From contig CANLVG010000014.1 of the NCBI GenBank assembly GCA_947494565.1, positions 1-64,000 of the forward strand: a DNA stretch of 64,000 nucleotides. Reading direction: 5' to 3'. This stretch comes from an uncultured Flavobacteriaceae bacterium (GTDB lineage Bacteria; Bacteroidota; Bacteroidia; Flavobacteriales; Flavobacteriaceae). Positions 1-64,000 of the stretch are shown in pieces. The position numbers and the translations under genes were made by a program. Each line of letters starts with the position of its first letter. The first letter of the stretch is position 1. The notes under the pieces were generated by a model. The model had not been told where the DNA came from. It ran no database searches and saw only the letters and a list, made by a program, of their open reading frames with translations.

Positions 1-276
1 CTCGGCTGCGAAGTGGTCAAGCTCTTTCCCGGCGATGTATACGGGCCCAAGTTCGTCAAGGGCGTCAGGGGCCCGCAACCCTGGACCAGTATCATGCCCA
101 CCGGAGGGGTGTCCCCGACAGAGGACAATCTCAGGGAATGGTTCGACGCTGGGGTCACCTGTGTCGGCATGGGCTCAAAACTGATCAGTAAAACCATCCT
201 GGAAAACCGAGATTTCCAAGGGTTGGAAAAAAAGGTGAAGGCAACACTCACCATTATCAAAAACATAAGAAGTTAA
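1..276 (+). CDS. eda: KDPG/KHG aldolase, C-terminal part
   Basis: The gene enters from the left edge already in frame, so only the last 91 codons are present. The segment has the Schiff-base lysine motif VKLFPG (Lys at visible residue 7), then GPKFVKGVRGP and the phosphate-binding MPTGGV and GMGS loops. These are typical of class I 2-keto-3-deoxy-6-phosphogluconate / 4-hydroxy-2-oxoglutarate aldolases, which split KDPG into pyruvate and glyceraldehyde 3-phosphate in the cytoplasm (Entner-Doudoroff or uronate catabolism). The next gene starts 6 bases after the stop, so the two are probably co-transcribed. The family call is firm. The exact substrate is inferred. Confidence 0.9.
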   Translation, partial: LGCEVVKLFPGDVYGPKFVKGVRGPQPWTSIMPTGGVSPTEDNLREWFDAGVTCVGMGSKLISKTILENRDFQGLEKKVKATLTIIKNIRS

Positions 277-282
277 TCCATA

Positions 283-1557
283 ATGGACCAAACCAAGACA
301 AGACAGTCAATTTTAAAGAAATTAATTGCCTTGGTACTGGCTTTTGGCCCTGGCATTTTCGCTATCGGTTATACCATTGGCACCGGAAGTGTAACCTCAA
401 TGATCGTTGCCGGAAGTACCTACGGCATGCAACTGCTATGGGTACTATTGCTAAGTTGTTTCTTTTCCGGCATCCTCATTTATGTCTATGGCAACTACAC
501 CTTGATTACTGGCGAAACAGCGCTGTTCGCCTTCAAAAAACATTTGAAATGGGGCAGACTCATGGCCATTTTGATTATCATCGGAATTGCCTTTGGGCAA
601 TGGAATTCACTGATGGGCATTATGGGTATCTCGGCCAATATCATATATGAGATATTTGCGATTTACGCGCCTCAAATTACCCCTTACAAATATGAAACGG
701 TCATTGGTATTGCCGTTGTGGTAACCGCTATCTTTTATGTTCTCCTTTTAGTAGGCAAGTACACTTTTTTTGAAAAGATCTTGGTCATTTTCGTAACGAT
801 AATGGGGCTTTCGTTCCTAATCTCACTTTTCTTGGTATACCCATTGCCTTCGGAAATAGTACAAGGCCTAGTACCGAGTATTCCTAAAGTAGCAGGGGGC
901 AAAATGCTAGTAGCCGCTTTTGTAGGAACAACCATGGCCGCTGCGACTTTTCTCTCCCGCCCCCTATTTGTTAAAGGCAAAGGCTGGACAATAAAAAACC
1001 TGCAGGAACAAAAAAAAGATGCCATAGTGGCCGCTACCCTAGTGTTCTTGATTAGTGCGGCTGTGATGGCCGTTGCATGTGGAGCGCTATTTCATCAGGG
1101 CAAACCTGTTACCCAGGTTTTGGACATGGTCAACACCTTGGAACCTGTAGCGGGAAAATTTGCTCTGACCTTATTCTTTTTTGGAACTTTAAGTGCCGGA
1201 CTTTCTTCGATTTTTCCGATTTTATTGATTGCTCCGATATTGATTTCGGATTTTCAATCAGGGGAGCTGGACACCAGCTCTAGACAATTTAAGGTGATAA
1301 CCGCATTTGCTTGTTTATTCGCTTTAATCGTTCCCGTTTTTGGTTCAAATCCGGTAGAAATGCAGATTGTTTCCCAAATATTCAACGTTTTCGTACTTCC
1401 GCTGGTGGTCATCGGCATACTATTTTTGATTAACAATAAAAACCTCATGAAAGGATACAAAACCAGTATTTGGATCAATATAGCATTGGTGTTGGCATTC
1501 CTGTTTTCATGCGTGATTTCCTTTAACGGGGTGGGAGCGCTCCTAGAGTATCTATAG
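283..1557 (+). CDS. Nramp-like membrane transporter with altered metal-binding motifs
   Basis: This is a 424-residue polytopic protein with about eleven hydrophobic segments. The N-terminal stretch GPGIFAIGYTIGTGSVTS lines up by eye with the Nramp first helix, including the leading GPG. The usual metal-binding DPGN is replaced by GTGS (residues 33-36). In the region matching helix 6, the usual MPH motif is replaced by MAAAT (residues 218-222). Canonical Nramp proteins import Mn2+ or Fe2+ with protons through those Asp, Asn and Met residues, so this protein may carry another substrate. It lies 6 bases after the aldolase gene, which may point to a sugar-acid or metal-cofactor context, but that is inference. 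Confidence 0.8.
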   Translation: MDQTKTRQSILKKLIALVLAFGPGIFAIGYTIGTGSVTSMIVAGSTYGMQLLWVLLLSCFFSGILIYVYGNYTLITGETALFAFKKHLKWGRLMAILIIIGIAFGQWNSLMGIMGISANIIYEIFAIYAPQITPYKYETVIGIAVVVTAIFYVLLLVGKYTFFEKILVIFVTIMGLSFLISLFLVYPLPSEIVQGLVPSIPKVAGGKMLVAAFVGTTMAAATFLSRPLFVKGKGWTIKNLQEQKKDAIVAATLVFLISAAVMAVACGALFHQGKPVTQVLDMVNTLEPVAGKFALTLFFFGTLSAGLSSIFPILLIAPILISDFQSGELDTSSRQFKVITAFACLFALIVPVFGSNPVEMQIVSQIFNVFVLPLVVIGILFLINNKNLMKGYKTSIWINIALVLAFLFSCVISFNGVGALLEYL

Positions 1558-1656
1558 TTCTACCAGCGGTAGTATGGGGCAACCTCATTGTTAAATCAAT
1601 CTATCTTCTCTTTTCGTGTTGCCCAAAAATGCCCTATTTTTATGAAAATTTTCTAA

Positions 1657-3162
1657 ATGAGCACCAGAGACCAGTTTTTTTCCCACATCGAAAAAGGGTA
1701 CACCACCAAGGGTGATTTTATTGTCATGGGCGCCGCCATGCTTGAGGGTGAAGCAGTTACCGATGCCTTGGTAAAAGTACCGCTCAAGACGCTCAATCGC
1801 CATGGCCTAATTGCGGGAGCTACAGGAACGGGAAAAACCAAAACTTTGCAGGTACTGGCGGAAAATCTTTCCGATAAGGGTATTCCTGTATTGTTAATGG
1901 ATTTGAAAGGTGATCTTAGCGGTATTGCCGAACCAAGTCCGGGACATCCGAAAATCGATGAGCGCCATGCCAAAATCGGAATTCCTTTCGAAGCTAAAAG
2001 TTTCCCGGTCGAAATACTGTCGTTAAGTGAGCAAGACGGAGTTAAATTAAGAGCAACGGTCTCGGAATTCGGACCTACCCTTCTTTCGAGAATTTTGGAT
2101 TTGAGTACTACCCAAGAGGGAATTGTCGCTGTAGTGTTCAAATATTGCGATGACAACAAACTGCCCTTATTGGATCTCAAGGATTTCAAGAAAGTACTGC
2201 AATATGCGACCGGTGCGGGCAAGAAAGAATTCACCGAAGAATACGGACGAATCTCTACCAGTTCAACCGGAACTATTCTCAGAAAGATCATCGAATTAGA
2301 GCAACAAGGCGCAGAACTATTTTTTGGGGAAAAATCTTTTGAAGTCGATGATCTCACTCGAATCGACGAAAACGGAAGGGGATATATTAATATCATTCGT
2401 CTGACCGATATTCAAGACCGCCCCAAATTGTTCTCTACCTTTATGTTGAGCCTATTGGCAGAGATTTACTCTACTTTTCCAGAACAAGGTGATAGTGATC
2501 GGCCCGAACTCATTCTTTTCATTGATGAGGCCCATCTCATATTTAACGAAGCCTCAAAGGCTTTGTTAGATCAAATTGAAAGTATAGTCAAATTGATACG
2601 CTCAAAAGGTATAGGTCTATATTTCGTTACCCAAAACCCTACAGATGTGCCGAATGAGGTACTATCACAATTGGGCTTAAAGGTACAGCATGCGCTACGG
2701 GCGTTCACTGCGAGGGATCGAAAAGCCATAAAATTGACCGCCGAAAACTATCCGCTATCCGAATATTATGACACCAAGGATGTCTTGACTTCTTTAGGAA
2801 TCGGGGAGGCATTGATATCCGCCCTAGATGAAAAGGGCAGGCCCACTCCCCTAGCGGCAACATTGCTCAGGGCTCCGATGAGTCGTATGGACGTACTGAC
2901 CGAAAGTGAATTGAAGTCGGTCATTACAAGCTCACAGCTTGTCAAAAAATACGGGGAGGTCATCGATAGGGAAAGTGCTTATGAAATCCTTAATGAAAAA
3001 ATTGAAAAAGCCGAGACCCTGGCCGAAAAGGAAAAATCAAAGACAACCAGCCGAAAATCAACGAGCAGACGCAGCACCCGTCAAAACCCAGTAATAAAAG
3101 TATTGACCAGTGCCACTTTCATCAGAGGGGTATTGGGTGTTCTAAAAAAAGTTTTGCGTTGA
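1657..3162 (+). CDS. HerA-like helicase / DUF853 ATPase
   Basis: This is a 501-residue soluble P-loop ATPase. Walker A is GATGTGKT (residues 54-61). Walker B is LILFIDEAH near residues 282-292, followed by a sensor region YFVTQNP. This layout fits the HerA/FtsK-type DUF853 family, often annotated as a helicase HerA-like protein; its role in most bacteria is unclear. The C-terminus (about residue 455 on) is rich in Lys, Ser and Arg and ends in a short hydrophobic/basic tail. No NurA-like nuclease gene lies next to it, so DNA-end resection as in archaeal HerA-NurA is not supported here. Confidence 0.85.
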   Translation: MSTRDQFFSHIEKGYTTKGDFIVMGAAMLEGEAVTDALVKVPLKTLNRHGLIAGATGTGKTKTLQVLAENLSDKGIPVLLMDLKGDLSGIAEPSPGHPKIDERHAKIGIPFEAKSFPVEILSLSEQDGVKLRATVSEFGPTLLSRILDLSTTQEGIVAVVFKYCDDNKLPLLDLKDFKKVLQYATGAGKKEFTEEYGRISTSSTGTILRKIIELEQQGAELFFGEKSFEVDDLTRIDENGRGYINIIRLTDIQDRPKLFSTFMLSLLAEIYSTFPEQGDSDRPELILFIDEAHLIFNEASKALLDQIESIVKLIRSKGIGLYFVTQNPTDVPNEVLSQLGLKVQHALRAFTARDRKAIKLTAENYPLSEYYDTKDVLTSLGIGEALISALDEKGRPTPLAATLLRAPMSRMDVLTESELKSVITSSQLVKKYGEVIDRESAYEILNEKIEKAETLAEKEKSKTTSRKSTSRRSTRQNPVIKVLTSATFIRGVLGVLKKVLR

Positions 3163-3204
3163 CCTTGGTCAACATCACATTCATCAATCAGATTACCATC
3201 ATCA

Positions 3205-3762
3205 ATGAAAAAGGTTTTAATTTCAACACTAATGCTCTTTTTTGTGTTCGCAGGATGCAAAAAGGAAATTGACACCACCTATCTCATCACCAAAAACAAT
3301 GTCGGCAAACTCGAGAAAGGTAGTTTGACCCGGGATTTGGAAGTTATTTATGATCAAGATTCGATCGTTAAGGATACCGTAAAACTCTTTCAGGGTTTTG
3401 GGGCCACAAAAATCAAAGTGTATGAAAAAGGGGGAAGTCATCTACTTACGCTTACTCCATCTTCGGATAGTATTCCTACCATCGAAAACATCAATATTCG
3501 CGATTCGCGCTTTAAGACCGAAAATGGGATAGGAATAAATAGCACCTTCAAAGACATCAAGGAGAAATACACCATTAAAAAAGTACAGACCTCCCTCAAT
3601 AATGTCGTCGTATTTGTAAAGAATAGTGACGTGTACTTCACCATCGATAAGAAGGAACTGCCGTCAAGTTTACGGTACGCCGCCAGTGTGAACATCGAAG
3701 CTGTTCAGATACCTGATGATGCGAAAATTAAATACATGATGATCGGTTGGGAAACCCCGTAA
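3205..3762 (+). CDS. Hypothetical lipoprotein, 185 aa
   Basis: The N-terminus has a lipoprotein signal with lipobox FAGC and the lipidated Cys at residue 18. The mature part looks like two related halves: KNNVGKLEKGS near the start and NGIGINSTFKDIKEKY near residue 110 both resemble the short motif that opens a beta-hairpin module in many flavobacterial lipoproteins. No enzyme motif is visible. It follows the HerA-like gene by 42 bases on the same strand and ends 2 bases before the convergent HxlR gene. Function unknown. Confidence 0.75.
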   Translation: MKKVLISTLMLFFVFAGCKKEIDTTYLITKNNVGKLEKGSLTRDLEVIYDQDSIVKDTVKLFQGFGATKIKVYEKGGSHLLTLTPSSDSIPTIENINIRDSRFKTENGIGINSTFKDIKEKYTIKKVQTSLNNVVVFVKNSDVYFTIDKKELPSSLRYAASVNIEAVQIPDDAKIKYMMIGWETP

Positions 3763-3764
3763 AT

Positions 3765-4190
3765 TCATGTGCCGTTCGCTTTGAACTTCCGGCGATTCTT
3801 AATGACGGTGTCACCATGGGAAGTTGCCCATTCGGTCAATTCCAATAGTTTGGTCAGATACGAGTATCCGAAGTCGGTCAACTGATATTCCACACGAATC
3901 GGCACCTCAGGATACATCGTTCTTGAGAGGTACCCATCAGATTCCAACATTTTCAAACGCTCACTAAGTACTTTGTTCGAAATTCCGTACACATACTTTT
4001 TTAGCTTATTGAACCGCAACACCGGGAAATAGCCTAGATATAGTATAATTAGAATGCTCCATTTGTCAGAAGCTAACGCCATGACATCTCGAATCGGACA
4101 ATATGTGGCCGTTTTTAAATCGATATGACCGAACATTTTTTTTAATTTTCTGGCCGCCTTAAGTTTTTGATTCTCAGTAATAGTTTCCAT
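3765..4190 (-). CDS. HxlR-family transcriptional regulator
   Basis: This 141-residue winged helix-turn-helix protein has the family's YCPIRDVM opening (Cys at residue 31, the only Cys in the protein), DKWSILIIL, LRFNKLKK, and the recognition-helix region ISNKVLSERLKMLESDGYLSR. HxlR proteins such as YodB and HypR often sense electrophiles or oxidants through the conserved N-terminal Cys, so redox sensing is possible but not shown. It is divergent from the hydrolase/VOC pair. A 19-base palindrome in the gap is the likely operator. Confidence 0.88.
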   Translation of the reverse strand: METITENQKLKAARKLKKMFGHIDLKTATYCPIRDVMALASDKWSILIILYLGYFPVLRFNKLKKYVYGISNKVLSERLKMLESDGYLSRTMYPEVPIRVEYQLTDFGYSYLTKLLELTEWATSHGDTVIKNRRKFKANGT

Positions 4191-4243
4191 AACGATACTT
4201 AATTCGAGTTACGAAACCTCTTTCAAATTAAAGAAAGAAGCCC

Positions 4244-4251
4244 TAATTTTG
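4244..4251 (+). promoter_or_regulatory. Candidate -7 promoter element of the hydrolase/VOC operon
   Basis: TAATTTTG matches the Bacteroidota -7 consensus TAnnTTTG exactly and points towards the hydrolase gene that starts at 4299. No clear TTG lies at the -33 distance, so the promoter may be weak or regulated. Confidence 0.4.
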
Positions 4252-4267
4252 GTATTATTTAATGACC

Positions 4268-4286
4268 AAGTTACTTAAAGTAACTT
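4268..4286. promoter_or_regulatory. Palindromic operator candidate for the HxlR regulator
   Basis: AAGTTACTT-A-AAGTAACTT is a perfect 9+1+9 inverted repeat between the divergent HxlR and hydrolase genes. It lies just downstream of the candidate -7 element, where a bound dimer would block initiation. A partial copy (AGTTAC) occurs near 4207, closer to the regulator gene. Binding by the HxlR protein is inferred from symmetry and position. Confidence 0.6.
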
Positions 4287-4298
4287 ATAATTCAAAAT

Positions 4299-5204
4299 AT
4301 GAAAAACATCGCACGTATCTACGGCATCTATTTTAACCTACTTGCCCTTTTTTCAAAACGAAAAGCCGCTGAAAAAGCATTCCAACTCTTTTGCACTATT
4401 CGTAAGGGAAGAGTCTCGGAACAACAAGAAGATTACTTAGAAGCTGCTAATTATGAAACACTAGAAATTGCCGACCACATCATTCGAACCTATAAGTGGA
4501 ATGGGGAAAAAGAAACCGTTCTACTCGTGCATGGTTGGGAAAGCAATTCGTTTCGTTGGCGTAATCTGATTACAAAATTAACGGAAGCCAATTTTAATGT
4601 AATCGCCTTTGATGCACCGGCACATGGACACTCTTCGGGTGCACACTTGTATGTCCCCCTTTATTCCGAGGTGCTACAACACCTCATCGAGCGCTATAGG
4701 CCTCAAATGGTCATAGGGCATTCGGTCGGTGGCATGACGACCCTTTATAACGAATACCGGCATAACAATTTGTTTATAGAAAAAATGGTCACCATTGCCT
4801 CACCTTCGGAGTTTTATGAAATTATGGCCGACTATCAAGATATACTCCAATTCAACGATACCGTTTTAAGCGCTCTGGACGCCTATATCCTTGATCGATT
4901 CGGATTTCGCATACGCGATTTCTCTACCTCTGAGTATGTAAGGTCCAATACGAAGAAAGGCCTGTTGTTTCATGACCGGTTGGACAAAGTCACACCCTAT
5001 CACGCCTCTGAGAAAGTACATGCTAGTTGGGAAGGCAGCCAATTGGTCAGCACAGAGGGGTTAGGTCATTCGATGCACCAAGAAGAAGTAAACAACCAAA
5101 TCATAGATTTTCTGAATTCGGAGGAAAGGGGTAAATTTACCGCAAAGGGGCATTCAGCGGAAACATCGCTAGCCTCTGATTCACCAACGGTAAAAAACAG
5201 TTAA
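4299..5204 (+). CDS. Alpha/beta hydrolase
   Basis: This is a 301-residue alpha/beta-hydrolase fold protein. It shows the oxyanion-hole motif HGW (78-80), the nucleophile elbow GHSVGG with Ser142, and a candidate catalytic His in LGHSMH near residue 257. An Asp in the LDKVTPY stretch probably completes the triad. There is no signal peptide, so it should be cytoplasmic. Substrate unknown; an esterase, lactonase or thioesterase role all fit. The VOC gene starts 2 bases after its stop, and the pair is probably controlled by the divergent HxlR regulator. The C-terminal 25 residues are polar and look disordered. Confidence 0.85.
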
Positions 5205-5206
5205 TC

Positions 5207-5632
5207 ATGCCAAATGTAAGTCCCTTTCACATCGCCATACCCGTTCATAATTTGGATGAGTGTCGTACCTTTTATCGCGAGGTACTTGAATGTGAAGAAG
5301 GACGTAGTAGTGACCATTGGGTAGATTTCAATCTTTTCGGTCATCAATTGGTGATTCATTTTAAACCCAAGAAAGAAGCCGCGGAACTACATCACAATCC
5401 GGTGGACGGTCATGATGTACCCGTACCCCATTATGGGGTGGTACTTCCTTGGGAAACTTTTCAAACCTTTGCCAAGCAACTGCGATCCAAGGGAATTGAA
5501 TTTATCATCGAGCCTTACGTGCGTTTTAAGGGACAACCAGGTGAACAAGCCACCATGTTCTTTAAAGACCCAGCTGGTAATGCACTCGAATTCAAAGCCT
5601 TTCAAGACATGGGGCAGTTATTCGCGAAATAA
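5207..5632 (+). CDS. VOC-family (glyoxalase/bleomycin-resistance fold) protein
   Basis: The 141-residue protein has two beta-alpha-beta-beta-beta halves: [21 protein letters not shown] at the start and [12 protein letters not shown] in the middle, then [12 protein letters not shown] at the end. Putative metal ligands are His8 in the first strand, His in PHYG and Glu in LEFK. VOC enzymes include glyoxalases, dioxygenases and drug-binding proteins, and the reaction here cannot be named. It is tightly coupled to the upstream hydrolase and convergent with the aldo/keto reductase, with a 2-base gap. Confidence 0.85.
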
Positions 5633-5634
5633 GC

Positions 5635-6606
5635 CTACTGCGACCATTCCGTCGGTGTACGATCCCAACGGTGCTTTTTGAGTTCTTGATGCAGTTCGGT
5701 CGACAACCCTTGCCCATCGCCCGTAGCTACATTGGCCAAAACATTTCTTTCCTTCCGCATTCCCGGAATTATGGTACTAACGGTGGAGTTCATGGTAATG
5801 AAACGCAATGCCATTTCAGCCATGGTCATTCCCTCAGGAATTAGGGGGCGAAGTGCATCGGCATGTTCTACACTTGAGTTCAAGTTCTCGGGAACAAAAT
5901 AAGTACCTCGCCAGTCCCCTTCCGGAAAGACGGTTTCCTTTGTGATATTTCCTGTCAAGGTACCTTCATCAAAGGGTACCCGGGCAATGACCCCGATATT
6001 CAGTTCATCACATAAAGGAAAAAGAACATCTTCAGGGTTTTGGTCAAAAATATTGTAAATGACCTGAACGGCATCCAACATTCCCGTTTTCAGGGCCTCG
6101 ATTCCATTTTCAGGCTCCCATCGATTGACACTGATGCCCATCGCTGCAATTTTTCCTGAGGATTTAAGCTCTTCTACCGCGCGTTGCCATTCTTCGCGCT
6201 GGCTCCAACCATCGTCCCATGTATGAAATTGCATCAAATCGATTTGTTCCAGACCAAGATTTTTTAAGGTCTTCTCGGTATACTCCATAATATGCGCAGC
6301 CGGATAGGAATCTTCAAAAGCATACTCGGGCTTTGCAGGCCATTGAAAATTCTTCGGTGGAATTTTGCTGGCAGTATACAGTTTTTTCGACGGATGTCTT
6401 CTGACCAATTGTCCGAGGAGTTCCTCACTATGACCTTCGCCATACCCCCAAGCGGTATCAAAAAAGGTCACTCCATGCTCCACAGCGAGGTCTAAACTCT
6501 TCGCGGACTGTATATCGCTACTTTCGGTCCATCCGGCCATACCCCACATGCCATATCCTATTTCACTGACTTTCCAGCTAGTTTTCCCAAATTTTCTGTA
6601 TTCCAT
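5635..6606 (-). CDS. Aldo/keto reductase
   Basis: This 323-residue TIM-barrel oxidoreductase starts MEYRKFGKTSWKVSEIGYG. The AKR tetrad is visible: Asp and Tyr in FFDTAWGYG, Lys in YTASKI, and His in LMQFHTWDD. The family reduces carbonyls with NADPH in the cytoplasm. The substrate is unknown. The small membrane gene lies just upstream (start 6796, stop 6608), so the two could share a transcript. Confidence 0.9.
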   Translation of the reverse strand: MEYRKFGKTSWKVSEIGYGMWGMAGWTESSDIQSAKSLDLAVEHGVTFFDTAWGYGEGHSEELLGQLVRRHPSKKLYTASKIPPKNFQWPAKPEYAFEDSYPAAHIMEYTEKTLKNLGLEQIDLMQFHTWDDGWSQREEWQRAVEELKSSGKIAAMGISVNRWEPENGIEALKTGMLDAVQVIYNIFDQNPEDVLFPLCDELNIGVIARVPFDEGTLTGNITKETVFPEGDWRGTYFVPENLNSSVEHADALRPLIPEGMTMAEMALRFITMNSTVSTIIPGMRKERNVLANVATGDGQGLSTELHQELKKHRWDRTPTEWSQ

Positions 6607-6607
6607 T

Positions 6608-6796
6608 CTAATTCCCTTTTTTAATAAATTTTTCTTTAAGCACTAAAAAAACTCCATATACTAGTCCGAAGAGTAATCCTTTCATTACTTTCTCAATCCA
6701 TATTTCTTGACCATAACTACCTTCCAGTATTACGGAAATAATCACGAACAGTACCGCACCGACTATAGCTTGAACGACTATCTTTTTCAATTCCAT
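6608..6796 (-). CDS. Small two-helix membrane protein
   Basis: The frame is open from 6820, but the ATG at 6796 (MELKKIVVQAIVG) gives a 62-residue protein that does not overlap the esterase ending at 6801, so I prefer it. Two hydrophobic segments (roughly residues 5-22 and 38-52) suggest an inner-membrane hairpin with basic ends. No family recognised. It sits between the esterase and aldo/keto reductase genes on the same strand and starts 2 bases after the reductase gene's upstream neighbour ends. Confidence 0.6.
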   Translation of the reverse strand: MELKKIVVQAIVGAVLFVIISVILEGSYGQEIWIEKVMKGLLFGLVYGVFLVLKEKFIKKGN

Positions 6797-6800
6797 TAGC

Positions 6801-7658
6801 TCAGTATTGATGAAATGCATCGGAAACGAATTCTAAAACCGAAGGCAAGGCTTCTCGCCAGTACGTCCAACTGTGGCGGCCATCACGCACCCGATATTCA
6901 TGAGGTATCTCCTTTTTCTTCATAGAAATATGAACGAGACTATTTCCTTCATAGAGAAAATCATCATCTCCACAATCGATATACCAGCGAACGGATTTCA
7001 CATCGGCCACCGGTACGGTTTCAAGCAACTCCAACACATTGTGCCGTTCAAAATAGGTTTTCAATTCTGCTTTGGAATACGCTTCCTTGTACCATTTCAT
7101 CCGATCTTCCAACTCTTTCATGGTCAATGGCCCTACATAGGCACTCAGGGGACATGCTGATGAAAACAATTCAGGATGGTGAAGGGCATACATAAACGAA
7201 CCTCCCCCGCCCATAGAAAGTCCGGCGACGGCCCGATATCTCTTTTCTGATTTGATACGGTATTTCTTTTCAACATGGGGCATGAGCTCTTCGAAGAAAA
7301 AGTCCTCGTACTTCCAATCCCCAGCGTTGAAATACCCCATTCGACCCGTATCTGCATCTGGCATAACTATAATCATTGGCGTAACCGTACCATCTTTTAT
7401 GGCAGCATCCGTAATGCGTAACACTTCCCCGAATTGCACCCAACCCGTGTGATCATCGGTTGCACCGTGCAGCAGGTAGAGTACCGGATAGCTGCGTTCT
7501 GAGGTTTCATAATCTGGAGGTAAATACACTGCATACTTCCGTTCCATTTTCAAAATTTCACTTTTCATAGAAAGGTTATCAAATACTTTTCCATGTTGTG
7601 CTTGCAACCCAACGGAGGCGGCGAACATGATGACGAACATCAAAACAAACTTTTTCAT
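6801..7658 (-). CDS. Secreted esterase (alpha/beta fold, FrmB/EsteraseD-like)
   Basis: A Sec signal peptide covers about residues 1-20 (ending GLQAQ), so the 285-residue protein is exported. The mature part has YLLHGATDD (oxyanion region), the nucleophile motif AGLSMGGGG and a C-terminal GRHSW histidine. This is the putative-esterase family PF00756, which includes feruloyl and acetyl-xylan esterases and S-formylglutathione hydrolases. An exported member fits removal of ester groups from polysaccharides, but the substrate is inferred only from the family and location. Confidence 0.85.
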   Translation of the reverse strand: MKKFVLMFVIMFAASVGLQAQHGKVFDNLSMKSEILKMERKYAVYLPPDYETSERSYPVLYLLHGATDDHTGWVQFGEVLRITDAAIKDGTVTPMIIVMPDADTGRMGYFNAGDWKYEDFFFEELMPHVEKKYRIKSEKRYRAVAGLSMGGGGSFMYALHHPELFSSACPLSAYVGPLTMKELEDRMKWYKEAYSKAELKTYFERHNVLELLETVPVADVKSVRWYIDCGDDDFLYEGNSLVHISMKKKEIPHEYRVRDGRHSWTYWREALPSVLEFVSDAFHQY

Positions 7659-7731
7659 TGATCTCTTCTTTACTCAATTATTGACATTAGTTGATCCGTT
7701 CTGGATTCGATGGTCTCCGCCATAAATGGCA

Positions 7732-8364
7732 TCAAGCCAAATTGATCCCTTTTCGCTTCACCCAGAAATAAGCAAAAATGATATTTGGGACCCAACATAG
7801 CCAGGCAACCAGGCGATACGCAGGAATAAACGACCCAAAAGCTATCGTTAGCAATGGCAACCACAACCTTAGGGTAACCGCGGCAAAACAAGCAGCATAA
7901 CTATAGATCATATAGGCCTGATGCTTATCGACATCTCCTTTCTTGACCGCGCGATAGGCCATCATAGTAAAGTAGAGCCATACCACTCCCAAACACAAAA
8001 ACCCAATTTGTGCAATAGGTCCTCCCGTGGCGTAAACCGCAATAAAAACCCCGCACAAACCACTTACGGCGACAGCTCCTACATATATTTTACCTATCAG
8101 GCGGTGCCGTTTTAAATTGGTATTCCGAAATCGCTTACTGAACTGAGGCCATCCTACAAACAGGGCAAGGCCCCCAAAAACGACATGGCCATAGAAACCT
8201 GTGTTCCAAACGATACTGCCCAATAATTCCTCATTCTTGGAAAGTCGAAGACCCACTTCAACATCATCAAAGGCATAATAGATATACATCAGCGGGTAGA
8301 GGCTTACCCCGATAGCCAAAAAAGCAAAAACAAACCAAGCGACCTTATTTGTAGTATTCCCCAT
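7732..8364 (-). CDS. DUF2306 membrane protein
   Basis: This 210-residue protein has about six hydrophobic helices with conserved-looking RHRLIGKIYVG and DKHQAYMIYSYA motifs between them. The His-containing loops are typical of DUF2306 proteins and resemble heme- or quinone-linked membrane proteins, but no function is established. Its start lies 3 bases after the stop of the upstream lipoprotein gene, so co-transcription with that gene is likely. Confidence 0.75.
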   Translation of the reverse strand: MGNTTNKVAWFVFAFLAIGVSLYPLMYIYYAFDDVEVGLRLSKNEELLGSIVWNTGFYGHVVFGGLALFVGWPQFSKRFRNTNLKRHRLIGKIYVGAVAVSGLCGVFIAVYATGGPIAQIGFLCLGVVWLYFTMMAYRAVKKGDVDKHQAYMIYSYAACFAAVTLRLWLPLLTIAFGSFIPAYRLVAWLCWVPNIIFAYFWVKRKGINLA

Positions 8365-8367
8365 GAC

Positions 8368-10122
8368 TTATCGATATCTCCAGCTCGTTACATCCGCCCC
8401 TTTAGGAGCGCTCTCCGCAATTCGTTTCATAATCTTGGGCACATACATACTATTGTATCGAAGTCGACTAATGGCATTGGGTTGATCTGGATCACCGTTC
8501 CAACAGTGTTCCGCTCTATCGCCATATAAGACCTCCCCTTCATAATATGGATCGGAGGTGCCCTCTAAAAAGTCTTCCATTAAATATACGGCGTTATTGA
8601 GGTAGTAGTTATCCATATCTCCGCAATAGATATGGATCTTTCCTTTGAGCTGCTCGCCGAGTTTATCCCAATCTCGTTCAAGAATATGTTTCAGGTCATA
8701 ATTCTCTTTCCAATATTCGGCCACCTGGTGGTCGATATCACCGGTCATTTTATCCCACAATCGAACAGGGTATCCATCTTCCCCCTGCGGAGAGTAGGTC
8801 GCTTCCCAGATATCCCACTGCTGGCCCGATCGACTTTTATCGCCCAAGACCAATTCCAAATGATTGCCTTGACGCAAGGTAGACTGTATTTGCCCTAAGT
8901 AATCACGATGCGAAGGGACCTCCAGTTTTTTATGGTCACTATCGTAATAATAGGCATTCTTGTCTTCATAGATATTAGTCAGACAATAGGCCCTAAAATC
9001 GATCGGGTCGGGGCACGCTGCGAAACAACCATTGTACTCTTTCGGGTACTTCACTTGAACGGCCAAGGCCTCCCAACCACCAGTGGAGCCCCCGTACAAA
9101 AATCGGGACCATCCTTCACCGATACCCCGGAACTCCTTTTCGATATAGGGAATCAGTTCGTGTGTAATTGCATCGCCATAGGGGCCTTGACTTGCTGAAT
9201 TCACGGCATATGAATCGTCATAATAGGGCGTAGGGTGTTGAATCTCGATAATCAACATTCGCGGGAAATCGGGTTCGTTCCAGCGTTTATAGAAATCATA
9301 GGCTTCTTGCTGTTGAATGACATTATACCCTTCCAAATCAAAGCGCGCGGAATACTCGGGTTTTAGGTCGGGGGCTGGAGGAGTAGTTCGAAATCCACTG
9401 AAATCGGATGGGAAATGCCCATGAAACACCATTACCGGATATTTTGCTTCAGGGTGTTCTTTGAAACCCTTTGGCAACAGCACATGTGCTCCGAGATAGA
9501 TATCCCGTCCCCAGAACTCGGATAGTTTTTCTGATTTGAGTTTGACATGCTTTATCCACTCAGTATCTTCCGGTTCTTCTATTTGCGGAATAACCTGATC
9601 GAGCACCACCTGTATTTCTTGACTTCCATTGACAAGATTTTCAATCCCGTTTTCGGTGACTCTAATTTTAAACGGCTTGCTGTAAAGGTTCCCCGGCGAC
9701 CGGTTCCATTGTTGTCCTTCGCCATTGTCCATGGGTAGTTTGACCGTATGTCCCGTAGCCAGGTCGAAGGTCTCATAAACATGCAATAATGCTTGTACTT
9801 GATATTCCCCTGGGGGTACTTCAGAAAGACTCGCGTAGGGGTAGCCGAAGATGGTACTATCGAAGGTTTTGACTTCATTGGCCTTCATGCCATCGACATT
9901 CATTCCATAAATCAATTGGCTCTTTAATCCATCATTGATTTGAAATCGAGGTTCAGCTGACTCGTTGTCGGACATCATCAAGAGCAATCGTCCATCTTTG
10001 GTCTCTGGACTTATCGCTTCGGTAAAAGAGACCTTAATTTGGATTGTACTTGCAGGTGTCGATTTTGATTGACAACCAAAGAGCAATAGCGCAGATAAAA
10101 GGAACAGCAGTACATGTTTCAT
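8368..10122 (-). CDS. Large esterase-like lipoprotein
   Basis: The frame is open from 10143, but the ATG at 10122 gives a clean lipoprotein signal (MKHVLLFLLSALLLFGC, lipobox LFGC, Cys17) and a 584-residue product. The N-terminal third is a beta-rich domain. The C-terminal two thirds form a PF00756-type alpha/beta hydrolase with VMVFHGHFPSDF and the nucleophile motif YGGSTGG. A His in AEHCWNGD near the end may complete the triad. It is probably anchored in the outer membrane and acts on an ester-bearing substrate. The two-domain layout is longer than a plain esterase and the N-terminal domain is unidentified. Confidence 0.8.
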   Translation of the reverse strand: MKHVLLFLLSALLLFGCQSKSTPASTIQIKVSFTEAISPETKDGRLLLMMSDNESAEPRFQINDGLKSQLIYGMNVDGMKANEVKTFDSTIFGYPYASLSEVPPGEYQVQALLHVYETFDLATGHTVKLPMDNGEGQQWNRSPGNLYSKPFKIRVTENGIENLVNGSQEIQVVLDQVIPQIEEPEDTEWIKHVKLKSEKLSEFWGRDIYLGAHVLLPKGFKEHPEAKYPVMVFHGHFPSDFSGFRTTPPAPDLKPEYSARFDLEGYNVIQQQEAYDFYKRWNEPDFPRMLIIEIQHPTPYYDDSYAVNSASQGPYGDAITHELIPYIEKEFRGIGEGWSRFLYGGSTGGWEALAVQVKYPKEYNGCFAACPDPIDFRAYCLTNIYEDKNAYYYDSDHKKLEVPSHRDYLGQIQSTLRQGNHLELVLGDKSRSGQQWDIWEATYSPQGEDGYPVRLWDKMTGDIDHQVAEYWKENYDLKHILERDWDKLGEQLKGKIHIYCGDMDNYYLNNAVYLMEDFLEGTSDPYYEGEVLYGDRAEHCWNGDPDQPNAISRLRYNSMYVPKIMKRIAESAPKGADVTSWRYR

Positions 10123-10229
10123 AGTGTTGGCGATTTCCCCCAAAAGATACTGCTTTTAAGTAAATCAAAAGACAAGAAAAGGCAGTTTTAAACGTTAAGA
10201 ACATAAGTTAACCTACAAAAACCGGCTCT

Positions 10230-10376
10230 ATGAAAAAGCTACTTTTTATCGCCGTACTATTCACGGCTATTATCGGAATGAGCAGTTGCGATTACGATGA
10301 CAGTAACGATATTGATGTACTTAAGCCCAATGACACTACCGAAACAAGTAGTATAAGTCAACATAAAGAGTTATGA
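10230..10376 (+). CDS. 48-residue lipoprotein
   Basis: The frame begins MKKLLFIAVLFTAIIGMSSC and then runs through an acidic, Asp/Ser/Thr-rich tail to a TGA at 10374. The first 20 residues form a lipoprotein signal with lipobox MSSC. Only 28 residues remain after lipidation, too few for a folded domain. It ends 2 bases before the convergent folD stop. The gene is supported by the signal peptide and exact packing. Function unknown. Confidence 0.65.
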   Translation: MKKLLFIAVLFTAIIGMSSCDYDDSNDIDVLKPNDTTETSSISQHKEL

Positions 10377-10378
10377 AA

Positions 10379-11263
10379 TCAGGACCGGCTTCTATGCCGT
10401 TCTCGTGCGAGCAAGGTATTTTTCAGTAACATGGCGATAGTCATAGGACCTACCCCCCCAGGGACCGGCGTAATATAAGAGGCCTTTTTACTGACATTCT
10501 CAAAATCTACATCACCTGTAATATAATACCCGCGAGGTCGACTTTCATCGGGGACTCTAGTGATCCCCACATCAATGACCACTGCATCGTCTTTGACCAT
10601 TTCGGCTTTCAGGAAATTAGGGACACCAAGCGCGGATATGACAATATCGGCCTGTGAAATGATCTGGGTAATATTCTTGGTATGACTATGGGTCAAGGTC
10701 ACGGTAGAATTACCTGGCCATCCTTTTCTTCCCATCAAAATACTCATTGGTCGGCCCACAATATGACTACGACCGATAACAACGGTATGCTTTCCTTTGG
10801 TATCTACCTTGTACCGCTCTAACAACTCTAAAATTCCGAACGGCGTGGCCGGTATGAACGTACTCATATCGAGTGCCATTTTACCAAAATTCGTAGGATG
10901 AAAACCGTCCACATCTTTATCGGGGTGAACGGCCATTATCACCTTTTGGGTATCTATTTGATCAGGTAAGGGCAATTGCACGATAAAACCGTCAATGTCA
11001 CTATCTTGATTCAGCTCTTCGATTTTCTTCAACAATTCTTGCTCTGAAGTCGTACTGGGCATTTGCACCAAGGTAGACTCGAAACCAATACGCTCACAAG
11101 ATCGAACCTTACTGCCAACATAGGTCAAACTTGCTCCGTCATTTCCTACGATTACGGCGGCGAGGTGAGGAACTTTTTCTCCGCGCTCTTTCATTTTCAC
11201 GACCTCCGCGGCGATTTCTTCCTTTATGTCATTCGACACTTTTTTCCCATCCAGTATTTGCAT
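10379..11263 (-). CDS. folD: Bifunctional methylene-THF dehydrogenase / methenyl-THF cyclohydrolase
   Basis: The 294-residue product has the FolD signatures: the catalytic YVGSK with Lys, QLPLPDQID, the Rossmann motif VIGRSHIVGRPMS, and PVPGGVGPMTIAMLL near the C-terminus. It interconverts 5,10-methylene-THF and 10-formyl-THF with NADP+ in the cytoplasm, supplying one-carbon units for purine and fMet synthesis. Length is normal for the family. It lies downstream of ffh on the same strand but is separated by a repeat-rich spacer. Confidence 0.97.
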   Translation of the reverse strand: MQILDGKKVSNDIKEEIAAEVVKMKERGEKVPHLAAVIVGNDGASLTYVGSKVRSCERIGFESTLVQMPSTTSEQELLKKIEELNQDSDIDGFIVQLPLPDQIDTQKVIMAVHPDKDVDGFHPTNFGKMALDMSTFIPATPFGILELLERYKVDTKGKHTVVIGRSHIVGRPMSILMGRKGWPGNSTVTLTHSHTKNITQIISQADIVISALGVPNFLKAEMVKDDAVVIDVGITRVPDESRPRGYYITGDVDFENVSKKASYITPVPGGVGPMTIAMLLKNTLLARERHRSRS

Positions 11264-11421
11264 TTTTTTTTGGTTTATGGTTTATGGCTTTTGGTTTCAG
11301 ATTTCAGGTTTCAGATTTCAGGTTTCAAGTTCATGGTCTCAATTCACTTTTCATTGCTAAGAATCACGACTACCGTTCACTGCGAACTGCTAACTGCTAA
11401 CTGCTAACTGCATCTATTCTT
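11264..11421. repeat. Degenerate short tandem repeats between ffh and folD
   Basis: Two blocks are visible. At 11293-11320 a 14-base unit (GGTTTCAGATTTCA) occurs twice and a partial third copy runs to 11329, preceded by GGTTTATGGTTTATGG-type sequence. At 11384-11411 a 7-base unit (TAACTGC, first copy GAACTGC) occurs four times. The spacing and lack of unique spacers exclude CRISPR. The origin is probably replication slippage. Confidence 0.8.
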
Positions 11422-12759
11422 TTACTTCATTCCTTTCATACCACCCATCATTTGCATCATCTTTTTACCCCTACTACCCTGCATCATTTTCATCATCTTG
11501 CTCATCTGATCGAATTGTTTGAGCAATTGATTGACCTCTTTGACATCGCGTCCGCTGCCTTTTGCAATGCGCTTTTTTCTATTTGCATCAAGTTTGGCGG
11601 GGGTTGCCCGCTCGTCGGGCGTCATCGAATAAATAATCGCTTCAATATGTTTAAAGGCATCGTCGTCAATATCCATACCCTTTAAGGCCTTGCCTGCACC
11701 AGGTATCATACCCATCAAATCTTTGATGTTCCCCATCTTCTTGATCTGTTGTATCTGAGAAAGAAAATCATCAAAGCCAAACTTATTTTTGGCTATCTTT
11801 TTTTGAATTTTGCGAGCTTCCTCTTCATCAAACTGGTCTTGCGCTCGTTCAACGAGTGAAATCACATCTCCCATTCCGAGAATCCGATCGGCCATACGGG
11901 AAGGGTGAAAAACGTCGATAGCTTCCATTTTCTCACCTGTACCAATGAACTTGATCGGTTTATCAACTACTGATTTAATGGAAATTGCCGCACCACCTCG
12001 TGTATCACCATCGAGTTTAGTCAGAATCACCCCATCAAAATTTAAGATGTCATTGAAGGCCTTAGCAGTGTTCACAGCATCTTGACCGGTCATGGAATCA
12101 ACCACAAAAAGGGTTTCCTGAGGTTCTATGGCTTTGTGGATGTTCGAAATTTCATCCATCATTTTCTCATCAACAGCCAGACGTCCGGCAGTATCGATAA
12201 TAATCACATTACATCCCAGAGACTTTCCATGGGCGATACCTGCCTTGGCAATAGCAACGGGATCTGAATTTTCACGATCGGAATAAACCTCAACCCCAAT
12301 CTGCTCGCCTACCACATGCAATTGATCAATCGCTGCAGGGCGGTATACATCACAAGCCACCAATAATGGTTTCTTCCTCTTTTTGGTCAATAAAAATTTG
12401 GCCAGCTTTCCAGAAAAAGTGGTCTTACCCGAGCCTTGAAGTCCTGACATAAGAATAACGGAAGGGTTGCCCGAAAGGTTAATGCCTTCGGTCTCCCCGC
12501 CCATCAATTCCGTCAATTCGTCTTTAACGATTTTGACCATCAATTGACCGGGCTGCAAAGTCGTCAAAACGTTTTGACCCAATGCTTTCTCTTTGACCCT
12601 ATTCGTAAACTCCTTGGCTATCTTAAAGTTTACATCGGCATCAAGAAGTGCACGACGTACTTCCTTAGTGGTCTCAGCAACATTTATCTCAGTGATCTGT
12701 CCATGTCCTTTTAGAACATGTAGGGCTTTATCGAGCTTCTCGCTTAAATTATCGAACAT
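11422..12759 (-). CDS. ffh: Signal recognition particle protein Ffh
   Basis: This 445-residue SRP54 protein has an N domain, a G domain with the P-loop GLQGSGKTTFSG near residue 105, DTAGR and TKLDGD motifs, and a Met-rich M domain ending MMKMMQGSRGKKMMQMMGG. It binds 4.5S RNA and nascent signal sequences and delivers ribosomes to FtsY and SecYEG at the inner membrane. The motif order is complete and the length is typical. Confidence 0.98.
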   Translation of the reverse strand: MFDNLSEKLDKALHVLKGHGQITEINVAETTKEVRRALLDADVNFKIAKEFTNRVKEKALGQNVLTTLQPGQLMVKIVKDELTELMGGETEGINLSGNPSVILMSGLQGSGKTTFSGKLAKFLLTKKRKKPLLVACDVYRPAAIDQLHVVGEQIGVEVYSDRENSDPVAIAKAGIAHGKSLGCNVIIIDTAGRLAVDEKMMDEISNIHKAIEPQETLFVVDSMTGQDAVNTAKAFNDILNFDGVILTKLDGDTRGGAAISIKSVVDKPIKFIGTGEKMEAIDVFHPSRMADRILGMGDVISLVERAQDQFDEEEARKIQKKIAKNKFGFDDFLSQIQQIKKMGNIKDLMGMIPGAGKALKGMDIDDDAFKHIEAIIYSMTPDERATPAKLDANRKKRIAKGSGRDVKEVNQLLKQFDQMSKMMKMMQGSRGKKMMQMMGGMKGMK

Positions 12760-12887
12760 CTTTTTGCTAGATTTTGAAGAAAAGCAAATTTAAGAAATAC
12801 CGTTGGAAAGACGCTTTTGTATTGAAGAAAATATGTGGCATTTCACTTTTAGCAAGCTTAGGGAATTTTACATGTGGCCAAAAACAA

Positions 12888-12917
12888 AAGAGCACCTATA
12901 TTACAATAGATGCTCTT
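12888..12917. terminator. Hairpin between the acidic lipoprotein gene and ffh
   Basis: AAGAGCA and TGCTCTT pair around an AT-rich centre that adds CTA/TAG pairing. On the minus strand the hairpin lies downstream of the lipoprotein gene (stop at 12977) and is followed by TTTTGTTTT, as in an intrinsic terminator. Confidence 0.65.
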
Positions 12918-12976
12918 TCAAAAAGTGTGGGGCAAAAAAGGTAGTACTTTCGAGTACTAAGTATTAGTTACCTAAA

Positions 12977-14356
12977 CTATTCACAGATTTTTTCGATCAC
13001 TAGGTATTCATCTCCGCGCTTGATCTTGAATCGGTTCGGCGCACATTCTATAACCGTCCACTCACCAATATAATTGGCCAATGTCATACTCAAATCATTG
13101 AAAATCAATACCTCACCATCAATACTCCAATTTCCTTCATCTTCAACCTCACCATTCGCATTATACACATGGATGTTTCTATTTGAAAAATCGATATTCA
13201 AATCCTCAAGAAAAGTTGCCTCACTACCCACACTGGCTATGGCCCATCTACATGTTGAAATGGTATCTTCGATGAAAGCAGCATCACAAACTTCAGGTTC
13301 TTCTCCGCAAGTGGTCTTCAATACTATTTTATCACCATCACCGGCATAGAGCTTGATACGGTCTCCATCAATTTCATAAACAAACCATTCCAAACTGAAT
13401 TCTACCAAGAACTCAAACTCCAATTTCAACAACACTCTATAGTCAGAAACTCTTGTGTTCCATTCTCCATTCAAGATATTACCTTCTCTATCCTTAACGA
13501 CTACCGATCCATCTTCATTGAAAGTCATCAAGTAATTCTCATATTGGTCAGAAGTATATTGATTATCTCGTTTCACTTCTTTGACCAACCAAGGACACTC
13601 GGCCAATAGGTTATCCAATCGCTCTTTGGTAAAATCGTCATCATTATGGTCATCGTCATCGTCTTCATCGCAAGCTTCCTTAGCACGCTCGATGGTTTGC
13701 CTTAACTCCTCAATACTACCAACGGATACTTTCTCACCATTATAGAATTCAAAGGATACCGGAAACTGAAGACTGATGATATCTTCCTCATCCAAGCCGG
13801 CGAAAAACCGTCTCATTTCCTTGTCACTTTGAACTTCCACAGTACCTGTTTGTTGAAGTTCAAGGTCAAACGTAAAGAAGGTCACCGGGTAAATGACATC
13901 GATACACTCGATATCGTCATCTGAACCGCCTTCGATACATTTCGAGGCATGCTCACGTAACTCAGCCAAATTCTCGACAGTGATTTCTGAATAATCGGCC
14001 ATCGTAATGGTTATCGGAAATATGATATCCAAAATATCATCATCCTCGTCAAGAGCGTCAAAAATCTCTTCGATCAAATGCAGATCTTCTTTAGAGTTGA
14101 TGGTGATATCAAGTCCGTTTACCGAAACGGTATATGGAAAACGAATATCAAAACAGCTGGCCCCGTCAACGATATTATCGTAGGAACCGTCATTTGACAC
14201 CATATTTGTCATAAGATTGGCCGCTGCGGAATTTGCGGTCATTGTTTCTTCTTCACTCGTTTCAATGATTGGGGGATCTTCCGTTTGACACGAGGTAAAA
14301 CTTAGTGCAACCACAAGTAGGCTTGCGAACATTGCAGATTTAAAATACTTTTTCAT
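12977..14356 (-). CDS. Acidic lipoprotein built of four short repeats plus two lipocalin-like modules
   Basis: The 459-residue product has a lipoprotein signal (lipobox FTSC, Cys23). Residues 68-229 hold four related units of about 35-40 residues, each with a DIxFPxT-like strand and an EEL-type helix: FDIRFPYT (69-76), LDIIFPIT (109-116), IDVIYPVT (152-159) and ISLQFPVS (194-201), with acidic linkers such as DEDDD. An Asp-rich linker (230-241) leads to two similar modules (about 250-350 and 357-458) that each start with a C-x-W-like segment and end KTTC or EKIC, resembling lipocalin-like beta-barrels. I do not recognise a named family for the repeats. It is divergent from an ECF sigma gene, which suggests a role at the cell surface in that system. 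Confidence 0.75.
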   Translation of the reverse strand: MKKYFKSAMFASLLVVALSFTSCQTEDPPIIETSEEETMTANSAAANLMTNMVSNDGSYDNIVDGASCFDIRFPYTVSVNGLDITINSKEDLHLIEEIFDALDEDDDILDIIFPITITMADYSEITVENLAELREHASKCIEGGSDDDIECIDVIYPVTFFTFDLELQQTGTVEVQSDKEMRRFFAGLDEEDIISLQFPVSFEFYNGEKVSVGSIEELRQTIERAKEACDEDDDDDHNDDDFTKERLDNLLAECPWLVKEVKRDNQYTSDQYENYLMTFNEDGSVVVKDREGNILNGEWNTRVSDYRVLLKLEFEFLVEFSLEWFVYEIDGDRIKLYAGDGDKIVLKTTCGEEPEVCDAAFIEDTISTCRWAIASVGSEATFLEDLNIDFSNRNIHVYNANGEVEDEGNWSIDGEVLIFNDLSMTLANYIGEWTVIECAPNRFKIKRGDEYLVIEKICE

Positions 14357-14562
14357 AACGATTTGGATTTATTTGTTCGTTCGAGTCTAAAACAATCGAT
14401 TTTAAAATCACCCTACTATCGATTTTTGTTTTTTTTAAAATATCTTTGAGTTTCAAACGTTTTAATTTGGCCCGTAAGTGCTTATTTATCAACGCTTGGC
14501 AAACATTAAGCTGGAATATAATTTCTGGTTAAAAAAAATCCTAAACACCTAAAACCAACCTT

Positions 14563-15075
14563 TTGAATAGCGAAGCCCAAAACAATGTTTGTGAAGAATC
14601 GGTCTTTAGCACCATCTTCAAGACTACTTCAAGAACGGTTTTCAACTATATATATTATAAATTCGGTAATGAAGAAAAAGCCCATGATGCTGTACAAGAG
14701 GCATTTGTGAAATTGTGGGAGAATTGTGCCAAGGTACCCCCGAAAAAGGCAAAGTCTTTTGTATATACCGTTGCCAACAATCTTTACCTGAACGTTATCA
14801 AGGCTGAAAAGGTGCGTTTGAAATACGCAGATAAAACGCTCAAAAGCACAAACGAGACCCCTGAATTTTTGATGGAAGAAGATGAATTCAGAGGCAAATT
14901 GGAAAACGCCTTGAACGGTTTACCCGAAAATCAACGAACGACTTTCCTACTCAATAGAATAGATGGGAAAAAGTATAAGGAAATCGCCGAAATGGAAGGA
15001 GTCAGTGTGAAAGCTATCGAAAAACGTATGCATTTGGCGCTGAAAAGCTTACGGGAACAAATAGATGGAATCTGA
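14563..15075 (+). CDS. ECF-type RNA polymerase sigma factor
   Basis: This 170-residue sigma-70 protein has region 2 (FNYIYYKFGNEEKAHDAVQEAFVKLWEN) and region 4 (LPENQRTTFLLNRIDGKKYKEIAEMEGVSVKAIEKR). The only start in this frame is TTG at 14563; a stop lies in frame 21 bases upstream and the first internal Met is far inside region 2-4. The weak start suggests low basal expression. It precedes a FecR anti-sigma gene and a TonB-dependent receptor, the normal order of cell-surface signalling operons. Confidence 0.9.
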   Translation: MNSEAQNNVCEESVFSTIFKTTSRTVFNYIYYKFGNEEKAHDAVQEAFVKLWENCAKVPPKKAKSFVYTVANNLYLNVIKAEKVRLKYADKTLKSTNETPEFLMEEDEFRGKLENALNGLPENQRTTFLLNRIDGKKYKEIAEMEGVSVKAIEKRMHLALKSLREQIDGI

Positions 15076-15195
15076 AATTTCAAGACCAAGGGAAGTCTTT
15101 CAGTGGACCTTACCTACTCTAGTGTTAAAATGTAAATTCCTAAAAGTAGGGTTTTTAGCCCTTAACGTGTTATATAAGTATAAAGTCTAGAAATC

Positions 15196-16107
15196 ATGCA
15201 AGAAAATTACTTGGCAAAATGGTTGAACAATGAGCTCTCCGGAGCAGAATTGGAGGAATTCAAGCAATCTGAAGCATATGACTCCTACAGGAGAATCCTT
15301 GAGGCTTCCAATAGGCTGGAAGCCCCTGAATTCAATGCTGATGATACCCTTGAAGCCATTAACAACAGACGTACTTTGCAGGAAAACAAGGTGGTGCAAC
15401 TCCATCCGTTCAAGAAGTTCTTAAAAGTAGCTGCCGTAGCTGCCTTTTTGGTTGTTGGCGTTTCTTTTTATTTGAGCACCCTAGACGAAAGAGTGTCGAC
15501 ACAGTATGCTGAAAATAAAGAGGTCATGCTGCCGGATAATTCGAAGGTCATCTTAAATGCGGATTCCGAATTATCTTTCAGCGAAAAAGACTGGAACGAA
15601 AAGCGTAACGTCGAACTTCATGGTGAGGCCTTTTTCAAGGTGGCCAAAGGCAAACGTTTTACCGTCGCCACGGATGCTGGCACAGTGGCGGTCTTAGGCA
15701 CAGAATTCAATGTGGAGCAACGTGAGGGCTTTTTTGAAGTGAGCTGTTTCGAAGGTCTAGTAAGTGTGACCTTTCAGGGCGCGGAAACCAAGTTACCCGC
15801 CGGTAGTTCCTTTATGGTGATTGACGGGCAAGTTATCGCGTCGAAAACATCCGATGGAAATGAGCCATCTTGGATAAATGCTGAAAGTACTTTTAAGAGT
15901 ATCCCCTTAAAGTACGTACTTCAAGAATTTGAAAGGCAACATAACCTTCAAGTCGAAACCGATCAAATAGACGTCAATCAATTATACACGGGTTCTTTTA
16001 GCAATACAGATTTAAATTTAGCGTTGAAGAGTATAAGCATGCCTTCGCAAATAAAGTTTAAATTAGAGGGCGATAAAGTGCTCTTCTATGCCAAAAAAGG
16101 GGAATAA
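15196..16107 (+). CDS. FecR-family anti-sigma factor
   Basis: The 303-residue protein has a short cytoplasmic N-terminal part that should hold the sigma factor, one membrane helix (about residues 77-94, VAAVAAFLVVGVSFYL) and a periplasmic FecR domain with the ELHGEAFFKVAKGK and VLGTEFNV motifs. A C-terminal DUF4974/STN-like domain (SIPLKYVLQEFERQ onwards) follows. It would pass the receptor's signal to the ECF factor. The receptor gene overlaps its 3' end by 20 bases, so translation is probably coupled. Confidence 0.92.
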   Translation: MQENYLAKWLNNELSGAELEEFKQSEAYDSYRRILEASNRLEAPEFNADDTLEAINNRRTLQENKVVQLHPFKKFLKVAAVAAFLVVGVSFYLSTLDERVSTQYAENKEVMLPDNSKVILNADSELSFSEKDWNEKRNVELHGEAFFKVAKGKRFTVATDAGTVAVLGTEFNVEQREGFFEVSCFEGLVSVTFQGAETKLPAGSSFMVIDGQVIASKTSDGNEPSWINAESTFKSIPLKYVLQEFERQHNLQVETDQIDVNQLYTGSFSNTDLNLALKSISMPSQIKFKLEGDKVLFYAKKGE

Positions 16108-18640
16108 ACTTGTTGTTCTTTGTAGTCTACTTTTTTTATGCGTGCTCACTCATGCAAGGGCTCAGGAAACTACAAAGGTCACATCTTATTTAATCACATA
16201 CCTCAAAGAGCTTGAAACTACCTTTGACGTCAAATTCTCTTATGTTGACGACGATGTTCGGACGGTTGAGATTACAGCCTTTGAGGCCCCCAACCTTCAG
16301 GACATCTTAACTTATATCGAGAATAAGACCCAAATCAAGATTCGAAAAATCAGTGACCGCTACTATGCACTTACCAAAAGTACGACGGTTGATATCTGTG
16401 CCGTTGTTCTAGATAATTTCAAACAGAATACCGTCACCGGTGCTACCGTACAAGTACTGGGAACGGACATTGCCATAATTACGGACTTAGATGGGGCCTT
16501 CACCCTGCAGAACGTCCCTAGAAATGCAAAGTTGCAGATCAAGCACGTCGGTTTTAAAACCTTGTTTGTCGATGTAGAGGAGTTGCTTGACTCAAGCCCA
16601 TGTAAAACCCTACTGCTCGCACAGTTCTATCAACAATTGGAAGAAGTTGTAGTATATGAGTTTTTGACCAAAGGCCTGGTCAAGCAACTCGATGCAAGTA
16701 TTGAATTGAATACAGACGAATTCGGCATCTTACCCGGATTGAGCGAACCGGATATCTTGCAGACCGTACAGGCCCTGCCCGGGATAAAAAGTGTTGACGA
16801 AACCGTTTCGGACATCAATATCAGAGGGGGAAGCAACGATCAAAACCTCATTCTTTGGGACGGCATTAAAATGTATCAATCCGGACACTTTTTCGGCTTG
16901 ATTTCCGCTTTTAACCCATATTTGACCGGAAAGGTAACCCTTATCAAAAATGGCACCAGCTCCGTGTACGGGGATGGTGTGAGTGGTGTTATCGATATGC
17001 GCACCAAAGACAAAATCGAAACCGACTTTTATGGCGGCGCAGGATTCAACCTCATTAGTGGTGACTTTTACGGGCAACTATCCCTTAACGATAAACTAGC
17101 CGTTCAATTTTCGGCACGGCGCTCCATGACCGATTTCTTGAACACTCCAACTTTCGATACTTTTTTCAATAGAGCCTTTCAGAGCAATAAAGTTGTAGGG
17201 GAAACCACGGAAATCATGAATATCGAACGGGACGACCGTTTCTATTTTTACGATTTTACAGCAAAGGTACTTTACGACCTCAATGAAGACCATAAGTTCA
17301 GGATGAGTTTCATCAACATCAACAACCTCTTGGATTATGAGGAACGTCAACCTGAACAGGATATTTGGACCACAAGTTCGTTAGACCAGACCAACCTTTC
17401 CTTTGGAGGCACCTTGGACAGTAAATGGACAACTAGAATGTCAACCACCTTGAATGCCTACTACACCCGATATAACCTTAACGCGCTCAACGTATCTTCA
17501 AGAGGCCCGCAAGAAATAGAACAGAACAATGAGGTCATTGAAACGTCGGTCAAGTTGGGCCTGAACTATACATTGAATGACCATCTGCAATGGCTTAGTG
17601 GATATCAACTCAATCAGACCGGTATCACGAACATTACCTTGGTCAACCAACCCGCTTTTACAAGCGACATTATAGGTATTGTAAACACCAACGCATTGTT
17701 TTCTGAATTGGAATTCAAATCACCAAACAACAAACTGTTTGTCAGGGGTGGCTTACGGCTCAACCACTTAGAGAACCCGGGTGATTTCGAAGAATTCATT
17801 CTTGAACCCCGCTTCAGTTTAAATTACGCGATTACACCAAAGCTAAAAGCGATCGTTCTCGGAGAGTTCAAAAGTCAAGCGACCAATCAAATCGTAGACT
17901 TAGAACAAAACTTTCTGGGCATCGAAAAACGAAGGTGGACCGTTTCCGATGGAGAGAATTTACCCATCACCCGAAGTAAACAGGGTTCATTTGGGTTGAA
18001 TTACGATACTCGAAATCTCTATATCGGGCTCGAAGGTTTTTATAAGGAGGTCAACGATATCAGTACGGCCACCCAAGGATTTCAGAACCAAAATCAATTC
18101 AACGGGGAAATCGGCACATACGATGTGAAGGGGGTGGAGTTTTTGGTGAACGGGAAAACCGATACGTATAGTATTTGGGCCAGTTATACCTACAATATGA
18201 ACACTTATACATTCGAGACCATCGATCCCCCGAATTTTCCGAACAACCTAGACATACGTCATGCTGCAACCTTGGCCGGGACGGTAACAATGAACTCATT
18301 TCGATTTGGATTGGGGTTTAACTATCGATCGGGCAGGCCTTTTACCGAACCTATAGTCAACACTCCTGTCAACAACGGTATATTTCCCGCGGAAATTAGC
18401 TACAACAGCCCCAACAGTAGCAGATTACCGGAATACATCCGGGCCGACGCTTCGGTCATCTACGATTTTGACATCGGACAATCGGCCAAAGCTTCTATCG
18501 GTGCATCCGTACTTAATGTTACCAACCGGAAAAATGTGTTGAACATTTTCTATCGCCTAGATGAGAACGACCTTTTAGAAACGGTTGAAAGCACTTCGTT
18601 GGGTATCACCCCTAATTTCAGCTTTCGACTGAAGTTTTAG
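16088..18640 (+). CDS. TonB-dependent receptor with STN signalling domain
   Basis: This 850-residue outer membrane receptor starts with a signal peptide (ending ARAQE), then an STN domain (about 30-95), a CarboxypepD_reg-like domain (about 100-180; ATVQVLGTDIAIITDLDGAF), a plug (about 205-315; INIRGGSNDQ, SVYGDGVSGVIDMR) and a 22-strand barrel ending FRLKF. The STN domain is typical of receptors that signal to FecR and an ECF sigma factor. The ligand is unknown. It overlaps the FecR gene by 20 bases and converges with blh by 4 bases. Confidence 0.9.
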   Translation: MPKKGNKLVVLCSLLFLCVLTHARAQETTKVTSYLITYLKELETTFDVKFSYVDDDVRTVEITAFEAPNLQDILTYIENKTQIKIRKISDRYYALTKSTTVDICAVVLDNFKQNTVTGATVQVLGTDIAIITDLDGAFTLQNVPRNAKLQIKHVGFKTLFVDVEELLDSSPCKTLLLAQFYQQLEEVVVYEFLTKGLVKQLDASIELNTDEFGILPGLSEPDILQTVQALPGIKSVDETVSDINIRGGSNDQNLILWDGIKMYQSGHFFGLISAFNPYLTGKVTLIKNGTSSVYGDGVSGVIDMRTKDKIETDFYGGAGFNLISGDFYGQLSLNDKLAVQFSARRSMTDFLNTPTFDTFFNRAFQSNKVVGETTEIMNIERDDRFYFYDFTAKVLYDLNEDHKFRMSFININNLLDYEERQPEQDIWTTSSLDQTNLSFGGTLDSKWTTRMSTTLNAYYTRYNLNALNVSSRGPQEIEQNNEVIETSVKLGLNYTLNDHLQWLSGYQLNQTGITNITLVNQPAFTSDIIGIVNTNALFSELEFKSPNNKLFVRGGLRLNHLENPGDFEEFILEPRFSLNYAITPKLKAIVLGEFKSQATNQIVDLEQNFLGIEKRRWTVSDGENLPITRSKQGSFGLNYDTRNLYIGLEGFYKEVNDISTATQGFQNQNQFNGEIGTYDVKGVEFLVNGKTDTYSIWASYTYNMNTYTFETIDPPNFPNNLDIRHAATLAGTVTMNSFRFGLGFNYRSGRPFTEPIVNTPVNNGIFPAEISYNSPNSSRLPEYIRADASVIYDFDIGQSAKASIGASVLNVTNRKNVLNIFYRLDENDLLETVESTSLGITPNFSFRLKF

Positions 18641-19542
18641 GTATTTTTTATTCGATTAATTACCAAAACATGGGGAAAGGTGATCGCCGCTAAAAAGGAA
18701 AAGAAAAAAGAAAGCGAGGTCTCGAAATTTGAACGAAACACGAAAAGCAAAAATAAAATACCTATTATAGAAATCACCCAATAAGGGAGCGAGGCCTTCA
18801 CATAACCTAAAACGGTCTTTTTTGAGAAATCCCCATAGAGATAATAAATCTGGTCTACCAAGGAAGGTATGGAGTGCCATATGACAAAGTATATTGCAAA
18901 TGACCATAACAACGAGGCGGTGCTAAATAGAATAAAGAAAACCACAATGTGAAAAGTCTCTCGGATGAAACTAGTTCTTAAATCCTTATCACGTACCATT
19001 AAAAAAACATAAAGAACGCTCATCGAGATACCGGAACCAAGACTTGCGTAGTAATAATCGCGTTCATCAATCTTGATTTTGGTAATGGTATGGATGATTT
19101 CCGTGACCGTTTCTGCATGTAGGTAAAATAGAAGGCAAAGGATGAAAAATCCGTAGGTAAAGAACAAAATATTTCCCCAAAAAGTGGGTTCTTTTATTCG
19201 TACGCCAAAGTGTTGTTCACCAAAATGATAGGCACTGAATATCACGAAAGATATCAAGGCTATCGCAGGAACATAGTAAAACAGTAGTGCGCTTCCCAAA
19301 ACAAAAAGTATGTAGTAGGTCAATGTCCGCACGTAAGATATTCTAGTTGAGCGACTCGAATTCGAATGCTGGATCAACTTAAGATCGTTGGCCCCATGAA
19401 TTATTCCTAAGGATAAAATCAGAACATAGGCGAATATGTTTTCTATAAATTCTTCGAACTGTACCGCCAACCAGAGCGAAAAAAAGGTAGTAACTACCAT
19501 AAAATTGCTCATATCGATGATTATCTGACCCTTATTTTCCAT
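18637..19542 (-). CDS. blh: Brp/Blh-family beta-carotene 15,15'-dioxygenase
   Basis: This polytopic membrane oxygenase has the family's conserved histidine sites: IIHGANDL, YHFGEQHFG, IWHSIPSL and FPHVLV. It cleaves beta-carotene into two retinal molecules, the chromophore of the proteorhodopsin encoded next to it on the other strand. The frame is open from 19575, but the ATG at 19542 (MENKGQII) gives 301 residues and leaves room for a promoter, so I prefer it. The carotenoid genes that supply beta-carotene are not in the window. Confidence 0.93.
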   Translation of the reverse strand: MENKGQIIIDMSNFMVVTTFFSLWLAVQFEEFIENIFAYVLILSLGIIHGANDLKLIQHSNSSRSTRISYVRTLTYYILFVLGSALLFYYVPAIALISFVIFSAYHFGEQHFGVRIKEPTFWGNILFFTYGFFILCLLFYLHAETVTEIIHTITKIKIDERDYYYASLGSGISMSVLYVFLMVRDKDLRTSFIRETFHIVVFFILFSTASLLWSFAIYFVIWHSIPSLVDQIYYLYGDFSKKTVLGYVKASLPYWVISIIGILFLLFVFRSNFETSLSFFFSFLAAITFPHVLVINRIKNT

Positions 19543-19562
19543 TTTGTTTAAAATTTTAACAA

Positions 19563-19584
19563 AAACATTAAACAATTAATGTTT
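19563..19584. promoter_or_regulatory. Inverted repeat between blh and proteorhodopsin
   Basis: AAACATTAA-acaa-TTAATGTTT is a perfect 9-base inverted repeat with a 4-base centre in the 90-base divergent spacer. A further AACATT copy follows at 19585-19590. It lies upstream of both genes and could bind a regulator of both, or form a hairpin in a leader. No known binding consensus was matched. Confidence 0.45.
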
Positions 19585-19632
19585 AACATTTATTAAATTT
19601 ACTTAAACAAAACTAATTAAATCGTAATTGCT

Positions 19633-20370
19633 ATGACTAATTTATTAAGTACACTTCCTTTAGCCACGAAAATGATGCCTGACGATTATGTCGGTTTTAC
19701 CTTTTTCGTGGGCTGTATGGCCATGATGGCCGCTTCCGCTTTTTTCTTTTTGTCAATGAACAGTTTTGACAAAAAATGGAGAACCTCCATTCTTGTATCG
19801 GGTCTTATCACCTTTATCGCCGCAGTGCACTATTGGTACATGCGTGATTACTGGGCAACGGTCGGAGAATCGCCCACCTTCTTTAGATATGTTGATTGGG
19901 TACTCACGGTTCCGCTGATGTGTGTCGAATTCTTCCTTATTTTAAAGGTAGCAGGGGCCAAGAAATCGCTTATGTGGCGTCTTATCATTCTTTCCGTTAT
20001 CATGTTGGTGACCGGCTATATCGGCGAAACGCTAAACCGGGACAATGCTGCACTTTGGGGCGCAATCTCTGGAGCGGCCTATTTCGTAATCGTCTACGAT
20101 ATTTGGCTTGGGCAGGCGAAGAAGTTGGCCGTAGAAGCCGGCGGCGCGGTATTATCCGCTCACAAAATGCTCTGCTGGTTTGTTTTAGTTGGTTGGGCAA
20201 TCTACCCTATCGGTTACATGGCTGGAACACCTGGTTGGTACGAAGGGATATTCGGCGGACTCAACCTAGATGTTGTTTACAATATCGGAGATGCAATTAA
20301 TAAAATCGGTTTCGGATTGGTTGTCTACAATTTAGCCGTGATAGCGACTAGCAAAAAAGAAATGGCGTAG
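19633..20370 (+). CDS. Proteorhodopsin, predicted green-tuned proton pump
   Basis: This 245-residue seven-helix rhodopsin lines up by eye with SAR86 green proteorhodopsin. The proton-pump triad is Asp88-Thr92-Glu99 (motif RYVDWVLTVPLMCVE), the counter-ion His is His66 and the retinal Lys is Lys224 (AINKIGFG). The colour-tuning site (GPR Leu105) is Met96, which points to green absorption. Gly143 (AALWGAIS) aligns with the bulky GPR Phe152, the site where a small residue opens a carotenoid-binding window in xanthorhodopsin-like proteins. It pumps protons out of the cell in light. A terminator follows at 20412. Confidence 0.96.
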   Translation: MTNLLSTLPLATKMMPDDYVGFTFFVGCMAMMAASAFFFLSMNSFDKKWRTSILVSGLITFIAAVHYWYMRDYWATVGESPTFFRYVDWVLTVPLMCVEFFLILKVAGAKKSLMWRLIILSVIMLVTGYIGETLNRDNAALWGAISGAAYFVIVYDIWLGQAKKLAVEAGGAVLSAHKMLCWFVLVGWAIYPIGYMAGTPGWYEGIFGGLNLDVVYNIGDAINKIGFGLVVYNLAVIATSKKEMA

Positions 20371-20411
20371 CAACCGCTATTCGATTAGTTTGCTCACACT
20401 AGTTGCTATGG

Positions 20412-20435
20412 AAAAGACCGTTTAGGCGGTCTTTT
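20412..20435 (+). terminator. Terminator of the proteorhodopsin gene
   Basis: AAAAGACCG and CGGTCTTTT form a perfect 9-pair stem with a 6-base loop, followed by a pyrimidine-rich tract. It lies 42 bases after the rhodopsin stop. Confidence 0.85.
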
Positions 20436-20576
20436 CCCTTTTCTAGCATTTACACAGCCTCAAAAGGCATCCTAAGGCAATCCTTAAATCAGTCTTTGAA
20501 GGAATCTATTGAAAGGCTCCTATTCACTTGACGAAAGCCCCTTAAAGGAACCCCGACTCACATTCCACTTTGCTCA

Positions 20577-21395
20577 TCAAGTTCTAGGGGGATCGAACAC
20601 ACAGGAAATCTCGTAATCAAAATTCAGCATACGCTGAATGATGTCAAAAAGCTCGGGAAAATCCTGATGAAAGATCGAAGGCGTCTCAAAATAATTCTCC
20701 ACCGCTACGGAGAAGAATTCATGCAGGTTCGTCAAACCATATTGACGAAAATATTGGGTTGACAACAGTTTTTGTCGAAAGGATCGCTTTTCGAAAAGTC
20801 CTCTTATCTTTCGCATCCCCACACGAAATCTCCTGGCCTCCCAAGAACGCTTCTTTCGCATTTCGTAACTCAGCGCATGGGCGAATTCATGTACTGCCAA
20901 ATTTTTGTTATCATCGGGCACGTCGAAACCCTCACGGATTTTATCCGCCGAAAGCACCAAGGTTTTGAACTTTGGATTATATTCTCCCAAATGATAGCGC
21001 CTATTCACCCTGGAGTAATAGCTAGATGGATAAACAATGACCCTGAAAAGCGAACGATGCATTTTGTAGTTCCTTAGACCCAATAACATGAAAGCCGCTG
21101 TTGCACTTAAAATCAACCGTAGTTCATCGGTGTGATGAATTTTACCATAAAAAACAAAGCTCTTCTTGCTGCGAAACCATACGATTCGTTCATCGCATTT
21201 CCTCCGGTACGCTTCTGGCAACCTGCCATACATGACAAAGGTCTTTTTTAGAATGGCCTGCTCCTCGGCATTTAATCCTTTTAGGGGAACCAAGGGATTG
21301 TATTGGCTAATGCCAATTTCTATTGCCGTACGGTAAATGACATAACCAATGAGGAGTACCGCAATGGCAATTTCGACATATTCTAAGACGGGCAT
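20577..21395 (-). CDS. M90 (MtfA-like) zinc peptidase
   Basis: This 272-residue protein has an N-terminal membrane helix (about residues 5-22) and a zinc-peptidase motif HEFAHALS, with a Glu in EFFSVAVENYFE about 60 residues later as the likely third ligand. This matches the MtfA/M90 family, soluble or membrane-linked peptidases tied to sugar-transport regulation in E. coli. That role cannot be assumed here because Flavobacteriaceae generally lack the Mlc-PTS partner. It stands alone between the rhodopsin and argS. Confidence 0.85.
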   Translation of the reverse strand: MPVLEYVEIAIAVLLIGYVIYRTAIEIGISQYNPLVPLKGLNAEEQAILKKTFVMYGRLPEAYRRKCDERIVWFRSKKSFVFYGKIHHTDELRLILSATAAFMLLGLRNYKMHRSLFRVIVYPSSYYSRVNRRYHLGEYNPKFKTLVLSADKIREGFDVPDDNKNLAVHEFAHALSYEMRKKRSWEARRFRVGMRKIRGLFEKRSFRQKLLSTQYFRQYGLTNLHEFFSVAVENYFETPSIFHQDFPELFDIIQRMLNFDYEISCVFDPPRT

Positions 21396-21467
21396 AGCAT
21401 ATAAACTCTATTCCTTGTATTAAATTGTTGCGAAAGCGGTAATAGAAGACAGTGTTGAGACGCCGAT

Positions 21468-23252
21468 TCACATTCGTTCCGGCACTTGAATACCTAAAAG
21501 ACGAAAACCGGTTTGAATAACCTCACCTACTTTTTTCGACAATTGTATTCGCAATGCCTTTTTTTCTTCATCGGCTTCCCCCAAAATGGAAACCTGTTGA
21601 TAGAATGAATTAAACTCCTTCACCAAATCATAGATGTAATTGGCAATCAAGGCCGGACTGTAGTTCTGGGCGGCCAATTGAATGGTCTCGGGAAAGAGTA
21701 GAATTTGTTTGACCAATTCTCTTTCCTTTGTATGCAACTTGGCTGACGTATGGATATCTGTTGAGGAGTCGATGCCCAAATCGCTCGCCTTACGTAAAAT
21801 CGATTGTATGCGGGCATAGGTATATTGAATGAACGGACCTGTATTTCCTTGAAAGTCAACCGATTCCTCAGGATTGAACAATATTCGCTTCTTGGGATCC
21901 ACCTTTAGAATGTAATACTTTAACGCCCCTAGACCGATGGTTTTGTATAGTTCTGTTTTTTCTTCCTCTGAATACCCTTCAAGTTTACCTAACTCTTCAG
22001 AAATATCCTTGGCAGTTTGCGTCATATCGCTCATCAGGTCGTCCGCATCGACCACGGTACCCTCTCGACTCTTCATTTTTCCACTGGGCAAGTCGACCAT
22101 ACCGTAGCTCAGATGATGCAATTGTTTCGCCCAAGAGAACCCTAATTTCTTCAATATCAGAAACAACACTTTGAAGTGATAGTCTTGTTCATTGCCGACC
22201 GTATAGACCATACCATTGATATCGGGATAATCTTTTACGCGCTGAATGGCCGTGCCGATATCTTGGGTCATATATACCGCAGTACCATCAGAACGCAGTA
22301 CTATTTTTTCATCAAGGCCTTCATCCGTCAAATCGATCCAAACACTACCGTCTTCCTTCATGAAAAAGACCCCTTTTTCGAGTCCATCGGCGACCACATC
22401 CTTGCCCAACAAGTACGTATCACTTTCGTAGTATAATTGGTCGAAGTCAACACCCAGATTGCCATAGGTTTCGTCAAAACCTTTGTAAACCCAGCCGTTC
22501 ATTTTTTTCCAAAGGCCCACGATTTCAGAATCGCCGGCCTCCCATTTTTGAAGCATTTGTTGTGCCTCGATTAACGAGGGTGCTTCTTTCTCCGCCTTTT
22601 TCTTTTCTACTCCACTCGCAATTAGGTCATTCACTTCGCCCATGTACTGTTCATTGAACTTGACATAGTAATTGCCGACCAACTTATCCCCTTTTAATCC
22701 TGTAGACTCAGGGGTTTCCCCTTCCCCGAAGCGTTGCCAAGCCAACATACTCTTACAGATATGGATTCCGCGATCATTGATGATTTGCGTCTTGTACACT
22801 TTTTTACCCGAAGCTTTGAGTATTTCTGCAACGGAATACCCTAAGAGGTTATTTCGGATATGACCTAGGTGAAGTGGCTTATTGGTGTTGGGCGAAGAGT
22901 ACTCGACCATCACCGCATCTTTTGAACCGGGTTGATAACCATAATCGGCTGTAGTTCTTATGCCGTTAAAAAAATCGCGATAAACCGAATCGTGAATACT
23001 TATGTTCAAAAACCCTTTAACCACGTTGAAACCAGCGACTGCATCGACATGCTCTTCTAGAAAAGCCCCGATCTTTTCTCCGATCTGAACGGGATTTCCC
23101 TTAATCAATCGCAACATGGGAAAAACGACCACAGTGACATCACCTTCAAAATCCTTACGGGTCGGTTGAAACTCAACGTTTGGCAATTCTATGGAAAACA
23201 AAGAGGAAACCGCTTCTTTTACTTTGGGTACCAGTACATCTTGAATATTCAT
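21468..23252 (-). CDS. argS: Arginyl-tRNA synthetase
   Basis: This 594-residue class I synthetase has the HIGH-type motif PLHLGHIRNN, the insertion KMKSREGTVV in place of KMSKS, an N-terminal Arg-tRNA-binding domain and a C-terminal DALR domain with LLFPETIQLAAQNYSP. It charges tRNA-Arg with arginine using ATP. Length and motif order are normal. Confidence 0.97.
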   Translation of the reverse strand: MNIQDVLVPKVKEAVSSLFSIELPNVEFQPTRKDFEGDVTVVVFPMLRLIKGNPVQIGEKIGAFLEEHVDAVAGFNVVKGFLNISIHDSVYRDFFNGIRTTADYGYQPGSKDAVMVEYSSPNTNKPLHLGHIRNNLLGYSVAEILKASGKKVYKTQIINDRGIHICKSMLAWQRFGEGETPESTGLKGDKLVGNYYVKFNEQYMGEVNDLIASGVEKKKAEKEAPSLIEAQQMLQKWEAGDSEIVGLWKKMNGWVYKGFDETYGNLGVDFDQLYYESDTYLLGKDVVADGLEKGVFFMKEDGSVWIDLTDEGLDEKIVLRSDGTAVYMTQDIGTAIQRVKDYPDINGMVYTVGNEQDYHFKVLFLILKKLGFSWAKQLHHLSYGMVDLPSGKMKSREGTVVDADDLMSDMTQTAKDISEELGKLEGYSEEEKTELYKTIGLGALKYYILKVDPKKRILFNPEESVDFQGNTGPFIQYTYARIQSILRKASDLGIDSSTDIHTSAKLHTKERELVKQILLFPETIQLAAQNYSPALIANYIYDLVKEFNSFYQQVSILGEADEEKKALRIQLSKKVGEVIQTGFRLLGIQVPERM

Positions 23253-23481
23253 GGGTTCGGGCTATTTCAAGATGCAAAACTAATCAATTTTTAGGGCTTC
23301 ACATATAATCGGAGCAAGTACTGTTCGTATTCAAGTGCAAAGCGCACCGAGGGCAATGCAGGGTATACTGAGTGATTTCGTTTCCCTGCTTCCTGCACGA
23401 TTAAATAAATATTCAATCGGGTCATTCCCAATGGAAGTATTGGTTAACTTTAAAGAAAAATGCTAGAAAAGATACCTCATT

Positions 23482-23907
23482 ATGCTCCTTAACGTTTCTT
23501 ACAACAATAAAGACATCACTCGAAAAGTAGATGCAGAAGTTGGCAAACCGTTTACATTGAAAGAACGATGGGCCATGAACGGCATTGGATCTCCTAAACT
23601 TATCATTACAGCCACCAGTATCGAAATTCAAAATCTCTTGATCCTGGATAACAATCGCAATACCTGTAATATCGAGATGCGGCCTAAGGGCATCATCGTT
23701 CGATTTCGATCGCTATTGGAGACTTTCGCCTTAGTCATACCCTACTACAAACTTACCATTTACAAGGGTGATCTGGCCCGCTACTCGATTTACCGCGACA
23801 ACCATTTCATAAAAGTGGAGGCAGACACCAAAGCGGTTCAAAAATTCTTCAGAAAAGTACTTGATTACAAGGCGGACAACGCACCAACTTCGATTGAAGA
23901 TCTATGA
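23482..23907 (+). CDS. Hypothetical protein, 141 aa
   Basis: This soluble protein lacks a signal peptide and is rich in predicted strands: MLLNVSYNNKDI, SPKLIITATSIEIQN, RPKGIIVRFRSL, YSIYRDNHFIKVEA. The pattern suggests a small beta-barrel or PH-like fold. I recognise no family. Its stop overlaps the start of the SDR/DUF2867 gene by 4 bases (ATGA), so the two are translationally coupled. Confidence 0.75.
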   Translation: MLLNVSYNNKDITRKVDAEVGKPFTLKERWAMNGIGSPKLIITATSIEIQNLLILDNNRNTCNIEMRPKGIIVRFRSLLETFALVIPYYKLTIYKGDLARYSIYRDNHFIKVEADTKAVQKFFRKVLDYKADNAPTSIEDL

Positions 23908-25328
23908 AAATACTACTTACAGGAGCCAACGGATATATCGGCATGCGGTTAGTACCACATTTGCTCGATCTTGGGCATGAGGTCGTATGTGCCGTTCGCG
24001 ATGCGGAGCGCTTATCGGTTTCAACCGAAATACGGTCGAAAATAGAAGTGGTCGAAATCGATTTTCTTCATGAGGTCAATCCAGAAAAAATAGCGCGAGA
24101 TATTGAAGTAGCCTATTTCTTGATTCACTCCATGAGCTCCTCGACCACCGATTTTGATAAACAAGAAGCCATTACCGCAAGAAACTTTAACGCGTACATG
24201 GCCGAAACATCAGTGAGACAGGTCATCTACCTCAGCGGCATTGTGAATGAAGATAACCTATCAAAACACTTGTGGTCACGCAAAAATGTCGAGAACATAC
24301 TTTATGAAGGTCCGTTTGAGTTGACCGTACTCAGGGCCGGTATCATTGTAGGTTCGGGTAGTTCATCCTTCGAGATCATTCGGGACCTTTGTGAAAAATT
24401 ACCCCTTATGATCACACCAAAATGGGTGTTGACCAAAACCCAACCTATCGCTATACGCGATGTTATTTATTTTTTGACAGGTGTTATTGGCACTATAGAA
24501 ACCTATGGCCAATCTTTTGATATCGCCGGACCTAATATACTCACATATAAACAGATGTTAAAGGAATACGCCAAGGCCAGGGGCTTTAAAAATTGGATCT
24601 TTACCGTTCCGATAATGACGCCGAAACTATCCAGCTACTGGTTATATTTTGTTACCTCTACTTCCTATAAATTGGCCTTGAACCTTGTTGACAGTATGAA
24701 GGTCGAAGTAATCGCAAAAGACAATCGATTGGAAAAAATCCTCGGTATCCAAACACATACTTATACGGAAGCCATCGATATGGCATTTCGAAAAATAGCG
24801 CAGAACCTTGTGGTAAGCAGTTGGAAGGATAGCATGGTCAGCGGTCGGTTTACCAAAGACCTGCAAAAATACATTCAAGTACCCAAGTATGGCATTTTGA
24901 AAGATGAGCAACGGAAAAAGGTAGACGATCCATCGGCCGTGTTGGAGAATATTTGGAAAATCGGCGGGGAGACAGGTTGGTACTACGGGAATTGGCTCTG
25001 GAAAATCAGGGGCTTTTTGGACAAGCTTTGGGGTGGAGTGGGTCTTCGACGCGGGAGAACGCATCCGGATAAGCTCTTTCCGGGCGATGCGCTCGATTTT
25101 TGGCGAGTGCTCTTGGCCGATAAGGAAGAGAGACGACTGTTGCTCTTCGCGGAAATGAAACTACCGGGAGAGGCTTGGCTTGAGTTTAAAATTGATGAGG
25201 CCAACGTACTTCACCAAACAGCAACCTTCAGGCCTCGTGGCCTAAGGGGACGCTTATATTGGTATAGTATTGTGCCATTCCATTACTTTATTTTTGGTGG
25301 AATGATCCGGAATATCGCGAAAACCTAG
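23904..25328 (+). CDS. NAD(P)-binding SDR protein with DUF2867 domain
   Basis: This 474-residue protein starts with a Rossmann motif (TGANGYIGMRL, residues 6-16), as in atypical SDR/NmrA-like proteins. The N-terminal half (to about 290) is the nucleotide-binding domain; the C-terminal half has the DUF2867 region (TGWYYGNWLW and RRGRTHPDKLFPGDALDFW). Proteins of this two-domain kind are common near membrane-lipid or pigment genes, but the substrate is unknown. It is translationally coupled to the upstream 141-residue gene. Confidence 0.85.
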   Translation: MKILLTGANGYIGMRLVPHLLDLGHEVVCAVRDAERLSVSTEIRSKIEVVEIDFLHEVNPEKIARDIEVAYFLIHSMSSSTTDFDKQEAITARNFNAYMAETSVRQVIYLSGIVNEDNLSKHLWSRKNVENILYEGPFELTVLRAGIIVGSGSSSFEIIRDLCEKLPLMITPKWVLTKTQPIAIRDVIYFLTGVIGTIETYGQSFDIAGPNILTYKQMLKEYAKARGFKNWIFTVPIMTPKLSSYWLYFVTSTSYKLALNLVDSMKVEVIAKDNRLEKILGIQTHTYTEAIDMAFRKIAQNLVVSSWKDSMVSGRFTKDLQKYIQVPKYGILKDEQRKKVDDPSAVLENIWKIGGETGWYYGNWLWKIRGFLDKLWGGVGLRRGRTHPDKLFPGDALDFWRVLLADKEERRLLLFAEMKLPGEAWLEFKIDEANVLHQTATFRPRGLRGRLYWYSIVPFHYFIFGGMIRNIAKT

Positions 25329-25348
25329 TTTCTTAGTTTGGCTGGGGA

Positions 25349-26482
25349 CTATATTTTTTCCTTTACCAGCTTGGCAAAATTATAAGCCGCATCGACCAAA
25401 TTTTCATAACTGTTGGCCATCGCCTCCTCCAAGCTCGAAACACCTTTAACAATGGAGGTCATATAGTCTAAACCGAAGGCTTTCTGTTCTTTATGCGAAA
25501 TAGTCACGGAACCACATAAGGCAGCCACGGGCACGTCATATGTTTTCGCTGATGAGAGCACACCTGCAATAGTTTTGCCTGACAGTGTCTGGAGGTCCAG
25601 TTGACCTTCTCCGGTAATTATCCAATCCGCATCTTGGATCGAAGCGTCAAAATCCGCTATATTCTTTACCAAATCGATACCGGACACCAAGGTTGCGTTC
25701 AGAAAAACGCAAGCTCCGGCCCCCATACCTCCCGCAGCCCCTGCCCCTTTTAGCTGCTGAACATCAACCCCAAAAGTCTCTTCTAGCACTTTCGCATAAT
25801 TCTGGAGTCCCTTGTCCAATAGCTCGATTTCTTCATTCGAGGCGCCTTTTTGACTACCATAAACTTGAGCGGCACCATCTGGCCCATAAAGGGGATTGGT
25901 TACATCACAAGCCACTTTGACCTCAACCTCATTGAGTTTGGGGTGAAGTTTGGTACTATCGATTTTTTGAATCCGGGAGAGATTACTCCCAATGGGTTGC
26001 AGGTCATGGCCAGAAGCATCAAAAAAACGAAAACCTAATGCTTTCGCCATTCCCATACCACCATCATTAGTGGCACTACCGCCAATACCCAATATCAATT
26101 CGTTAGCTCCACTTTCAATAGCGTCGACAATCAATTCACCAAAACCAAAAGAGGTGGTATGCATGCAATTGCGTTCTTCCTCCTTTAGTAGTTTGAGTCC
26201 GGATACTTCTGCCATTTCCAGAAAAGCGACTCCCTTGGGTCTTGAGAAGACATAGCCCGTTTGGAGTAGCTCGAAAAGAGGGCCATGGGCGGTTAATAGA
26301 ATTTTCTCCCCTTGCGTATAGTGCTTAACAATGTCAATAGTACCGTCACCCCCATCGGCCAGAGGTTTTTTGACGATCTCCGCTTCGGGCATCGCCATCC
26401 GCAATCCCTTTTCTACAGCTTCGCAGTACTCGAATCCTGTTAGGGAGCCTTTGAATTTGTCCGGAGCGATGACGATTTTCAT
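25349..26482 (-). CDS. Glycerate kinase
   Basis: This 377-residue protein matches the GlxK/GarK family. It starts MKIVIAPDKFKGSLTG and has the nucleotide motif LGIGGSATNDGGMGMAKALGF and the active-site region ITGEGQLDLQTLSGK. It phosphorylates D-glycerate with ATP to a phosphoglycerate in the cytoplasm. It is the last gene of a three-gene minus-strand operon with two guanidino-group enzymes; gaps are 12 and 11 bases. That link is not explained by the known reactions. Confidence 0.95.
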   Translation of the reverse strand: MKIVIAPDKFKGSLTGFEYCEAVEKGLRMAMPEAEIVKKPLADGGDGTIDIVKHYTQGEKILLTAHGPLFELLQTGYVFSRPKGVAFLEMAEVSGLKLLKEEERNCMHTTSFGFGELIVDAIESGANELILGIGGSATNDGGMGMAKALGFRFFDASGHDLQPIGSNLSRIQKIDSTKLHPKLNEVEVKVACDVTNPLYGPDGAAQVYGSQKGASNEEIELLDKGLQNYAKVLEETFGVDVQQLKGAGAAGGMGAGACVFLNATLVSGIDLVKNIADFDASIQDADWIITGEGQLDLQTLSGKTIAGVLSSAKTYDVPVAALCGSVTISHKEQKAFGLDYMTSIVKGVSSLEEAMANSYENLVDAAYNFAKLVKEKI

Positions 26483-26494
26483 ACCATGCTGTAT

Positions 26495-27424
26495 TTAAGA
26501 TTTAGGCAAAAACACTTCGGCCATCATACATCTGGCGCTTCCGCCACCACAGGTCTCTATGGTGTCTAAAGGACTATGGATGATATCACAATGCTTTTGT
26601 ATGAAGGTTATCTGCTCTTTTCGAAGGCTCTGGTAGGCCGCGGTACTCATTACCATAAAGCGCTTATCGTTCGCTCCAATGACCTGAAGCATATTTCCCG
26701 CAAACGAATGCATCTGTTCTTCGGTTATCGGCATTACTTCCTTTCCGTCTTTTTTGAGATGGGTCAAGACGTTTTTTCGTTCCTTTTTATCGTCAATCGT
26801 ATCGAGACAGATTACGGCGAAGGTCTCTGCCATAGCCATCATCACATTCGTATGGTAGATTGGTTTACGCTCGCCTTCAACCGTTTGGTTTGCCGTAAAA
26901 ATTAAGGGAAAACAATCGAAGTCTTCACAAAACTCAATAAACAGCTCTTCATGGGCACGTTCGGAAAGCGCACAATACGCTTTTTGATGTACCCGATCCT
27001 TTAAGATACTTCCGGTACCCTCCAGAAACACTCCTGATTCTTCTGCTGCGGTGTAGTCAATAATGTCATTGATCTTGAAGCCACTTTCCTCAAGAACATC
27101 AAAAATATCTTCACGACGTTCCTTTCGGCGGTTTTCGGCAAACATAGGATACACCACTACGGTTCCGCTATCATGAAAGGACACCCAATTGTTAGGAAAA
27201 ATAGAATCTGGCGTATCCGTTTCCTTTCTATCATCGATTACGATTACATTAACCCCGTGCGTTCGAAGCGTTTCTACAAAATCATCGAATTCTTTTTGCG
27301 CCTTTTTGTTGATTTCGGCATTCTTGATTTGAAGATCTTCTTGAAAGTAGTTATTGACCGCTGTCTGTTCGTTTTTTCGAAAAGCGACGGGTCGGATCAT
27401 TAAAATAGTATTGGTTATTTGCAT
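26495..27424 (-). CDS. ctlX: CtlX-type guanidino-group hydrolase (citrulline utilisation)
   Basis: This 309-residue protein belongs to the pentein (guanidino-group-modifying) fold. It has the catalytic Cys in GGSARCMMAEVF at the C-terminus, His in IYHTNVMMAMAE, and acidic residues in IFPNNWVSFHD. The CtlX family is linked to citrulline and arginine breakdown. The start lies 11 bases after the upstream pentein gene. The exact reaction, citrulline or arginine hydrolysis, is inferred from family naming. Confidence 0.85.
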   Translation of the reverse strand: MQITNTILMIRPVAFRKNEQTAVNNYFQEDLQIKNAEINKKAQKEFDDFVETLRTHGVNVIVIDDRKETDTPDSIFPNNWVSFHDSGTVVVYPMFAENRRKERREDIFDVLEESGFKINDIIDYTAAEESGVFLEGTGSILKDRVHQKAYCALSERAHEELFIEFCEDFDCFPLIFTANQTVEGERKPIYHTNVMMAMAETFAVICLDTIDDKKERKNVLTHLKKDGKEVMPITEEQMHSFAGNMLQVIGANDKRFMVMSTAAYQSLRKEQITFIQKHCDIIHSPLDTIETCGGGSARCMMAEVFLPKS

Positions 27425-27435
27425 TTATATAGGTA

Positions 27436-28347
27436 TTACTCTCTTATCAATGGTAAGGTGCTACATCTTAATAGCCCTTCTTGTTTTGAAATCTCGGCAT
27501 ATGGAATTTCCTCTACGATGAATCCTTGCGCTCTAAGCCAGTTGTTCAATCTGGTAAAATTCCGTTCAGATACGACGACCTCTGGAGAAATGGAGAAGAC
27601 GTTACTGAACATTCGATACATTTCATCAGCTGTAATTTCAAAAATGTTCTCCTTTCCAAAAAAATCGACCAACCATTGGTACTCCTCTTCAACTAAAAAT
27701 CCGTTTTGATGAAGGATGGCCTTGCCTTTTCCCAAAGGCTGGAAACAACAATCGAGGTGTAGAGCATTTTGCTTTGCATCTGTTGATTTTCTAAGCTCGA
27801 ACGACTTGATGATCTTATTGGGGAACTGTTGGCCAATGAAGTCGACCGCGGCTTTATTTGTCCGGGCCGTTATCCAATCAGGGTAATCTTCCGCTGTATA
27901 GGTTCCTATAAAAATATGGTCGTTCCAAGGCATCACGTCGCCACCCTCTACATGAACCGCTTCAGGTGGTCTAATAACATCCTCGTCCGGAATTCTATCG
28001 AGGACATGTAAAATGGCTTCGATTTCTTTCTCGCGATCCGGAAGGATATTGGCTAGGATAAGCTTTTGCCCTATCACAAAAGCGATATCCCTAGAGAAAA
28101 TTTGATTACAGTCTTCCAAAACTTCAGGTCGAAAGACCTTTATACCATACTTTTCAAACACATTCGCAAACGCTTCCATTTCTTTGACCATATCTTCCTC
28201 TTTAGGATAGGTACCTGCCAAAATATGTTCCAACGACTTCGGGTCATAGGCTTCCTCAGGTTTTGGAATGGGACCGCAACTCTTGGCCGTACCCAAAACC
28301 ACTGCTTTCAGCCTTGAAATTTCATCATTTACATTTAAGTGTAACAT
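27436..28347 (-). CDS. Amidinotransferase / dimethylargininase-family protein
   Basis: The 303-residue protein has the pentein catalytic signatures VEGGDVMPW (Glu/Asp), LHLDCCFQPL (His) and RCSTLPL (Cys) near the end. Family members hydrolyse methylarginines (DDAH), transfer amidino groups or act on arginine. The motifs do not decide between these. It is the first gene of an operon with CtlX and glycerate kinase, so a role in arginine-derived metabolism is likely. The product ends 6 residues after the Cys region, a normal end for this branch. Confidence 0.85.
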   Translation of the reverse strand: MLHLNVNDEISRLKAVVLGTAKSCGPIPKPEEAYDPKSLEHILAGTYPKEEDMVKEMEAFANVFEKYGIKVFRPEVLEDCNQIFSRDIAFVIGQKLILANILPDREKEIEAILHVLDRIPDEDVIRPPEAVHVEGGDVMPWNDHIFIGTYTAEDYPDWITARTNKAAVDFIGQQFPNKIIKSFELRKSTDAKQNALHLDCCFQPLGKGKAILHQNGFLVEEEYQWLVDFFGKENIFEITADEMYRMFSNVFSISPEVVVSERNFTRLNNWLRAQGFIVEEIPYAEISKQEGLLRCSTLPLIRE

Positions 28348-28388
28348 AGTTCTTGTTCGCTAAAATTATAATTCAAATTTGACATAAA

Positions 28389-28418
28389 AAAAGCCCTTTT
28401 AAAAAATAAAAGAGCTTT
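28389..28418 (-). terminator. Terminator of gltA
   Basis: AAAGCCCTTTT and AAAAGAGCTTT pair with one mismatch around an A-rich loop. On the minus strand it lies 23 bases after the gltA stop and runs into a T-rich stretch. Confidence 0.7.
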
Positions 28419-28441
28419 ATTGTTTTTATTGAGGTAGCAAT

Positions 28442-29728
28442 CTACCTTAAGGCAAGGTCGACAAAAGGACGGTAGTTCTCACCCGTATATACTTGTCTCG
28501 GTCTACCGATAGGTTCATTGTTCAATCGCATTTCACGCCACTGTGCAATCCACCCGGGTAGTCTACCAAGGGCGAACATTACCGTAAACATTTCAGTAGG
28601 TATACCCAATGCCCTATAAATTACTCCTGAATAGAAATCAACATTCGGATATAACTTTCGATCCACGAAATAGGGGTCTTCCAAGGCTTCTTTTTCGAGG
28701 CCTTTTGCCACGTCTAGTATTGGATCTTCGATACCCAAATCCCCTAAAATCTCATCGGCCGCCTTTTTAATGATCTTTGCCCTAGGGTCAAAGTTTTTAT
28801 ACACACGGTGACCGAAGCCCATTAAACGAAAAGGGTCGCTTTTATCTTTTGCTTTGGCCATATACTTTTTGGTATCGCCACCATCTGCCACTATGGCCTC
28901 CAACATCTCAAGAACCGCCTGGTTGGCCCCTCCGTGAAGCGGTCCCCACAAAGCGGAGATTCCCGATGACAAGGAAGCAAACAATCCGGCATGTGATGAT
29001 CCGACTATTCGCACCGTCGAAGTAGAGCAATTTTGCTCATGATCGGCATGTAGGATAAGTAACTTATCCAAGGCATCGATAACAATCTTGTTTTTCACAT
29101 ATTCCTTGGTGGGCTTTTTGAACATCATTTTATGAATATTCTCTACATAGCCCAATTCATCATCACCATAATCTAATGGTAATCCTTTTTTCTTGCGCAT
29201 GGTCCATGCCACTAAAACAGGAAATTTGGCCAAGATGCGAACGATGGCTCCGTACATGGCATCTTTAGAGGTGACATTGACGGAAACAGGATTAAAAGCC
29301 ACCAAAGCACTAGTCAACGAAGAGAGTACGCCCATAGGGTGCGCAGACTTTGGAAAAGCATCCAAAATCTTTTTCATTTCCTCATCAACATGAGACTCGT
29401 TCTTAATGTCTAAGTGGAAAGCAGTCAGTTGCTCAGTATTTGGAAGTTCTCCAAAAATCAATAGGTAGGCTACTTCCAAAAAATCGGCCTTTTCCGCTAG
29501 TTCTTCAATAGAATATCCGCGGTATCTCAGAATTCCTTTTTCACCGTCCAAAAATGTAATCTCACTTTTACAAGAGCCTGTATTTTTGTACCCCGGATCA
29601 ATCGTAGTCAAGCCACCTGTCGCCGCACGCAGTGTTTTGATGTCGATTGCCTTTTCATTTTCAGTTCCTGTAATGACAGGAAACTCATACTTTTCACCGT
29701 TGTATTCTAATGTGGCTTTGTCTGACAT
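28442..29728 (-). CDS. gltA: Citrate synthase
   Basis: The 428-residue product has the citrate synthase signatures: LHADHEQNCSTSTVR (His), LWGPLHGGANQAVL (His) and GFGHRVYKNFDPRAK (His/Arg), plus the Asp in VDFYSGV. It condenses oxaloacetate and acetyl-CoA to citrate, the entry to the TCA cycle. The length fits the type II (Gram-negative) hexameric enzymes with an N-terminal beta domain. A promoter candidate lies at 29761-29791. Confidence 0.98.
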   Translation of the reverse strand: MSDKATLEYNGEKYEFPVITGTENEKAIDIKTLRAATGGLTTIDPGYKNTGSCKSEITFLDGEKGILRYRGYSIEELAEKADFLEVAYLLIFGELPNTEQLTAFHLDIKNESHVDEEMKKILDAFPKSAHPMGVLSSLTSALVAFNPVSVNVTSKDAMYGAIVRILAKFPVLVAWTMRKKKGLPLDYGDDELGYVENIHKMMFKKPTKEYVKNKIVIDALDKLLILHADHEQNCSTSTVRIVGSSHAGLFASLSSGISALWGPLHGGANQAVLEMLEAIVADGGDTKKYMAKAKDKSDPFRLMGFGHRVYKNFDPRAKIIKKAADEILGDLGIEDPILDVAKGLEKEALEDPYFVDRKLYPNVDFYSGVIYRALGIPTEMFTVMFALGRLPGWIAQWREMRLNNEPIGRPRQVYTGENYRPFVDLALR

Positions 29729-29760
29729 AAGCTTTATTTAAGTGTATTTTTAGTGGATTG

Positions 29761-29791
29761 CGAATTTACGGAAAAGAACCCATTTTAACAA
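29761..29791 (-). promoter_or_regulatory. Candidate promoter of gltA
   Basis: On the minus strand TTG (29791-29789) is followed by 20 bases and TAAATTCG (29768-29761), close to the Bacteroidota consensus. Initiation would fall about 25 bases before the gltA start codon. Confidence 0.35.
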
Positions 29792-29855
29792 TCATGAAAC
29801 CCCCTTTAGTTTATTCTTAACAGGGCTTTCCGTAGCATATCGAAAGTTGGAAAAA

Positions 29856-31391
29856 CTAGAGCAAATAGAGCATTTTGTAGTAGTCATCTATTGATTTTTC
29901 CCAAGTGAATCGCATTTTCTTTGCGTTTGCCTTGATTTTTTTCCATTTGGCCTTATCGTTCTCCCAGATACTCAAAGCTTCGCTAAAGCTTTTGATCATA
30001 TTCCTGATTTTCGCGTCGTAGGTCTTTCCGTCGAACGCGAAACCTGTTTTCATGTGCTCTACAGTGTCCTTAAGGCCACCTGTATGATGTACCAAGCAGG
30101 GATTTCCGTTGCGCATGGCGAGCATTTGGCTGATGCCACACGGTTCAAATAGACTCGGCATGAAGTATAGGTCGGTTTCCAAGTAAATAGAATCGATAAG
30201 ATCTTCCGATTGTCCATTGGTAAAAATGAAATTTTTGTGCTTATAACTCATTGACCTGAACAGTTCTTCATAATCGGGGTCTCCAGTGCCCAAAAGCATA
30301 AAGATTCCATCGATTTTTTCCAAGCGTTTCAACATTTTATCAAAGGCTTCCGGAGAACGTTTAAAAAAGTAAAACTTTTGCTCGGTCAATCTTGCTACAC
30401 TTGACACAATGAATTTTGGTCGCTCATCTACATATTGCATGATCTTCTCTCCAGTATGCGCCAAGAAATCGGCTTTGTATTTTTTCGACTCATCTTGCAA
30501 CCATCTGAACAGTGCCTTAACAGTATTCCTATAAATAAAGCCCTTTTCGGCTTCTCGAATATTGCCGTAGTTGGAAGCGTTTAAAATACCGTATAGCCGT
30601 CCTTCGTTATCCGCTTTTTGTAAGTCTTTTTCCAAACTCTCGCCTCCCACGAATTCAGGTCTTCTACTTGGCAACATTACATCTTCCTTGTAAGAAGGCG
30701 ATACGGTATGAACGGCATCGGCCAAGCGAATACCCACTGCCATCAGATTAATACAATCCGTGTAACGAGAATCGGCAAGGTCTTTGTAATTCAATTCGAC
30801 CTCCGGAAACCAATTGCTTACCGAGGCGTAGTTATCATGAAACGGACGAATACCTTGAATCGCTAGATTATGAATACTATAGATATAGCGCATCTTTTTC
30901 AAGTCTCTATACGCGGGATGATACGTTTTCAAAAACAACAGGGGACTGGTATGCCAGTCATGGGTATGAACGATGTCAAGCTCACCAAAAGCTCCCATTT
31001 TTATGGCTTCGGCCACCGCAGTACAGAAAATAAAATATTTTATCGAATCATTAAAAAAAGGCTCTGTCGGGTCATCGTGATATATATGTGCTATGCCTCC
31101 TTCTTGTATTTCAGGATGATGAATGACATAATGCCTAATGTTGTCAAATTCTTTTTTGGGGGCAACTTCATATAATTCAGCCTTATAGACCGTACCTCTA
31201 AGCCTAAAATCGATATTCGTGATGAAGCGACCATTCTGATGCAGCCTAGAATATGAAGGTACGACTACGTGGACGAAATCGCCTCTCCTGGAAATTTCTC
31301 GGGGTACATCCCTAACTACATCTCCCATCCCTCCCGCTTTACAGTCGGGGATCGCGTCGTTTTCTGCTGAAACAAAAAGGAAATTATTCAT
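29856..31391 (-). CDS. Glycogen/starch-synthase-like glycosyltransferase (GT5)
   Basis: This 511-residue protein begins with the GT5 pattern: FVSAENDAIPDCKAGGMGDVVRDVP, where KAGGMGDV stands for the usual KTGGLADV ADP-glucose-binding motif. THDWHTS, the Arg/Lys motif SSVARLTEQK and the C-terminal acidic motif FEPCGISQML with HTGGLKDTV follow. It should transfer glucose from ADP- or UDP-glucose to an alpha-glucan. No other glycogen gene (glgB, glgC) is nearby, so the sugar donor and product remain inference. Confidence 0.88.
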   Translation of the reverse strand: MNNFLFVSAENDAIPDCKAGGMGDVVRDVPREISRRGDFVHVVVPSYSRLHQNGRFITNIDFRLRGTVYKAELYEVAPKKEFDNIRHYVIHHPEIQEGGIAHIYHDDPTEPFFNDSIKYFIFCTAVAEAIKMGAFGELDIVHTHDWHTSPLLFLKTYHPAYRDLKKMRYIYSIHNLAIQGIRPFHDNYASVSNWFPEVELNYKDLADSRYTDCINLMAVGIRLADAVHTVSPSYKEDVMLPSRRPEFVGGESLEKDLQKADNEGRLYGILNASNYGNIREAEKGFIYRNTVKALFRWLQDESKKYKADFLAHTGEKIMQYVDERPKFIVSSVARLTEQKFYFFKRSPEAFDKMLKRLEKIDGIFMLLGTGDPDYEELFRSMSYKHKNFIFTNGQSEDLIDSIYLETDLYFMPSLFEPCGISQMLAMRNGNPCLVHHTGGLKDTVEHMKTGFAFDGKTYDAKIRNMIKSFSEALSIWENDKAKWKKIKANAKKMRFTWEKSIDDYYKMLYLL

Positions 31392-31454
31392 AGTGTTCTA
31401 TCTGGTAAATGTTTGGTTCAAAAGATAGGTATTCTTTACGATGACTCCAAAAAA

Positions 31455-31482
31455 AAAGCCCTTCCTGAACGGGAAAGGCTTT
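31455..31482 (-). terminator. Terminator of eno
   Basis: AAAGCC and GGCTTT pair and the stem extends through TTCC/GGGA around a short loop. On the minus strand it begins 18 bases after the eno stop and is followed by a T-run. Confidence 0.8.
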
Positions 31483-31499
31483 TGAACATCTTGAGATTT

Positions 31500-32798
<1,299 letters not shown>

Positions 32799-32830
32799 CT
32801 ATTCTGTTTTAAGGTTGATTTTTAAAAATG

Positions 32831-32838
32831 CAAATATA
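32831..32838 (-). promoter_or_regulatory. Candidate -7 element of eno
   Basis: On the minus strand TATATTTG matches TAnnTTTG exactly, 35 bases before the eno start codon. It directly abuts the 11-pair hairpin at 32839-32867 and has no clear TTG at -33. Confidence 0.4.
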
Positions 32839-32867
32839 CGAAACAGCACCTTGAATGTGCTGTTTCG
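32839..32867 (-). terminator. Hairpin between carA and eno
   Basis: CGAAACAGCAC and GTGCTGTTTCG form a perfect 11-pair stem with a 7-base loop, 37 bases after the carA stop. The T-tract behind it is interrupted (TATATTTGCATTTTT) and includes the eno -7 element, so it may act as terminator, operator or both. Confidence 0.65.
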
Positions 32868-32904
32868 AAGTTCGATATTACGTGGAATATAACATTAAGT
32901 TAAT

Positions 32905-34026
32905 CTAGACGGCCTGTGCCGAACTCTGTTTGACCAGTTCAAAAAACTGATCGAATAGATACTCCGCATCATGTGGCCCCGGACTTGCCTCTGGATGGTA
33001 CTGCACGGAAAAAACGTTTTTGCCTTTCATGCGAATTCCGGCAACAGTGTCGTCATTCAAATGTATGTGCGTAATCTCCAAGTCATTGTTCGCCTCCGTT
33101 TCTTCACGATTTACGGCAAAACCGTGGTTTTGGGAGGTGATTTCCCCTTTACCGGTAATCAAATTCAAGACGGGATGATTGATACCTCGGTGCCCATTAT
33201 GCATCTTGTAGGTAGAAACACCGTTCGCCAGTGCTATTACCTGATGGCCTAGGCAGATTCCGAAAAGAGGGGCGTCACTAGCAATAATATCTTTAGCGGT
33301 CTGAATGGACTGCGTCAACGGTTCCGGATCACCAGGTCCGTTGGAAATAAAGTAGGCATCAGGATTCCATGCCTTCATCTCCTCAAAAGTAGTATCGTAA
33401 GGGAAGACCTTTATATATGCATCCCGTTTGGCCAAGTTTCTAAGGATGTTCTTCTTAATACCTATATCGAGCGCAGCAATTTTATAAGTAGCTTTTTCTT
33501 CCCCAAAGTAATAGGGTTCTTTAGTCGATACTTTGGAAGAGAGTTCAAGCCCTTTCATACTCGGGAAATCAGCTAGTTTCTTTTTTAGTTCGGGCAAATT
33601 ATCCACTTCTGTAGAAATAACCGCATTCATAGCACCATTGTCTCGTATATAGCTGACAAGCGCACGCGTATCGACATCGGAAATGGCCAATAGGTTGTTT
33701 CTATCCAAAAAATCCTGAAGACTTGCATCGGCAGCATCCCTTGAGAATTCATAGCTGAAGTTCTTACAGATCAATCCGGCGATCTTGACCGAGTCCGACT
33801 CGACCTCGTCAGCATTGGTTCCGTAATTGCCGATGTGGGCATTTGTGGTCACCATCAATTGTCCGAAATAAGAAGGGTCCGTAAAAATCTCTTGATATCC
33901 GGTCATACCTGTATTAAAACATACTTCGCCAAAAGCGCTACCTTCTTTATCACCTACCACCTTACCATGGAAGATAGTACCGTCTGCCAATAACAGAAAT
34001 GCACTCTTTCTAAACTGATATTTCAT
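32905..34026 (-). CDS. carA: Carbamoyl-phosphate synthase small subunit
   Basis: The glutaminase subunit has the nucleophile motif FGICLGHQV (Cys) and the His/Glu pair in QYHPEASPGPHD, plus the N-terminal CPSase_sm_chain domain (FGEVCFNTGMTGYQEI). It releases ammonia from glutamine for CarB, which makes carbamoyl phosphate for arginine and pyrimidine synthesis; carB is not in the window. The frame also permits a start two codons upstream at 34032 (MQMKY); I chose MKYQFRK, which gives 373 residues. It follows rplQ behind a strong terminator. Confidence 0.96.
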   Translation of the reverse strand: MKYQFRKSAFLLLADGTIFHGKVVGDKEGSAFGEVCFNTGMTGYQEIFTDPSYFGQLMVTTNAHIGNYGTNADEVESDSVKIAGLICKNFSYEFSRDAADASLQDFLDRNNLLAISDVDTRALVSYIRDNGAMNAVISTEVDNLPELKKKLADFPSMKGLELSSKVSTKEPYYFGEEKATYKIAALDIGIKKNILRNLAKRDAYIKVFPYDTTFEEMKAWNPDAYFISNGPGDPEPLTQSIQTAKDIIASDAPLFGICLGHQVIALANGVSTYKMHNGHRGINHPVLNLITGKGEITSQNHGFAVNREETEANNDLEITHIHLNDDTVAGIRMKGKNVFSVQYHPEASPGPHDAEYLFDQFFELVKQSSAQAV

Positions 34027-34063
34027 TTGCAATTATTTTAGGGTTTGACAAAAAAACAAAAAA

Positions 34064-34091
34064 AAAGGGTAAACTTTAAAGTTTACCCTTT
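34064..34091 (-). terminator. Terminator at the end of the ribosomal cluster
   Basis: AAAGGGTAAACTTT and AAAGTTTACCCTTT form a perfect 14-base palindrome. On the minus strand it starts 27 bases after the rplQ stop and is followed by TTTTTTGTTTTTTTG, a strong intrinsic terminator. Confidence 0.9.
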
Positions 34092-34118
34092 CTCTATTAT
34101 TAAAATATACTAACAATT

Positions 34119-34649
34119 CTATTCTTCTGAATCATCTGCCTTAACTTCCGTATCTTGAGATTCAGTTTTCGCTTCTGCAACAGCTACTGGTGGAGTATCC
34201 GCTTTGACACCTTTACCTCTTCTACTTCTTCGCGTAGTTTTCTTTTTAGGCTTGTCGGCATTGTAAATCTCGTTGAAATCAACCAACTCGATCATCGCCA
34301 TGTCCGCGTTATCACCCAATCTATTTCCTAGTTTGATGATTCGGGTGTACCCGCCTGGGCGGTCACCTACTTTTTCGGAAACCACACTGAACAATTCGGT
34401 AACCGCATACTTGTCACGCAAGTTTTTGAAAGCGATTCGTCTGTTATGGGTTCCTTTTTCAGTAGTCACATTATTCTCAGCTTTCGCTTTGGTAATCAAC
34501 GGCTCTACAAACCGTTTTAACGCTTTGGCCTTTGCAACCGTAGTATTTATTCGTTTGTGTTCAATCAGCGAGCAAGCCATATTGGCCAACATCGCTTTTC
34601 TATGCGCTGTCTTTCTTCCTAAGTGGTTAACTTTTTTACCGTGTCTCAT
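34119..34649 (-). CDS. rplQ: Ribosomal protein L17 with C-terminal extension
   Basis: The first 115 residues match L17 ([20 protein letters not shown], then [12 protein letters not shown]). The protein runs to 176 residues; E. coli L17 has 127. The tail is first basic ([15 protein letters not shown]) and then Ala/Glu/Asp-rich (about residues 145-176), so it is probably disordered and may lie on the ribosome surface. It is the last gene of the alpha operon, 59 bases after rpoA. Confidence 0.97.
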
Positions 34650-34708
34650 TATTTCTGGTTTATCATCTTGCTACCAAATCCGCAATTGCGGAGAGCAAAA
34701 TATGATGC

Positions 34709-35701
34709 TTAATCTTTATCTAATTTGTATTTTGAAAGGTCCATTCCAAAGCTCAAACCTTTATTGATGACCAATTCTTCCAATTCGGTCAATGATTTTT
34801 TACCAAAGTTTCTGAACTTCATCAAGTCATTCTTGTTGAAAGAGACCAAATCACCTAATGTATCCACTTCCGCTGCTTTTAAACAGTTCAAAGCACGTAC
34901 GGAAAGATCCATATCGACCAACTTTGTCTTTAACAATTGGCGCATGTGCAATGATTCTTCATCATAGGTCTCGGTCTGTGCGATTTCATCAGCCTCTAGG
35001 GTAATGCGCTCATCGGAGAACAACATGAAGTGGTGGATCAGAACTTTTGCTCCTTCGGTCAATGCATCTTTTGGATGTATGGAACCATCAGTGACGATTT
35101 CGAACACCAATTTTTCATAATCGGTCTTCTGCTCTACACGAAAGTTCTCAATACTATACTTCACATTCTTAATCGGTGTAAAGATAGAATCGATAGCGAT
35201 GGTGCCCATTGGCATTCCTGACTTCTTATTCTCTTCAGCAGGAACATAGCCACGACCTTTGTCGATAACCAATTCCATGTTGATGTTGACCTTTGACTCC
35301 ATGTTACAAATCACCAAGTCAGGATTCAACACTTGATATCCTGAGATGAATTTTTGGAAGTCTCCCGCCGTTAATTGATCTTTTCCACCCAAGGAAATCG
35401 AAACGGTTTCTGCTTCCGAATCTTCGATTTGTTTCTTGAAACGTACCTGTTTCAGATTCAATATGATTTCGGTTACATCTTCAACAACACCAGGAATTAC
35501 AGAAAACTCGTGTTCTACTTTGTCTATACGTACCGAGGTGATTGCATGACCTTCCAAGGAAGAAAGCAATACCCGTCGCAATGCGTTCCCAACAGTTAAT
35601 CCATAACCAGGTTCCAAAGGGCGGAATTCAAACTTCCCTTCGAAATCTGAGGAATCGATCATTATTACTTTATCGGGTTTCTGAAAATTAAATAATGCCA
35701 T
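34709..35701 (-). CDS. rpoA: RNA polymerase alpha subunit
   Basis: The 330-residue product has the N-terminal dimerisation/assembly domain ([23 protein letters not shown] near residues 30-52) and the C-terminal domain, with the helix-hairpin motif [17 protein letters not shown] and [12 protein letters not shown]. It nucleates RNA polymerase assembly and contacts promoter DNA and regulators. Position between rpsD and rplQ is standard. Confidence 0.98.
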
Positions 35702-35718
35702 AATTGGATTGGTGTTGT

Positions 35719-36324
35719 TTATTTAGAGTATAACTCGACTATTAATTGTTCTTTGATATTCTCTGGAATCTGTGTTCTTTCCGGTATAGTCACATACGTA
35801 CCTTCCAACTTTTCAGAATTCCAAGTAATCCATTCATATACACTGCTGTTCGCAGAAAGTGCATCTTGAATAGCTTGCAAAGATTTTGATTTTTCACGAA
35901 CACCGACAACATCACCGGCCTTCAATGAATATGAGGGAATATTTACCAATTCGCCGTTCACTGTAATGTGTCTGTGAGAAACTAATTGTCTCGCGCCGCT
36001 TCTTGTGCGGGAAACTCCCATTCGATATACTACGTTATCTAAACGCGATTCACAAAGCTGCAAAAGAACCTCTCCGGTCACCCCTTCTTTTCTCTTTGCC
36101 GTTTGGAATAAATTGCGGAACTGCTTTTCCAAAATACCATAGGTATACTTGGCTTTCTGCTTCTCCATCAACTGAACCGAATATTCAGATTTTTTACCAC
36201 GACGTCTTGCGTTGCCATGTTGTCCCGGAGGATAATTTTTCTTTTCAAAAGACTTGTCGTCTCCGAAAATCGCCTCTCCGAATTTACGGGCGATTTTACT
36301 TTTAGGTCCTGTGTATCTTGCCAT
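35719..36324 (-). CDS. rpsD: Ribosomal protein S4
   Basis: The 201-residue protein has the S4 N-terminal domain ([17 protein letters not shown]) and the S4 RNA-binding motif [20 protein letters not shown]. It has no Zn-binding Cys cluster in the N-terminus. S4 starts assembly of the 30S body and in several bacteria represses its own operon. A structured spacer lies just upstream (36366-36398). Confidence 0.98.
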
Positions 36325-36365
36325 TTTCTAAGTATTTGAAACTTATCCGTCCCTTAAGCGAACGT

Positions 36366-36398
36366 GGTTATGAATTAAGGCTTTCTCCTTCGATAACC
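36366..36398 (-). promoter_or_regulatory. Compound hairpin in the rpsK-rpsD spacer
   Basis: Read as mRNA, GGTTAT pairs with ATAACC and, inside, AAGG pairs with CCTT around a purine loop (AGAAAG), giving a two-stem structure in the 109-base spacer before rpsD. It has no T-tract, so it is not a terminator. A ribosomal-protein-binding leader, for example for S4, is possible but not shown. Confidence 0.45.
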
Positions 36399-36433
36399 GT
36401 GAATAGGTTTCTGTGAAATATATTAAAGTGAAA

Positions 36434-36826
36434 TTAAACTCGTCTTCTTTTTGGAGGTCTACAACCGTTGTGCGGCATAGGGGTTACATCAATAATCTCG
36501 GTAACTTCAATACCGGAATTATGAATCGCACGAATTGCAGACTCCCTACCGTTTCCAGGTCCCTTAACATAAACCTTCACCTTTCTTAGTCCAGCATCGT
36601 GAGCTACTTTCGAACAATCTTCAGCAGCAACCTGAGCTGCATAGGGCGTGTTCTTTTTAGAACCTCTGAACCCCATTTTTCCTGCAGAAGACCATGAGAT
36701 AACGTCTCCTTTTTTGTTCGTCAAGGATATGATAATATTGTTAAAAGATGCGGTTACATGCGCTTCACCTACCGATTCGATGATAACCTTACGCTTTTTA
36801 GTTGTTTTTGTACTTGCCTTTGCCAT
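36434..36826 (-). CDS. rpsK: Ribosomal protein S11
   Basis: The 130-residue protein has the S11 motifs [35 protein letters not shown] and [16 protein letters not shown] at the C-terminus. It binds 16S rRNA in the 30S platform. It is separated from rpsM by 121 bases and from rpsD by 109 bases, both longer than other spacers in the cluster. Confidence 0.98.
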
Positions 36827-36947
36827 ATTCTTTTAGTTTCTAGTTGTTAGTTCTTGGTTATTGGAATCCTAGACTTTTACATTTCAAACAGATTCTTCTA
36901 ACACCCTGTTTTGACACAGGTTCTAAATACTAATGACTATCTATTTA

Positions 36948-37322
36948 TTATTTAGTTGCTTTTTTCTTGTTCGCAACCGTCTTTCTTTTCCCTTTTCTGG
37001 TTCTAGAGTTGTTCTTTGTACGTTGTCCTCTTAATGGGAGACCGGATCTATGGCGAATTCCTCTATAACACCCGATATCCATCAAACGTTTGATATTCAA
37101 TTGGGTCTCAGAACGTAATTCACCTTCGATAGTATATGAAGCTACGGCCTCACGAATACGTCCGATTTCATCATCGTTCCAATCCGAGACTTTTGTATCC
37201 TCGCTAACTTTGGCAGCGGCTAGTATTTCTTTCGATCTACTTCTACCGATTCCGAAAATATAGGTAAGTGCGATAACGCCTCTCTTCTGTTTTGGTATAT
37301 CTATACCTGCGATTCTTGCCAT
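36948..37322 (-). CDS. rpsM: Ribosomal protein S13
   Basis: The 124-residue protein begins [26 protein letters not shown] and has the HhH-like IGRIREAV and [27 protein letters not shown] stretch of S13. It lies in the 30S head and contacts the 50S bridge B1. It follows rpmJ by 2 bases. Confidence 0.98.
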
Positions 37323-37324
37323 AA

Positions 37325-37441
37325 TTATCCTTGTCTTTGTTTAAATCTAGGATTCTTTTTGTTGATTACGTACAACCTGCCTTTTCTGCGTACTATCTTG
37401 CAGTCGGCACTCCTCTTTTTTACTGATGCTCTTACTTTCAT
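37325..37441 (-). CDS. rpmJ: Ribosomal protein L36, zinc-free form
   Basis: This 38-residue gene starts [17 protein letters not shown] and ends PRFKQRQG. In the usual form Cys11, Cys14, Cys27 and His33 bind zinc. Here they are Ser11, Cys14, Asn27 and Phe33, so only one ligand remains and the protein should be zinc-independent. It sits between infA and rpsM, its normal place. Confidence 0.97.
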
Positions 37442-37453
37442 CTTACTACTATC

Positions 37454-37669
37454 TTAATATCTATAAGTAATTCTCGCTTTGGTAAGGTCATAAGGACTCA
37501 TTTCGAGCTTTACCTTATCCCCTGGAAGCAATTTAATATAGTGCATACGCATCTTTCCAGAGATATGTGCGGTCACTACATGACCATTTTCCAACTCTAC
37601 CCGAAACATTGCATTTGACAATGCTTCGATTATCGATCCGTCTTGCTCTATTGCTGCTTGTTTAGCCAT
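37454..37669 (-). CDS. infA: Translation initiation factor IF-1
   Basis: The 71-residue OB-fold protein has [46 protein letters not shown] in segments typical of IF-1. It occupies the A site of the 30S subunit during initiation. Its start lies 1 base after the secY stop. The usual adk and map genes between secY and infA are absent. Confidence 0.98.
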
Positions 37670-37670
37670 A

Positions 37671-39011
37671 CTATGCTACTTTTCTATTTTTACCCGTTTT
37701 CATCAGCCCATCGTAATGTCTGTTCAACAAATAAGAATTCACCTGTTGTACCGTATCGATGGCTACACCGACCATAATCAAAAGTGATGTACCTCCATAA
37801 AATAAGGCCCAACCTGATTGAACACCCATCAATTTTACCACAAACGCAGGAAAGACCGCCAAAAAGGCCAAAAATATAGAGCCTGGCAATGTTATCAAAG
37901 ACATGATCTTGTCCAAGAAATCACCCGTTTCCTTACCAGGGCGTATTCCCGGAATAAAACCACCGCTTCTTTTCAAATCGTCGGCCATCTTATTCGTCGG
38001 CACCGTTATGGCCGTATAAAAGAAGGTAAATATGATAATCAACAAGGCAAACAAGATATTGTAGGCCCATCCGAAAATATCAGCAAACTGAACTTGTATC
38101 CACTGTCCAACGGCCGTGTCATCAAATGCGCTACCGATCAATCCCGGTACGAACATAATAGCTTGGGCAAAGATAATTGGCATTACACCTGAAGCATTCA
38201 ACTTCAAAGGAATATATTGCCGAGACCCCATTACATTTTTTTCATAACCTCCTGAAGCCGTTCTTCTAGCGTATTGTACAGGTATTTGGCGCGTAGCCAT
38301 CACCAGTAAGACACAAGCCAAGATGACTAAAAACCAGATGATAATCTCAACAAGAACCAACATTGGCCCTCCTATTCCAGTCCATCTAGAGACTGCCTCT
38401 TGAACAAACGCCTGTGGCATAGTTGCGATAATACCGATCATGATCAAAAGTGAAATTCCGTTACCGATACCTTTGTCGGTAATCTTTTCACCCAACCACA
38501 TTGCGAATACACAACCCGTCACCAAAATAATTACGGCTGGGACCATAAAATCCAATCCTTTACCTAAAAGGAAAGCACTATCACGAACACCGAATGCCTC
38601 TAAACCGTACAAATAGGCCGGGGCCTGTACGATACATATACCAATAGTCAACCAACGGGTTATTTGATTTTTGGTCTTTCTTCCGCTCTCCCCTTCTTTA
38701 TCCAATTTCTGTAGGTAGGGTATAGCGATACTCATCAATTGCACTACAATAGATGCTGAAATATAAGGCATAATACCCAACGCAAATATCGAAGCATTGG
38801 CAAAAGCCCCACCCGTGAAAGCATTCAACAAACTAAAGATACCCTGTTCGGTACCTTCTGTCAACGCTCCTAATTGTGATGTATCGATACCTGGAAGCAC
38901 AATTTGACAACCAAAACGGTATACCAAAAGAAGACCTAAGGTTATCATGATGCGATTTCTCAGCTCTTCTATTTTCCAAATATTGGATAATGTCTCGACA
39001 AATTTCTTCAT
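37671..39011 (-). CDS. secY: Preprotein translocase subunit SecY
   Basis: The 446-residue protein has ten hydrophobic helices and the SecY signatures [19 protein letters not shown] and [10 protein letters not shown]. It forms the channel of the SecYEG translocase in the inner membrane. It follows rplO by 14 bases, as in most spc operons. Confidence 0.98.
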
Positions 39012-39025
39012 AGTATCGTATATGC

Positions 39026-39478
39026 TTATAAACTTATTGCCTCACCTCCGGCAGCTTCTATAGCTGCTTTTGCAGTAGCAGTAAATTTATGTACGGAAAC
39101 TTTCAAGGAAGCCTTTAGCTCACCGCCTCCTAAAATCTTCACCAAATCATTTTTACGTGCCAAACGATTTTGAACCAATGTTTCAAAGGTAATTGTATCC
39201 TTTACAACTTTCTTATCTACCAATTCTTGCAACTTCGATAAGTTGATTCCTTGGTATTCCTTCCGGTTGATATTGGTAAAACCAAATTTAGGCACACGTC
39301 TTTGAAGCGGCATCTGTCCACCTTCAAAACCTATTTTCTTCGAATATCCAGATCTAGATTTGGCCCCTTTGTGACCTCTTGCAGCTGTTCCGCCTTTACC
39401 TGATCCTTGACCTCGACCCAATCTCTTGCCAGCTCTATTTACTGATCCTTCAGTCGGTTTTAAATTACTTAAGTTCAT
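39026..39478 (-). CDS. rplO: Ribosomal protein L15
   Basis: The 150-residue protein has the N-terminal Gly/Arg-rich stretch RAGKRLGRGQGSGKGGTAARG and the GFEGGQMPLQRRVPK motif of L15, with a C-terminal HKFTATAKAAIEAAGG. It is a late-assembly 50S protein. It follows rpmD by 11 bases. Confidence 0.98.
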   Translation of the reverse strand: MNLSNLKPTEGSVNRAGKRLGRGQGSGKGGTAARGHKGAKSRSGYSKKIGFEGGQMPLQRRVPKFGFTNINRKEYQGINLSKLQELVDKKVVKDTITFETLVQNRLARKNDLVKILGGGELKASLKVSVHKFTATAKAAIEAAGGEAISL

Positions 39479-39489
39479 CGCCTCTATTG

Positions 39490-39666
39490 TTATGCTTCCG
39501 TAGAAACCAAGTGTTTAACTTTGTTTATCATGCCCAAAATATTAGGCGTATCCTCATGCTCTACAACTTGGCCAATTCGTTTCAAACCAAGTGCTTCAAG
39601 GGTTCTCTTCTGGTTTTGTGGCTTTTTAATCCCACTCTTCACCATTTTTACTTTAATCTTTGCCAT
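39490..39666 (-). CDS. rpmD: Ribosomal protein L30
   Basis: The 58-residue gene starts MAKIKVKMVKSGI and has the L30 features QKRTLEALGLKRIGQ and NILGMINKVKHLV. It lies between rpsE and rplO as usual. The region upstream (39667-39764) is an unusually long 98-base spacer with no ORF. Confidence 0.95.
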   Translation of the reverse strand: MAKIKVKMVKSGIKKPQNQKRTLEALGLKRIGQVVEHEDTPNILGMINKVKHLVSTEA

Positions 39667-39764
39667 TTTTCTTCAGTAATTAGTAGTCTATAGTTCGTAT
39701 CGCACCGGTATTTCAGAACTCTGAATCTCCCCTATGTACTTTTACGTTCTACTTTTACTAGTTT

Positions 39765-40289
39765 TTATCCTTTAAAGACCTTTTCCAAGGAAACTCCTCT
39801 TTGTTTTGCAACAGTACTTGCTCCCCGCAACTGCAAAAGTGCGTCGAAGGTAGCCTTAACTACATTGTGCGGATTGGAAGATCCTTGTGATTTTGAAAGT
39901 ACATCATGTACTCCAACCGCTTCCAATACTGCACGAACAGCTCCACCGGCAATCACCCCGGTACCATGGGATGCTGGCTGGATATATACTCGAGCACCTC
40001 CATACTTCCCTTTTTGTTCGTGAGGCAAAGTAGCTTTGTTCAATGGTATGCGTATAAGGTTCTTCTTTGCATCTTCAATCGCCTTGGCAATTGCTGTAGC
40101 TACTTCCTTTGACTTTCCAAGACCATGACCGACAACACCATTTTCATCACCCACAACCACGATTGCTGAAAACCCAAAGGCTCGTCCACCTTTAGTTACT
40201 TTGGTAACCCTTTGAACACCTACTAATCGATCTTTCAAATCTAGACCACCCGGCTTTACAGTTTCTACGTTTTTATATTTTTGGTACAT
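39765..40289 (-). CDS. rpsE: Ribosomal protein S5
   Basis: The 174-residue protein has the dsRBD-like N-terminal domain ([31 protein letters not shown] in parts) and [26 protein letters not shown]. It helps decoding accuracy in the 30S body. It follows rplR by 9 bases. Confidence 0.98.
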
Positions 40290-40298
40290 GTGCTTTTA

Positions 40299-40655
40299 TT
40301 AGAATGTTAATCCTGCTTCTCTCGCTCCTTCGGCCAAGGCTTTCACCCGTCCGTGATATAAATTACCTCCTCTATCAAAGGCAACCTTATCAATACCGGC
40401 TTTTTTGGACTTCTCGGCAATCGCCTTTCCTACCAAGGTTGCGATTTCAGACTTACTTCCTTTAGACTTTGCCAACTCTTTATCTCTTGAAGAGGCAGCA
40501 GCCAAGGTTGTACCTGAATTGTCATCGATCACCTGGGCATAAATTTCTTTATTGCTTCTGAAAACGGACAAACGAGGTCTTTCAGCAGTGCCGTTGGATA
40601 CCTTTCGTATCCTCCTTCTGATTCTATATTTTCTTTGTGTCTTTGATAATTTCAT
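40299..40655 (-). CDS. rplR: Ribosomal protein L18
   Basis: The 118-residue protein has [18 protein letters not shown] and [24 protein letters not shown]. It binds 5S rRNA with L5. Length and place between rplF and rpsE are normal. Confidence 0.98.
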
Positions 40656-40667
40656 CGTACTATTTTA

Positions 40668-41210
40668 TTAAGCTGATTTACCGGCCTTTCTTCGCAATTG
40701 CTCGCCAACAAACTTGATTCCTTTACCTTTATATGGCTCTGGCTTACGGAAACCTCTAATTTTCGCAGCTATCTGACCTACTAGTTGTTTGTCGAAAGAG
40801 GTCAATTTGATTATAGGGTTCTTTCCTTTTTCAGAAATCGTTTCAACCTTTATCTCAGGTGCCAGATCAATCACGATATTATGTGAAAATCCAAGGGCCA
40901 AGTCAAGCTTCTGTCCTTGGTTGCTGGCTCTGTAACCAACACCTACCAACTCGAGCTCCTTGGTCCATCCTTTTGAAACTCCTTCGACCATATTCAAGAT
41001 CAAAGATCTATACAGCCCGTGTTTTGACTTGTGTTCTTTAGAATCCGATGGCCGCGCAACCGAAACTTCACCATCTTCGAGTTTGACCTCTACTCCTGAG
41101 AACTCTTGAGTCAATTCGCCAAGTTTCCCTTTCACCGTTACTACATTGTCGGTCAAATCGACGGTTACTCCCTCAGGAATCGCTATTGGGTTATTACCTA
41201 TTCTAGACAT
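40668..41210 (-). CDS. rplF: Ribosomal protein L6
   Basis: The 180-residue protein begins MSRIGNNPIAIPEGVTV and has two L6 repeats, ending with KIRGFRKPEPYKGKGIKF. It lies near the GTPase-factor-binding region of the 50S subunit. It follows rpsH by 20 bases. Confidence 0.98.
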   Translation of the reverse strand: MSRIGNNPIAIPEGVTVDLTDNVVTVKGKLGELTQEFSGVEVKLEDGEVSVARPSDSKEHKSKHGLYRSLILNMVEGVSKGWTKELELVGVGYRASNQGQKLDLALGFSHNIVIDLAPEIKVETISEKGKNPIIKLTSFDKQLVGQIAAKIRGFRKPEPYKGKGIKFVGEQLRRKAGKSA

Positions 41211-41230
41211 TTCTTTCCTTCTTTATTCGA

Positions 41231-41629
41231 TTAATATACGTAGCAAAGTACTTCACCACCTACATTTTCATTTTTCGCCTGCTTACTGGTCATTACACCG
41301 TGAGAGGTAGACACAATAGCAATACCAAGACCGTTCAATACCCTAGGCAGGGTATCCGCTCCCGTATATTTTCGAAGACCTGGCTTACTGACGCGCTGTA
41401 ATTTCTTGATTACCGGGTCTTTGGTCATCTTATCATACTTCAAGGCAATCTTGATGTTACCCTGTACCTTATTCTCTTCGAACTTGTAGCTCAAAATGTA
41501 TCCTTGATCGAATAAGATCTTTGTAATTTCCTTTTTCACTTTGGACGAAGGAATGTCAACAACCCTATGTCCTGCACGACTTGCATTTCTCAATCGTGTC
41601 AAATAATCCGCAATAGTATCTGTAACCAT
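41231..41629 (-). CDS. rpsH: Ribosomal protein S8
   Basis: The 132-residue protein has DYLTRLRNASRAGHR, ALKYDKMTKDPVIKKLQRVS and the C-terminal STSHGVMTSKQAKNENVGGEVLCYVY. In E. coli S8 also regulates the spc operon by binding mRNA at rplE. A 62-base spacer separates it from rpsN. Confidence 0.98.
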   Translation of the reverse strand: MVTDTIADYLTRLRNASRAGHRVVDIPSSKVKKEITKILFDQGYILSYKFEENKVQGNIKIALKYDKMTKDPVIKKLQRVSKPGLRKYTGADTLPRVLNGLGIAIVSTSHGVMTSKQAKNENVGGEVLCYVY

Positions 41630-41691
41630 CTTTTTTTATTTTGGTAACGGTTTTTAGCTATATCACTAAACCTGAAACCAGTTAATCAATA

Positions 41692-41961
41692 TTACCAGCT
41701 TGCTTTTTTAACACCTGGTATCAATCCTTGATTGGCCATTTCCCTGAATGTTACCCTTGAAATTCCAAAAACCCTCATATATCCTTTTGGTCTTCCAGTC
41801 AGTTTGCAACGATTATGCATACGAACCGGAGAGGCATTTTTTGGCAATTTCTGTAGCGCTTCATAGTCTCCTGCTTCTTTCAAAGCTTTTCTCTTTTCCG
41901 CATACTTAGCTACAGTTCTTGCCCTTTTTCTTTCACGGGCCTTCATTGATTCTTTAGCCAT
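41692..41961 (-). CDS. rpsN: Ribosomal protein S14, zinc-free form
   Basis: The 89-residue protein has [36 protein letters not shown] and [18 protein letters not shown]. The long form without the CxxC motif does not need zinc. It starts 1 base after rplE. Confidence 0.97.
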
Positions 41962-41962
41962 A

Positions 41963-42514
41963 TTATTTCTTTTTAAAAGGTAATCCTAGTTCTGTTAATA
42001 ATGATTTTGCTTCCTTATCCGTTTCGGCGGTGGTCACAAAAGTAATATCCATACCGTTGATTCTATTGATCTTGTCAATATTGATCTCTGGAAATATGAT
42101 CTGTTCGGTAATTCCTAGACTGTAATTACCGCGTCCGTCAAAACCTGTGGCCTTGATTCCTTGGAAATCACGAACACGTGGAAGCGCACTGGTTACCAAA
42201 CGATCTAAAAACTCATACATGTTCTCTCCTCGAAGTGTCACCTTCGCCCCAATGGGCATACCCTTTCGGAGTTTAAATGCAGCTACATCCTTCTTGGAAA
42301 TCGTCGATACTGCTTTCTGACCAGTGATCATTGTCATCTCATCAACAGCATGATCAATAAGCTTTTTATCGGCAACAGCAGCTCCTACACCTCTACTGAC
42401 GACTATCTTCACCAGTTTAGGAACCTGCATCACATTATTGTAACTGAATTCTTCTTTCAACGCATTTACGATGCGCTCTTGATATTCTTTCTTTAATCTT
42501 GAAATGTAAGCCAT
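41963..42514 (-). CDS. rplE: Ribosomal protein L5
   Basis: The 183-residue protein has [46 protein letters not shown] in parts, and [16 protein letters not shown]. It forms the 5S RNP with L18 and contacts P-site tRNA. It starts 2 bases after rplX. Confidence 0.98.
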
Positions 42515-42516
42515 AA

Positions 42517-42831
42517 CTAAATTACTTCATTTGATTTCTTGGCAAACCTAACTTTCTTACCATCTCTGATCTCGTATCCCACCCTAGTGGTCTCACCGGA
42601 TTTCGTATCGATCAAAGAAAGGTTGGATATATGGATAGGTGCTTCCTTTTTGACAATTCCTCCCTGCGGGTTTTTTGCACTGGGTTTCTCGTGCTTTGAA
42701 ACCATATTTGTACCTTCTACGATCGCCCTGTTTTTGACAACATCGACACGAAGCACTTTACCTTCAGTACCTTTGTGGTCTCCTGCGATCACTCGCACCG
42801 TATCCCCGGTTTTAATTTTCAACTTTTTCAT
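42517..42831 (-). CDS. rplX: Ribosomal protein L24
   Basis: The 104-residue KOW-domain protein has [25 protein letters not shown] and [17 protein letters not shown]. It starts 50S assembly at the 5' end of 23S rRNA. It follows rplN by 12 bases. Confidence 0.98.
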
Positions 42832-42843
42832 CTTACATACTTA

Positions 42844-43212
42844 TTATAGCACCTCAGGAGCCAATGAAACTATTTTCATAAACTGCTTGTCACGAAGCTC
42901 TCTAGCCACAGGACCGAAAACCCTCGTTCCACGCATCTCTCCTGTCGGGTTCAACAAGACACAAGCATTATCATCGAAACGAATATAAGAGCCATCAGGT
43001 CTTCTTACTTCTTTTTTGGTCCTCACCACAACAGCCGTAGATACCGCACCTTTTTTAATTCCTCCGTTAGGAGTTGCCTCTTTGACCGTAACGACAATTT
43101 TATCCCCAATGGAAGCATATCTTCTTTTGGTACCTCCAAGTACACGAATGGTCAAAACCTCTTTCGCTCCTGTATTGTCCGCTACTTTTAATCTTGATTC
43201 TTGCTGTAACAT
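42844..43212 (-). CDS. rplN: Ribosomal protein L14
   Basis: The 122-residue protein begins [18 protein letters not shown] and has [15 protein letters not shown] and the C-terminal [19 protein letters not shown]. It sits at the subunit interface. It follows rpsQ by 2 bases. Confidence 0.98.
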
Positions 43213-43214
43213 AA

Positions 43215-43475
43215 TTATTTAGCTCTTTCTAAGATTTCTACTAACCTCCAACATTTGGTTTTACTCAAAGGCCGGGTCTCCATAATCTTTACGGTGTCAC
43301 CTTCTTTACAATCGTTCTTTTCGTCGTGCGCTACGTACTTCTTCGTTTTCAAAACGAACTTACCATACATAGGGTGCTTTACTCTTTTTACCTCGGCAAC
43401 AACAATGGACTTCTCCATTTTGTTACTGGTAACAACACCGATTCTCTCTTTTCTTAAGTTTCTTTTTTCTTCCAT
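43215..43475 (-). CDS. rpsQ: Ribosomal protein S17
   Basis: The 86-residue OB-fold protein has [35 protein letters not shown] and [18 protein letters not shown]. It binds the 5' domain of 16S rRNA. It follows rpmC by 13 bases. Confidence 0.97.
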
Positions 43476-43488
43476 AAAGCAGAACCAA

Positions 43489-43680
43489 TTATTGGTTTTC
43501 CCTATTAGTTAATTCCGTTGCCAGTCTTGCCACCGTTCTTCTCACTTTCCTGATTTGAAGCGGATTCTCCAAAGGAGTAACAAAATGTGCCATTTTTAAG
43601 TCAGCATGCTGCTTTTTGAACTCACCCAACTTGGCTTTGAGTTCTTCTACCGACAATTCTTTGATTTCCTGTTTTTTCAT
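43489..43680 (-). CDS. rpmC: Ribosomal protein L29
   Basis: The frame is open from a GTG at 43686, but the ATG at 43680 ([14 protein letters not shown]) is preceded by AAGGTG, a rare Shine-Dalgarno-like site, and gives the usual 63 residues. L29 features are [17 protein letters not shown] and the [13 protein letters not shown] helix. It lies at the polypeptide exit. Confidence 0.95.
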
Positions 43681-43698
43681 GATCACCTTAAATTATGC

Positions 43699-44118
43699 TT
43701 AAGCAGTATAGTCTCTAGCAACGATAAATTTTGTTTTTACCGGAAGCTTCTGAGCCGCCAAGCGCAACGCTTCTTTTGCAATCTCCATAGGAACACCGGC
43801 TACTTCGAACATAATTCTTCCCGGCAGAACACGAGCCACCCAGTATTCAGGTGCACCCTTACCCTTACCCATACGTACCTCAAGAGGTTTTTTGGTAATA
43901 GGCTTGTCCGGAAATATTTTGATCCATAACTGACCTTCCCTTTTCATGTATCTCGTCGCTGCTATACGAGCTGCTTCAATCTGACGAGCTGTAATGAAAT
44001 TCGTATCCAAAGATTTCAATCCAAACATCCCGTTTGAAAGTAAATGCCCTCTTCCGGATATACCTTTCATCCGGCCTTTTTGCATCTTACGAAACTTTGT
44101 TCTTTTCGGTTGTAACAT
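43699..44118 (-). CDS. rplP: Ribosomal protein L16
   Basis: The 139-residue protein has [39 protein letters not shown], and [22 protein letters not shown]. It contacts the A-site tRNA elbow. It follows rpsC by 19 bases. Confidence 0.98.
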
Positions 44119-44137
44119 TTCTTACTACTTTAAAAAA

Positions 44138-44857
44138 TTACTTTCTACGGCGTTGTTTTCCTCCTCGGTCAGATTTACCTCCCTTATCACCACCACCTTT
44201 GGTCATACCCACTAGTGGAGAGAGCTCTCTTTTACCATAAACTTCACCTTTCATAATCCACACTTTGATACCCAATTTACCATAAGTGGTCTGCGCTTCA
44301 TGCAATGCATAATCGATATCGGCACGAAAAGTGGATAAAGGAATACGTCCTTCTTTATAAGACTCGGAACGTGCCATCTCAGCACCATTCAATCGCCCGG
44401 AAATCTGAATTTTAATACCTTCAGCATTCATGCGCATTGCTGCAGCAATCGCCATTTTTATTGCTCTTCTGAAAGAAATTCTACTTTCTATCTGACGGGC
44501 AACACTGGCTGCTACCAAGTTCGCATCTACCTCAGGGCGTTTTATTTCGTAAATGTTTATCTGAACTTCCTTACCGGTAATCTTCTTAAGCTCTTCTTTA
44601 AGCTTATCGACCTCTTGTCCTCCCTTACCGATGATGATTCCTGGTCGGGCAGTCGTCACGGTAACCGTAATCAACTTCAAGGTACGTTCGATAATTACCC
44701 TAGACACACTTGCCTTTGATAGTCGGGCATGGATGTACTTACGAATTTTACTATCTTCAGCTAGTTTATCACCATAATCGTTTCCACCATACCAGTTCGA
44801 TTCCCATCCTCTGATAATTCCAAGACGATTTCCAATCGGATTTGTTTTCTGTCCCAT
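44138..44857 (-). CDS. rpsC: Ribosomal protein S3
   Basis: The 239-residue protein begins [20 protein letters not shown] and has a KH domain ([16 protein letters not shown]) and the C-terminal domain [12 protein letters not shown]. It ends in a Gly/Lys/Arg-rich tail. It lies at the mRNA entry channel. It follows rplV by 1 base. Confidence 0.98.
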
Positions 44858-44858
44858 T

Positions 44859-45266
44859 CTAGCTTTCTATATTATTGTTAGACCCCAAAACCAAAGTAAC
44901 ATGGTTTGAACGCTTTCTAATTCTATGTGCTCTTCCTTGTGGTGCAGGTCGCAATCTTTTCAACATCATGCCGCTATCCACTCGAATCTCCTTAACAAAA
45001 AGGTCTGCATCCTCCACATCAAGCTCCTCGTTCTTCGCCTGCCAATTCGCCAGTGCCGAAAGCAACAACTTCTCTAATCTTCGAGAAGCCTCTTTTTGAT
45101 TGAATCTCAAAATCGCCAACGCCTTTTCAGCTTCCACTCCTCTAATCAAATCTGCGACCAAGCGCATTTTTCTTGGGGAAGTTGGGCAATTGTTCAATTT
45201 AGCGAACGCCATCTGTTTCTTTTCGGCCTTTATTCTTTCGGCCATCTGTTTTTTTCGAACTCCCAT
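44859..45266 (-). CDS. rplV: Ribosomal protein L22
   Basis: The core has [40 protein letters not shown] and the exit-tunnel hairpin [21 protein letters not shown] basic N-terminal extension of about 20 residues ([19 protein letters not shown]) makes the protein 135 residues against 110 in E. coli. The start at Met20 is an alternative; the long form fits the 3-base gap to rpsS. Confidence 0.96.
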
Positions 45267-45269
45267 AGC

Positions 45270-45548
45270 TTACTTTTTACCCTTGTTCTTCGCTCCCGCA
45301 TGACCCCTAAAAGATCGTGTCGGAGAAAATTCACCTAATTTGTGTCCCACCATATTCTCTGTTACGAATACCGGAACAAATTGTCTTCCATTATGCACCG
45401 CTATGGTAAGACCTACGAAATCAGGTGTTATCATAGAAGCTCTTGACCATGTCTTTATGACCGACTTCTTTCCAGAAGATACAGTTTGCTGGATTTTCTT
45501 CTCCAAGCTATAGTGAACGTAAGGTCCTTTTTTTAGTGAACGTGCCAT
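45270..45548 (-). CDS. rpsS: Ribosomal protein S19
   Basis: The 92-residue protein has [40 protein letters not shown] and [18 protein letters not shown]. It lies in the 30S head. It follows rplB by 12 bases. Confidence 0.98.
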
Positions 45549-45560
45549 TTTTCTTTTCTT

Positions 45561-46385
45561 TTATTTCTTTCTACGTTCCAAGATGTACTTATTGGTACTC
45601 TTTGTCTTCTGTCTTGTACGATATCCTTTAGCAGGTATACCGTTTTTCGATCTTGGATGACCACCAGAAGCCCTTCCTTCACCACCACCCATTGGGTGAT
45701 CAACAGGGTTCATTGCTACCGGTCTTGTTCTTGGTCTCCTTCCTAACCATCTGCTTCTACCTGCTTTACCGGAAACCAACAATTGATGATCAGAGTTCGA
45801 TATCGCACCAATAGTCGCCATACAACCCGATAAGATCAACCGAGTCTCACCTGAAGGCATTTTTACGGTCACAAACTTCCCGTCTTTTGCCATTAATTGA
45901 GCAAATGTTCCTGCACTACGCGCCATAACAGCACCTTGACCAGGTCTTAATTCGATACAGGATACGATAGTTCCCAAAGGAATTTCACTCAAAGGAAGCG
46001 CATTACCAATCTCAGGCGCAACACCCTTACCTGCAGAAATCTTCTGATCTACCTGCAAACCATTTTGAGCGATAATATATCGTTTTTCTCCATCGGCATA
46101 CTCCAATAGGGCGATAAAAGCCGTTCTATTGGGATCGTATTGAATTGATTTCACGGTAGCGGCAACATCTTGCTTATCCCTTTTGAAATCGATAATTCGA
46201 TACCTTCTTTTATGACCTCCACCCCTGTGGCGCATGGTCATTTTTCCATGACTATTTCTACCTCCGGACTTTTTTAACGGAGCGAGCAAGCTCTTCTCCG
46301 GCTTATCAGTTGTAATGGCGTCAAACCCATTTACAACTCTAAAACGCTGCCCTGGAGTGATTGGTTTTAATTTTCTAACTGACAT
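45561..46385 (-). CDS. rplB: Ribosomal protein L2
   Basis: The 274-residue protein has [18 protein letters not shown], the peptidyl-transferase-region motif [20 protein letters not shown] and [19 protein letters not shown]. It is a core 50S protein needed for subunit joining. It follows rplW by 9 bases. Confidence 0.98.
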
Positions 46386-46394
46386 TTCGTGTCT

Positions 46395-46685
46395 TTATAG
46401 ATTACTGTAAAAATCAATGATATCGCCTTCCGCAACATCAACTATCGCTTTTTTGATAGCATTGGTCTTACCGTGCTGAATTCCGGTTTTGGTATACCTC
46501 GATTTTCTGGCGGGACCATAATTCATTGTACGAACCTTTCGAACAGATACCCCATAAGTTGCCTCTACAGCATCTTTGATCTGAATCTTGTTGGCCCTTG
46601 GGTCAACTATGAAACCATAACGGTTGTTCAACTCGCTGTCAGCGGTCATCTTCTCCGTTATGATTGGCTTTATCAACACACTCAT
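46395..46685 (-). CDS. rplW: Ribosomal protein L23
   Basis: The 96-residue protein begins MSVLIKPIITEKM and has YGFIVDPRANKIQIKDAVEATYGV and the extended loop MNYGPARKSRYTKTG. It lies at the tunnel exit, where SRP and trigger factor dock. It follows rplD by 7 bases. Confidence 0.98.
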   Translation of the reverse strand: MSVLIKPIITEKMTADSELNNRYGFIVDPRANKIQIKDAVEATYGVSVRKVRTMNYGPARKSRYTKTGIQHGKTNAIKKAIVDVAEGDIIDFYSNL

Positions 46686-46692
46686 GGTTTTC

Positions 46693-47322
46693 TTATTTAT
46701 TTAAGTTCGCTTCGATTCCTTCTAACGCACCTTCAAGCAATACAATATTATTGGCATTCAATATCTTGTAAGTGCTTAATTCTGAGTTAGTTATAACTTC
46801 AGAGCGCTTCAAATTACGCGAAGACAAATATACACCATTATTTGAATCGCCCAACACAAATAAAGACTTTTTGTCTTCGAGCCCTAAAGACCTCAAAACA
46901 GCAACAAAATCTTTTGTTTTCGGCGCTTCGAAATTAAAGTCCTCAACAACGAGAATTGCCTTCTCTTTAGACTTGATACTTAATGCTGATTTACGGGCCA
47001 AACGCTTTACGTTTTTGTTCAATTTTTGGCTGTAATCCTTGGGTCTTGGTCCAAAAATGCGTCCACCGCCTCTAAAAATAGGTGACTTGATACTACCGGC
47101 TCTCGCGGTACCCGTACCTTTTTGCTTTTTTATCTTTCTTGTACTACCTGCAATTTCGCCTCTTTCTTTGGCCTTGTGCGTTCCTTGACGCTGATGCGCC
47201 AAATATTGCTTCACATCCAAATATACCGCGTGATTGTTCGGCTCTATTCCGAAAACAGCATCAGAAAGGTCTGCCTTTCTACCTGTTTCTTTTCCTTTGA
47301 TATCTAAAACTGCTACTTTCAT
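46693..47322 (-). CDS. rplD: Ribosomal protein L4
   Basis: The 209-residue protein has the loop [31 protein letters not shown] that reaches the exit tunnel, in parts, and [13 protein letters not shown]. Its start codon overlaps the rplC stop by 1 base. In E. coli L4 represses the S10 operon; no such leader is identified here. Confidence 0.98.
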
Positions 47323-47939
47323 TACTTCTGAATAGTTACGTAAGCATTCTTATGACCAGGCACACAACCCTTCACTACCAAAAGGTTCTTTTCTGGAACT
47401 ATTTTCAACACTCTGAGATTCTGAACGGTCACGCGCTCACCACCCATTCTACCTGCCATTTTCATTCCTTTGAAAACACGTGCAGGATAAGACGCCGCTC
47501 CAATAGAACCTGGCGCTCTCAATCTGTTGTGCTGACCGTGTGTCGCTTGACCAACACCGCCGAAGCCATGTCTTTTTACAACCCCTTGGAAGCCTTTACC
47601 TTTTGAGGTGCCGGCAACATCAACAAATTCCCCTTCCATAAACACGTCAACACCAACGGTGTCTCCTAGTTTATACTCACCTTCAAAATCTTGGAATTCA
47701 ACGACTTTTTTCTTGGGAGATGTACCTGCCTTCTTGAAGTGACCCGCTTGGGCTTTGTTAGCACGCTTCTCTGCCTTGTCATCGAAACCAAGCTGAAGGG
47801 CATTATACCCGTCGACCTCTTCGGTTCTGACTTGGGTAACTATACATGGGCCAGCTTCTATAACGGTACATGGAATGTTTTTTCCATTCTCGTCGAAAAT
47901 ACTGGTCATGCCTACTTTTTTTCCTATTAACCCAGACAT
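47322..47939 (-). CDS. rplC: Ribosomal protein L3
   Basis: The 205-residue protein has [35 protein letters not shown] and [21 protein letters not shown]. It is an early 50S assembly protein near the peptidyl-transferase centre. It is separated from rpsJ by a 198-base spacer, the longest in the cluster. Confidence 0.98.
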
Positions 47940-48137
47940 TTGATTTTAGATTTTGGAATTTGGACTTTCTTTTAGAAAACCCATCTCCCGTTTATATTAA
48001 TTATGTATTACTCTTCACTATGTTACAAAAAAACAGGGCCAAACGAATTACGACCCTGAATCTCGTTTTTCCGTTTTTCCTTCGCTCGCAGCTCCGGACA
48101 TGTTTTTAATTCAAAATTCTGAATCCAGAATTTTGGA
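47940..48137 (-). other. 198-base spacer between rpsJ and rplC with a hairpin
   Basis: Just after the rpsJ stop, CAAAATTCTG and CAGAATTTTG pair around AATC (48112-48135). Degenerate TTTTAGATTTTGGAATTTGG-like sequence lies just before rplC. No ORF and no TAnnTTTG promoter was seen. The hairpin could attenuate readthrough from the str part into the S10 part. Confidence 0.5.
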
Positions 48138-48443
48138 TTACACCTTGATCTCTACCTCAACACCACTAGGCAACTCCAACTTCATAAGCGCATCAATCGT
48201 TTTTGATGACGAGCTGTAGATATCCAATAGTCTCTTATACGAACTTAACTGGAACTGCTCTCTTGATTTTTTGTTGACATGCGGCGAACGTAGCACCGTA
48301 AATATCTTCTTGTGAGTTGGCAACGGAATTGGCCCAGTTACCACAGCACCAGTCGTTTTCACCGTTTTTACGATTTTTTCGGCCGATTTATCAACCAAAT
48401 TATGATCGTAAGATTTTAGCTTTATTCTGATTTTCTGACTCAT
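48138..48443 (-). CDS. rpsJ: Ribosomal protein S10
   Basis: The 101-residue protein has [49 protein letters not shown] in parts, and a C-terminal [11 protein letters not shown]. It lies in the 30S head. It follows fusA by 10 bases, with no tuf gene between. Confidence 0.98.
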
Positions 48444-48453
48444 CTTCTAAAAT

Positions 48454-50580
48454 TTAAGCGGTTACGCCTTTTGCTGCTTTAATTACTTCTTCTGCAATAT
48501 TCGATGGTGTTTCTGCATAGTGCGAAAACTCCATGGTAGAGGTAGCTCGACCTGATGACAATGTTCTTAATGAAGTTACATAACCGAACATTTCCGATAG
48601 CGGCACGGTACCTTTGACCACTTTCGACCCAGCCCTATCGCTCATATCACTAATAGTACCACGTCTTCTGTTCAAATCACCAACAATATCACCCATATTT
48701 TCTTCAGGGGTCAGCACCTCAATCTTCATTATAGGCTCCATCAAAACGGCACGTGCGGCCTTAGCAGCAGCTTTGTACCCCATTTTCGCGGCCAACTCAA
48801 AGGATAGCGAATCCGAATCCACAGCGTGAAACGAACCATCCTTAAGCGTCACCTTCATACTATCCATTTCAAATCCGGCCAAAGGACCGTTTTTCATAGC
48901 TTCCTTGAAACCTTTCTCAACAGACGGAATGAATTCCCTAGGAATGTTACCCCCTTTGATAACGTTTACAAACTCAAGCCCAGACTCGCCTTCGGCCGCT
49001 GGCTCCATAGTAAACACGATATCCGCAAATTTACCTCGACCACCGGACTGCTTTTTATAGATCTCCCTATGGTCCGCAGTTTGTGTAATCGCCTCTTTAT
49101 ACTCTACTTGAGGTTGCCCTTGATTGACCTCGACCTTGAATTCGCGTCGTAATCGATCAACGATAATATCTAAGTGCAACTCACCCATACCGGAAATAAT
49201 CGTCTGGCCGGAAGCCTCATCCGTCTTCACCTGGAATGTAGGATCTTCTTCAGCCAGTTTTGCCAAAGACATACCCAATTTATCCACATCCGCTTTTGTC
49301 TTAGGTTCCACGGCAATACCTATTACAGGATCCGGAAAGTCCATACTCTCAAGAACGATAGGATGTTTTTCAGAGGACATGGTATCCCCAGTCTTAATAT
49401 CCTTAAAACCAACAGCGGCTCCAATATCACCAGCCTCAATATAATCGATAGCATTTTGCTTATTAGAGTGCATCTGATAAATACGTGAAATACGCTCTTT
49501 CTTACCTGATCGGTTATTCAATATATAAGACCCTGCATCAAGACGACCTGAATAGGTTCTAAAGAATGCCAAACGCCCAACAAAAGGATCTGTCGCTATT
49601 TTAAACGCCAATGCCGAAAAAGGCTCTTTTACGTCAGGTTTTCTGCTAATCTCCTCTCCAGTATCAGGATCAGTACCTACAATGGCATCCTTATCGATCG
49701 GAGATGGCAAATATCTACATACGGCATCCAATAAAAATTGAACACCTTTATTCTTAAAGGAAGATCCACAGATCATAGGTATGATCGCCCTATCCATTAC
49801 CGCTGCACGAAGTGCGGCATGAACCTCTTCTTCCGTAATAGAATCTTCATCTTCGAAGAATTTCTCCATCAATTCCTCATCGTATTCGGCAACGGCCTCG
49901 ATCAAAGCAGCTCTATACTCCTTAACCTCGTCCTTCATTTCTTCAGGAATTGCGATGACATCGAAAGTTGACCCGAAGTTATCTTCATGCCAGACGATAG
50001 CTCGGTTCTTTGCCAAATCGACAATACCCTTAAAATCAGCCTCATCACCGATTGGCAAAACAATTGGCACCGCATTGGAACCCAACATTTCCTTAACCTG
50101 ATTACAGACCATAAGGAAATTTGAACCCTGACGGTCCATTTTATTCACAAAACCGATACGGGGCACCTTATAGTTATCAGCCAACCTCCAGTTGGTCTCC
50201 GACTGAGGCTCAACACCATCAACGGCACTGAACAAGAAGACCAATCCATCGAGTACACGCAATGAACGGTTCACCTCCACGGTAAAATCCACGTGACCAG
50301 GGGTGTCGATTATATTAAAGTGATATCCTTTTGCATCGTCAGTTGGCTTCCCATTCTCTGTTGGGAACTGCCACTCACAAGTAGTAGCGGCAGAGGTAAT
50401 CGTAATTCCTCGCTCTTGCTCTTGCTCCATCCAATCCATTGTGGCTGCACCATCGTGCACTTCACCGATTTTATGACTGACACCGGTATAAAAAAGGATA
50501 CGCTCGGTAGTAGTGGTTTTTCCAGCGTCAATATGCGCTGCAATACCTATATTTCTTGTATATTTTAAATCTCTTGCCAT
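48454..50580 (-). CDS. fusA: Elongation factor G
   Basis: The 708-residue translational GTPase has G1 [13 protein letters not shown]2 in [11 protein letters not shown]3 DTPGHVDF and G4 NKMD, then domains II-V ending in [20 protein letters not shown]. It drives ribosome translocation and, with RRF, recycling. It follows rpsG by 6 bases. Confidence 0.98.
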
Positions 50581-50586
50581 TTTCGA

Positions 50587-51063
50587 TTAAAATCTAAAGT
50601 GTGAGAATGCTTTATTTGCTTCAGCCATTTTATGGGTATCCACTCTTTTCTTAACAGCAGCACCTTCTTCTTTGGCAGCAGCCAAAACTTCGGCAGCTAA
50701 TTTTTGGGACATCCCTTTTTCATTTCGCTTGCGCGCATAGCTGATCAACCATTTCATGGCCGTTGAAATCTTACGGTCTGGTCGAATTTGCATTGGAATT
50801 TGAAAAGTGGCTCCACCGACTCTTCTACTTCTTACCTCAACATGGGGCATTACATTGGAAAGCGCATCTTTCCAAAGTTCAAGTGACGTTTTTTCTTCGT
50901 CTGTCTTTTTCTCCTCTACGATATCCATAGCATCGTAAAACACTTTGAAAGCAACCGATTTCTTTCCATCCCACATCATCATGTTGACGAACCTCGTAAC
51001 CAATTGATCGTTAAATCGTGGATCCGGTAAAAGCGGTCTTTTTTTTGCCTGTTTTTTTCTCAT
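50587..51063 (-). CDS. rpsG: Ribosomal protein S7
   Basis: The 158-residue protein has [62 protein letters not shown] and [12 protein letters not shown]. It organises the 30S head. It follows rpsL by 91 bases, a spacer with AGGTTTTAGGCTTTAGATTT-type degenerate repeats. Confidence 0.98.
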
Positions 51064-51154
51064 TTCTTAAATAGTTTAAGGTTTTAGGCTTTAGATTTCA
51101 ATGGCCCTGAAATTACACCACATTTCAACCCCTAACGCGCAACCTTATTTATCA

Positions 51155-51529
51155 TTACTTCTTTGGGCGTTTTGCACCGTACTTAGATCTCCGTTGGGTT
51201 CGGCCTGCAACACCTGCGGTGTCCAAAGCACCCCGAACAATATGATACCTAACTCCTGGCAAATCTTTCACCCTTCCGCCTCTTACTAATACTATCGAGT
51301 GCTCTTGGAGGTTATGTCCTTCTCCGGGAATGTAAGCATTCACTTCCTTACCATTGGTCAACCTTACCCTAGCCACTTTGCGCATAGCTGAATTAGGTTT
51401 CTTAGGTGTAGTCGTGTAAACACGGGTACATACCCCTCTTCTTTGAGGACACGAATCCAAAGCAGCCGATTTACTCTTCTTAGTAATTGTGACTCTTCCT
51501 TTTCGTACTAATTGTGAAATTGTTGGCAT
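51155..51529 (-). CDS. rpsL: Ribosomal protein S12
   Basis: The 124-residue protein begins [12 protein letters not shown] and has the decoding loop [11 protein letters not shown] (with the Lys usually linked to streptomycin response) and the second loop [17 protein letters not shown]. It is the first gene of the str operon. A near-perfect promoter lies 47-76 bases upstream. Confidence 0.98.
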
Positions 51530-51575
51530 ACTATATTATATATGTATAAAATATTACCCCCTGTTTAAGGGCTGG

Positions 51576-51605
51576 CAAATGTAATACTATTTCATAATAA
51601 TTCAA
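51576..51605 (-). promoter_or_regulatory. Promoter of the str/ribosomal cluster
   Basis: On the minus strand TTG (51605-51603), a 19-base spacer and TACATTTG (51583-51576) match the Bacteroidota primary-sigma consensus TTG-N19-TAnnTTTG without a mismatch. Initiation would be near 51569, giving a leader of about 40 bases before rpsL. Confidence 0.75.
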
Positions 51606-52172
51606 ATCGTATGACATTAAATTTTCACTATTGTTCATGAAAGTTCTGCTGACGCACCTAAAATACACCTCTTAGGCCTTACATATTGTCGGCAAGACAC
51701 TTTGAGAAAGACAACATCACAGGCAACACACCCTGCCTGCCAATCTATAATTTCAGAACGACACATCATTCCCTAAGGAACAGAACACTCACGAGCGTAC
51801 ATTTCAACCACGATGGTCGAATCAAGACCCGTCATACAATTCACCCCTATAAAACGGAATACAATTTCAAGTGAGGATTGAGCTGAAAATCGGTAATGAT
51901 GATTTTAGTAGTAGCTTAGAGAAAACACTTCCCTAAAAAAGCCCTTATCCAAAATAGCCTTAACAAGAACACTAAAACCTTAGTTTCAAATATCGTTTGG
52001 AAGTGAAAATCCCATTTTCGGACAAAGCGCCAGAAAACTGTTAAAAAAACAGGAGCAATTAACGAATCCTGAAAATTAGCCCTTGTTATATATCATTACG
52101 GTAACGCGAGTAATTGTTTTATATGTAACCTTCAAAAAAGAAAACCAACCTTAAAGTTTTATTAATATTAGT
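51606..52172. other. Non-coding stretch between rpsL and the susC-like gene
   Basis: About 700 bases lie between the divergent genes. Apart from the two promoters I see no convincing gene. The open frame at 51686-51874 (+) has no signal peptide, odd composition and no family resemblance. No strong hairpin was found. Confidence 0.5.
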
Positions 52173-52203
52173 TTGGATTATTAACATGAAATTATGATTT
52201 TTG
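52173..52203 (+). promoter_or_regulatory. Candidate promoter of the SusCD operon
   Basis: TTG (52173-52175), 20 bases, then GATTTTTG (52196-52203) differs from the consensus TAnnTTTG only at the first two bases. It would start the transcript about 20 bases before the ATG at 52231. Confidence 0.45.
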
Positions 52204-52230
52204 CGCTTAGCTAATTCAAATAATTAAAAA

Positions 52231-55200
52231 ATGAGAACAAAACTAAATGGAATCTTAACGCTATTGTTGGCGTTTGTTGTGCATTTATCATTTGCACAGG
52301 ACAAGACGATTACCGGTACGGTTACGGACCAAGACGGCCTACCCCTTCCCGGTGTTAATATCGTAGTCGAAGGTACTACTAATGGTACTCAAACCGATTT
52401 TGACGGAAATTACTCCATAAACGGGAGTGAAGGTCAATCTCTTCTTTTCAGCTATATCGGCCAAAGAGATGTAAGAGAAACAATCGGGGCTGGTAATACC
52501 ATTAACGTACAAATGCAGGAAGATGCACAAGCTCTTGAGGAGGTTGTTGTTACTGCCCAAGGTATCAAAAGAGAGAAGAAAGCGTTAGGTTTCGCAGTTT
52601 CCTCGGTTGGTGAAGATGAACTTCAAGGAAGAACAGAAGGTGATGTTGCCCGTGTTCTTTCAGGAAAAGCTTCTGGTGTGCAGATTACTGCTGCAGGTGG
52701 AGCTTCCGGTTCCGGTACCAGTGTTACCATTAGAGGTCTAAGTTCCTTTAGCGGTAGTAACCAAGCTTTGTTCATCGTTGATGGTATCCCCTTTAGTAAC
52801 GATACCAATGCGGGAGTAAATGGAGATGAAGGAAACTTTGTAAACGGAGCCACAGCAGGTTCTCGTTTCTTAGACCTTGACCCGAATAACATCGCTAGTG
52901 TTGAAGTTCTTAAAGGTTTGGCAGCGGCCACCCTATATGGAACTCAAGGTAAGAATGGTGTAATCTTGGTTACTACGAAAGCTGGTGCCGCCACTTCAGG
53001 TCCGAAGAAAACCGAAATCACAGTGACACAGTCGTATTTCGCTAATGAGTATGCTTCACTTCCTGATTACCAAGATCAATACGGTAACGGTTTCGACCAA
53101 TCTTTCGGATGGTTCTTCAGTAACTGGGGACCAAGTTTCGACAGAGATGGTGTTTCCGGTTGGGGAAGACAACCTGCCATCGATGACAATGGCACTTTAT
53201 TGCACCCTTATGCAAACTCCGCGTTCTTGAATCCTGATGGACCAAATACCGGTACTAGCCCATTGGCACTACAATTCGCCAATCAACGTTATGAATGGAG
53301 ACCCTATGATTCTGTAGAAGAGTTCTTAAGTCCAGGTCACGTGTCCAATACGAACATTAACATTTCAGGTGCTACTGAAGATGGTAAAACCACTTTCAAT
53401 GCGAATATCGGTTACTTGAATGATGTTGGGTTTACCCCAGGCAACTCCTTAAACAGAGCCAATGTCTCTTTAGGTGGACGTTCACAGTTGACCAACAAGT
53501 TTACGGTCACTGGTACAATGAACTACGCTAGAACCGATTACCGCACACCTCCAATCGCATCGAGTAGGGGTAATGGTACGGATGGTCTTTCTGTTTATGG
53601 TAACATTCTCTTTACGCCTCGTAGTGTTGATTTGATGGGCCTTCCTTTCGAAGATCCAATAACTGGTGGTAGTATCTACTATCGTAATGGTAACGATATC
53701 ATCAACCCGCGATGGACTGCCAAGAATGTAACGTATCAACAGCTGACAAACCGTTTCAACTGGAATTTGGCCTTGGCTTATGAAATCAATGAAAATCTTA
53801 GCCTGAACTGGCGAAGTGGTATGGATTTCTACAATGAACGTAATGTCAATGGGTCGAACAAAGGAGGTATCAACTTTGCCGATGCGGTGTTCGGATTCTA
53901 CGACACTTATGACAACAACAATACCATTTGGGATCATTTCTTGTCGCTTAACGGTAACTACGACATCTCTGAAAAATTAGGATTGTCTTTTGTAGCTGGT
54001 GCCACATCACGTCAGGATTTGTTTGACCAACAAGGTGTTGCCAGTTCAGGACAAATCGTTTTTGGTATTAAAAGACACTTTAACTATGAAAACCAATCTT
54101 CGATACAGTTCACAAGAAAAAGAAACATCGTTGGTCTTCTTGGACAAGCCACTTTAGATTATGATGATTATCTTTTCTTGAATGTTTCTGCCCGTACGGA
54201 TTGGGTATCAAACTTGGCAACTGAAAACAATAGTAAGACGTATCCTGGGGTTAGTTTGTCTTTCCTTCCTACCAATGCCTTTAATAGCATTAAGTCGGAA
54301 AATGGATTGAACTTCTTGAAGCTTCGTGCGAGTTACGGTACTTCCGCAACGTTCCCTATTGGATATCCTACAATCAACGTAGTTGAACAAAATATCATTC
54401 GATTTACGGATGGTTTTAGTGGAAATCCGGTAACTACGAATCAGATAGATAGAGCAAAGGCTAATCCAGATTTGAAACCAGAACTTTTGGAAGAATTGGA
54501 ATTCGGTTTTGAATCGAAGTTCTTGAAGAATCGTGTTTCCCTTGATTTCACTTATTTCAGGAGAACAACTAATGACTTGATCGTGGATGAGCCATTACCT
54601 CCATCAACAGGTTTCACCAGAACACAAAGTAACATCGGTGAGATTCAGAATACGGGTTATGAGGCTGATTTAGGAATCGATTTCTTTAAGGGGGAAAACT
54701 TCTCTTGGAATTCAAGAGTCAATTTCTTTGCCAATGAGGAAATCGTTACAGAGCAAGAGCAAGATTTCATCGCTTATGCCGGTTCTTTGTCACCTGCCGT
54801 TAACGGAGCACTCTTCAGAGGTTCGAATGCCGCAATCGAAGGGGAATCCCTTGGTTCAATCGTAGGTACTGCCATTCAACGTGATGACAATGGAAACTTC
54901 GTTGTTAATGCAGCCGGTAACTATGTAGTTGCCAGTCAAGATGCGGACGGCAATGTTCCCATCGTTGGTGATGCGATTCCTGATTATACGATGAACTTCA
55001 TCAATACCTTGAGATATAAAAACTGGACACTCGGTTTCCAAATCAACCATACAAAAGGTGGTGACATGCTTTCAAGTACCGTCGCAACCTTATTAGGTCG
55101 TGGTTTGATCGTAGAAACACAAGATCGTGAGAATACCTATATTCTTCCAGGTGTAACTGCTGATGGCAACCCAAATACGACACAGCTTAACAACTCAACT

Positions 55201-55506
55201 TATTTCTTTACCAATCTCTTATTTGGACCAACAGAAACTCGAATTTATGATGCATCCGTTGTTCGTTTACAGGAACTTTCATTAGGGTACTCTTTCCCTG
55301 CCAAAGCGTTAGAGAAAACGCCTTTTGGATCGCTTACTATTACCGCACAAGGTTTTAACCTTTGGTATGATGCGTACAATACACCTGATGGAGCGAACTT
55401 CGACCCTAACGTAGCTGGTGTTGGTATTGGTAACGGTCGAGGTTTCGACTTTATCAATGGACCTAGTTCTAGAAGATATGGATTTAGCATCAGAGCTTCG
55501 TTCTAA
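52231..55506 (+). CDS. SusC/RagA-type TonB-dependent outer membrane transporter
   Basis: The 1091-residue protein has a signal peptide (ending LSFAQ), a CarboxypepD_reg domain (about 25-100; ITGTVTDQDGLPLPGVNIVVEG), a TonB-box-like LEEVVVTAQGIKRE, a plug (about 115-250; VTIRGLSSFSGSNQALFIVDG) and a large barrel ending YGFSIRASF. There is no STN domain, so it is a transporter and not a signal transducer. With its SusD partner 27 bases downstream it imports oligosaccharides or peptides. The substrate is open: no glycoside hydrolase or peptidase gene accompanies it. Confidence 0.95.
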   Translation: MRTKLNGILTLLLAFVVHLSFAQDKTITGTVTDQDGLPLPGVNIVVEGTTNGTQTDFDGNYSINGSEGQSLLFSYIGQRDVRETIGAGNTINVQMQEDAQALEEVVVTAQGIKREKKALGFAVSSVGEDELQGRTEGDVARVLSGKASGVQITAAGGASGSGTSVTIRGLSSFSGSNQALFIVDGIPFSNDTNAGVNGDEGNFVNGATAGSRFLDLDPNNIASVEVLKGLAAATLYGTQGKNGVILVTTKAGAATSGPKKTEITVTQSYFANEYASLPDYQDQYGNGFDQSFGWFFSNWGPSFDRDGVSGWGRQPAIDDNGTLLHPYANSAFLNPDGPNTGTSPLALQFANQRYEWRPYDSVEEFLSPGHVSNTNINISGATEDGKTTFNANIGYLNDVGFTPGNSLNRANVSLGGRSQLTNKFTVTGTMNYARTDYRTPPIASSRGNGTDGLSVYGNILFTPRSVDLMGLPFEDPITGGSIYYRNGNDIINPRWTAKNVTYQQLTNRFNWNLALAYEINENLSLNWRSGMDFYNERNVNGSNKGGINFADAVFGFYDTYDNNNTIWDHFLSLNGNYDISEKLGLSFVAGATSRQDLFDQQGVASSGQIVFGIKRHFNYENQSSIQFTRKRNIVGLLGQATLDYDDYLFLNVSARTDWVSNLATENNSKTYPGVSLSFLPTNAFNSIKSENGLNFLKLRASYGTSATFPIGYPTINVVEQNIIRFTDGFSGNPVTTNQIDRAKANPDLKPELLEELEFGFESKFLKNRVSLDFTYFRRTTNDLIVDEPLPPSTGFTRTQSNIGEIQNTGYEADLGIDFFKGENFSWNSRVNFFANEEIVTEQEQDFIAYAGSLSPAVNGALFRGSNAAIEGESLGSIVGTAIQRDDNGNFVVNAAGNYVVASQDADGNVPIVGDAIPDYTMNFINTLRYKNWTLGFQINHTKGGDMLSSTVATLLGRGLIVETQDRENTYILPGVTADGNPNTTQLNNSTYFFTNLLFGPTETRIYDASVVRLQELSLGYSFPAKALEKTPFGSLTITAQGFNLWYDAYNTPDGANFDPNVAGVGIGNGRGFDFINGPSSRRYGFSIRASF

Positions 55507-55533
55507 TAATAATTGTTAATGATTTAGATAACT

Positions 55534-57204
55534 ATGAGAAATTATATAAAACTTTTTTCGATTTTCCTTTTCGCAGGCTTGGCGTTTACCGCCTGTGAAA
55601 CTACGGATTTGGACTTGCAGATAAGTCCCAATGACCTGGCAGCCGATCAGGCTGACCCTAACCTGCTGTTAAATTCCATTCAATTGGCCTATGGTTCTAA
55701 CCAGCAGATTTTACACGATAACGCAGATGACTTGACGCGTATCGGATACTTTAATAACCGTGATTACTTTGCAGGTTTACCAGGTAATACCTTGAACGGT
55801 GTTTGGTCAAGAGTATACAGTTCTGGTACAAACTTAGCGGGAGAGATTACTTCTACGGTTGGTATATTGACCAACTTACAGGCTATTGAGTCGATAAATG
55901 CGGAGTCCGAGACGGATTACTCTTTTCATGAAGGGGTTGCGAAAACGCTTTACGCGCACTCTTTGTTTCAATTGGTTGATTTCTTAGGAGATGCTGCCTT
56001 TTCACAAGCAGGTAATGCGACTGAGTTTCCTGCTCCGGCTTTAGATAGCGGTGCTGATGTATACGCTGGTGCACTTGCTTTATTGGATGAAGCGGAAACG
56101 TTATTGGCAGCTGATCCAGCACCAGTTGGTGCAACGGATTTATTCTATGATGAGGATACCTCGAAATGGGTAAAGCTAATTAATACCTTAAGATTACGTA
56201 CGTATTTCCTAACAGGAAATACCGCGGGATTCAATGCGGTCATCGCAGACGACAATTTCATCTCGGACACTGATGATGATTTCCAGTTTCAGTATGGCAC
56301 AAGTGCATTACAGCCTGATAACAGACACCCTGATTACATTGATGGATATACGCCTTCAGGTAATGGTGAAGAGTATCGTTCGAACTGGTTGATGAACCAA
56401 ATGCTTGTAAATGATGATCCAAGAAGATTCTACTACTTCTATCGTCAACAAGACGCGACTCCAGGAGCCGATGCCCCTGCTGATGAAGAGACCTTGGTTT
56501 GTTCATTTGTAGTTCCTCCTCCACACTATGATGGTTTTATCTACTGTTCGGTTCCTGAAGGGTACTGGGGTAGATCTCATGGTAATGATGAAGGTGGCCC
56601 ACCAGATAACTTCTTAACCGCAGCTCCAGGTGTTTATCCCGCAGCTGGTAAGTTCGACGACAGTGCATTTGGTGTTGTTGGTCTTGGTGTAGGTGGTGGT
56701 GGTGCCGGTATTGAGCCATTGATGTTAGCTTCCTATGTTGATTTTTGGAGAGGTGCTATGGCCACTAGTGATACTGAAAAAGCCGCATTCTTACGTGCAG
56801 GTATGGAGAAATCTATTGCGAAAGTTCAGAGCTTTGGTTCTTTGGATGGCGGTGCTGATTTATCTACTGAACCGGACGAAGATGCCGTTACAGATTTCAT
56901 TGATGGTGTTATTGACAGTTACAATGCCGCCACCGGTGATGACAAAGAAAATATCTTTGCTGAGCAATTTTGGGTAACCCTTTATGGAGGAGCTACAGAA
57001 TCCTACAATTACTATAGAAAAACAGGATTCCCAACTACGCTAGCACCAAACTGGGAGCCAGATCCGGGATCGTTCCCACGTACGTTCTTGCTTCCTGAAA
57101 ACGAGGTGATCAACAACTCAAGTTTGACGCAAAGAACAGATTTGTCAACGCAGGTATTCTGGGATACCAACCCAGCAGGACCTGCATTTCCAGCAGCTAA
57201 CTAA
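55534..57204 (+). CDS. SusD/RagB-type substrate-binding lipoprotein
   Basis: The 556-residue lipoprotein has lipobox FTAC (Cys20 region, MRNYIKLFSIFLFAGLAFTAC) and the SusD-like start DLDLQISPNDLAADQADPN. It has TPR-like helices such as EGVAKTLYAHSLFQLVDFLGD and the C-terminal LPENEVINNSS. It caps the SusC barrel and delivers substrate. It belongs to the SusD branch with an acidic, Gly-rich loop (GVVGLGVGGGGAGIEP) near residue 385-405. Confidence 0.93.
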   Translation: MRNYIKLFSIFLFAGLAFTACETTDLDLQISPNDLAADQADPNLLLNSIQLAYGSNQQILHDNADDLTRIGYFNNRDYFAGLPGNTLNGVWSRVYSSGTNLAGEITSTVGILTNLQAIESINAESETDYSFHEGVAKTLYAHSLFQLVDFLGDAAFSQAGNATEFPAPALDSGADVYAGALALLDEAETLLAADPAPVGATDLFYDEDTSKWVKLINTLRLRTYFLTGNTAGFNAVIADDNFISDTDDDFQFQYGTSALQPDNRHPDYIDGYTPSGNGEEYRSNWLMNQMLVNDDPRRFYYFYRQQDATPGADAPADEETLVCSFVVPPPHYDGFIYCSVPEGYWGRSHGNDEGGPPDNFLTAAPGVYPAAGKFDDSAFGVVGLGVGGGGAGIEPLMLASYVDFWRGAMATSDTEKAAFLRAGMEKSIAKVQSFGSLDGGADLSTEPDEDAVTDFIDGVIDSYNAATGDDKENIFAEQFWVTLYGGATESYNYYRKTGFPTTLAPNWEPDPGSFPRTFLLPENEVINNSSLTQRTDLSTQVFWDTNPAGPAFPAAN

Positions 57205-57216
57205 AAAAATAAGAAC

Positions 57217-58113
57217 ATGAAAAGATATTTTAATACACGAATCGCAATTGCACTGGCAGGAATTGTCACTTTAGTTTCAGCTTGTGCCGATGCAGATCAA
57301 GTTTTTGACCAGATTCAAGCAGACGTGACTAGAGGTGCTATTTTAAGAGGATTGGATATAGTATCAGAAGAATTGGCCATTAATACCGTCGATGGTGGTA
57401 TAGTCGATGGGGAGTTTTTTGAGGTAGTAATACAAGAGCAGGATCAACAAAGTGGTGATTTGCTTTCTTCAGTGGATGTATATCTCAGCTTCTCCGATAA
57501 TACGGATGGAGCTACTGACACAAGTAAAGCTGAAATACAGCACGAAACCATTGCTGCCGATTCTTTTGCTAAAGATGAGTTTGGCTTGCCAAGTTACACC
57601 TATACGATTACTGCGGAAACGATGCAGAGTGCGCTTGGCGTTGCTGATTCAGATATCGAGGGCGGTGATAGTTTTGGCATCCGATTCGTATTGAATCTTA
57701 CCGATGGCAGATCCTTTACCAATGCACAGAATTCAGGTACGATAACCGGGTCGTTCTTTTCGTCACCGTTCCTTTATAACGCAACTGTTGTTTGCCCTCC
57801 AATTGCACCGACACCTGGAACATGGACAATTGTTCAGAATGATTCCTATGGTGACTCTTGGAACGGGGCATCTTTAGATGTGACCATTGATGGTGAAACT
57901 ACAAGCTATGCTCACCCTGACGGATCGACAACAACCTTTGAATTTGATGTACCCGATGGCGCTGCCGCAATTCAAATCGTTTATGTTAGTGGTGATTTTG
58001 ATGAAGAAAACACCTATACTGTAACATCTGCAAATGGTATGGTCGTGCTAGAAGATGGCCCGAATCCAGTGATTGGAACTCTTTTTGATTTCTGTCTTCC
58101 ACTTGATTTATAA
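57217..58113 (+). CDS. Surface lipoprotein accompanying SusCD
   Basis: The 298-residue lipoprotein has lipobox VSAC (near residue 23). The N-terminal part (to about 185) is beta-rich and acidic. A C-terminal module of about 105 residues begins GTWTIVQNDSYGDSWNGASL and ends DFCLPLDL, with Cys at both ends of the module. The DSYGDxWNGA pattern recurs in many Bacteroidota secreted proteins. As the third gene after susCD it takes the place of SusE/SusF surface glycan-binding proteins, but binding is inferred. A strong terminator follows. Confidence 0.8.
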   Translation: MKRYFNTRIAIALAGIVTLVSACADADQVFDQIQADVTRGAILRGLDIVSEELAINTVDGGIVDGEFFEVVIQEQDQQSGDLLSSVDVYLSFSDNTDGATDTSKAEIQHETIAADSFAKDEFGLPSYTYTITAETMQSALGVADSDIEGGDSFGIRFVLNLTDGRSFTNAQNSGTITGSFFSSPFLYNATVVCPPIAPTPGTWTIVQNDSYGDSWNGASLDVTIDGETTSYAHPDGSTTTFEFDVPDGAAAIQIVYVSGDFDEENTYTVTSANGMVVLEDGPNPVIGTLFDFCLPLDL

Positions 58114-58134
58114 ATAGATTATCTAATAAATGCT

Positions 58135-58162
58135 AAAGGCCCAAATTTTCATTTGGGCCTTT
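58135..58162 (+). terminator. Terminator of the SusCD operon
   Basis: AAAGGCCCAAAT and ATTTGGGCCTTT form a perfect 12-pair stem with loop TTTC and a following T-tract (TTTATTTTAT). It lies 21 bases after the third gene. Confidence 0.92.
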
Positions 58163-58223
58163 TATTTTATAACTAATTGTCGTTAATTTATTAAAATTGG
58201 TTTTGTTCATTTTTTGCACGCAG

Positions 58224-61200
58224 ATGTTAAGAAAACAACTATTCCATAGCCTATTTTGCTTCAATCGATTCTTGGTTGTATGTATCGCTTTTATCGTATT
58301 TAACTGTGAGCAGAAACAGAAACCAGAAAAAACAGGTTTGGAAAACTCACCGGAACAACCCTCTATCTTTCAAAAAATAGAGGCACAGTCTTCTCACCTA
58401 TTCTTTCAAAACAATTTGCAAGAGAATATTGCCACTAACGAGAACCTCTTTAATTACGATTACTTCTATAATGGTGCTGGCGTGGGTGTTGAGGATATCA
58501 ATAATGATGGCTTACTGGATATTTTCTTCTGCGGCAACCAAGTACCAAATAAACTGTTCATCAACCGGGGTGATTTTGTCTTTGAAGATATTTCGGAAAA
58601 GGCATTAATCAATAGCGGTAAAAATTGGTCAAACGGTGTGACATTTGTCGATATAAACAACGATGGCTGGATGGATATCTATGTGTCTCAAGGCGGACCT
58701 AAATCTAGGGAAGAACGAAAAAACCTGCTCTTTATCAATCAGAAAAACGAAACTTTTAAAGAAAGTGCGGAAGACCTCGGATTATCCGATATGGGCATCG
58801 GCACCCAGTCTGCGTTTTTCGATTATGACAAAGATGGTGATTTGGACTGCATCGTAATGAACGAAAATGAACTCTATGGCGTTGACCCCATCAATTTATA
58901 TAGACTTGTCGATTCAAGTCAAGAGAATCAATATTTTAATTCATCGCATTTCTATAGAAACGATAATGGAAAGTTTGTAGATCAAACACGGGCATCAGGC
59001 ATTCAACGTCCTATTTTCGGTTTGGGCCTTTCCGTTTCGGATATCAATAACGACGGATGGCTTGATTTCTACATCGCAAGTGACTATTATATTCCAGATG
59101 CCCTGTTTATCAATAATCGAGATGGTACTTTTTCAGATGGTATTAAAGAATACACCAAACATATTTCGTTTTACGGCATGGGAATGGATATCGCCGACAT
59201 CAACAACGATGGATTGCAGGACATTTTTGTTTTGGATATGGCCGCAAATGACCATGTACGATCCAAAACCTTAATGGCTTCCATGAATACGAAACGTTTT
59301 GATTATTTGGTAAACAAAGCCGGATTTCATCATCAGTACATGTATAATTCCCTACAGTTGAACACCGGATTAAATACATTTTCAAATATCTCACAGGCCA
59401 CTAAAATGGCCAATACGGATTGGAGCTGGTCCGTATTAATGAACGACTTTGATCATGACCAAGATAAGGATGTCTACATCACAAACGGATACCGTCGCTA
59501 CGCCCTGGACAATGATCTGCAAAAGAAAGTCTTCAATACCAAGATGAAATATCGGAATAACGTCCCCTTGGAAATAAAAAAACAACTTTATAACGAAATA
59601 CCTTCGGAGAAACTACCGAACATACTTTTTGAAAATAAAGGTCTCACGAACTTTAAAGAAAATGCAAGGGAGTGGGGACTGAATGATTTCTCATTCAGCA
59701 ATGGCTGCGCCACCGGAGATTTCGATAACGATGGAGATTTAGACTTGGTCGTCAACAATCTTGATGAGAATTGTTTTCTCTATAAAAATATGACGATGGA
59801 AGTCCAAGGTGGCAACTACTTAAAAGTCCAAACCAAAGGTAGCCTATCAGAGTCGTTTGCAAAAGTGAAGATTGCCTACAACAAGACACAACAACTAATT
59901 GAAACCAGAAGGGTACGTGGATACAGGTCATCGCAGCAAAACATTGCCCATTTCGGACTTAAGGATGTCTCCGTTATTGATACCATAACCGTTTCTTGGC
60001 CAAACGGAAAGTCGGAACAGCGTTATAACGTTGGCGCAAACACCACCATTACCTTTTTGGAAAAGGATGCCAAAGACATTCTTAAGTCCGATTCAAAGAC
60101 CAAGTCCATTTTTACAGAAAAAAGCGCAACATCATTGGGTGTAGCTTTTAAACATCGAGAAAATCCGTATGACGATTTTGAAAAAGAGGTCCTACTGCCC
60201 TACAAACAATCGAGCCTTGGACCGTTTTTTTCTCAGGGGGATTTGAACGGGGATGGACTGGTCGATTTTTACGTTGGAGGCGCGTCAGGTCAAACCGGAG
60301 CGGTATATCTACAAAATCGCAACGGTACCTTCACGCAAAAATCACAAAAATCACTCTCTGATGACAGGAATTATGAGGATATGGAGTCGCATATTTTTGA
60401 TTGGGACAATGACGGTGACCAAGATTTATATGTAGTAAGTGGAGGAAATGAGTTTCCGCAATATTCCTCTTTATACGCTGATAGATTATATTTAAATGAT
60501 GGAAAGGGAAGGTTAGAAAAACAAACGATTGAAGTGTTGGAAACTTACCCAAAAAGTGGAAAAACGGTTACTTCGCTCGATTTCGACAAGGATGGGGACC
60601 AAGATCTTATCATTGGAAACCGTACGATACCCCAAGCTTATCCGTATCCTGCTACGTCGGTCATTTATGAGAACAAAGCGGGTACTTTAATAGACGTCAC
60701 CGCAAAAGCAGCTCCCGGTCTTCAAGAGTTCGGGGTCGTGAATAAAGTGATTCGTACAGATTTTGATAATGACGGTTGGGAAGATTTTATTGTGGTGGGC
60801 GAATGGACAGGAATCGGGCTTTTTAAGAACAATAATGGAGTTTTTGAAAGTATTGCCGATGCGAATGCACCTTTAGCTGCATTGAGAGGCTGGTGGTTCT
60901 CCGTTGGCGAAACCGACATCAATAATGACGGTCTACCTGATTATATCATTGGAAATGTAGGCAGCAACATCAAATTCGACGCCAGTCAAAAAAAGCCTTT
61001 CAAAGTATTTGCCAATGATTTTGATGAAAATGGCACGCCAGACATTGTACTAAGCAAACAATATCAGGGTGCATACGTACCGGTAAGAGGTTTGGAATGC
61101 TCCTCACAGCAAATGCCATTCATACAACAAAAATTCGAGACCTATTCCGATTTTGCCAATGCCAATATAGAGGATATCTACGGTGACAAGTTAGAAACGG

Positions 61201-61592
61201 GCTACGAAGCCGAAGCAAACGAATTTAAGTCTGTCTTGCTTATAAATAAAGGTAATGGAACGTTTGACTATACGTATTTGCCAGAGCTTGCCCAATTATT
61301 CCCCGTTTTAAAGAGCACTTTCATCGACATTGATCATGATGGATTCGAAGATGTCATTTTAGGTGGAAATATCTACGAGACCGAAGTCGAAACACCAAGA
61401 CTAGATGCTTTTTCAGGCTTGGTTCTCATCTCAAATGGTAAAGATGGCTATCACGCGGTTTCTCAGAAAGAATCCGGATTGTCAATGAATGGCAACATCA
61501 AAGACCTCATGGTATTGTCAACGCAAGAGTCGACGATGCTAATGGCCTCTCAAAACAATGGGGGAATCTTGTTCTTCGAAAAGGAAAATTGA
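58224..61592 (+). CDS. VCBS/FG-GAP and ASPIC/UnbV lipoprotein with two propellers
   Basis: The frame is open from a TTG at 58197, but the ATG at 58224 (MLRKQLFHS) gives a proper lipoprotein signal (VFNC) and 1122 residues. Fourteen Ca2+-loop motifs of the DxNxDGxxD kind are visible. Seven, from DINNDGLLD to DFDNDGDLD, lie before about residue 510. Seven more, from DLNGDGLVD to DIDHDGFED, lie after about residue 670. Between them is an ASPIC/UnbV domain (RRVRGYRSSQQNIAHFGL, VSWPNGKSEQ). The layout predicts two seven-bladed integrin-alpha-like propellers around a UnbV domain. It follows the SusCD terminator and may be expressed separately. Function unknown. Confidence 0.9.
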   Translation: MLRKQLFHSLFCFNRFLVVCIAFIVFNCEQKQKPEKTGLENSPEQPSIFQKIEAQSSHLFFQNNLQENIATNENLFNYDYFYNGAGVGVEDINNDGLLDIFFCGNQVPNKLFINRGDFVFEDISEKALINSGKNWSNGVTFVDINNDGWMDIYVSQGGPKSREERKNLLFINQKNETFKESAEDLGLSDMGIGTQSAFFDYDKDGDLDCIVMNENELYGVDPINLYRLVDSSQENQYFNSSHFYRNDNGKFVDQTRASGIQRPIFGLGLSVSDINNDGWLDFYIASDYYIPDALFINNRDGTFSDGIKEYTKHISFYGMGMDIADINNDGLQDIFVLDMAANDHVRSKTLMASMNTKRFDYLVNKAGFHHQYMYNSLQLNTGLNTFSNISQATKMANTDWSWSVLMNDFDHDQDKDVYITNGYRRYALDNDLQKKVFNTKMKYRNNVPLEIKKQLYNEIPSEKLPNILFENKGLTNFKENAREWGLNDFSFSNGCATGDFDNDGDLDLVVNNLDENCFLYKNMTMEVQGGNYLKVQTKGSLSESFAKVKIAYNKTQQLIETRRVRGYRSSQQNIAHFGLKDVSVIDTITVSWPNGKSEQRYNVGANTTITFLEKDAKDILKSDSKTKSIFTEKSATSLGVAFKHRENPYDDFEKEVLLPYKQSSLGPFFSQGDLNGDGLVDFYVGGASGQTGAVYLQNRNGTFTQKSQKSLSDDRNYEDMESHIFDWDNDGDQDLYVVSGGNEFPQYSSLYADRLYLNDGKGRLEKQTIEVLETYPKSGKTVTSLDFDKDGDQDLIIGNRTIPQAYPYPATSVIYENKAGTLIDVTAKAAPGLQEFGVVNKVIRTDFDNDGWEDFIVVGEWTGIGLFKNNNGVFESIADANAPLAALRGWWFSVGETDINNDGLPDYIIGNVGSNIKFDASQKKPFKVFANDFDENGTPDIVLSKQYQGAYVPVRGLECSSQQMPFIQQKFETYSDFANANIEDIYGDKLETGYEAEANEFKSVLLINKGNGTFDYTYLPELAQLFPVLKSTFIDIDHDGFEDVILGGNIYETEVETPRLDAFSGLVLISNGKDGYHAVSQKESGLSMNGNIKDLMVLSTQESTMLMASQNNGGILFFEKEN

Positions 61593-61759
61593 ACCTATTT
61601 CCTAGAATTTAGAGAAGTCATGAAATGGAAAATTGTTGGATTTCCTTCTCGCTCCAGTCTCACTTAATCGTTTTAAAATCTTAAAAAAACGTTAAATTCA
61701 GTATTCTAGAATAAAAAAGTGTTAAATTAAAAGAAGGTAAAAACTTTAAAAATCATAAT

Positions 61760-62506
61760 ATGAGAAAGATTGCATTCCTATTTATAGCAGCCTTGGGCAT
61801 GGTAACACTAAATGCCCAAACATCCGGCCAAATGGCAACCTATAATTCCTTCAGTGCCGATGGCGGAGTCACGGACGCATTACTGAATTACGCAGACGGG
61901 GATTTATCAGAGAAGTACACCGAAAGTTCTTTAGTGAACGACCAATATATTCAAGGGTCACCATATCTTTCCAATTCTTTTTCCCCTACCCCATTATATT
62001 ACAAAGATGATGTTGTTGGTAATGTTTTCTACCGATATAACGCCTTGAACGAGGAAGTTGAAATCATGAAAACCCAGGTAGAGGGCGAAACAATTAGAGG
62101 ACTGGCAAAAGACAAAGAGCTCAATATTCGCCCTAACGGCAAAAAAATGAGTTTCAAAACCTTTATCACTGCTTCCGATAGAACTGTCAACGGTTACCTG
62201 ACTGAACTTGTCAATGGTAATACTTATGATCTCTACAAAAGAATACACGTTAAATTCTCTGAGGCGAAAGCACCTAAGAATACCTTTGAAAAAGCCGTTC
62301 CTGCAAGGTTTACCAAGTACGTCGAATTTTACGTTCAAAAGGAAGGCGCGAATCGAATCGACCAGATTCTTCCCAAAAAGAGCAAGTTTTTAAATCTGCT
62401 TGATGCGGATAACAAAGAGGCAGCAAAGCAATTCATCAAAGAGAATGATCTCAACCTCAAAACTGAGGCGGATATGACTAAGTTATTCACATTTTTGAAC
62501 AAGTAG
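61760..62506 (+). CDS. Secreted hypothetical protein, first of a tandem pair
   Basis: The 248-residue protein has a Sec signal peptide (about 1-20, ending LNAQT) and no lipobox. The mature part shares with its neighbour the blocks YIQGSPYLSNSFSPTPLYYKD, NALNEEVEIMK, KELNIRPNGKKMSFKTF, GYLTELVNG and the C-terminal AAKQFIKENDLNLK. The QGSPYL...YRYNALNEEVE pattern recurs in flavobacterial secreted proteins of unknown function. It is terminated at 62532-62567. Confidence 0.75.
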   Translation: MRKIAFLFIAALGMVTLNAQTSGQMATYNSFSADGGVTDALLNYADGDLSEKYTESSLVNDQYIQGSPYLSNSFSPTPLYYKDDVVGNVFYRYNALNEEVEIMKTQVEGETIRGLAKDKELNIRPNGKKMSFKTFITASDRTVNGYLTELVNGNTYDLYKRIHVKFSEAKAPKNTFEKAVPARFTKYVEFYVQKEGANRIDQILPKKSKFLNLLDADNKEAAKQFIKENDLNLKTEADMTKLFTFLNK

Positions 62507-62531
62507 TCCAGTATAATTTCCCTTAAAGTAT

Positions 62532-62567
62532 AAAAACTGTTTCCTAGCACGCTGGGAAACAGTTTTT
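62532..62567 (+). terminator. Terminator after the first 248-residue gene
   Basis: AAAAACTGTTTCCTAG pairs with CTGGGAAACAGTTTTT around CACG and is followed by a T-run. It closely resembles the terminator after the second gene. Confidence 0.9.
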
Positions 62568-62861
62568 TTGGTTAGGCAAAGCCTACTTGTCAAAAAAACG
62601 CTGGCTTCATTTCCCCTGTTCTTAGGTTCCGTGAGTTTTCCTCTATTTATAATAGATTGATTTCGGTCTTGTGGCGATTTGAGTTATAAGACGCCTTCCC
62701 TGTAATTATCCACGATTGAATTTTAGGGTATCAAAAATTATCGAATTGAGGTATTGAGACCTTTTTTTCAACGTTTTGTCTAAAAATGCGGTTAAAATGG
62801 CCAATATTTGGTAGGGCTCCTATAAATTAATTATCTTGCTGCAACAAAATATTTTTACGAC
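62568..62861. other. Non-coding stretch before the second 248-residue gene
   Basis: After the terminator about 290 bases hold no recognisable gene. A TTGCTG (62836-62841) and TTTTTACGACAT (62852-62863) pair near the right end occurs again after the second gene. Confidence 0.5.
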
Positions 62862-63608
62862 ATGAAAAAGTCCTTTTTACTTGCATTTACTTTCTTTTCC
62901 GCCCTTGCTATGAGTGGGCAAACTACTGGTCAACTGGCCACGTACAATAGCACACGAGGTGACGGTGGTGTTACCGATGCCATGTATAACTACACTGCTG
63001 GATCCATTGGGGAAAAGTATTCTGAAAAAGACATTTTGGACGATGACAATATTCAAGGGTCGCCCTATACTTCGAATACCTTCTCTCCTACGCCTCTTTA
63101 CTATAAAGATGAGAAGGTTGGAAACATCTTTTTCAGATACAATGCCTTGAATGAAGAGATTGAAATCATGAAAGCCAATGTTGAAGGAGAAACTATTCGA
63201 AGTTTAGCTAGGGATAAGGAACTTAATATTCGTCCAAATGGCAAAAAAATGAGCTTTAAGACCTTTGTTACTTCCAAGAACAGAACCACCAATGGTTACT
63301 TGACTGAATTGGTGAACGGCGATAAATATGACCTTTTCAAAAGAATACATGTAAAGTACACGGCAGCGACCGCATCGCAAAACTCTTTTGTAAAAGCTAT
63401 ACCGGCACGATTCACAAAGTTCACCGAATTTTATATGCAGAAAAAAGGAGTGTCTCGAATGGATGAAGTATTGTCCAAAAAAGGAAAACTCTTAAAACTG
63501 GTGGATGCATCCGAAAAAGAGTCCGCAAAACAATTTCTTAAGGATAACGACCTTAACCTTAAGGAAGAATCGGACATGATCAAATTTTTTGAATTTCTGA
63601 ATCAATAA
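62862..63608 (+). CDS. Secreted hypothetical protein, second of the tandem pair
   Basis: The 248-residue product has the same length, signal-peptide type (ending AMSGQ) and block order as the gene at 61760: YNYTAGSIGEKYSEKD, IQGSPYTSNTFSPTPLYYKD, NALNEEIEIMK, NIRPNGKKMSFKTF, GYLTELVNGDKYDLFKRIHVKY. Divergence is spread evenly, so the duplication is not recent. No catalytic motif is visible. Function unknown. Confidence 0.75.
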   Translation: MKKSFLLAFTFFSALAMSGQTTGQLATYNSTRGDGGVTDAMYNYTAGSIGEKYSEKDILDDDNIQGSPYTSNTFSPTPLYYKDEKVGNIFFRYNALNEEIEIMKANVEGETIRSLARDKELNIRPNGKKMSFKTFVTSKNRTTNGYLTELVNGDKYDLFKRIHVKYTAATASQNSFVKAIPARFTKFTEFYMQKKGVSRMDEVLSKKGKLLKLVDASEKESAKQFLKDNDLNLKEESDMIKFFEFLNQ

Positions 63609-63630
63609 TCACTAATTCAATGTCCTTTTC

Positions 63631-63667
63631 AAAAAACTGTTTACCTAATCATGGGTAAACAGTTTTT
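63631..63667 (+). terminator. Terminator after the second 248-residue gene
   Basis: AAAAAACTGTTTACCTA pairs with TGGGTAAACAGTTTTTT around ATCA, followed by TTTGG. Stem sequence and downstream TTGGTTTT match those after the first gene, so the terminator was duplicated with the gene. Confidence 0.9.
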
Positions 63668-63771
63668 TTGGTTTTTAATAAATTTGCTGTATTGAAATGC
63701 ATCTTTTTACGACATAGTTAATATACTTTAGCCTGTTGTAGGACCCATACAGCCACACAAATTTTGATCGA

Positions 63772-64000
63772 ATGCTACAACCTATAAAATATTCCCTTAT
63801 TGTTATTGGCCTAGTCTTATTCACATGTCTGTCTTGTGCTGACGATGACCCTGTGACAGAGCCAGAACCTTCAATGAAAGATGAAGAGGTTGTTGAGGAG
63901 GAGGAGGAAGAGGTTGTGAACACGAATGACTTGGAAAATCCGAATACTGTAATAGAAACCGATTTAGGAATATCGGAGTTCTTCGACGAAGCCAAGGTCG
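63772..64000 (+). CDS. Lipoprotein, N-terminal part
   Basis: The ATG at 63772 opens a frame to the window edge. The signal LVLFTCLSC gives a lipidated Cys, followed by acidic sequence (CADDDPVTEPEPSMKDEEVV, then a Glu run EEEEEE) and NPNTVIETDLGISEFFDEA. The Glu-rich linker probably keeps a distal domain away from the membrane. The C-terminus is outside the window. No function can be given. Confidence 0.7.
   Translation, partial: MLQPIKYSLIVIGLVLFTCLSCADDDPVTEPEPSMKDEEVVEEEEEEVVNTNDLENPNTVIETDLGISEFFDEAKV

Follow-up and report, generated by a model that had tools for sequence, protein, structure and literature searches.

What part does a repeat-built lipoprotein play at a signalling locus whose other genes are of a familiar kind? 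The window analyzed here, a stretch of 64,000 nucleotides from an uncultured member of the Flavobacteriaceae, carries on its forward strand the genes for an ECF sigma factor (14563..15075; 170 aa, TTG start), a FecR-type anti-sigma factor (15196..16107; 303 aa), and a TonB-dependent receptor with an N-terminal signalling-type domain (16088..18640; 850 aa), and, divergent from all three, the gene for a 459-aa repeat lipoprotein for which relatives were found (12977..14356, reverse strand). Pfam comparisons bear out the assignment of the first three genes, in an earlier note, to a FecI/FecR/receptor unit, with Sigma70_r2 and r4_2 in the sigma factor as well as FecR (76.6 bits) and FecR_C (33.6 bits) in the anti-sigma factor all scoring above the cut-off. 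The receptor had been described as STN-type, and an N-terminal domain of the signalling type is present, but the FecR_C-like match of its residues 39-91 is sub-threshold (20.8 bits versus 24.4); of 8 other receptors scanned, 3 had FecR_C at E up to 0.01, and that of locus L212 alone scored above the cut-off.

The lipoprotein gene encodes a signal peptide (residues 1-22; 14291..14356, reverse strand), after which the mature protein begins with Cys23 followed by QTED, an acidic start resembling the lipoprotein export signal as defined in PMC5080379. At least 2 acidic residues at positions +2 to +6 are present in 62 of 65 aligned orthologues and in 42 of the 55 members parsed from the wider family, and the lipoprotein is likely displayed on the cell surface. 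Four beta-beta-alpha repeats form two Cys-bounded domains, one comprising half-repeats R1 and R2 (residues 68-141; 13934..14155) and the other R3 and R4 (residues 151-229; 13670..13906), which are followed by an Asp-rich linker (13631..13672) and two C-terminal modules (13301..13633 and 12980..13294; all on the reverse strand) that a fold test places with lipocalin-like beta-barrels. The repeats had been said to belong to no recognised family, which agrees with the absence of any Pfam match to the repeats of the window; its lipoprotein does not match DUF7767 (PF24962) over the curated cut-off, which is passed by 1 of 40 family members, the far relative L199 (35.6 versus 27 bits, over a short best stretch). 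One face of the repeats carries invariant Pro/Cys residues. The strong acidity noted for the lipoprotein did not hold up as a family-wide trait, and the Asp-rich linker is not shared throughout the wider family. Across its members, the repeats are constant and the lipocalin-like modules variable: 11 of 60 members from the further loci considered below are repeats-only open frames in which no lipocalin module was seen, L175 and L188 being examples of repeats-only members, which suggests that the repeats, rather than the lipocalin modules, are linked to signalling.

Of 149 genomes sampled from the bacterial family to which the window belongs, 98 contain the lipoprotein family (E ≤ 1e-20). In all 80 orthologous loci, the sigma factor gene immediately adjoins that of a family lipoprotein. 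Of 60 further loci, 6 of which look orthologous to the locus of the window by sigma score, 59 have an ECF sigma factor near the repeat lipoprotein within the stretch examined; the co-occurrence of the repeat family with the sigma factor is borne out, and the search for independent occurrence of the lipoprotein, named in the earlier note as evidence to the contrary, turned up the single remaining locus, L189. The association tracks a single FecR class: among the matches listed, FecR proteins of 290-320 aa have repeats within 5 kb in 34 of 45 cases, and those longer than 345 aa, which we take to be the SusCD-linked kind, have them within the same distance in 0 of 81. The repeats are not indispensable, since units with FecR of the same class can lack them, an acidic HEFGH metallopeptidase-like lipoprotein occupying the place of the repeat lipoprotein in three cases (L212, L217, and L219). 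Tree distances of repeats and receptors are correlated across 53 units (r 0.89, reached by none of 500 permutations), a figure confounded by shared descent. The repeats are common to two different ECF architectures, the second of which has the repeat lipoprotein gene upstream of a sigma factor gene, with a gene for a large protein next in order, whose C-terminal match to an OMP barrel lies below the cut-off.

Both divergent units are preceded by promoter-like sites of one type. P_lipo (GTAGGGT-N15-TGTTTTA; 14388..14416, reverse strand), a candidate ECF promoter of the lipoprotein gene, is the sole exact match in the 5.39-Mb genome and is kept at 12 or more of 14 positions in 80 of 80 orthologous loci. 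P_fecR (GTAGGGT-N15-TGTTATA; 15146..15174, forward strand) is the corresponding candidate for fecR and the receptor gene, and sites of its type were found before fecR in 73 of 75 orthologous loci by one scan and in 77 of 77 with a second scan included; in L053 and L101, where the gap between the sigma gene and fecR holds 7.5 kb of other genes, the fecR site is still at -49/-48. Because sites of the type GTAGGGT-N15-TGTTWTA, fixed in their spacing, precede both genes in all of these loci, the lipoprotein looks like a target of the sigma factor, and this one of the three roles originally offered for it gains direct sequence evidence. In 51 other divergent loci, a relaxed motif with a spacer of 16 was found before the lipoprotein gene in 36 and before fecR in 45, and spacers of 10-15 and 17-22 gave at most 1 each; no recognisable site was found before the lipoprotein gene in 15 and before fecR in 6 of the 51, and in 13 of the 36 with a lipoprotein site, that site is over 140 nt upstream of the chosen start. 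The class of the first half agrees in all 34 loci with both sites (4 CAGG/CAGG and 30 TAGG/TAGG), the two sites are identical over 28 bases in L202 and nearly so in L156, and TGTCTTA is present in both sites of L168, L169, L174, and L206, though not of L170. Strict sigma dependence of the lipoprotein is not universal, given that 10 loci of one genus (L176-L185; g43) carry a housekeeping-type -7 element at -21 of the lipoprotein gene; 9 of them also have the ECF motif, at a distant upstream position between -148 and -221.

The sigma factor gene itself is faced by a different element, TATCTTTG (14441..14448, forward strand), a sigma-A type -7 element corresponding to the consensus TAnnTTTG given in PMC9723704. 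Housekeeping-type elements of this kind face the sigma gene in 77 of 80 loci versus 10 of 80 shuffled sequences, and an ECF-type site directed toward it was found in 0 of 80 of the 140-bp stretches searched, which fall short of the sigma gene in loci with longer gaps. Judged from these sites, the sigma gene appears not to be autoregulated and the anti-sigma gene appears to have a candidate sigma-type promoter of its own, both as in Has-type wiring.

Similar sites also precede other lipoprotein-like genes elsewhere, including those of fasciclin-domain lipoproteins in 3 of 6 genomes scanned, these remote sites being scattered and varying from genome to genome. In 17 of 21 RNA hits, a similar site is followed by a small RNA that is not listed and carries a terminator; all 21 genomes with a hit also carry the repeats, and the 3 Rfam matches obtained at E up to 1 (5 loci) were all under the gathering score. 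The conserved core of the RNA pairs with the sigma leader weakly better than shuffled sequence does. Four features had not been noted before: the pair of promoter-like sites, the element of housekeeping type that faces the sigma gene, the remote sites before lipoprotein genes, and the small RNA. In the clade of the window, the sigma factor probably also drives fasciclin-type lipoproteins and the small RNA. As it appears to make more of the sensor as well as the lipoprotein and the small RNA, the lipoprotein seems to have a function in the sensing unit instead of lying beside it by chance.

HasI, the sigma factor of the Serratia marcescens Has system (HasI-HasS-HasR-HasA), also controls hasA. 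As described in PMC9249621, the Has sigma factor is not autoregulated and directs expression of both its anti-sigma factor and the receptor, an arrangement that sequence evidence points to here as well. The lipid-anchored, probably surface-displayed lipoprotein can be likened by role to the extracellular hemophore HasA, which serves the receptor, but it is built of repeats and lipocalin-like modules, its gene is divergent from that of the sigma factor, and the site is TAGGGT-type rather than TTTACGGGTTT as in Has. E. coli FecI-FecR-FecA likewise combines an ECF sigma factor, a FecR family anti-sigma factor, and a TonB-dependent receptor with an N-terminal signalling-type domain, and in the published account transcription of the sigma gene falls to the housekeeping polymerase, with fecI and fecR under one promoter that is not autoregulated (PMC9249621). 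By contrast, fecR of the window has its own sigma-type site, the unit includes a dedicated lipoprotein, and the receptor gene is followed by one for a beta-carotene dioxygenase on the other strand. Surface lipoproteins and TonB-dependent receptors form pairs, as in BtuB/BtuG. The same is described for SusCD (PMC8115612), but no SusD family was among the Pfam matches of the window up to E 1. In its gene set, the unit is also like the FI cluster, or PUSIII, of Flavobacterium johnsoniae (Fjoh_3856-3859), which according to its published description comprises a lipoprotein, a TonB-dependent transporter, FecR, and a sigma factor with consecutive locus numbers, the lipoprotein there having homology to polygalacturonases and responding to phosphate depletion (PMC8115612). 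The second class of repeat lipoprotein loci can be likened, by gene order and the sub-cut-off C-terminal barrel match, to the barrel-fused anti-sigma factor with ECF sigma described in PMC9308784 (M0N98_03760/61; EcfO in B. fragilis), from which the window unit differs in its separate FecR and receptor. The unit represents, in our judgement, no new category but cell-surface signalling with a partner that was not found in the open-access literature searched, in keeping with the suspicion in the earlier note that the combination is undescribed.

We propose, with rather more confidence than doubt, that these genes, lipoprotein included, make up a self-contained unit of cell-surface signalling whose wiring resembles that of the Serratia Has system. 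The housekeeping polymerase would transcribe the sigma gene, and FecR would hold the sigma factor until a ligand on the outer-membrane receptor causes the periplasmic domain to act on FecR and free it, as expected for the FecR family. The freed sigma factor would then transcribe the lipoprotein and fecR-receptor units from the paired candidate promoters, for which the evidence is strong, and would thereby raise the output and the receptor along with its own brake. This regulatory wiring we consider very probable. The beta-beta-alpha repeat domain would belong to the signalling system and most likely dock on the receptor, although whether the repeats are a receptor partner rather than mere output is evenly balanced. 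The optional lipocalin-like modules may hold the ligand, which would make the lipoprotein a tethered counterpart of the HasA hemophore; as ligand binders they are putative, and we advance this part tentatively, at somewhat below even chances.

The lipoprotein might instead be output only, a sigma-induced surface coat, adhesion, or protective protein without receptor contact, its neighbourhood being kept because target and regulator travel together. Since similar sites precede other lipoprotein-like genes, the fasciclin-domain proteins included, the sigma factor may control a surface programme, and the metallopeptidase-like lipoprotein that replaces the repeat lipoprotein in related units fits an exchangeable output. 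We nevertheless find this account unlikely: the remote sites are scattered and genome-specific, whereas the lipoprotein site is fixed beside the unit; adjacency is kept in L176-L185, where the lipoprotein gene also has a housekeeping-type element; the same repeats accompany two ECF architectures; and the constant part of the protein is the repeats, not the variable modules.

An improbable reading, in our view, is that the lipoprotein is the signal itself, the receptor monitoring its surface delivery or folding and the unit serving as a monitor of outer-membrane or lipoprotein-export stress. Sigma-E has small RNAs, which the one downstream of the sigma-type site, with its terminator, would then resemble. 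The pairing of repeats in the second class with a sigma factor and a large, possibly barrel-bearing protein also accords with such a monitor, the barrel-fused anti-sigma factor having been tied to envelope stress by the authors of PMC9308784. However, the RNA core, whose action on envelope genes would be putative, pairs with the sigma leader only weakly better than shuffled sequence, and nutrient sensing is the task of receptor units like fec and Has. That the lipoprotein is part of the adjacent ffh-folD housekeeping set, or has come to lie there by accident, could be read from the orthologous group, where its gene lies between those of the sigma factor and ffh (ffh in 77 of 80 loci); five loci (L021, L022, L023, L029, and L030) that keep sigma and FecR with no ffh within ~4 kb contradict this, and we give it almost no credence.

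Beyond the proposed Has-like unit, the beta-beta-alpha repeat domain may be a general signal input for outer-membrane-barrel-coupled sigma factors in Bacteroidota, used in at least two ECF architectures; in a Maribacter-like clade, together with a TonB receptor, it would form a sensor whose sigma factor has fasciclin lipoproteins and a conserved small RNA among its targets as well, a sigma-E-like envelope or surface response gated by receptor and surface lipoprotein. We regard this generalization as possible but lean against it. What is understood of surface signalling via FecR and TonB receptors comes largely from iron uptake in Proteobacteria. In flavobacteria, the promoter rule [TC]AGGR-N16-TGTY can serve as a guide to ECF promoters of the FecR type, and the lipoprotein partner, the readable promoter code, and the candidate sigma-dependent small RNA make the ligand, the partner contact, and the regulon directly testable in culturable strains.

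Comparison of orthologous loci (L031-L110, the best 80 of at least 561 lipoprotein relatives in a scan of GTDB genome contigs) bears out the co-occurrence that the earlier note had proposed checking. The ECF sigma gene is adjacent and divergent to the repeat lipoprotein gene (12977-14356, minus strand, in the window) in 79 of the 80, and in the eightieth, L057, the gene lying between sigma and the lipoprotein is another lipoprotein copy, so that sigma adjoins a repeat-bearing lipoprotein in 80/80. Within the stretches examined, FecR was detected in 77 of these loci and the receptor in 76. The L057 copies are in tandem (8037-9791 and 9956-11752), each preceded by an ECF-type site. As the 80 loci are orthologues with a common folD-ffh neighbourhood, we also ran the repeat profile against 392 genomes of the phylum, matching 44 (39 from the window's own family and 5 from other families). 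The wider set of 60 loci (57 profile rows minus the window, entry G014, and three rows that were second hits in a protein already matched, plus 8 earlier regions) includes six whose sigma scores suggest orthology with the window's locus (L150, L151, L153, L154, L157, and L158); L150 and L101, equal in length, are probably the same contig. An ECF sigma gene lies within the fetched stretch at 59 of the 60, and independent occurrence of the lipoprotein, raised as a possible counterargument, is confined at most to L189, the only locus with no ECF sigma in its stretch. Sigma and FecR are both divergent from the lipoprotein in 51/60; in L150, sigma is divergent and FecR falls beyond the range of the stretch; in L197, lipoprotein, sigma, FecR, and receptor share one direction; and L190-L195 have another kind of sigma and no FecR match within the fetched stretches. 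Three divergent loci (L172, L207, and L208) have sigma 1-2 kb from the lipoprotein.

In the window, a Blh-type beta-carotene dioxygenase gene and a proteorhodopsin-like gene (18637-20370) directly adjoin the receptor; blh is present in 16/80 and rhodopsin in 15/80 orthologous loci, some of which are incomplete at their ends. Short 7-base tandem repeats (11293-11327 and 11379-11411) lie in the folD-ffh gap, beside folD.

The intergenic region of the orthologous loci contains two conserved blocks. The motif GTAGGGT-N15-TGTTTTA precedes the lipoprotein (14388-14416, minus strand, in the window) with at least 12/14 positions in 80/80 loci, mostly ~60 nt ahead of the start codon, and a site before fecR (15146-15174, plus strand) matches at least 11/14 positions at -48 to -51 in 73/75. 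The two loci missed have the site at -141 and -137, and L053 and L101 retain it at -49 and -48 although ~7.5 kb of DNA separates sigma from fecR, so that the fecR site is present in 77/77; in the control, at least 11/14 positions matched in 37 of 4000 random 105-bp pieces from the same loci, drawn without removal of the true sites. The intervening DNA (L053:1740-9383 and L101:1948-9377) carries other genes, which are encoded on the opposite strand. These paired sites support the suggestion that the lipoprotein could be a target of the sigma factor. Reading toward sigma, TAnnTTTG occurs in 77/80 loci versus 10/80 after shuffling, and an ECF-type site in 0/80 within the 140 bp scanned from the lipoprotein start, which covers longer gaps only in part; PMC9723704 gives TAnnTTTG as the consensus -7 element for the primary sigma factor in flavobacteria. 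AATCCAAATCGTT, immediately ahead of the lipoprotein start codon at 14357-14369 of the window, recurs at the equivalent position in most of L031-L110 and is strongly conserved, exceeding the rest of the leader by eye.

At the 51 other divergent loci, scanned with the relaxed motif [TC]AGG[GA]-N16-TGT[TC]nn[AT], a match precedes fecR in 45 and the lipoprotein in 36, with 13 of the latter lying over 140 nt ahead of the chosen start; spacers of 10-15 and 17-22 instead of 16 gave at most one match each. The first half matches in class at all 34 loci with both sites (4 CAGG and 30 TAGG pairs); the second half is TGTCTTA at both sites in L168, L169, L174, and L206, and the TGTCTTA half differs between the two sites of L170. 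Ten loci of genus g43 (L176-L185) have TAnnTTTG at -21 of the lipoprotein, with the ECF motif far upstream in 9/10.

The window's genome contains 1 exact and 7 one-mismatch matches to the motif, 2 of the 8 at this locus, and 1 match to the backward control. The motif lies 48 nt ahead of a fasciclin lipoprotein gene (L114), 64 nt ahead of a 418-aa frame with its TGT half broken (L113), before a non-coding element (L117), and inside a gene or without a gene downstream (L112, L115, and L116). Five related genomes gave 66 matches with at most one mismatch versus 26 for the backward control, so that lone one-mismatch matches carry little meaning; three that were examined (L245, L248, and L249) lie 49-67 nt ahead of lipoprotein-like genes. 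The 17 exact matches comprise 4 candidate promoters of the repeat lipoprotein, 5 instances of one recurring site that is probably coding, and 8 others, all upstream of a lipoprotein-like gene (24-58 nt ahead; L223, L227, L228, and L237) or of one recurrent non-coding element, the same as at L117 (L231, L232, L234, and L235). Pfam confirmed the fasciclin domain at L114, L248, and L227 and gave no match for the lipoprotein-like genes at L237, L228, and L245.

The non-coding element is a candidate sigma-dependent small RNA (G000:C10:22097-22276, minus strand, in the window's genome outside the window; loci L117, L231, L232, L234, L235, and L252-L272) of 105-150 nt, with the core GTTTAGGTTGGTTTTTTGATTT conserved in most copies and a 3' GC-rich hairpin and T-run forming an intrinsic terminator, in which pairing is kept through covarying sequence changes. 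Shuffle z-scores range from -2.0 to -5.0, and no Rfam family reached the gathering score. A covariance model built without the promoter matched 21/149 genomes of the window's bacterial family, with an ECF-type site at most 120 nt upstream in 17/21 (15/19 among copies not used in the model; none at L260, L268, L270, and L271); the random-window control gave 63 of about 20,000. The repeats are present at E ≤ 1e-20 in 21/21 RNA-bearing genomes versus 98/149 family genomes overall (P = 6.6e-5, relatedness of genomes not corrected for). Given the upstream sites and the repeats in all 21 genomes, the RNA is likely a sigma target.

The sequence of the window's lipoprotein includes two lipocalin-like modules; among 60 members, a profile iterated on the same members counted none in 11, one in 35, two in 3, three in 10, and four in 1. 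Since 11/60 lack the module, the constant part of the family is the repeat domain. At least two acidic residues at +2 to +6 after the lipid-bearing Cys (62/65 orthologues and 42/55 parsed wider members) resemble the lipoprotein export signal defined in PMC5080379. L199 has about six tandem half-repeats, and outside the main group, L195:5926-6798 and L197:5716-6684 have, by eye, a PepSY-like N-terminal stretch followed by two repeat domains.

A second architecture (L190-L194) places the repeat lipoprotein before the ECF sigma gene, with one gene intervening in L193, and a protein of 466-538 aa after sigma (L190, L191, L193, and L194, and also L192); these loci share the upstream motif GCAACCTTTTT...ACTATTA. 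A C-terminal outer membrane protein barrel was matched below cut-off in 3 of the 4 proteins scanned and in none of the remaining 1, and a barrel-bearing anti-sigma factor is known (PMC9308784). Because the repeats occur in two outer-membrane-linked sigma systems, signal input would be an easier reading of their role than output.

In 59 related genomes, we compared FecR open frame length with the presence of repeats within 5 kb. Among the matches listed (150 FecR), repeats accompany 34/45 of 290-320 aa, 1/19 of 321-345 aa, 0/81 longer than 345 aa, and 0/5 shorter than 290 aa. The 11 short-FecR loci without repeats among these matches include L211, where the contig edge cuts in at a promoter site of the lipoprotein type; L213 and L221, cut by a contig end; and L215, with no sigma match in its stretch. 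At L212, L217, and L219, the divergent position is filled by a repeat-free lipoprotein that is acidic, rich in Asp, and marked by the metallopeptidase motif HEFGH (L212:2895-3929, L217:2870-3928, and L219:1-1098; the last with a Peptidase_Mx1 match just under cut-off) and at L218 by a 745-aa HELGH protein; L214, L216, and L220 have neighbours of other kinds. Upstream of the FecR-receptor pair of L215 are three near-identical 128-aa ORFs and one 102-aa ORF (5841-8380).

The sequence itself shows the paired sigma-type sites, the housekeeping-type element facing sigma, the fixed neighbourhood, the lipocalin-like modules, and the acidic residues after the lipid-bearing Cys. In the proposed mechanism, the lipoprotein would be displayed on the cell surface, its repeat domain contacting the receptor, possibly with ligand binding; the receptor would signal to FecR, and the released sigma would transcribe from the sites before the lipoprotein and fecR. 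The nearest wiring is that of Has, in which HasI drives hasS and hasR, not its own gene, and a hemophore serves the receptor (PMC9249621); in the unit described here, by sequence, a sigma-type site precedes the anti-sigma gene and none faces the sigma gene in the 140 bp scanned. The unit is kept apart from SusD systems because no SusD domain is among its Pfam matches up to E 1, and it is not classed as a Has system, ligand carriage by the lipoprotein being hypothetical. The earlier description of sigma, FecR, and receptor as a standard signalling set holds, the mechanism being of the FecI/FecR/receptor kind, and so does the suspicion that the combination is undescribed, no report of it having turned up in the open-access literature searched. 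As far as these searches show, the partner lipoprotein family, the promoter code, and the linked RNA are new.
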